24,406 nucleotides of DNA. It comes from a virus. The stretch covers positions 1-24,406 of IMG/VR virus record IMGVR_UViG_3300022866_000042, one strand, 5' to 3'. Made by a program: the position numbers and the translations under genes. Position 1 is the first letter of the stretch; the number at the start of each line of letters is the position of its first letter. Below, piece after piece: positions 1-24,406 of this stretch. The notes beneath the pieces are model-generated. The model ran no database searches and was not told where the DNA came from. It saw only the letters and a program-made list of their open reading frames with translations.

Positions 1-1577
1 GATTTTTTCGATAATTCTACGGTTTTCCTTATGTTATCGTCAAGCTTCCTTTCGGCAGCAATTTCTAGTATATCATTGTTTTGATTTTCTAAATTGTCTA
101 TTTTTTTTGACAATATCCCAGTAGGATCTTCGTTAACTTTAAGATTATTTTTTGTTTTAAGTATTACATCTTTATTTGTGGCATAGCTTTTTAACTCGAG
201 GTCATTCATTGAGTTTAAACCTGTAAGATAGTCAGCATTATCTTTAATTATAGAATTTTGTATATTTTGTATTTTTTCTAAATATATTTCTTGACTTATA
301 GGATTTTCATTAATATCAATTTGAGCGGCTATTTGATTTATTTCTTCAGACCTTTTTTTAATGTTTTCTTTTAAATATTCAGGCATTAATAAATACTCTG
401 CATAGCTTTTTTTAGCCGGACCACTTTGCGCAATATTAGCTACACCGCTCACGCCAGCCCCCATTATACCCCCTAGTATAAAGCTATCTATTAATTCATA
501 AGTTATATTAGATAAGTCCACGGGTCTATCTAAAGAAACTATATCTAAAGCTTTTTGAGCCAAGTCTTGAACAACTTCGGTAGTTCCTTCTCCTCCCGCT
601 ACAATTACCCCACTTTTTAATTTATTTGCAATTGACGCCCACCCGGTTTTTAAAAATTCAACAGCTTGTTTAGCGTCTCCTTTTGATTTAATAACCCCCG
701 CTGTTTTTAATATTTTCCCAAAAGCGTAATCACTCCCAACTTGCAGTGCGCCCGTGGCAATGGCGTTACCAAGTAAACTTGCAGAGGCTTCTTCGGGATT
801 TTTTTCGTATTCTTCATCGAATTTATTACCTGCAACTGTTGCCCCGTATACAATCATTCCTGCTGGGCCCAAAAAAGCTGCCGCAATAGATGGGGATGAT
901 TTTATAATTCCTTCTGTAGTTAGAAAAGCCGCTTCTTTATAGTTTCCTTTAGCTAAAGCATCAGAAACCCCTGTTGATTCGGTTATTATCCTGTCTTCCT
1001 CTATGTTTTTTAAAGCCTCTTGTAATTTAGGTGTTATATTTTGAAATGAAGGAGAAGTATTTGGAAGAGTAAAAGATTTGTAAAGTAAATTTTTTTCTTC
1101 TTTATTTAAATCAGAGGAACTAGTGGCCGCATTTAAAAGGCCGTATTTAATCATGTTTTCAATTTCACCTATCCCCTTTAGTAATTCCAAGGGTACGGAT
1201 TTAATTGCGTCAACTAAAGATCCTCCCATAGAAGGTTTATTTAATTCATCAGTAACTTCTTTTACCCTTTTTCTAGTAAAGTTTTTTTCTTTAATTAATT
1301 TTTGCGCAACGTTATATGGTAATGATTTTTTTTCTTTTAAACTAATTTCTTCTAATCCCAAAGAACCATTTTCCAAATTTGAATCCGTAGCTGTTTCCAC
1401 TATTTTGGGTGCTACAGTTTCCGCCACAGGCGCACCCGCTCCTTGGCTTTTTATCTTTCCCGGTTTTTCAGTTTCAGCTAATTTAAAATCATCATATCCT
1501 TCAATAACTAATTTTATGCTTTCTTCTGATTCCCCAGCATCTATCATGCGCTGAATAATTACCTCTAAATCTTCCAT
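1..1577 (-). CDS. Large internal virion / ejection-type protein, N-terminal part (gene runs off left edge)
   Basis: An open frame starts at ATG 1577-1575 (MEDLEVIIQRMIDAGESEES) and stays open for 525 codons to the left edge, so the C-terminus is missing. The first 60 or so residues look like a short helical acidic head followed by a Pro/Ala/Glu-rich linker. Two Gly/Ala-rich hydrophobic segments occur near residues 224-246 (SIAAAFLGPAGMIVYGATVAG) and 359-381 (FILGGIMGAGVSGVANI). The rest is charged and helical. It starts 7 nt after the stop of the preceding virion gene, so it belongs to the same transcript. Large last-in-line proteins with membrane-active segments are typical of podovirus ejection proteins (T7 gp15/gp16 role). 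That role is inferred from position and composition; no catalytic domain is visible in the part present. Confidence 0.6.
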   Translation of the reverse strand, partial: MEDLEVIIQRMIDAGESEESIKLVIEGYDDFKLAETEKPGKIKSQGAGAPVAETVAPKIVETATDSNLENGSLGLEEISLKEKKSLPYNVAQKLIKEKNFTRKRVKEVTDELNKPSMGGSLVDAIKSVPLELLKGIGEIENMIKYGLLNAATSSSDLNKEEKNLLYKSFTLPNTSPSFQNITPKLQEALKNIEEDRIITESTGVSDALAKGNYKEAAFLTTEGIIKSSPSIAAAFLGPAGMIVYGATVAGNKFDEEYEKNPEEASASLLGNAIATGALQVGSDYAFGKILKTAGVIKSKGDAKQAVEFLKTGWASIANKLKSGVIVAGGEGTTEVVQDLAQKALDIVSLDRPVDLSNITYELIDSFILGGIMGAGVSGVANIAQSGPAKKSYAEYLLMPEYLKENIKKRSEEINQIAAQIDINENPISQEIYLEKIQNIQNSIIKDNADYLTGLNSMNDLELKSYATNKDVILKTKNNLKVNEDPTGILSKKIDNLENQNNDILEIAAERKLDDNIRKTVELSKK

Positions 1578-1584
1578 AGTATAA

Positions 1585-3195
1585 TTACTTCTTTTGGATA
1601 TTGTATTGTTTCATATAATCTTCTACTGTTTTAACGGGAGATTGCATTTTTTTTCTAGTACCACCTTTTACGATTTCACCAAAAGCCTGAAGCAATTGGC
1701 CTCCCGCCGCCCCGCCGCCTGCATAACCACTATTTTCAAAAAGCCTTGTATAAAAAGTATTTCTTGTTAAAGGGACATTCATATCGTATTCAATAGGTTT
1801 TGTTGTCATTTCAGGAAATCCGTCTTCACCTAAAACCTCCGCGCCTTCAGCGTCAAGGACAGCTTGTTCTGCAAAAACAGTTATTATATTATTTTTTCTA
1901 TCATAATTTGTTGGAGTACCAATAAGCCTTTCCCACTCACCAGCTGGATCTTTTCTAAATACATCGTAGTATTCTTTTGCTTTTTGCTCAGGAAACTTTT
2001 TAGTATCCGCCCCACTACCCGTTGATTTGGCCGATGCAATATCCTTAAGAGGCTCTGTTGCTAGGTAATATACTTTGTCTTTACCTTCCCCATAAGATTT
2101 CCAGGCTTTGTTTATTCCATCTGGACCTTCTAAAGCTAATTCTTCAAACAAGCCATTTAAGACTTTTAATTGCCCATCAGTACTTGGATTGTCTTTTAAA
2201 AATTCATCTAAATTTTTGTAATCACTATCAAGTTGATTCCTTAATATTAAGTTTTGTTGTATAGGCGGTAACTTTAAAAAACCTTCTACACTTGCAGAGA
2301 CTTCTTTGCCTATTAAAGATTTTATTTCATCTTGGTCAATAACCTCAATTTTACCACCAACTAATTTCTTGCCAGTTTTTTTGCCTTTGTTATCTACAAC
2401 ATCTATATAAAACTGTTGGTAATCCGGTTCTTTAGCTATTGAATCTAAGCGAACGCCTTTATTATCAGTAACTAATTTTTTTGCAGCATCCTGAACTTCT
2501 TGTGCCACCTGTGGTATATCAGTAACTAATTCCCCTCCAGAAACTAAATAATCTTTAGAATTAAAACCAGTTACCGCCCATGATTTATCACCTATTTTTC
2601 CGCTAGCGTTTAAATTTATTGAATTATTTTCTGGATCAAAATACATATCAAAGTCAGCAGAAGACTTACCGGATACGAAACTAACAAGGCCTTGGTTGTT
2701 CATTACACTTTCTGGATCTGATCCATTAACAGCAAATTTATTATTTAAATCTGTTATGCTCATGCTAGCCCAAGTAGCCCCATCGGCCGCTAGGTTATTA
2801 ATATACTCGCCTGTGCTAAGTAAAAAGTTGTCTACGCCAGAAATAGTCTTTAATAACTCCGCCCTTTTAGCCGGGTTGGACTCTTGATATAAAGCTATTT
2901 TAGCGTCCCCTGCGGCCTTTATTCTAGCATCGATAATAGGATTCAGCTTTTCATTAAACGTGGTTTTCGGCAAGTCAGCTTTAAAATTAGCCGCTTTTTC
3001 ATTACCAGCTAATTCTACATCAGTATACATTTTCTGTTGCGCCTTGTCCTCCGCCTCTTTTTCTTTTTTAATGCGATCTCGCCTAATCCCAGCATTTTCT
3101 ATGCCTCTAGCTATATTTGAGCCTAAACCAGCTAGGGCTTGCCCCAATAATTCTCCTGATCGGTCTGTTACTATTCCTGGATTTCTATAACTCAT
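1585..3195 (-). CDS. Putative internal virion / structural protein, 536 aa
   Basis: The 536-residue product has no signal peptide or membrane segment. The first 90 residues are helical and strongly charged (RRDRIKKEKEAEDKAQQK), a likely coiled coil. A Gly/Ala-rich patch (GYAGGGAAGGQLLQAF) lies near residues 490-506, and the C-terminal tail is basic (GGTRKKMQSPVKTVEDYMKQ). The gene lies between a gp14-like internal virion protein (14 nt upstream) and the large ejection-type protein (7 nt downstream). It therefore occupies the place of the middle internal virion protein of podoviruses. I do not recognise a defined domain; the role comes from position. Translation starts at an ATG with an A/T-rich leader and no Shine-Dalgarno motif. 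Confidence 0.55.
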   Translation of the reverse strand: MSYRNPGIVTDRSGELLGQALAGLGSNIARGIENAGIRRDRIKKEKEAEDKAQQKMYTDVELAGNEKAANFKADLPKTTFNEKLNPIIDARIKAAGDAKIALYQESNPAKRAELLKTISGVDNFLLSTGEYINNLAADGATWASMSITDLNNKFAVNGSDPESVMNNQGLVSFVSGKSSADFDMYFDPENNSINLNASGKIGDKSWAVTGFNSKDYLVSGGELVTDIPQVAQEVQDAAKKLVTDNKGVRLDSIAKEPDYQQFYIDVVDNKGKKTGKKLVGGKIEVIDQDEIKSLIGKEVSASVEGFLKLPPIQQNLILRNQLDSDYKNLDEFLKDNPSTDGQLKVLNGLFEELALEGPDGINKAWKSYGEGKDKVYYLATEPLKDIASAKSTGSGADTKKFPEQKAKEYYDVFRKDPAGEWERLIGTPTNYDRKNNIITVFAEQAVLDAEGAEVLGEDGFPEMTTKPIEYDMNVPLTRNTFYTRLFENSGYAGGGAAGGQLLQAFGEIVKGGTRKKMQSPVKTVEDYMKQYNIQKK

Positions 3196-3209
3196 TTTAA
3201 TATATTTCT

Positions 3210-3935
3210 TTAATTACTCCGCCCTATATAAGCGCTTGCTATATTTCCTATTCCACTAACGGCCCCAGAAATTGCTGAAGCTTGATTTTGATTAGCTTGA
3301 GCTATATTGGTTCTTGCTTGCGTTTCCTGCCCTGATAATCTATCTAGTTTAGCATTATCTCTTTCTTCTTGAGTCCCAAACTGGAATCCTTTGCCTGCAA
3401 CCTCAGCATCCTGAAGCCTTTGCCCCTCGCTTAGTTGAACGCCTTGCAATCTTTGTTGTTCGGACACTTTCATCTGTTGAAGTTGAGATTCGCCTTGAGC
3501 TTTTAGTTTTTCATTTTGAGCCTCTTGTTGCTCTATATTCGCTGCAACACCTTGTTTACTTTGTAATGCAGCCTGGGCAAGCGCTGTAGCACCCCCGGCA
3601 CCAGAACCGGTAGCTCTTAGTATATCAAGGGTATTGGCTAAGGCCATATCTGTTTGTTCCATTTGCATCTCAGCTGCTTGTGTGGCAACTCCCAGACTAG
3701 CATATGGGTTACTCATTATACCACTTAAGTCTTTAGCCTTACCACTAAGATCGGTTACCCCGGCATAAGGATTTGTTATAGGTTGCCTATTGTTTTCTAA
3801 ACTAGTTATTTTTGCTTCCAACCTTACCTGATTACGCTCCGCTGCTTTTCTTTGTTTACTAGCTTTACTAGCCCCAAAGATGCCTCCTATAAGTTGAATT
3901 CCAGCACCGATGCCCGCCGCAATTAGTCCCGCCAT
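3210..3935 (-). CDS. Internal virion protein, gp14-like, 241 aa
   Basis: The protein opens with a Gly/Ala/Ile-rich hydrophobic segment (residues 2-23, LIAAGIGAGIQLIGGIFGAS). A basic stretch (KASKQRKAAERN) and a long Gln/Ala/Glu-rich helical region follow (residues 80-200, with many EQQ, LQQ and SEQQRLQG blocks). It ends in another Ala/Gly/Ser-rich segment (ASAISGAVSGIGNIASAYIG). This layout, of glycine-rich hydrophobic ends around a Gln-rich helical middle, is that of the small internal core or ejection protein of T7-like and related podoviruses. The gene abuts the cupin-like gene upstream (2 nt) and is followed 14 nt later by a larger virion protein, making a three-gene ejection block with the gene at the left edge. 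The class is fairly sure; which member it is remains open. Confidence 0.65.
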   Translation of the reverse strand: MAGLIAAGIGAGIQLIGGIFGASKASKQRKAAERNQVRLEAKITSLENNRQPITNPYAGVTDLSGKAKDLSGIMSNPYASLGVATQAAEMQMEQTDMALANTLDILRATGSGAGGATALAQAALQSKQGVAANIEQQEAQNEKLKAQGESQLQQMKVSEQQRLQGVQLSEGQRLQDAEVAGKGFQFGTQEERDNAKLDRLSGQETQARTNIAQANQNQASAISGAVSGIGNIASAYIGRSN

Positions 3936-3937
3936 AA

Positions 3938-4390
3938 TTATTTATTTTTATTATTATATTCTTCCATAGTAAATGAATAAATGTATTTTTCTATTTCTTC
4001 GTCAGTCCTTAAATCTAAAGGGTTTTTATGCGCATTAACAAATATAGAATCTTCTAAAGCCAATATAATCCTTCTAGTTCCTTTTGGGGAACTTTCAATA
4101 CAAGGAGCAATATGTTCCACTTCTTCTTTATTCGATTTAACTAGTATTCTACCTGTTAACAAAAACCAGAAATGGTCGGTATTGTGTATGGCTCCTATAC
4201 CAATACTTCCTTTCTTCATTTCCAGCTTCCTCATGTATATTTTGTCGGAGTAACTGTTTGTTACTTTAAAGTCTTCATTATTAACCAAAGACTTACCGTC
4301 TCCGTATATTCCTTCCGTGCCATTTTGTGCTAGGATTAGCATTGAATTTTGCAGTTTTTCTACATCTCTTTCAAATACACTTAATTTCAT
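3938..4390 (-). CDS. Cupin-like protein, 150 aa
   Basis: The central part, roughly residues 45-120, reads as a small beta barrel of the cupin type. A strand holding YMRKLEMKKGSIGIGAIHN leads into DHFWFLLTGRILVKS, which resembles cupin motif 1 (H...H...L.G). A PKGTRRIILALEDSIFVN segment ends at NAHKNP, which resembles motif 2. Possible metal ligands are the His residues in IHNTDHFW and the one in NAHKNP; no enzyme activity can be assigned. Similar single-domain cupin-like proteins sit among the tail and virion genes of many marine phages. It is unclear whether they are structural or modify a host glycan. The gene has a short repetitive A/T leader (TTTAA units) and lies 2 nt ahead of the internal virion gene. 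Confidence 0.5.
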   Translation of the reverse strand: MKLSVFERDVEKLQNSMLILAQNGTEGIYGDGKSLVNNEDFKVTNSYSDKIYMRKLEMKKGSIGIGAIHNTDHFWFLLTGRILVKSNKEEVEHIAPCIESSPKGTRRIILALEDSIFVNAHKNPLDLRTDEEIEKYIYSFTMEEYNNKNK

Positions 4391-4409
4391 TTAATTTAAT
4401 TTAATTAAT
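4391..4409. repeat. Short TTTAA tandem repeat in a gene leader
   Basis: About three and a half TTTAA/TTAAT units fill the 14-nt gap between two minus-strand genes and reach into the end of the upstream one. There is no Shine-Dalgarno motif here, so this A/T-only stretch is the ribosome landing zone of the cupin-like gene. It is probably just an unstructured leader. Confidence 0.5.
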
Positions 4410-5811
4410 AACTAGATACAACGTAGTTGGACCCAACGCTCCATAGTTCTTTAGAACCGCCTTTGTCGGTAATATCGTCTGTTGAAAATGTAACCGTAGC
4501 AAAGAATCCTTTTATTCCAGACACTTCTCCCCCGTAAATAACTTCTCCTTCTCTAGCTGGGCTATTGTTTATTAAATTAGCAAAGTATTTGTTTTCTTTT
4601 CTATCAAAACCTAATCTATATATAACGCCGTCGTCGGTGTATGTTTGATTGTAACTAGGTACTTGAGCTGTGGTATCATTATAGCTAACCCAGCCGTCAT
4701 TGACAAAGTCAAATTGTTGACTATCAGAAATAAAACTGGTTACTTGCCACCCGTTATCGCCTTCGTAGTTAACTGTTTGAAAATTCTTAGACACTGATGA
4801 TCCTTCGTTAAATACAAATGTTATATTTGAAGGTGCATATTCCCCATAAAAGGTACATCTGTTTGAAGTTGCATTAGAATAATGCTGGTATATAGAGCCA
4901 TTTTTAAAACTATAAAAATTATTCCTAAGACTAGTTATAAAAGTAGGTTTATAAGTAAAGAAGCTATTCCACCCGTTAACTAACTCGTCAAAGGTTAATG
5001 TAGCGTATGTAGAAGCTGAATTAGAATTTTCTTGTGTAGCAGAGGTATTTTGTAAAGATAACGTATAATTTTTGTTATGTATATCGTACCCTCCTACCAT
5101 AACCCCAGACTCACCCACGTTGATCATGTTGTCCCTAAAATAGTCTATCATACCATAAGAAGATATTTCTGTCAAGCCGTCCATAGAGAGCCTTAAAACA
5201 GCGTTTCTATCCTTGTCCGTAAAGTATTTTTGGTATCCATAAACAGCAAAGCTTTCTGGATTTCTGCTAATGCCATAATTACCAGAGTAAGGCACTATTT
5301 GTCCTATAACCTGTTGTGATGAAGTTATAGCTGCGTTGCCTTCTGCAGAATATATAGCGTCTTTATCTATCAATGCTCTACTTACTTTGTTTTCTTGAAA
5401 AACTATTAAGTTAGTGTCTTCAGCATAAAGCTTTTGTATTGATCCATTTACCGGGTCTACAGCCTTAGTGATATTTTCTCCTACAGAAAATTGGTTAGTA
5501 TTGTTAATACCAGTCCTTGAATTAAATATACCTGAATATATTAAAGCATTGGGTCTGTATTGCTGACTAGATTCCTCTTCTACTATGTAAGCTTTAACGC
5601 CTAGGTCCACTTGTGTATTGTTATAACCCCCTCTAATTCTAGACTCTTCAACCAACCAGTTGTTCACGCTTGCAGGAAAAGCGATGCTGCCCGGAAATCC
5701 AGATTGATATGGGTAGCCATTAGGCCACACTGGCTGCGGAGTAGCGTCGTCGTTTGTAACCTGCTTTAGCCAAAACGAATTAAAGTATGATATTTCTATT
5801 GCTGCAGCCAT
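4405..5811 (-). CDS. Stabilization / tail-hub-like structural protein, beta-propeller type, 468 aa
   Basis: The product is beta-rich, with Asn/Ser/Tyr-rich strands throughout. It includes blocks I associate with the second half of the stabilization protein of crAss-like and marine flavobacterial phages: NALIYSGIFNSRTGINNTNQ near residues 88-107, AEDTNLIVFQENKVSRALID near 130-149, and YGYQKYFTDKDRNAVLRLS near 191-209. The repeated strand-turn pattern suggests a propeller. It follows the 1081-residue stabilization-like gene by 38 nt and probably forms part of the same tail hub at the portal or tail vertex. A receptor-binding contribution of the more variable C-terminal half is possible but not shown. 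Family assignment is from memory of conserved blocks. Confidence 0.6.
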   Translation of the reverse strand: MAAAIEISYFNSFWLKQVTNDDATPQPVWPNGYPYQSGFPGSIAFPASVNNWLVEESRIRGGYNNTQVDLGVKAYIVEEESSQQYRPNALIYSGIFNSRTGINNTNQFSVGENITKAVDPVNGSIQKLYAEDTNLIVFQENKVSRALIDKDAIYSAEGNAAITSSQQVIGQIVPYSGNYGISRNPESFAVYGYQKYFTDKDRNAVLRLSMDGLTEISSYGMIDYFRDNMINVGESGVMVGGYDIHNKNYTLSLQNTSATQENSNSASTYATLTFDELVNGWNSFFTYKPTFITSLRNNFYSFKNGSIYQHYSNATSNRCTFYGEYAPSNITFVFNEGSSVSKNFQTVNYEGDNGWQVTSFISDSQQFDFVNDGWVSYNDTTAQVPSYNQTYTDDGVIYRLGFDRKENKYFANLINNSPAREGEVIYGGEVSGIKGFFATVTFSTDDITDKGGSKELWSVGSNYVVSSY

Positions 5812-5849
5812 AATTTATAATCACTTATTTTTGTAAATATTTAATATTG

Positions 5850-8800
5850 TTATTGTCGCTCAAGAACAGTTACATAATATGTAAAGTTTGGTTCCATATT
5901 TGTAAATTCATATTGCATAACATCTGCCGATCCTCCGCTTGGAAATTGAATATTTTCAGGTACTCCTGGATTAGTTCCTATTTCTGCCCTTCTAAAGCCG
6001 ATGGATGTAAGCGGGTTAGGCCAATTACTGTTTCTTGTTATTTTACAAGTCATTTTATTGTCTGCAGGCAAAGGTATTGCTTCTGCAGTTTCTACGCACC
6101 CGTTTACACATAAATAAGTATAACCTAGGTTAACTACCATATTTGTGTCAATTGGTGACACTGTAGTAGTTATCCATTCTATATTAAACTCTGTCCCTCC
6201 GGCGTAAGGACTAATTACTGTTGCTTGTTGATTTATGCCTTCGGTTATGCCAAAAGAAGCAAGCACTTGAAAAACTTGCGATTGGGCACCAGAGGCGTCT
6301 TTTAAAATGACATCAATTGCGTAATTGCCTGTTTTTTTAGCAGTATTATTTGGATTTGTTATTATTCCTGAAGTAGGGTCTATTACAAATTCATTTTCAG
6401 GAACCGCGATGGAGCCATTATAAGCTATCCAAATTATAGACCAAGTAAGTCCTAATTGTGTTTGATTTCCATTAATATTTGAGCCGTTTATACCTGTCAT
6501 TTGCATTATTGGAAAGCCTAAAGGCATATCGAAAAATGTTTTTACAGTAGGGTTTGGAGTATTAGTTATTTCAGGGGCCACGTTTTCCACAGACCCAGTA
6601 AATTGTAATTGTTCTGTGGTTAATCCAACAGTGTCTTCGCAATCTATAGCAAAAGTAAAAGACCTATTAGCTACATCAAATACAGAGTTTGAGCCATAGT
6701 AAAATAAAGCATTTGTAAATATATCAAATTGGTAAATAGAATTAGAAGAGGGTAATATAACAAACTCATTTGTTCTATTAACACCATTACCATCTATAAC
6801 AGAGCTAAACGCAAAGTTAACAAGCGTAGTTATAGGCACCCCCCCGTTATTTTCTATAAAAGCTTTATTTACTATTTTTGTTCCAAAAGCCATACCTTCG
6901 TTTTGGCTGTACCCGCCGTTTAGATTTATTGTTGCTGGCCCTGAAAATCCTTCGTCAATTGCTGTATTCAATACAGATATCAAACCAGTTGAACTTGTTT
7001 CCCAATATATGTCCAATAAAGATACTACAGGAGATGTCTCAAAAACCCCTAGTGTTTCATAGAATGCAGTGGCTATAGTCCCTATAGCAGCCTCCGTGCT
7101 TACCCTACCTATTAAAGGGTTGGTTTCGCTTTGGTAAAATTCAGGGTAAGTAAGACTTGATCCCTGCGTACCATTATAATTTGTGTCTGAAACAGTAGAT
7201 ATAGAAACTACAGTATCGGATAATGTTCCTGGAAAATATTGCTCGTTTGAATTAGAGGTCGGTGCCACTCTCCCAAAAAGCTGTACACTGCTTCTAAACT
7301 GTCTTTGGTCAGGCCCTACTTCAGATAAATCCCTTGGGACCTTGTTAATGTTGTCATTTATTAAAACAATATTTGCTGTTTTACCTATTTCTAAACTTGC
7401 AGAGCCTGTAAAACTAGCAGGGTAGCCGTCTAAGATACCGGGTAAGTAAACATTGTAGTAATCTTGTTCCTGTTGTCTTACAACTATTTTATATGAGTAC
7501 CACCCCAACGGATTAGTTAAACTGTATAATCCAGGATAACCAGGTATATCTGTTTGCGTTTTGCTTGGTATTGCTTTGTTAAACAAAATCCTTAAAGCAT
7601 ACCCAGGCCAGTATAGTATATCTGTTATAGGGCCGCCATAATAAGGAAGATATATTGTTGAACCACCATATTGAATGCCCTCTTCGTTATCAGCAGTATC
7701 TCTTGATGAAAGTATTACAGATGATTGCCTGCCAAATTTATCAGATAAAACTACACCAACTTGATAATTTCTGTTTTGTTTTACCGTATGATTAGGATAT
7801 TCTGTTTGACTTTGGGGAGTAACAGCGGATGAGTTATAAGCTTTAGCCGAATACCCTACCCCGTAGTCTATTGATAAAGGAGGGGACATTTTATCGAAGA
7901 AGTTGCCATAAATAACTCTATTGCCAGAAACCTCTTGCGCTAAAGCCCTTGTTGGCACCTTATCGTATACCCTTGTTGTTTGGTCTGAAGGAAGAGTTTT
8001 ATATGGCTTAGTAGATATATAAGTAAAATCGTAAACCATCTTGTTTACATTTGACTTCATTCTACTAAACACGTTCTTAATAGGTATTGATTCAACCACC
8101 TTTATTGCTAAGCCATCAGATTCTTTATATAGTATATCTAAATCAGTGATATGCAGATCTGTGCCCGGATTTTCAGTTTCAAAAAGTATGTTTAATACTA
8201 TCTGGGTTACATTGTTTTCAACAAACTGAACAACAGTGCTCCTATAGGCTGCTTCTGAATCTCCTTCTAAAAAATAACCTTGTTGCTTAGGTATAAAACA
8301 TATTTGAGTGAACGGAGCTATTAAAGAATATTCTCCATCATCAAATTTATATCTGTAGCTAAATCTTATGAATTTATCTTGTAAATAGTTTGGATCACCC
8401 GCCCAGTTTTCATTATAACAATCGCCAGTTACTCCAGCCCCGCAAATTACCTTAGGGGCATCATTAGGCAAAAACTCCTCAGAGGGGTTGGTCATTGTAG
8501 AAACTAATGGCAAACCCTGAGCAATATTAACTAATTTAATGCTTTCTAAAGGGGCGGGCTTTGCTACAGAAATAGTATCTTCTGAAATATAATAAGTTGG
8601 ATTAGTTGCACTCCCGGGGTTTGCTAAATCAACATTTATTTTTCTTGGTTGATTCCTGTTGTCTGTCCAAAATAGCAGACTCTCTAATAAGTTTACTCCT
8701 GTTATTATGTTAGTTTTAGAAAAATTTAAAAACCTGCCTTCAACTAGTTTATTATAGTCTTTGGTAATTGTATTATACCTAGATATAATACAATTAGTAT

Positions 8801-9095
8801 TAGCCGGGGCAAAAGTTCTATCTACCGAGGCGTCTGTATAATCGGTTAAAAATAAATATATACTATTAGTAGCATTATCAGCCAAAAAGCCTATAACATC
8901 TATATTTGGTATGTTTAATACAGTAGATTGTATAATTGAATTACCCAATATGTTTTCCAATGCACCCACATCAGAACCCTCTGAGCGGCTTATAGATACA
9001 TTCTGAGCATTTCTATACTCTCCAGTAGGAACAAGTCTGTCGTCCAGGTCCTTGTTCATCTTGGATTTTATAAAGTTGTTTTTAATTTCAGCCAT
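5850..9095 (-). CDS. Large stabilization / tail-hub protein with cadherin/Ig-like and FN3-like C-terminus, 1081 aa
   Basis: The N-terminus (residues 4-50) carries the block KNNFIKSKMNKDLDDRLVP followed by GEYRNAQNVSISRSEGSDVG and ALENILGN. I recognise this from the stabilization proteins of crAss-like and related phages. Residues 50 to about 520 are propeller-like beta repeats (FLADNATNSIYLFLTDY, ESLLFWTDNRNQPRKINVD). Around residues 838-950 there is a cadherin/Ig-like domain (VAPEITNTPNP ... FVIDPTSGIITNPNN ... YAIDVILKDASGA). The last 120 or so residues resemble an FN3-type domain ending YVTVLERQ. The protein is much longer than plain stabilization proteins, and the added C-terminal domains are candidates for surface adhesion. 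It starts 4 nt after the upstream structural gene. Family call is moderate; domain limits are approximate. Confidence 0.62.
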   Translation of the reverse strand: MAEIKNNFIKSKMNKDLDDRLVPTGEYRNAQNVSISRSEGSDVGALENILGNSIIQSTVLNIPNIDVIGFLADNATNSIYLFLTDYTDASVDRTFAPANTNCIISRYNTITKDYNKLVEGRFLNFSKTNIITGVNLLESLLFWTDNRNQPRKINVDLANPGSATNPTYYISEDTISVAKPAPLESIKLVNIAQGLPLVSTMTNPSEEFLPNDAPKVICGAGVTGDCYNENWAGDPNYLQDKFIRFSYRYKFDDGEYSLIAPFTQICFIPKQQGYFLEGDSEAAYRSTVVQFVENNVTQIVLNILFETENPGTDLHITDLDILYKESDGLAIKVVESIPIKNVFSRMKSNVNKMVYDFTYISTKPYKTLPSDQTTRVYDKVPTRALAQEVSGNRVIYGNFFDKMSPPLSIDYGVGYSAKAYNSSAVTPQSQTEYPNHTVKQNRNYQVGVVLSDKFGRQSSVILSSRDTADNEEGIQYGGSTIYLPYYGGPITDILYWPGYALRILFNKAIPSKTQTDIPGYPGLYSLTNPLGWYSYKIVVRQQEQDYYNVYLPGILDGYPASFTGSASLEIGKTANIVLINDNINKVPRDLSEVGPDQRQFRSSVQLFGRVAPTSNSNEQYFPGTLSDTVVSISTVSDTNYNGTQGSSLTYPEFYQSETNPLIGRVSTEAAIGTIATAFYETLGVFETSPVVSLLDIYWETSSTGLISVLNTAIDEGFSGPATINLNGGYSQNEGMAFGTKIVNKAFIENNGGVPITTLVNFAFSSVIDGNGVNRTNEFVILPSSNSIYQFDIFTNALFYYGSNSVFDVANRSFTFAIDCEDTVGLTTEQLQFTGSVENVAPEITNTPNPTVKTFFDMPLGFPIMQMTGINGSNINGNQTQLGLTWSIIWIAYNGSIAVPENEFVIDPTSGIITNPNNTAKKTGNYAIDVILKDASGAQSQVFQVLASFGITEGINQQATVISPYAGGTEFNIEWITTTVSPIDTNMVVNLGYTYLCVNGCVETAEAIPLPADNKMTCKITRNSNWPNPLTSIGFRRAEIGTNPGVPENIQFPSGGSADVMQYEFTNMEPNFTYYVTVLERQ

Positions 9096-9099
9096 TTAA

Positions 9100-10323
9100 T
9101 TAGTGTTTAATCCACTTAGATTTACCTCTCATTACCTGTATTACTTCACTAAGCTTAATATTTGATAATCTTATTTTAGCATTCCTAAGTGCAGCGGACT
9201 TTTCTCGTTTAAATCTATTTATAATATACTCTGGCTGATTAGCTCTTGTAGCGATTATACTATGTACCAAATGGAGATACATAGCTTCTTCTGCCATCTT
9301 AGGGACTTTGGTGTCCGCTTCATATGCTAACCCATCAGATAGGTATTCAAATATGATTAATGCCCCCACCAAATCACTGGAAAAAGATATTTTACCTTCC
9401 CTGCTGTTAAGGGTGAAGGTGCCATTTATATTTGAGTTAACTGGATCTAATCCGTAAGCCCTGCCATAGAAGTTACCGTTATTGAACCAATACCCATCAC
9501 CATCTAAACCATTATTGTAATCCTCTAGTGATGCAATATTATTTATTCTTTTAGTATCAGCAACCGCCCAGCGTGCTTCGGTTTGTGAAGTACCCTCTAG
9601 ATTCTCTTCTTGATTACTTTGTATAGGCAATCCGCTACCATCTTGCAAAGGAGCCGTGCTTGGACTACTAGTTAACTGCGTAGGTAATATTTGGTGTTTA
9701 ACGCCCAAGTTGTCAATCCATGAAACTTTAACGTAGTTAACATAGTCTTGCGGCAATGGCAAACTTAAACTAGGGGGAATTGTTAATTCTGCCGCTTTAA
9801 TACTTTTAAGAGTATCATAGCTAAATTCTTGTAAACCTCTTTTAGCGTGGAACATTACATCTGTCCTTTTGACATCTTGTATTAGTTTTCCGGCTCCAAC
9901 ATAGGCTACTAAGAAGTTATTGATTATATCATTTAAGGTTATGTATTCATAACCACCATAGTTATTCTCTACGGTATTACCATAAGCATTTTGATCTCCA
10001 TAAACGCCGCCGTCTTCAGTTTTCATTTGTATAACCAAATAACTCTGAGTAGCCAATGCAACACCCAATGTTATTATGTTATCGGCAACTGTATAGGCAG
10101 ATACATATTCTGTAAATGTTCCAGGATAACCATTATTACTAAAGTATAATACAAAGTTGTTTAAACCGTAATCAGTAGTATTAGGGTTATAATTGCCAAA
10201 TACTAAATCCGTGTTAAACGTAGAGGCAAAAGCGACTTGCCCCGCCTTTGTTGTAAAACTCTGTGAACCAGCGTAGTATTGACTATTTGTTTCGGTTATT
10301 AAACCGTTATTTGGTCTAGACAT
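9100..10323 (-). CDS. Tail-tubular / ring-like structural protein, 407 aa
   Basis: A soluble protein in two parts. The N-terminal 120 residues are Gly/Asn/Thr-rich beta (FGNYNPNTTDYGLNNFVLYF). The helical-beta core from about residue 130 onward contains HAKRGLQEFSYDTLKSIKAA, LPLPQDYVNYVKVSWID and EYLSDGLAYEADTKVPKMAE, and the protein ends with a basic tail (MRGKSKWIKH). The core blocks are ones I associate with a conserved structural protein of crAss-like and Cellulophaga phages that sits between connector and stabilization genes, equivalent to a ring or tail-tube adaptor. It lies 6 nt after the connector gene and 4 nt ahead of the stabilization-like gene. Exact virion position is inferred from gene order. 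Confidence 0.55.
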   Translation of the reverse strand: MSRPNNGLITETNSQYYAGSQSFTTKAGQVAFASTFNTDLVFGNYNPNTTDYGLNNFVLYFSNNGYPGTFTEYVSAYTVADNIITLGVALATQSYLVIQMKTEDGGVYGDQNAYGNTVENNYGGYEYITLNDIINNFLVAYVGAGKLIQDVKRTDVMFHAKRGLQEFSYDTLKSIKAAELTIPPSLSLPLPQDYVNYVKVSWIDNLGVKHQILPTQLTSSPSTAPLQDGSGLPIQSNQEENLEGTSQTEARWAVADTKRINNIASLEDYNNGLDGDGYWFNNGNFYGRAYGLDPVNSNINGTFTLNSREGKISFSSDLVGALIIFEYLSDGLAYEADTKVPKMAEEAMYLHLVHSIIATRANQPEYIINRFKREKSAALRNAKIRLSNIKLSEVIQVMRGKSKWIKH

Positions 10324-10329
10324 AATCTA

Positions 10330-11061
10330 TTAACTTTTTTGATTTACCTCCTGAGCTTGTGCTTGTTGAGCAGCCACTTGGATTATTTGAGGGTCCTTTA
10401 TAATTATACCCATATAAAGTAATACGTTAGTTATAACAGTAGTTTGTTCTGTGTCGTCTAGTTCGAATTGTACAGAAGTAGCTGAATTGTATATATATGG
10501 ACCAGATGTCCAAGTTCCACCGCCTAATTGCTGGTATGCCCATACAACATTTGCAGGCTTTCTAATATAAGAAATAGTTACATCAGAAGGGGTTGTTATA
10601 GTTTTTGGGTATACATATATACGAGGCAAAGTTGTAGTAGATCCGTCCTCGTAAGTATAGATAGGATACGTTTTAGTGGGCTTTGTTAAAGGAGACATAT
10701 TAATATTCAATAGTTCGTTTCTTTGAACTCTTTGAATTTCCATTTCATCCTTGTATATAACAGTGCCAATCCTATGAAGATTGCTAGGGGGCATAAAATA
10801 GCCGCCAGCATTATATGTTGAATCCCCAATTGTTTTGAAAATGGAGATATTATTATCTATGTTTTTTTGTCTGTTAGCATATTCGCTATCAACTTGTGGA
10901 ACGCGTAGCTGTTGGTTTAAGTCTTCAAAGTACCTTTCAAATATTTCTAGTTGAACTTGCGTGCCTATCTTATTAAACTCGTCAGGTGTTACATAACCTC
11001 TCTGCTCTTTGTTTAGTATCAACAAAACCGTTTTGTAAACTCTATCTACGTTTATTGCCAT
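10330..11061 (-). CDS. Head-tail connector / adaptor-like protein, 243 aa
   Basis: The N-terminal 70 residues are mostly helical and contain VYKTVLLILNKEQRGYVTPD and KIGTQVQLEIFERYFEDLNQ, a block I recognise from connector-region proteins of marine and crAss-like phages. Beta strands follow with a nucleic-acid or capsid interface character (LPRIYVYPKTITTPSDVTIS, YIRKPANVVWAY). The protein ends in helices and a Gln/Ala-rich tail. Size and place (after capsid, before the tail-tube-like protein) fit a head-completion adaptor that binds the portal. The start is ATG 1061 bases past 10000, preceded by an A/T leader that includes a GC hairpin 15 nt upstream. No Shine-Dalgarno motif is present. Confidence 0.55.
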   Translation of the reverse strand: MAINVDRVYKTVLLILNKEQRGYVTPDEFNKIGTQVQLEIFERYFEDLNQQLRVPQVDSEYANRQKNIDNNISIFKTIGDSTYNAGGYFMPPSNLHRIGTVIYKDEMEIQRVQRNELLNINMSPLTKPTKTYPIYTYEDGSTTTLPRIYVYPKTITTPSDVTISYIRKPANVVWAYQQLGGGTWTSGPYIYNSATSVQFELDDTEQTTVITNVLLYMGIIIKDPQIIQVAAQQAQAQEVNQKS

Positions 11062-11076
11062 TTTAATTTTTATTAT

Positions 11077-11109
11077 AATATAGGGGCAAACTTAATTACC
11101 CCTTATATT
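11077..11109 (-). promoter_or_regulatory. Hairpin without U-tract in the leader of the connector gene
   Basis: GGGG at 11083-11086 pairs with CCCC at 11099-11102. The stem extends outward by six A/T pairs (11077-11082 with 11103-11109, one T bulged), leaving a 12-nt loop. On the minus strand the bases after it are TATAATAAAAATT, not a U-run, so it is not a standard terminator. It sits in the 59-nt gap between two genes, 15 nt ahead of the next start. It could be a processing or stabilising stem, or could modulate translation; its role is inferred. Confidence 0.4.
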
Positions 11110-11120
11110 AATATTACGTA

Positions 11121-11951
11121 TTATTTCATTTTTTTCTCTATAGACTTGAACACCTCAACACCTTCGTCGGTCTTGAAATATGCAGCCATAGCAGAGTAAG
11201 GATTCTCATCAAAAGGGACTGTCATTAGTTTTTTATCGTTAGTACCCCACATAAATGTTCTTTGGTCCTGTGATAATTTTATAATGCCATCTTCTGAGGC
11301 TTTTATTGCAATATTCCTAAGCTGTACGTTCTCATCATTTGCTAAATCCATAAACAATGAAGGATTTCTCTTGGCAAACAATATAAGATCTCTTTTAATT
11401 GCCTTTGAGCTCATTGTAGAAACACCAGATCCAAGTTCAACTCTTAATATAGCTTCTCCTTGGTCAACATCCATGTTTATAGCGTAATTTGTTGCTTCCG
11501 CTTCTAACATTAAGTCATCCAAATCATCATTTGCTTCTGCCACTGCGTCAAATTCCGCATATGTCTTATTAGCATCTGGGTGATATAGTGATAACAACTT
11601 TTGCAAGTTTTGCTTTTCTTTTGGAACCGTTAATGTTCCATTGTGGAATATGATATGTCCTAATGTTGACTCTCCTTTTTGCTCATCTACAAATGGGGAG
11701 TTTTGATTAGTTGCATACCTAATTTCTTTTTGTTCGCCAGTTTTTGTATTAAACCATAGTAATGGGAATCTAGCAGTGTGCCTGGCGGCCATCGTATATG
11801 TTAAAGGGCTATGGGCTCCTGTTAAATAATACGTTCTATCTTTTATTTCCCAATCCTGTTTTGCTGGGGTTTTTTCTTTCTTTTCAGCAACAATAGTTAC
11901 TACTTCTTCTTCAAATACTTCTTTTACAGAAGCTGTGCTTATTTTAGCCAT
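11121..11951 (-). CDS. Conserved phage protein of unknown function between capsid and connector genes, 276 aa
   Basis: A soluble protein. A charged N-terminal 35 residues (EEEVVTIVAEKKEKTPAK) is followed by a beta region with DRTYYLTGAHSPLTYTM and the strongly patterned RYATNQNSPFVDEQKGE near residues 78-94. A helical second half contains SLYHPDANKTYAEFDAVAEA and SGVSTMSSKAIKRDLILFAK. It ends FKTDEGVEVFKSIEKKMK. I recall similar proteins in marine phages at this same place, but no function is known to me. It is the first gene after the terminator behind the capsid gene, with its own A/T-rich leader, and is followed by a 59-nt gap holding a hairpin. It may be a minor head or head-tail joining component; this is inference from place only. 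Confidence 0.5.
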   Translation of the reverse strand: MAKISTASVKEVFEEEVVTIVAEKKEKTPAKQDWEIKDRTYYLTGAHSPLTYTMAARHTARFPLLWFNTKTGEQKEIRYATNQNSPFVDEQKGESTLGHIIFHNGTLTVPKEKQNLQKLLSLYHPDANKTYAEFDAVAEANDDLDDLMLEAEATNYAINMDVDQGEAILRVELGSGVSTMSSKAIKRDLILFAKRNPSLFMDLANDENVQLRNIAIKASEDGIIKLSQDQRTFMWGTNDKKLMTVPFDENPYSAMAAYFKTDEGVEVFKSIEKKMK

Positions 11952-11973
11952 AATATAATAAAATTAAATAAGT

Positions 11974-12016
11974 AAATAAAAATAAAAATTACCCCCGTCT
12001 TTACAACAGGGGTAAT
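11974..12016 (-). terminator. Intrinsic terminator after the major capsid gene
   Basis: Read on the minus strand, ATTACCCC (12016-12009) pairs perfectly with GGGGTAAT (11995-11988) across a 13-nt loop. It is followed at once by TTTTATTTTTATTT (11987-11974). This is a textbook stem plus T-rich tract, placed 16 nt after the capsid stop codon. It is the only convincing terminator in the window, which suggests the capsid message ends, at least in part, here while the downstream tail genes are read at a lower level or from another start. Confidence 0.75.
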
Positions 12017-12031
12017 AATTATAAAGTTAAA

Positions 12032-13462
12032 TTATGCAGATGCAGTAAACAATACGAAGTTGTTAGCCGCTTGAACTACAAGACATCTTTCAGAAAGGAA
12101 GTGTACCTCCATTGCATCAAGATCAGAAGTGTAAGCTCCACCTACAGAACCAGTGATCCAAGATTTCATTCTTCTGTCGTCAGCTTGAGAAGCTCTGTAA
12201 CGAACATGTAAGAATGGTCTACGGATATTTGTTCCTAAAACTTGATCGTAAACTGTAGAAGTTCCAGCAGGAATTAAAACACCATCAATCCCAGATACAG
12301 TAACTCCACCACGTGTAGAAGCGTCGTTTAAGTATTTCCAGTCAGTCTTGTAGAAGTCATAAGAACCTCTTCTGAATCCAGAGAAACCTAAATTTAATGC
12401 CATTTCAGAAGAATTCTCGAATAATCCGTAAGCAGTTCCACCATTAGCTCCAGCGGAGATGCTAGCAAGCATATCGTCGAATCTTAAAGATGTGTCTCTG
12501 TTTAAGAATAACATGTTCTCTTCAATAGCTCCTTGAGTATCCAAGTTCTTAAGGATTCCATCAAATTCAGCTAAACCAGCGGCCCCAGCACTAAAGTTGT
12601 TTAGTACGTTACCTCTTGATTTAACAGCTGCAAATAAACCTTGAGTTCCTTTGATTCCATCGTCTGCAAGTGTAGAAGTACCAGAAACTAGTTCTCCTTC
12701 AACAACTGACATTTCTAAGTAGTCCTCAAAACGTAAACGAGTTTCAGATTCAGCTTTTAGATACCATAAGAATCCAGATGCTCCCTCTTCAGTAGCAACT
12801 TCAACCCATCCAATTTGAGCAGTATCTGATCCTGAGATAGCATACTTTTCTTTTATAATGATTGGAGAGTTATTGAATTGTGTGAAAGAAGGCGTTACAG
12901 ATTTGATATCCGCATCTGTAGTTCCTTTTTTGTATTCAGAACCATAAACAAAGATTTTAAGAGCTCCAGCTGTTGCACTTAATGTAGTCATATCAGCAAC
13001 TGTATAAGGCTTAACTGTAATAGTAGCCAAAGTAGATGAGGTATTAACACTGTTAGTAACAAAAACCTTAAGTTCAGCTCCTGTTGCTCCGTCCATAACT
13101 ACTAGAGTCTGGTGCTTAGAGATAACGTTAGCTACAAAGTTTGGTCCTGCTGTTGCATTTAATGCAAAAGTTAAAGTTGTTGCAGTTGCCTTAGATACAG
13201 TATTGTAAGCAATATGTAATCTGTTCTGCTCTGACCAGATAACCTGATCTGAAGTCATTGGCATTTCTGCTCCTACCATTCTTAAAAAGCCTGATAGAGT
13301 TCTGTTTCCATAACGCTCTACTTCAGCCTCATAGATTTCTGGTAAGTATTGTTGTGCGAAATCATTTCCTGATCCGTCTGCAAAGTTTAAATAGTTGCTC
13401 TCAAGAGCCTGTTGCTTCTGTGAGGGCTTAATTGACCCGTAAACGGGTGCTACTGCTGCCAT
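12032..13462 (-). CDS. Major capsid protein, 476 aa
   Basis: Size, composition and place directly after the scaffold gene fit an HK97-fold capsid protein. The N-terminal 85 residues include AQQYLPEIYEAEVERYGNRT and the conserved-looking MTSDQVIWSEQNRLH, as expected for the N-arm and spine helix region. Residues about 90-175 are a Thr/Ala/Val-rich beta insertion. The second half is helical and then beta, with LEMSVVEGELVSG and GFRRGSYDFYKTDWKYLND. It closes with YTSDLDAMEVHFLSERCLVV and QAANNFVLF. Codon use differs from the neighbours: AAC, TAC, TTC, ATC, GTT, TCT and CGT are common, a pattern expected of a very highly expressed gene. It is followed by a strong terminator. No procapsid protease is visible nearby. 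I am fairly sure of the call. Confidence 0.8.
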   Translation of the reverse strand: MAAVAPVYGSIKPSQKQQALESNYLNFADGSGNDFAQQYLPEIYEAEVERYGNRTLSGFLRMVGAEMPMTSDQVIWSEQNRLHIAYNTVSKATATTLTFALNATAGPNFVANVISKHQTLVVMDGATGAELKVFVTNSVNTSSTLATITVKPYTVADMTTLSATAGALKIFVYGSEYKKGTTDADIKSVTPSFTQFNNSPIIIKEKYAISGSDTAQIGWVEVATEEGASGFLWYLKAESETRLRFEDYLEMSVVEGELVSGTSTLADDGIKGTQGLFAAVKSRGNVLNNFSAGAAGLAEFDGILKNLDTQGAIEENMLFLNRDTSLRFDDMLASISAGANGGTAYGLFENSSEMALNLGFSGFRRGSYDFYKTDWKYLNDASTRGGVTVSGIDGVLIPAGTSTVYDQVLGTNIRRPFLHVRYRASQADDRRMKSWITGSVGGAYTSDLDAMEVHFLSERCLVVQAANNFVLFTASA

Positions 13463-13474
13463 AGTTAAATGTTT

Positions 13475-14620
13475 TTAATTGTTAAATTTTTTTGTTTGTA
13501 TTCTAAGTTTTGAAGAATCAAGACCGCTGATTGATTTAACGCGTAGTCCATTAACAAAAACATCGCCTGGAGCTGTTTTTCTAGCAGCCTCGCTTGGGTT
13601 TTTTGAACTACTTATAACCTCTCTTACAGCATCAGCTTTGCCCTGCTCGTAGAAATGAGATGCTATTTTATCAATGTTTTCAGCAGCATACATAGCTTTG
13701 TGATAACCTTTCGTATCTATAACATCACCTTTATCATTTAAGAACTTCTTAATTAGGTTGTTAATGTTCGATTGACTCTCTGCCACTTTTTCAACATTTT
13801 GAATACCATACCTAAATTTCTTCTCACCTACAGAAATATCAAAACCTTTGAAATCATCGGAAAAAAGTTTGCTAGTATCAGCTTTAAACTTCTCGTGTTG
13901 TTTGGCGGCTACGCCTTGCTCTTCGTTATATCGGTTGAAAAAGTCAGTGGCTTTGGTTTGCTCTTGAGTAACACCAGGTCTCAACTTGATTTCCTGGTAG
14001 TATTCACTCTTGAGATTTTCCAAATAACCTTTGGCTTTTGCAACTTCTTCTTTAAAGGCGAGTTTTCTTTTTCTTATATCTCGCTCTTCGTCGACCTCGT
14101 CGTCGTAACTAAAAGAATCTTCCATTAAGAAAGCTATTTCTTCGTTATCTAAATGTGGTCTTGTTTTTTTATAATATTCTTTAAGTAATGTATTGCTGTC
14201 TACATTTGTATAGTCAGCATTCAACCTAACATAATCTTCAACAGAACCCCCGGTCTCTTCCATAAAAGAAACTAATTTCTCTATGTTCTCTGGCAGGGGT
14301 TTGCCTGTTATTGCTTGTTCTTCTATAACTTGCTCTGCTTCATCAACCAAGTATTGAACTAATTCTTCTTTATCTGTTATCTCTTGGATAACGACTACAT
14401 CTTCTGGCGTTACAACTTCTTCCGCAGCTGCTGGCTCCTCTTTTGTAATCTCTTGAACTCTTTCATTTGGTTGTTCAATTACCACTTTGGTAATTTCTTC
14501 TACTTCTTTTTTAGGCGTTAAATCCACCTTGGTAATTTCTTTATTGTTACCTAGTTTCTTCATCGCGGGCTTCTTTTTTTTAATTTTGAAGTCCCCTTCT
14601 TGTTGTACTACTTCTGACAT
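13475..14620 (-). CDS. Putative scaffolding protein, 381 aa
   Basis: A highly charged, mostly helical and disordered protein directly ahead of the capsid gene, 12 nt away. After a basic start (FKIKKKKPAMKK, residues 11-22), residues 25-95 are Glu/Val/Pro-rich, with EIT at residues 28, 42, 57 and 80 (EITKV, EITKV, EITKE, EITDK), a loose repeat. Acidic helices follow (SFSYDDEVDEERD), then a helical domain containing FKEEVAKAKGYLENLKSEYY. The C-terminal third is more basic, ending KSISGLDSSKLRIQTKKFNN, as expected for a capsid-binding end. Position between portal and capsid and low sequence complexity are standard for scaffolds. There is no separate protease gene. Call is by context and composition. 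Confidence 0.65.
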   Translation of the reverse strand: MSEVVQQEGDFKIKKKKPAMKKLGNNKEITKVDLTPKKEVEEITKVVIEQPNERVQEITKEEPAAAEEVVTPEDVVVIQEITDKEELVQYLVDEAEQVIEEQAITGKPLPENIEKLVSFMEETGGSVEDYVRLNADYTNVDSNTLLKEYYKKTRPHLDNEEIAFLMEDSFSYDDEVDEERDIRKRKLAFKEEVAKAKGYLENLKSEYYQEIKLRPGVTQEQTKATDFFNRYNEEQGVAAKQHEKFKADTSKLFSDDFKGFDISVGEKKFRYGIQNVEKVAESQSNINNLIKKFLNDKGDVIDTKGYHKAMYAAENIDKIASHFYEQGKADAVREVISSSKNPSEAARKTAPGDVFVNGLRVKSISGLDSSKLRIQTKKFNN

Positions 14621-14651
14621 GATATAATAATATAAAATTAATTAATAGGTA

Positions 14652-17060
14652 TTATCTAGGCGAAAATTGCTCTAAGTTAAACCCGCCTAGTGAGTCATTA
14701 CCTTGAGACTCAAAGTTTTTAGGTAATAAATCATTTTTTCTTTGATCTATTAACTCTGATTGCTGAGTACCTTGTATTTTTACTCTTTTATCTTTCCTGT
14801 CTTCTGTTTCCGCTTCTTTAGTTATTTCCGCATTAGCCCTAACTTGAGCTAGTTGCATTTGATAACCAAATTCCTCGGCCATTAACTCTTTCTTAATTTG
14901 AGCCTCTGTTTGCATTCTTGTCATTTCAAATTGCGACTTAGCTTGTTCAATGCTAACTTTCTCAGCGGTTAACGCTTGTTGTTTTTGAACTTCAAACATT
15001 GCTGCAGCTTCAGCTGTTCTTGAGTTAGCCTCTGCTTGTGCATTTATATTAGCTATTTGGGCAGCCTCCACTGCTGCTTGCTTGCGTTTTCTTTTTAATT
15101 TAATAAGCTGATTAGCTAATTTTAAATTCTTTATTTGTCTAATGTCTATTGCATCTTCTAAATCTATACCCCCAGATTGCAAAGCAATTTGAATGTTTTG
15201 TTCTAACTGTGCTTTTTCTTCGTCATCCGGCTCTAATTCTAAGTATATGCCAAAATCGTGTAGGTTTAAGTTTTGTATCTCTTTTAAAGTCTCTACATTA
15301 AATGTGGATATACTATTTGATAGTGAATTAGATGTCAATGAGAAGTTCAATACATCCGCTATTCTAAGAGATATATTTTCGCATGTCTTAAGCGTTAGGT
15401 ATAAACTAGCTTGTAATATGTGGCGAGTTGCTACATTCGATTGGTTAGCTGCCATTTTTTGTAATCCTAGTAAAGCATCTTTATCTGGGTTACTTCCATC
15501 TCTAGCTTCGTTTAATCCAGTTACGTCTCTTATCATTTGTAAATAATAATTGTACGTATTTATTAAAGAGCCTATTTTCGCTTGACCAGAAGATGAAGAT
15601 AATTCTTGAACTGGTATTTTACCGCGGTTCATCTCACCATCTTGCGTTAATGATCTACCAACAACGCTACCTGTTTGGAAATACATATTCAATGCTTCCG
15701 CTGGGTTATAATTTGTGCCATTCCCAAGATCAACCTCAGCTAATCCGTCCATATCTAAGAACACCCCATCAGGAACTATTCTAGACATAACTTGTTGTAG
15801 TTTAAGGTGCGTAAGCTGAATCATATCTGCAAACCCAGTTACCTTGCTAACTAAGCTTTCAATCCTGCCTTTATACATTCTAGGGGCAGTAATAGTGTAG
15901 TTCATTTTAACTTTTGTGGTATCAGCATATGGTCTTGTCATATTCTCAGCCATCTGCCACTCTAACATAGTGTTATTACCCAATACCTTAGCCCCACTAT
16001 ATAAAACCTCTATGGTTCTAGATACTTTATTAAAATTGTTGCTTTCAGGAGGATTAAAACTATCGTCTTTTTGTATTACCTTCTCTAAACCAAACTCAGT
16101 TTGTTTTATTTTAAATACCTGGTTCGAATAAGTCTTATATTCAAAGAATAGAACCTGCACCGTGTTTCCATCAAAATTTCCCCATCCAGTAACATAATTG
16201 TTATTTCCGGGCATATTCTGTATATTCAGTAGCTCCTCATCAGATATATCTGGGAATTGTTTCTTTAACTCAGGTATTGTGATTGCTTTCACTTCACCAA
16301 CATAGTATATGTCTTCGAAATTAGGATCTTCTGTGTAAGAATAAACCAAGTAGGCGGGGTCGACATAGTTAACTACAATACCTTCAGATTTATTAAAACT
16401 TGTTTTAACGCAACTTATACCTAATACTACTAAATCATGATTTAATCTTCTTCTTACTAGATCATATTTATTAGCAGCAAGGACATTGTTTATAGCTTCT
16501 TCTTCAGCTATCTCAACAGATTGCTTATAACTAAGTTGCATATGTAATTCAAGTTCTTCCCTTGTTTCCGGCAACTCCTCTGCGCTCAAAGGGGAGTTCG
16601 AAAAGTCTGCACCGGTTATTTGATTAGCTTTAGCTATCAAATCTTGCGTATACATATCACGCATTACAGATAAAGCATAATCTGTTCTTTTCTTTAAAGA
16701 TTCAGGATCTTGTGAAAAAGCTTTTATGTCATATGACTTTTGAGACATGCCATTCACTACGATGTCTACAAACTTAGATATAACAGGTACAGGCTTCCAA
16801 TCTAAATTAAGATAAGATAAATCTCCATTTATTGATAATTCATCTTTGTACTTTTGTATTGATTGCTCGCCTCTAGTATATAACCTTAATTGATGGAAGT
16901 TATTATAATTAGTTTGGTACCTATTATTAGTTCTCCCCTGATCAAACCATTCTCTTTCAATGGCCCTAGCTACTTGAATACCATACTCTGCGGATGCTTT
17001 TTCTACGTCGCTAACTACTTGACTTGGAAAAGAACTATTAGTATTTGTATATACGTTCAT
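14652..17060 (-). CDS. Portal protein, 802 aa
   Basis: The gene follows the large terminase without a gap and precedes the scaffold, the usual portal position. The N-terminal third has the portal-like pattern of helices around WKPVPVISKFVDIVVNGMSQ (residues 87-106). Mixed beta sections follow (NYVDPAYLVYSYTEDPNFED), and then a long helical stem and crown region including IRDVTGLNEARDGSNPDKDA. Residues about 654-755 are an Ala/Gln/Glu-rich coiled coil, suggesting a long barrel-type crown. At 802 residues it is larger than most portals and in the range I associate with crAss-like and flavobacterial podoviruses. It starts one base before the terminase stop (17061), with an A/T leader lying inside that gene's end. 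Role: dodecameric DNA channel and docking site for terminase and connector. Confidence 0.8.
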   Translation of the reverse strand: MNVYTNTNSSFPSQVVSDVEKASAEYGIQVARAIEREWFDQGRTNNRYQTNYNNFHQLRLYTRGEQSIQKYKDELSINGDLSYLNLDWKPVPVISKFVDIVVNGMSQKSYDIKAFSQDPESLKKRTDYALSVMRDMYTQDLIAKANQITGADFSNSPLSAEELPETREELELHMQLSYKQSVEIAEEEAINNVLAANKYDLVRRRLNHDLVVLGISCVKTSFNKSEGIVVNYVDPAYLVYSYTEDPNFEDIYYVGEVKAITIPELKKQFPDISDEELLNIQNMPGNNNYVTGWGNFDGNTVQVLFFEYKTYSNQVFKIKQTEFGLEKVIQKDDSFNPPESNNFNKVSRTIEVLYSGAKVLGNNTMLEWQMAENMTRPYADTTKVKMNYTITAPRMYKGRIESLVSKVTGFADMIQLTHLKLQQVMSRIVPDGVFLDMDGLAEVDLGNGTNYNPAEALNMYFQTGSVVGRSLTQDGEMNRGKIPVQELSSSSGQAKIGSLINTYNYYLQMIRDVTGLNEARDGSNPDKDALLGLQKMAANQSNVATRHILQASLYLTLKTCENISLRIADVLNFSLTSNSLSNSISTFNVETLKEIQNLNLHDFGIYLELEPDDEEKAQLEQNIQIALQSGGIDLEDAIDIRQIKNLKLANQLIKLKRKRKQAAVEAAQIANINAQAEANSRTAEAAAMFEVQKQQALTAEKVSIEQAKSQFEMTRMQTEAQIKKELMAEEFGYQMQLAQVRANAEITKEAETEDRKDKRVKIQGTQQSELIDQRKNDLLPKNFESQGNDSLGGFNLEQFSPR

Positions 17061-19286
17061 TTATATTATAATTTTTGAGGCACTACCATCGTTGTTGTAT
17101 TTTTTAATGCCCATATTAATAGGTTGTCTTTCTATTCTATTAGCTGGTGCATACCTTTGTTTATTACACGCCATTAATGCTAACCCTGAACTAATGGAAG
17201 CATCATGACTAGTTCTATTATTTATATTAAACCTTGCCCAATCTTCTAGCGTCCTTTGAAAATACATATCTCCATATCCAGTATCGGATAATCCTACATA
17301 TGTTTCAATATAAGATTCAATTGCGGCGGCGTGTGCTTGCTTTATATCTTCGCTGGAGTTTGGTATACCTCCAATTTCCTTTTCTGTTACAGATAACTTA
17401 TTCCAAATTTTGTCGGGTCTATTAATTGAAAAACCTCTATAGCCTCTTCTTTTAAAATGGTATAATAGCCTAGGTTTGTTATTCTCGGCTAATATTGGCA
17501 TTCCGTAAAAAACACAAGCCATTAAAACATCTTCAAAGAATATCTCCGCTGTTTGTGGTCTGGCTATGTATTCTAAAAAGAAATGGTTTGGTGGCACATC
17601 TTCCATAGAAAACTTAGTTAATCCAGATAGAGCGCCATTAGAACCTCTTTGATCTACAGTACCTGATATGTCATAACTATCGCACCCAAACGCTCCGCAG
17701 TGTTCATTACCAGGATGCTTCATGCCATTCTTTATTATTACCCGGTTTTGCATATCTTTAGGTGGAACCCAAGTTATTTTAAACCTTCCGTCCTTATGTG
17801 GGTTAAAAACAACTATAGAGTCTTGTACCCCATTTTCCCATGCAAAACTACCTGTAGTTACAATAGCTGTATTTCTAAGGTCTTCGTTGTAATCTATTTG
17901 CTGGTATATTTTAGTTAGATTAAAAAGCGATTGTTTTGCTTCATCTCTAAATGCGTGCTGTGTTGTTCTAGGAAACTGTCTGTAGTATTCATTAAGACCA
18001 TCTTGGTCATTTTTAAGACCTCCAACTTCATTCTCCCAGTATTCTATTACACCTATATCTATTAGTCCACCATCAGGCCCTATGGCTGGGGTTTTTGGAG
18101 TGTTGAATACAGGTATTCCATATTTATCAATGAATCCCTCGTAGTTCCATTCCATAGGCACGAACAAAGAATATAATCCTGAGCTAGTCTGTCCATTGCG
18201 GTTTCTTTTTTGTACGTCAGAATGTTCATATAGTTTTTTAAAGTTTTCCCCGCCTTTCGCCAAAGCGTTGGACGTTGATCCCATCATACATTTGCCTACT
18301 ATTCTTGATCCAAGTCTAAGACACGTTTTCGTGACCCTCCAGTTGTTTGTAATATTGTCCGGCCTTTCCCATTTGCCCGATTCGTCGTGAACGAGGAGCT
18401 GTAGTTTCTCCCCATCATAAGAGTTGTCCCCTGTGTTTTTCCAGTCAATCGTGGTATCAAGTCCCTCTCCGAAGTCGTCCATTTTAGAGTATTCTTTAAT
18501 CGAGTTCCTAGTGAGCCTTCTTGACGGTATCTTGTATGATAGTTCGGTCTTTGGTCTTTCCATACCGTCCTGGGTGGGTTTAAAGAAGAATGGGTAATTA
18601 AGACTGATGGGTACCACCTTGTCTGTAAACATCTTCTTTGCATCTGCTCCAGTCTTTGATAAAATACCAAATCTTGAATCTTTAGATATTGTGGCCTGGT
18701 TAACGGTCTCTGCTGAAGCCATAAATGAAAATCCAGAACGTCTGTTCTTAAGGTAGCACATTCCATAAGATCTATAGTCTGCCTTGCAAGCTTCCCAGAA
18801 ATAAAAGAATATTCTATTTGCCTCTCTATAATCGGCGGCACCAACGTCAATCTTAGTCCACTGCAGGTAGACATAATGAGAGCCAGTAATATAAGTTTCA
18901 GTGCCATCGTTATAAAACGAAAACCCCTCATCCCTGCATTTAAACTCTCCGTCGATATAATCATAAAACCTATTTTTAAAAGCATCTGGGTATTTATTCC
19001 ATTCATTAACGCTTTTTATTTTATCTATTTCTGATGGTATTAAAGACTTTTCCCAATACTGTTCTGATTTGTCTTTACTTCTTTTATAGCAGTCTTTTAT
19101 TAGTGGTAAAGCTACTTTTAAGCCCTGTATTTCATACACCTCACCAATTTCACCACTCTTACTAATAATAACAACATCATATTCTTTATTGTAGCCATAT
19201 ACCCACTTCTTGTGTCTATTATTACTTTTAATAACCGCTGGCCTTATGTAGTTATCTAATATAGAGTATAAATTTTGAGTATACAT
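17061..19286 (-). CDS. terL: Terminase large subunit, 741 aa
   Basis: This is the ATPase and nuclease motor for DNA packaging. The ATPase part has an arginine-rich, degenerate Walker A (KNRRSGFSFMASAETV, from residue 180) with no GKT/GKS. The Walker B is LQLLVHDES, with D301 and E302, and a coupling-type segment GSTSNALAKGG lies near 336-346. The nuclease part starts with GAFGCDSYDISG (D536), has acidic residues in EIFFEDVLMA (581-590), and a third acid in SHDASISSGLALMA (D695). The total is longer than most TerL (450-650 residues) because of a roughly 130-residue N-terminal extension. The start overlaps the previous stop as TAATG at 19286, and GGGGAG lies just upstream, one of the few Shine-Dalgarno-like stretches here. 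A 235-residue reading in another frame (18299-19006) is a shadow. Confidence 0.88.
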   Translation of the reverse strand: MYTQNLYSILDNYIRPAVIKSNNRHKKWVYGYNKEYDVVIISKSGEIGEVYEIQGLKVALPLIKDCYKRSKDKSEQYWEKSLIPSEIDKIKSVNEWNKYPDAFKNRFYDYIDGEFKCRDEGFSFYNDGTETYITGSHYVYLQWTKIDVGAADYREANRIFFYFWEACKADYRSYGMCYLKNRRSGFSFMASAETVNQATISKDSRFGILSKTGADAKKMFTDKVVPISLNYPFFFKPTQDGMERPKTELSYKIPSRRLTRNSIKEYSKMDDFGEGLDTTIDWKNTGDNSYDGEKLQLLVHDESGKWERPDNITNNWRVTKTCLRLGSRIVGKCMMGSTSNALAKGGENFKKLYEHSDVQKRNRNGQTSSGLYSLFVPMEWNYEGFIDKYGIPVFNTPKTPAIGPDGGLIDIGVIEYWENEVGGLKNDQDGLNEYYRQFPRTTQHAFRDEAKQSLFNLTKIYQQIDYNEDLRNTAIVTTGSFAWENGVQDSIVVFNPHKDGRFKITWVPPKDMQNRVIIKNGMKHPGNEHCGAFGCDSYDISGTVDQRGSNGALSGLTKFSMEDVPPNHFFLEYIARPQTAEIFFEDVLMACVFYGMPILAENNKPRLLYHFKRRGYRGFSINRPDKIWNKLSVTEKEIGGIPNSSEDIKQAHAAAIESYIETYVGLSDTGYGDMYFQRTLEDWARFNINNRTSHDASISSGLALMACNKQRYAPANRIERQPINMGIKKYNNDGSASKIII

Positions 19287-19558
19287 TATTTAGATCTCCC
19301 CTCTGCAAAGCCTTTAAAAGCAACCCCTTTAGATACCGTCAATGACGAATCCAGCATTGCTTGTTCGTTTTCAATTCTTTCAAGAATCTCAAAAGCATCG
19401 AATACTGCTAACTTTTTAGTGGCAGCAGCGTTCTTTAGCTTATCAGCGGTAAGGTCATCATCTGAATCTACAATAGCTTCCCTAGCCACTTTTATTAATT
19501 CCTCAACTGCTTTGTGCCCAGCTAGGATTATTTTTTTCCTCGTTTCCTTTGGATCCAT
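19286..19558 (-). CDS. Putative terminase small subunit, 90 aa
   Basis: A small, fully helical protein (KIILAGHKAVEELIKVAREA near residues 9-28; KLKNAAATKKLAVFDAFEIL near 41-60) placed directly ahead of the large terminase with a TAATG overlap. I recall proteins with the same AGHKAVEEL and NAAATKKLA blocks in this place in other marine phages, but their role has mostly been assigned by position. No helix-turn-helix is obvious, and the protein is shorter than usual small terminases (130-180 residues), so it could be another head-assembly helper. The start lies 56 nt inside the upstream gene, an unusually long overlap here. No later methionine would leave a sensible protein, so this start is preferred. 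Confidence 0.4.
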   Translation of the reverse strand: MDPKETRKKIILAGHKAVEELIKVAREAIVDSDDDLTADKLKNAAATKKLAVFDAFEILERIENEQAMLDSSLTVSKGVAFKGFAEGRSK

Positions 19559-20108
19559 ATTTAATTACGATATCATTTGATTTCATACAATACAATTTAT
19601 GCCCGTCTATTACAAACTCGAACTCACTACCCGGCGTGTAACCTACTAATGCTCCAGGATTGATTCCTAGCACTTCTAATGAACTATTACCGTATTCTAG
19701 TATACCAATAAGCTTTTGCTCTTTTTCAAGCGATAAGCTATCTTTATTTTTTATAGGGGCTATAAAGCACCGGTTGTTAATTGTATTCCAACTACCTGAT
19801 TTTCCGTATAAATATATCTGGTCTAAAGCGCAGAAGTACAATCCATCAATAAACATTGATCTGCTATCTTTTTGCTCGCCTTTCATATTATAAAACCTCC
19901 TAAATACATTATGATGTATCACTATTATATCACCCTTTTTTATATCCGTATTAAACGCCAAAGGTACTTCTACCACTTCAGCAAGGTTATTTACAGATTT
20001 AAAACTTTCTATTGATGTATTTGTAATAAGGGTTTTATCTCCTATCTTTTTTTCATTATCATAACGACCACCAACTGGCTTTATTATGAAATCAAAAACA
20101 CTCTTCAT
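19503..20108 (-). CDS. Tandem GroES-like (co-chaperonin fold) protein, 201 aa
   Basis: Both halves follow the strand order of the GroES barrel. Half one (residues 5-105) runs FDFIIKPVGGRYDN, then a flexible segment GDKTLITNTSIESFKSVNN in the place of the mobile loop. AEVVEVPL and IKKGDIIVIHHNVFRRF follow (compare AEVLAVG and VKVGDIVIF in bacterial GroES), and then GLYFCALDQIYLY. Half two (112-185) runs CFIAPI, LIGILEYG, LGINPGALVGYTPGSEFEF, and DGHKLYCMKSNDIVIKYG. The last is close to the GroES end strand pattern. No hydrophobic GGIVL-type loop is obvious, so binding to GroEL is uncertain. The C-terminal 16 residues overlap the next gene. Start overlaps the upstream stop as TAATG. The fold is inferred by pattern; an unrelated beta-barrel is possible. 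Confidence 0.45.
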   Translation of the reverse strand: MKSVFDFIIKPVGGRYDNEKKIGDKTLITNTSIESFKSVNNLAEVVEVPLAFNTDIKKGDIIVIHHNVFRRFYNMKGEQKDSRSMFIDGLYFCALDQIYLYGKSGSWNTINNRCFIAPIKNKDSLSLEKEQKLIGILEYGNSSLEVLGINPGALVGYTPGSEFEFVIDGHKLYCMKSNDIVIKYGSKGNEEKNNPSWAQSS

Positions 20109-20335
20109 TAATATTCAAGATCATACTCAACCGATATTGCCATGTTAGAGTTGAATTTCTTCCATGGCATCACCTCGTTGTTTTTCTTTATATGAATGTT
20201 ATAAGAGTTATCTTTTTCTTCAAATAGAATATAAGCTATTTCGTGACCGCCATAAACGTTTTGTCCTACAGCGTAGTGCATTGCTTCGTTTTTATAGTCT
20301 GAACCTATACTTATTTTTCTTATAACAGAAGACAT
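20108..20335 (-). CDS. Conserved small phage protein, unknown function, 75 aa
   Basis: A single small beta-rich domain: IRKISIGSDYKNEAMHYAVG at residues 5-24, GGHEIAYILFEEKDNSYNIH at 29-48, and a final strand SNMAISVEYDLEY. I associate the pattern of IRKISIG...MHY...VGQ followed by PWKKF with a small protein found upstream of terminase genes in marine phages, but I know of no function. It is enclosed by tight junctions (1 nt after the coiled-coil gene, TAATG into the GroES-like gene), so it is very likely translated with them. Confidence 0.5.
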   Translation of the reverse strand: MSSVIRKISIGSDYKNEAMHYAVGQNVYGGHEIAYILFEEKDNSYNIHIKKNNEVMPWKKFNSNMAISVEYDLEY

Positions 20336-20336
20336 A

Positions 20337-20582
20337 TTACTCTTTTTCCTTTTTAATTTCGGTATACGACCCAGTTTCTATGTCAATAGTGATAGCCCCG
20401 TATGTGCTTTCCAATTCAGCCTTGAAGTCCTCTATCTCTTGATTAAGGCCAGCTTGTTTGTGTAATAAACCGTGCTTCTGTACTTCTACAAATCCAATGT
20501 CCTTCAATAGATTCGATAAATCTTTTTGTTGTCCCTGAATTTTAACTAATTGGTCTTCTGTAATCGTTTTTACTTTTTTCAT
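20337..20582 (-). CDS. Small coiled-coil protein, 81 aa
   Basis: Residues 5-60 form one long amphipathic helix (EDQLVKIQGQQKDLSNLLKD, HGLLHKQAGLNQEIEDFKAE) with heptad-like Leu/Ile spacing. A short tail GAITIDIETGSYTEIKKEKE follows. This layout, a coiled coil then G.I.ID.ETG, is one I have seen in small proteins of marine phages. The function is unknown. It follows the 3TM holin-like gene after a 21-nt A/T leader and precedes the next small gene by 1 nt. Confidence 0.5.
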   Translation of the reverse strand: MKKVKTITEDQLVKIQGQQKDLSNLLKDIGFVEVQKHGLLHKQAGLNQEIEDFKAELESTYGAITIDIETGSYTEIKKEKE

Positions 20583-20603
20583 TTTATTTGATTTAATTAA
20601 TAA

Positions 20604-21056
20604 TTATTTATTGTCTTTTATGGCGGAACCGAAGTAATAACCAAATATACTTAATGCCACACCTTCAACTATACCTAGTAAATGTATGAAAATTTCTTTA
20701 TTAGATTCAGGTACTTCTGTAGTAACTACTGTATAAACTAGAAAGGCAAAAGCGGTTAAACCTACAATACCGGTCATATTAAACATCCAGTCCGTCCCGT
20801 ACTTCCTAAGACCAACCTCTCTTTTCCTAGCGGAGTCCCTATCCTCAACTTCTAGCCTGTATAATTCTACTAGTCTGTCGTGAGCCTCTGCTTTTTGACC
20901 ATCAGATAAATCTGGATCTTTGTCTATAAGATTCTTTACTATACCTAAAATCCCCTTATCCGGCAGAACATCACCTATAGTGTTTACAATAGATGAACCT
21001 GTTCCTAGCAAAAACTTACCTAATCCAGTTTCTTTAAATGGTTTTTTATCTTTCAT
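20604..21056 (-). CDS. Holin of the 3TM type, 150 aa
   Basis: The N-terminal 45 residues hold a Gly/Leu/Ile-rich amphipathic segment (LGKFLLGTGSSIVNTIGDVL). A charged helical linker follows, containing VEDRDSARKREVGLRKYGTD (residues 70-89), a motif seen in 3TM holins. Two clear membrane helices complete it, at residues 91-111 (MFNMTGIVGLTAFAFLVYTV) and 121-145 (EIFIHLLGIVEGVALSIFGY). The tail is short and charged (KDNK). Holins of this type make the membrane lesion that releases the endolysin; a candidate M15 endolysin lies 960 nt upstream. Start is 1 nt after the previous stop. An alternative would be a virion membrane protein, but the family resemblance to phage 3TM holins is good. Confidence 0.62.
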   Translation of the reverse strand: MKDKKPFKETGLGKFLLGTGSSIVNTIGDVLPDKGILGIVKNLIDKDPDLSDGQKAEAHDRLVELYRLEVEDRDSARKREVGLRKYGTDWMFNMTGIVGLTAFAFLVYTVVTTEVPESNKEIFIHLLGIVEGVALSIFGYYFGSAIKDNK

Positions 21057-21057
21057 T

Positions 21058-21372
21058 TTATTTAGATTTGCTATAGGCCTCTTTTTCCCAAGGAAGGTTT
21101 TTAGCGCCTTCTTCCATTTTTGCCCTTGAATATTTTTTACTTTTCCAAAAAACGGCGCTATCGTTATAATCTAAATCCCCGCGTTTCATTTGATCTAAAT
21201 GAACTTTTTCGTGGTTAATTACATCTTGCCTTTGCTTTTCATTAGTAATATTTTTATTTATAAGTATACTACCATTCCTATCGGCTTTACCTAATACTTC
21301 GTTTCCTAAGTCAACGTTATATATAGGTGTATTGTCAATGTAATACGGCGGGTTATTTAGTTTAAACGCCAT
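21058..21372 (-). CDS. Putative small zinc metalloprotein (HExxH), 104 aa
   Basis: HEKVH at residues 54-58 sits at the end of a predicted helix (QDVINHEKVHLDQMKRGDLD), the classical zincin signature. Acidic residues for a third ligand are in the C-terminal EKEAY (96-100). The protein is short, with no signal or membrane segment. A beta section GNEVLGKADRNGSILINKNI precedes the motif. I associate the whole pattern, including KNLPWEKEAY, with a conserved small protein of marine phages of unknown role. It could be a protease or just a metal-binding fold. It lies 1 nt ahead of the holin gene and overlaps the 52-residue gene upstream by 11 nt. Confidence 0.5.
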   Translation of the reverse strand: MAFKLNNPPYYIDNTPIYNVDLGNEVLGKADRNGSILINKNITNEKQRQDVINHEKVHLDQMKRGDLDYNDSAVFWKSKKYSRAKMEEGAKNLPWEKEAYSKSK

Positions 21373-21520
21373 TATAAGGAAACATATTATTTAAAGCTTC
21401 TTTTCTTTTTTGGCAACCACAAGGAATATTGAGACCCTCTGATACTTTATCAACCACTGATTTAATACCAGTGGCTGTAGTTATCTTTTCTATAGTGTCG
21501 CCTAAACCTTTGGATTCCAT
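21362..21520 (-). CDS. Small conserved CGC-motif protein, 52 aa
   Basis: This short gene starts at ATG 21520, sharing that base with the upstream stop (TAATG), and ends at TAA 21362-21364, 11 nt inside the next gene. The product is helical: GLGDTIEKITTATGIKSVVD at residues 5-24, then PCGCQKRKEALNNMFPY at 33-49. The two cysteines (C34, C36) plus Lys/Arg suggest a metal or nucleic-acid contact. The pattern of an amphipathic helix, CGC.KRKE.LN and FPY is one I have seen in small proteins of tailed phages, including flavobacterial ones. Function unknown. Without it there would be a 147-nt gap in an otherwise seamless run. Confidence 0.6.
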   Translation of the reverse strand: MESKGLGDTIEKITTATGIKSVVDKVSEGLNIPCGCQKRKEALNNMFPYNGV

Positions 21521-21741
21521 TACTTTGAGCAGTGCTTACTCATCCAAGATCCTTTCATAGCCATAGGGGACTTTGATTTTCCGTCCATAGACATTGGAGA
21601 TTTACCGTACATAGACATAGGACTATCGTCTTTCATTCCTGCTTGAGCATCTTTAGCGTAGTTATTTCTAGCAGACGCTGTTAATGATTGATTGCTTGCT
21701 TCTTTAACGTCGTAAGCTGTTTTTTTACTAATTTTTGCCAT
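21520..21741 (-). CDS. Small Met/Ser/Lys-rich repeat protein, 73 aa
   Basis: A short basic N-terminal half (MAKISKKTAYDVKEASNQSL) is followed by three imperfect tandem copies of SPM(S/A)M.GK at residues 40-47, 48-55 and 58-65. The end is SWMSKHCSK. There is no hydrophobic core, so it is probably disordered alone. Short proteins with repeated PM.M.GK blocks are known to me from marine phage genomes without a proven function; a virion, DNA-binding or metal-binding role are all possible. It is preceded by a TTTA repeat leader and is followed by TAATG into the 52-residue gene. Confidence 0.5.
   Translation of the reverse strand: MAKISKKTAYDVKEASNQSLTASARNNYAKDAQAGMKDDSPMSMYGKSPMSMDGKSKSPMAMKGSWMSKHCSK
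21547..21624 (-). repeat. Tandem coding repeat SPM(S/A)M.GK, three units
   Basis: Three in-frame units of about 24-30 nt encode SPMSMYGK, SPMSMDGKSK and SPMAMKGS. Copies differ at silent and replacement positions, so the repeat is not recent at DNA level. Confidence 0.7.
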
Positions 21742-21748
21742 AATATTA

Positions 21749-21764
21749 TTTATTTATTTATTTA
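21749..21764. repeat. TTTA microsatellite in a gene leader
   Basis: Four exact TTTA units bridge the stop codon of the upstream gene and the 20-nt leader of the Met-rich repeat protein. No Shine-Dalgarno motif is present in that leader. Confidence 0.7.
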
Positions 21765-22019
21765 TTTTTTACCACACTTCCATTTTCTTCTGGAATAATC
21801 ATTTGGACACATGCCTTTTTCGTCTGGATTTTTGCACTTTTTAATACCCGCAGATCTAGCACAATAAGACTTTTTCCTAGATCCTCCTTCTGGTTGTGGG
21901 CTTTTAAGAGTGCCCCCTGTTTCTTTTTTGTATTTAGCTTTTTCAGCTGTAGTCATACCTGCCTTCTTTTCGTTAGAAGACATTTTCATAAGCGGAGAGT
22001 CTGGTTGTACGTATGCCAT
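21762..22019 (-). CDS. Small basic four-cysteine protein (DUF6321-like), 85 aa
   Basis: The N-terminal 45 residues are Lys/Thr/Gly-rich (MTTAEKAKYKKETGGTLKSP). The C-terminal 40 hold four cysteines in a basic context, C53, C62, C71 and C82 (KKSYCARSAGIKKCKN, KGMCPND, RRKWKCGKK). The SYCARSAG...RKWKC pattern resembles the small phage domain catalogued as DUF6321, as I remember it. Four cysteines could bind one zinc ion, making a small nucleic-acid-binding module, but no function is established. The start is fused to the endolysin stop as TAATG. Confidence 0.55.
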   Translation of the reverse strand: MAYVQPDSPLMKMSSNEKKAGMTTAEKAKYKKETGGTLKSPQPEGGSRKKSYCARSAGIKKCKNPDEKGMCPNDYSRRKWKCGKK

Positions 22020-22474
22020 TATATTATTTTATAAGTTGTTTTACCATTTTGTTTGTACGCCTTTAATGATCGTCTTCGGTTTTCTTCATTAGACGCATAA
22101 CTTACATGCACCCAATCAGGATTTTTATCATCCCCAAACTCCCAGATTAATTGATCAAAATCTAAGTTGTCTTTTATATAATTAAACATTTCAGCATTTG
22201 TTTTATGCCCAAATGTATCATCTAAATCTATAGCTCTGCCTTCACAGTGTTGAGATTTGACACTTCCACCTATTGCGGAATTTAATTTTTTACTTCTATA
22301 AAATGAATTTATTTTTATAGGTCCACCCACCCATTCTCTAAGCGACTCAAATACTAACTCTGCAACAACTTGCATGTTAACTAAATGATATGCTTCAGGC
22401 GTATTATCTATACCTAATCGTAAAGCTGTTCTTGAATAAACAGCTTCTTTATCAGATATATGCTTGCTTATCAT
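22019..22474 (-). CDS. M15 family peptidase, endolysin (D-Ala-D-Ala peptidase type), 151 aa
   Basis: The product contains the M15A core: KINSFYRSKKLNSAIGGS (residues 54-71), then SQHCEGRAIDLD with zinc ligands H76 and D83. WEFGDD follows with the likely catalytic E112, and then WVHVSY with the third ligand H123. The length matches a single-domain phage endolysin or virion peptidase cutting peptidoglycan peptides. There is no signal peptide, so it needs a holin. The start at 22474 overlaps the end of a 50-residue membrane protein gene by 4 nt (ATGA), a typical holin-endolysin pairing. A host-like carboxypeptidase is unlikely given the context. Family assignment is firm; the exact bond cut is inferred. 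Confidence 0.85.
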   Translation of the reverse strand: MISKHISDKEAVYSRTALRLGIDNTPEAYHLVNMQVVAELVFESLREWVGGPIKINSFYRSKKLNSAIGGSVKSQHCEGRAIDLDDTFGHKTNAEMFNYIKDNLDFDQLIWEFGDDKNPDWVHVSYASNEENRRRSLKAYKQNGKTTYKII

Positions 22475-22623
22475 TTCTTATTTCTTAAATGATACCACTT
22501 ATTAACAGTATAACCAATAGTAACCATTAATAACAATATTTTCAATACAGGTTCAATGTTTGTCATAGATACTGCTAAAGATATAGCGTTTATTGCGTAA
22601 AGCTTAATATCAGCCCCTACCAT
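22471..22623 (-). CDS. Small membrane protein, candidate holin, 50 aa
   Basis: This short gene fills the otherwise empty stretch ahead of the endolysin. ATG is at 22623-22621 and TGA at 22473-22471, overlapping the endolysin ATG (ATGA) and overlapping the end of the upstream gene by 14 nt. The product begins MVGADIKLYAINAISLAVSM, with a weak hydrophobic segment at residues 9-20. A stronger one lies at 25-42 (PVLKILLLMVTIGYTVNKWY), and the tail is strongly basic (HLRNKK). Size, one or two membrane segments, charged C-terminus and translational coupling to an endolysin fit a small holin. A second holin-like gene (20604-21056) exists, so one of them may instead be an antiholin or have another membrane role. 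Confidence 0.6.
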   Translation of the reverse strand: MVGADIKLYAINAISLAVSMTNIEPVLKILLLMVTIGYTVNKWYHLRNKK

Positions 22624-22849
22624 TTCCCTTGGCATAAGTTTTAGACGTAATAGGACCTGCAGAATAAGGTACTTCTGCTTGGTTTAATTTCATCCCATTT
22701 TTACCACTACTAGATCCTTTACCCATTGGAAAGCCACTAGTATCTAATGGTCCATCCCAAAGCGCATTAGCACCTGTAATGCCCTGCTCTTCAATTTTGC
22801 TTACAGCTGGTGAATTTTTTTTCATAATATATTTTATTAGTTTTATCAT
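22610..22849 (-). CDS. Small Gly/Ser/Lys-rich protein, unknown function, 79 aa (or 71 aa)
   Basis: No domain is recognised. The sequence is low in hydrophobic residues, with NALWDGPLDTSGFPMGKGSS in the middle and a Gly/Lys end (SKTYAKGNGRG), suggesting a disordered or virion-associated peptide. Two starts are possible. ATG 22849 is fused to the upstream stop (TAATG) and gives MIKLIKYIMKKNSPAV. The ATG at 22825 gives MKKNSPAV and has the AATATATT-type leader that most genes here use. The later start looks equally good. The 3' end overlaps the small membrane protein gene by 14 nt. Confidence 0.45.
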   Translation of the reverse strand: MIKLIKYIMKKNSPAVSKIEEQGITGANALWDGPLDTSGFPMGKGSSSGKNGMKLNQAEVPYSAGPITSKTYAKGNGRG

Positions 22850-23124
22850 TATTCTTCGTAACCTTCGGTTCTAGCTTTAATTACATCTGCACGAGTAATT
22901 TTACCGTCACCAGTTTGATCCTTAAAATACAAAGGAGCTCTATTACCTAAAGACATTTGTCTTTGTTCTTGGTTGCCATAAATTCCCTGAGCTGCGTTCT
23001 GAGTTAAATCATTAAACATAGGCTTAGCGTTTCCTAAGATATTACTAGGTTGAGGTGGTACCATTGTAGTCTGAACAGGCATACCTGTCATAGGATCTAT
23101 CATTTGTTCATTTGGATTTACCAT
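22849..23124 (-). CDS. Small protein with EF-hand-like calcium loop, 91 aa
   Basis: The N-terminal 60 residues are Pro/Gln/Met-rich and probably disordered (DPMTGMPVQTTMVPPQPSN). Residues 69-80 read DQTGDGKITRAD, matching the 12-residue calcium loop of EF-hand and dockerin motifs: D1, T3, D5, G6, I8, D12. A short helix with VIKAR follows. Only one loop is present, as in dockerin half-modules. I have seen similar DKTGDGKIT-type tails in small marine phage proteins, role unknown. The gene begins 1 nt after the previous stop. Confidence 0.5.
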   Translation of the reverse strand: MVNPNEQMIDPMTGMPVQTTMVPPQPSNILGNAKPMFNDLTQNAAQGIYGNQEQRQMSLGNRAPLYFKDQTGDGKITRADVIKARTEGYEE

Positions 23125-23125
23125 A

Positions 23126-23572
23126 TTATCGTTCTTTATCTTTGTTTACGTTATTTATTGATGTTTGAAGTACTTTGTCCATATACGTTTTGCCTAACAT
23201 TATACTATTCCTTCTTTGGCTTGTTGGTATATCTTCTTCCCCAAGCATAATACGATACATTCTACTTATTAGTTGTCTACACTTAAATGAAACTTTATAA
23301 ATATGATATTTTTGAGTTGTATGATTTCTTTTTCTCCAAACCGTAATCCAACCCTCTATCAATAATCTGTTCCAGCGTTTATTGTCCCAACTGTAAGCAT
23401 ACGTACCGATCTTATAATCTTGTTTGGTAAAAAAATTCATACAATCAAAGTAGATCAGTAATTCTAAATCCGCGTCTTTTAAGTTATTGTTCCTACAGGC
23501 CCATTGTCTTATTACTCGATAATGTTTTAGCAAGTTTAGTTCTCTAACTTCTCCCGCTTCTAGCCTTTTCAT
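23126..23572 (-). CDS. Putative winged-helix (MarR-like) protein, 148 aa
   Basis: The protein is basic and rich in Arg/Lys/Trp/Tyr. Helices come first (LLKHYRVIRQWACRNNNLKD, LELLIYFDCMNFFTKQDYK). A likely recognition region and wing follow: YSWDNKRWNRLLIEGWITVW, then RKRNHTTQKYHIYKVSFKCR. A basic helical tail ends it. The layout DLELLIYF, then FFT..DY, then RW..LL.EGWI, then the K..YKVS strand matches winged-helix proteins of the MarR type as I know them from marine phages. It may regulate late genes or bind packaged DNA. It is translationally coupled to groES (ATGA overlap at 23569-23572). Confidence 0.45.
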   Translation of the reverse strand: MKRLEAGEVRELNLLKHYRVIRQWACRNNNLKDADLELLIYFDCMNFFTKQDYKIGTYAYSWDNKRWNRLLIEGWITVWRKRNHTTQKYHIYKVSFKCRQLISRMYRIMLGEEDIPTSQRRNSIMLGKTYMDKVLQTSINNVNKDKER

Positions 23573-23829
23573 AGAACAACAACTACATCCTGTAGTTTTA
23601 TAACGTGATAAATTTCTTTATCAATTTCTATTTTATGTCCAGCATGACGATCATAATAAATGTGATCACCTTTTTTTATTCCAGCAGTGTCATTACCTAC
23701 TGAAACTACATCAGCTAATATATACCTGATTTCTTGTTCTTCGTTCTTAGATAAAATTAAACCACCTTTGGTTTTAACAGTACCTAACTTTGCTTTCTGT
23801 ATTATTAAATTACTACCTATTGCCTTCAT
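23569..23829 (-). CDS. groES: GroES-like co-chaperonin, 86 aa
   Basis: The sequence follows the Cpn10 layout from end to end. It starts with strand MKAIGSNLIIQKAK and a mobile loop TVKTKGGLILSK (residues 17-28), in which LIL at 24-26 matches the GroEL-binding IVL tripeptide. Then come ADVVSVGNDTAGIKKGDHIYY (compare GEVLAVG...VKVGDIVIF), and last IYHVIKLQDVVVVL, which matches the final ESDILAIVE strand. At 86 residues it is slightly shorter than the bacterial form (about 97). It overlaps the groEL end by 17 nt and the next gene by 4 nt, so the three are probably translated together. It would cap the viral, or the host, GroEL cavity. Confidence 0.82.
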   Translation of the reverse strand: MKAIGSNLIIQKAKLGTVKTKGGLILSKNEEQEIRYILADVVSVGNDTAGIKKGDHIYYDRHAGHKIEIDKEIYHVIKLQDVVVVL

Positions 23830-24406
23830 TAATACGTAAGTTATTAATTACACAATTTGTAGATAATATAGTTGTTGCTACAGATGCCGCATTCTTTAAT
23901 GCGCTTTTAGTAACTAGCAAAGGATCTATAATACCTGCTTTAATCATATTAACTGTTTCACCAGTTATTACATTTAAGCCAATCCCAAGCCCTTTTTTAG
24001 GTTCCTTGTATTCTATACCAGCATTATCTAATATAGTCTTAAACGGAGCCTTAATGGCCTCTAGGAGCGTTTCCTCCCCTATTGTGTCGGCATATATAGT
24101 TTGAGAAGCATTTAATAAAGCAATTCCGCCTCCAGGTACAATACCTTCTTTAATCGCCGCTTTAGTTGCGCATATTGCATCCTCAACTCTATCTTTCTTT
24201 TCTTTTAATTCAACTTCTGAATTAGCCCCTACTTTTACTATTGCTATTTTAGCGGATAATCTAGATAATCTTTTTTCTAGCTTAATTATTTCGTAAGGTT
24301 CCTTAGCTAATTTTAACTTAACTTTTATATCCTTAATTGTTTTAACTACTTCTTCAGAAGGCTCACCTACTTGTAATATAGTTTCTTCGTCTGTTGTAAC
24401 GCTTTT
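23813..24406 (-). CDS. groEL: GroEL-like chaperonin, C-terminal part (gene runs off right edge)
   Basis: The last 197 residues of a group I chaperonin are visible; the N-terminus lies outside. Clear family segments, numbered here from the window edge, are KLEKRLSRLSAKIAIVKVG (42-60), VELKEKKDRVEDAICATKAA (65-84) and GIVPGGGIALL (88-98). D76 matches the ATP-hydrolysis aspartate (Asp398 in E. coli). Next come GLNVITGE (143-150, matching YNAATG) and IIDPLLVTKSALKNAASVA (159-177), whose D161 matches Asp495 near the nucleotide. The C-terminus is CVINNLRINEGNR and lacks the Gly-Gly-Met tail. The catalytic residues are kept, so it should be an active ATPase, yet the sequence is much diverged from bacterial GroEL. 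The stop is at 23813-23815, 17 nt inside groES. Confidence 0.88.
   Translation of the reverse strand, partial: KSVTTDEETILQVGEPSEEVVKTIKDIKVKLKLAKEPYEIIKLEKRLSRLSAKIAIVKVGANSEVELKEKKDRVEDAICATKAAIKEGIVPGGGIALLNASQTIYADTIGEETLLEAIKAPFKTILDNAGIEYKEPKKGLGIGLNVITGETVNMIKAGIIDPLLVTKSALKNAASVATTILSTNCVINNLRINEGNR

Follow-up and report, generated by a model that had tools for sequence, protein, structure and literature searches.

We identified a phage chaperonin locus in which groEL precedes groES; the locus is real, under selection, and syntenic among related phages. The two genes probably equip the phage with a GroEL/GroES cage of its own that is driven by ATP and serves a phage protein; the likeliest client is the 51-kDa capsid protein encoded in the same stretch of DNA. 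This stretch, the window, is the entire record IMGVR_UViG_3300022866_000042 (24,406 bases), both ends of which are contig ends, and it belongs to a marine phage of Bacteroidetes-type bacteria. The questions of why some phages carry a whole folding machine while most borrow that of the host, and of which protein needs the phage machine, are testable in this group.

In the window, where ORF identities were assigned from profiles and predicted models, the groEL-groES pair lies on the minus strand and precedes the genes for lysis, packaging, and virion structure. The 3' part of groEL (positions 23813 to 24406; 197 codons and a stop) reaches the contig end, past which its 5' part lies. According to the ORF coordinates, it overlaps the start of the complete groES (23569 to 23829; 86 amino acids [aa]) by 17 nt (23813 to 23829). 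The next gene downstream (23126 to 23572; 148 aa; phrog_17028), of unknown function, shares 4 nt with the 3' end of groES, and a gene for an M15-type endolysin (22019 to 22474) is also located downstream of groES. The same strand carries genes for a second co-chaperonin (19503 to 20108; 201 aa; phrog_13932 family), a 90-aa protein with no assigned function (19286 to 19558), the terminase large subunit (17061 to 19286; phrog_6681, E 6e-159), the portal protein (14652 to 17060; phrog_6547, E 4e-145), and a virion structural or putative major capsid protein (12032 to 13462; 476 aa, 51.4 kDa), which is the candidate client. Thus, a single small gene separates the second co-chaperonin from the terminase. 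No tRNAs were found in the window.

The groEL ORF (24406 to 23813; 197 aa) matches positions 296 to 487 of PF00118 (Cpn60_TCP1; E 5.5e-24), with a score of 85.2 bits that exceeds the cut-off of 34.3, as well as phrog_5725, "chaperonin groEL" (E 1.3e-46). The equivalent of the catalytic aspartate D398 of Escherichia coli is residue 76 of the fragment, within the motif RVEDAI, and the equivalents of G414-G416 and D495 in the nucleotide site are likewise present. These matches confirm the proposal of the earlier note that the ORF is a GroEL C terminus with its key ATPase aspartate. The window holds only this C-terminal part, ending in the equatorial domain, and most of the apical domain was read from relatives. 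The C terminus is devoid of a GGM tail. The stretch from G416 to D495 comprises 68 residues in the window and 67 to 70 in relatives versus 79 to 85 in bacteria, a shortening of about 12 residues; it includes E434, S463, and V464, at which the two rings of GroEL make contact. Judging from these sequences, the double ring of the phage GroEL is possibly changed or weakened.

The adjacent ORF (23829 to 23569) matches positions 3 to 92 of PF00166 (Cpn10; E 3.1e-12; 46.8 bits, exceeding the cut-off of 21.1) and phrog_3188 (GroES; E 2e-11), and it is indeed, as had been claimed, a complete GroES within a phage late region. This single-domain co-chaperonin begins with MKAIG, which is kept in relatives, and its mobile loop (GGLIL) contains the hydrophobic tripeptide LIL, with G22 and L23 invariant among 34 sequences. 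Binding of GroEL by this loop is predicted from the motif. A structural model of the protein resembles solved GroES (3nx6; Z 11.4, 62 residues aligned, rmsd 1.3) and T4 gp31 (2cgt_O; Z 9.1, 63 aligned, rmsd 1.6). The roof loop (VG to KKGD) is shortened to about 6 residues; three Bacteroidetes have about 10, and E. coli has 15. The mobile loop exceeds theirs by a few residues.

A scan of IMG/VR led to the identification of 80 relatives, the nearest being 72 to 74% identical; these contigs are mostly fragments and carry no completeness estimate. groEL is followed by groES with an overlap of 1 to 38 nt in all 79 relatives with both genes readable, most commonly 17 nt (29 of 79 loci), so the overlap noted in the window is real; the fetched stretch of the eightieth relative stops just past groEL, which places it outside this count. 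The complete GroELs of the relatives are 513 to 523 aa long and contain all three domains. All 80 relatives have D398 and D495, and every relative that covers D52, D87, G88, and T89-T91 (GDGTTT), which lie outside the window's fragment, has these residues as well. The dN/dS ratio for GroEL ranged from 0.018 to 0.141 in 14 pairs of relatives, and that for GroES ranged from 0 to 0.26, with the higher values coming from pairs with very few changes. The locus is therefore under strong purifying selection in relatives. Their apical face, which binds the client and the lid, differs from that of bacteria at Y199, Y203, L234, and V264; Y203 is mostly replaced by H, L234 by Q, and V264 by M. These altered sites weigh against the cage proposed below. 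P33 in the nucleotide loop (E. coli positions 30 to 33) is an alanine in all 68 relatives covering it; the equivalent residue is also alanine in the GroELs of Maribacter phage Panino and Callevirus and tyrosine in that of Elemovirus.

The earlier note had described a complete virus-encoded pair. Both genes are present, but the account of the folding genes was incomplete, as the window also encodes the second, double-length co-chaperonin at 19503 to 20108, which is new here. This protein aligns along its entire length with phrog_13932 ("co-chaperonin GroES"; E 8e-19), and its homologs in Elemovirus and Panino are annotated as GroES or cpn10. Its AlphaFold model (pLDDT 76; pTM 0.73) has chloroplast Cpn20, a tandem Cpn10, as the best PDB match (Foldseek E 6.7e-5), and 160 of its residues align with Cpn20 chain 7ekq_R (Z 9.3, rmsd 4.5) at a sequence identity of 11 to 12%. 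Taken separately, the modeled N-terminal half (residues 1 to 104) resembles Cpn10 4pj1_U (Z 7.4, 84 aligned, rmsd 2.8) and the C-terminal half (residues 105 to 184) resembles Cpn10 8wuc_a (Z 8.2, 77 aligned, rmsd 2.1), although Z values near 8 may reflect merely a common arrangement. The C-terminal half, in which the loop is short, is related to bacterial GroES by profile comparison (probability, 86%), which gave no Cpn10 match at the sequence level for the N-terminal half; a Pfam search with the whole protein from the window gave no match. The likeness of the N-terminal half to Cpn20 comes from the model alone, and the match of the protein to Cpn20 is no sign of common descent. In 27 of the 28 sequences, this half keeps a mobile-loop-like tripeptide that is LIL or closely resembles it; the window has LIT. 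The protein is thus modeled as a second co-chaperonin of two Cpn10-like halves, with the assignment of the N-terminal half depending on the model (pLDDT 51 to 92 by block).

A homolog of the long co-chaperonin, gp096, is encoded by phage phi18:3; its C-terminal half passes the Pfam Cpn10 cut-off (E 8.5e-8), and it aligns with the window family across the N-terminal half (probability, 93%). The gp096 gene is located two places before the terminase gene, and no GroEL match was found in the complete 71-kb genome of phi18:3. An initial impression from tblastn that the long co-chaperonin is strictly tied to GroEL (only GroEL-bearing phages were recovered) is contradicted by the profile search and this phi18:3 region. 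A long gp31-like co-chaperonin appears to be a wider trait of the packaging module, and the groEL-groES pair, which only some members of the family carry, would reflect either gain or loss. The long co-chaperonin probably assists head assembly in the manner of gp31; in phi18:3 it would depend on the host GroEL, and in the window phage it and GroES may form shared lids or take turns as the lid. phi18:3 consequently offers a natural comparison between a cage that is borrowed and one that is owned.

Group I chaperonins enclose a client protein beneath a heptameric lid. Homology, catalytic residues, intact frames, and selection in relatives lead us to regard the pair as the phage's own chaperonin of this type. 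Its GroEL subunits would assemble into an ATP-hydrolyzing ring to which a phage protein binds in its unfolded state, and the phage's own GroES would close this ring and encapsulate the client. The two genes are probably expressed on one message, in which their overlap may couple the translation of GroES to that of GroEL. The main client would be the capsid protein at 12032 to 13462. The closest functional parallel is T4 gp31, a phage co-chaperonin with a GroES-like fold and, as in the window, a shortened roof loop; T4 supplies only the lid and uses the host GroEL, whereas the window phage encodes the cage too. gp31 lacks roof loops and gives a larger chamber, features that are believed to permit gp23, the 56-kDa capsid protein, to fold (PMC6318259). 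The gp31-like changes in the roof and mobile loops of the phage GroES, together with a capsid candidate of 51.4 kDa, make a capsid client plausible by analogy.

Twelve of 17 long contigs picked for a related capsid gene carry groEL, a co-occurrence that is confounded by shared descent. The remaining five are all fragments from which groEL may have been cut off, and we rejected their interpretation as losses; one (G006) starts with an apparent groES, and the other four have a co-chaperonin gene 4 to 8 kb from the contig start. In cells infected with phi38:1, methylated GroEL peptides were found, and the GroEL and putative capsid protein of this phage were detected in free-virion samples, which bears on expression rather than on function (PMC13288928). 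The capsid protein of phi18:3, the phage without GroEL, is a distant homolog (24%) of that in the window. The suggestion of the earlier note that the client is poorly served by the host machine is tentative, given that phi18:3 keeps the second co-chaperonin without a GroEL.

The pair may instead act as general extra chaperonin capacity for phage enzymes and tail proteins or, during infection stress or cold, for host proteins, and the capsid would then not be a special client; we regard this explanation as fairly unlikely. It accords with the presence of GroELs in many unrelated phages, some of them nested among bacterial sequences, and with the action of literature-tested phage chaperonins on endolysin. 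The chaperonins of phages EL, OBP, and AR9 were tested on other substrates, endolysin among them (PMC7185714, PMC9598537), and are reported to be co-chaperonin independent (PMC9598537); hence, the capsid need not be the client. These are phage-encoded relatives of GroEL, but the window's group has its own lid and possibly two, and it has cultivated relatives (i.e., Elemovirus, Panino, and phi38:1). The linkage of the pair to one capsid/terminase lineage and the retention of the second co-chaperonin beside the terminase point to head assembly rather than to a general role, although shared descent confounds both arguments.

Two further possibilities assign the long co-chaperonin a larger part. 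In a three-part chaperonin, a GroEL with a remodeled ring-ring interface would work with a roof-poor GroES and a Cpn20-like double lid, forming mixed lids of seven domains (e.g., three doubles and one single) for head proteins. We consider this quite unlikely; lids of such a kind are otherwise known from chloroplasts. It is slightly more doubtful that the second co-chaperonin, and not the 86-aa GroES, is the lid for head assembly, leaving the groEL-groES pair to other clients. The proximity of the long gene to the terminase, its retention in the GroEL-less phi18:3, and the mobile-loop-like hydrophobic tripeptide of its N-terminal half (27 of 28) are in line with such a role. Conversely, the short loop of its C-terminal half and the lack of a sequence-level Cpn10 match for its N-terminal half speak against it, as do the overlap of groES with groEL and the canonical loop of GroES.

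The gene order distinguishes this locus from its bacterial counterparts. Among bacterial GroEL loci, groES came first in 30 and groEL came first in 1, with no adjacent groES in the fetched stretch of another 49, in agreement with the statement that bacteria nearly always have groES ahead of groEL. The phages with groES first are Immutovirus, Callevirus, and Bacteroides phage DAC19, and those with groEL first are Elemovirus, MW202828, Panino, and the window's group. In a careful GroEL tree of bacterial and phage sequences, built without the long-branched EL, Dulem, and crAss rows, the groEL-first phages fall on one side of a branch (support, 97/94; 98% of bootstrap trees), Callevirus is the next lineage (98/96), and DAC19 and Vibrio phages sit among bacterial GroELs, with DAC19 placed among Bacteroidetes sequences. 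The window's fragment was placed only in a quick tree that included these rows, where it lies inside the IMG/VR clade and EL GroEL forms a very long, distant branch. MW202828 lies outside the groEL-first clade in the quick tree but joins it beside Panino in the careful tree with a long-branch warning, so its exact place is unsure; the internal order of Elemovirus, Panino, and MW202828 is likewise unsure because their branches are long. On sequence grounds, the groEL-first phages represent one clade outside bacteria. This separate clade and the reversed order uphold the view that the locus is not a recently captured bacterial operon, and we rejected such a capture. Marine et al. (2017, ISME J) reportedly found that the order of groEL and groES in virioplankton tracks GroEL phylogeny.

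We find it scarcely credible that the partial groEL is the remnant of a decayed gene or comes from an assembly chimera of host and phage: the contig end cuts the gene and hides its 5' part, but the order groEL, groES, M15 peptidase, long co-chaperonin, small gene, terminase, portal, and capsid recurs in the complete genome MW202828, the synteny is the same in independent contigs, the nearest proteins (72 to 74%) are from phages, bacterial GroELs are only about 37 to 43% identical to the full GroEL of a close relative, and the GroELs of relatives (full length with three domains in those at 72 to 73%, by proxy for the window) are under purifying selection.

The groEL-first arrangement is stable, family-wide, and already present in annotated records. 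Elemovirus (Flavobacterium phage vB_FspP_elemoF_6-3D), Panino, and MW202828 (Caudoviricetes sp.) share with the window this gene order, homologous capsid proteins, and a second co-chaperonin gene, and the terminase and portal proteins of Elemovirus and MW202828 are also homologous to those of the window. The GroELs of Elemovirus and Panino are only about 41 to 42% identical; unlike in the window, the pair of Elemovirus is on the strand opposite the structural genes, and a 121-nt gap separates groEL and groES in Panino. Callevirus (phi38:1 and Calle_1; Pervagoviridae) and Immutovirus, like the window, exemplify phage-encoded pairs in flavobacterial phages, but they have the bacterial order, with a gap of 282 nt in Callevirus. 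Among a group of Bacteroidetes phages that includes phi38:1, 36 genomes were previously found to carry GroEL (Nishimura et al. 2017, PMC5332604).

In Panino, the GroES that follows GroEL (8767 to 9033) is annotated as hypothetical, and the "co-chaperonin GroES" of the record is the long co-chaperonin elsewhere in the genome. In DAC19, the ORF directly before GroEL (2218 to 2481) is GroES by profile, and both it and GroEL are annotated as hypothetical. Elsewhere in the window, two minus-strand ORFs (4405 to 5811 and 5850 to 9095) match the same structural family, phrog_14478 (1474 positions), which is encoded by one gene in Elemovirus and MW202828 and by two open frames in several other relatives. 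As these other relatives are also split, the split in the window looks like a recurring trait rather than a frameshift error.
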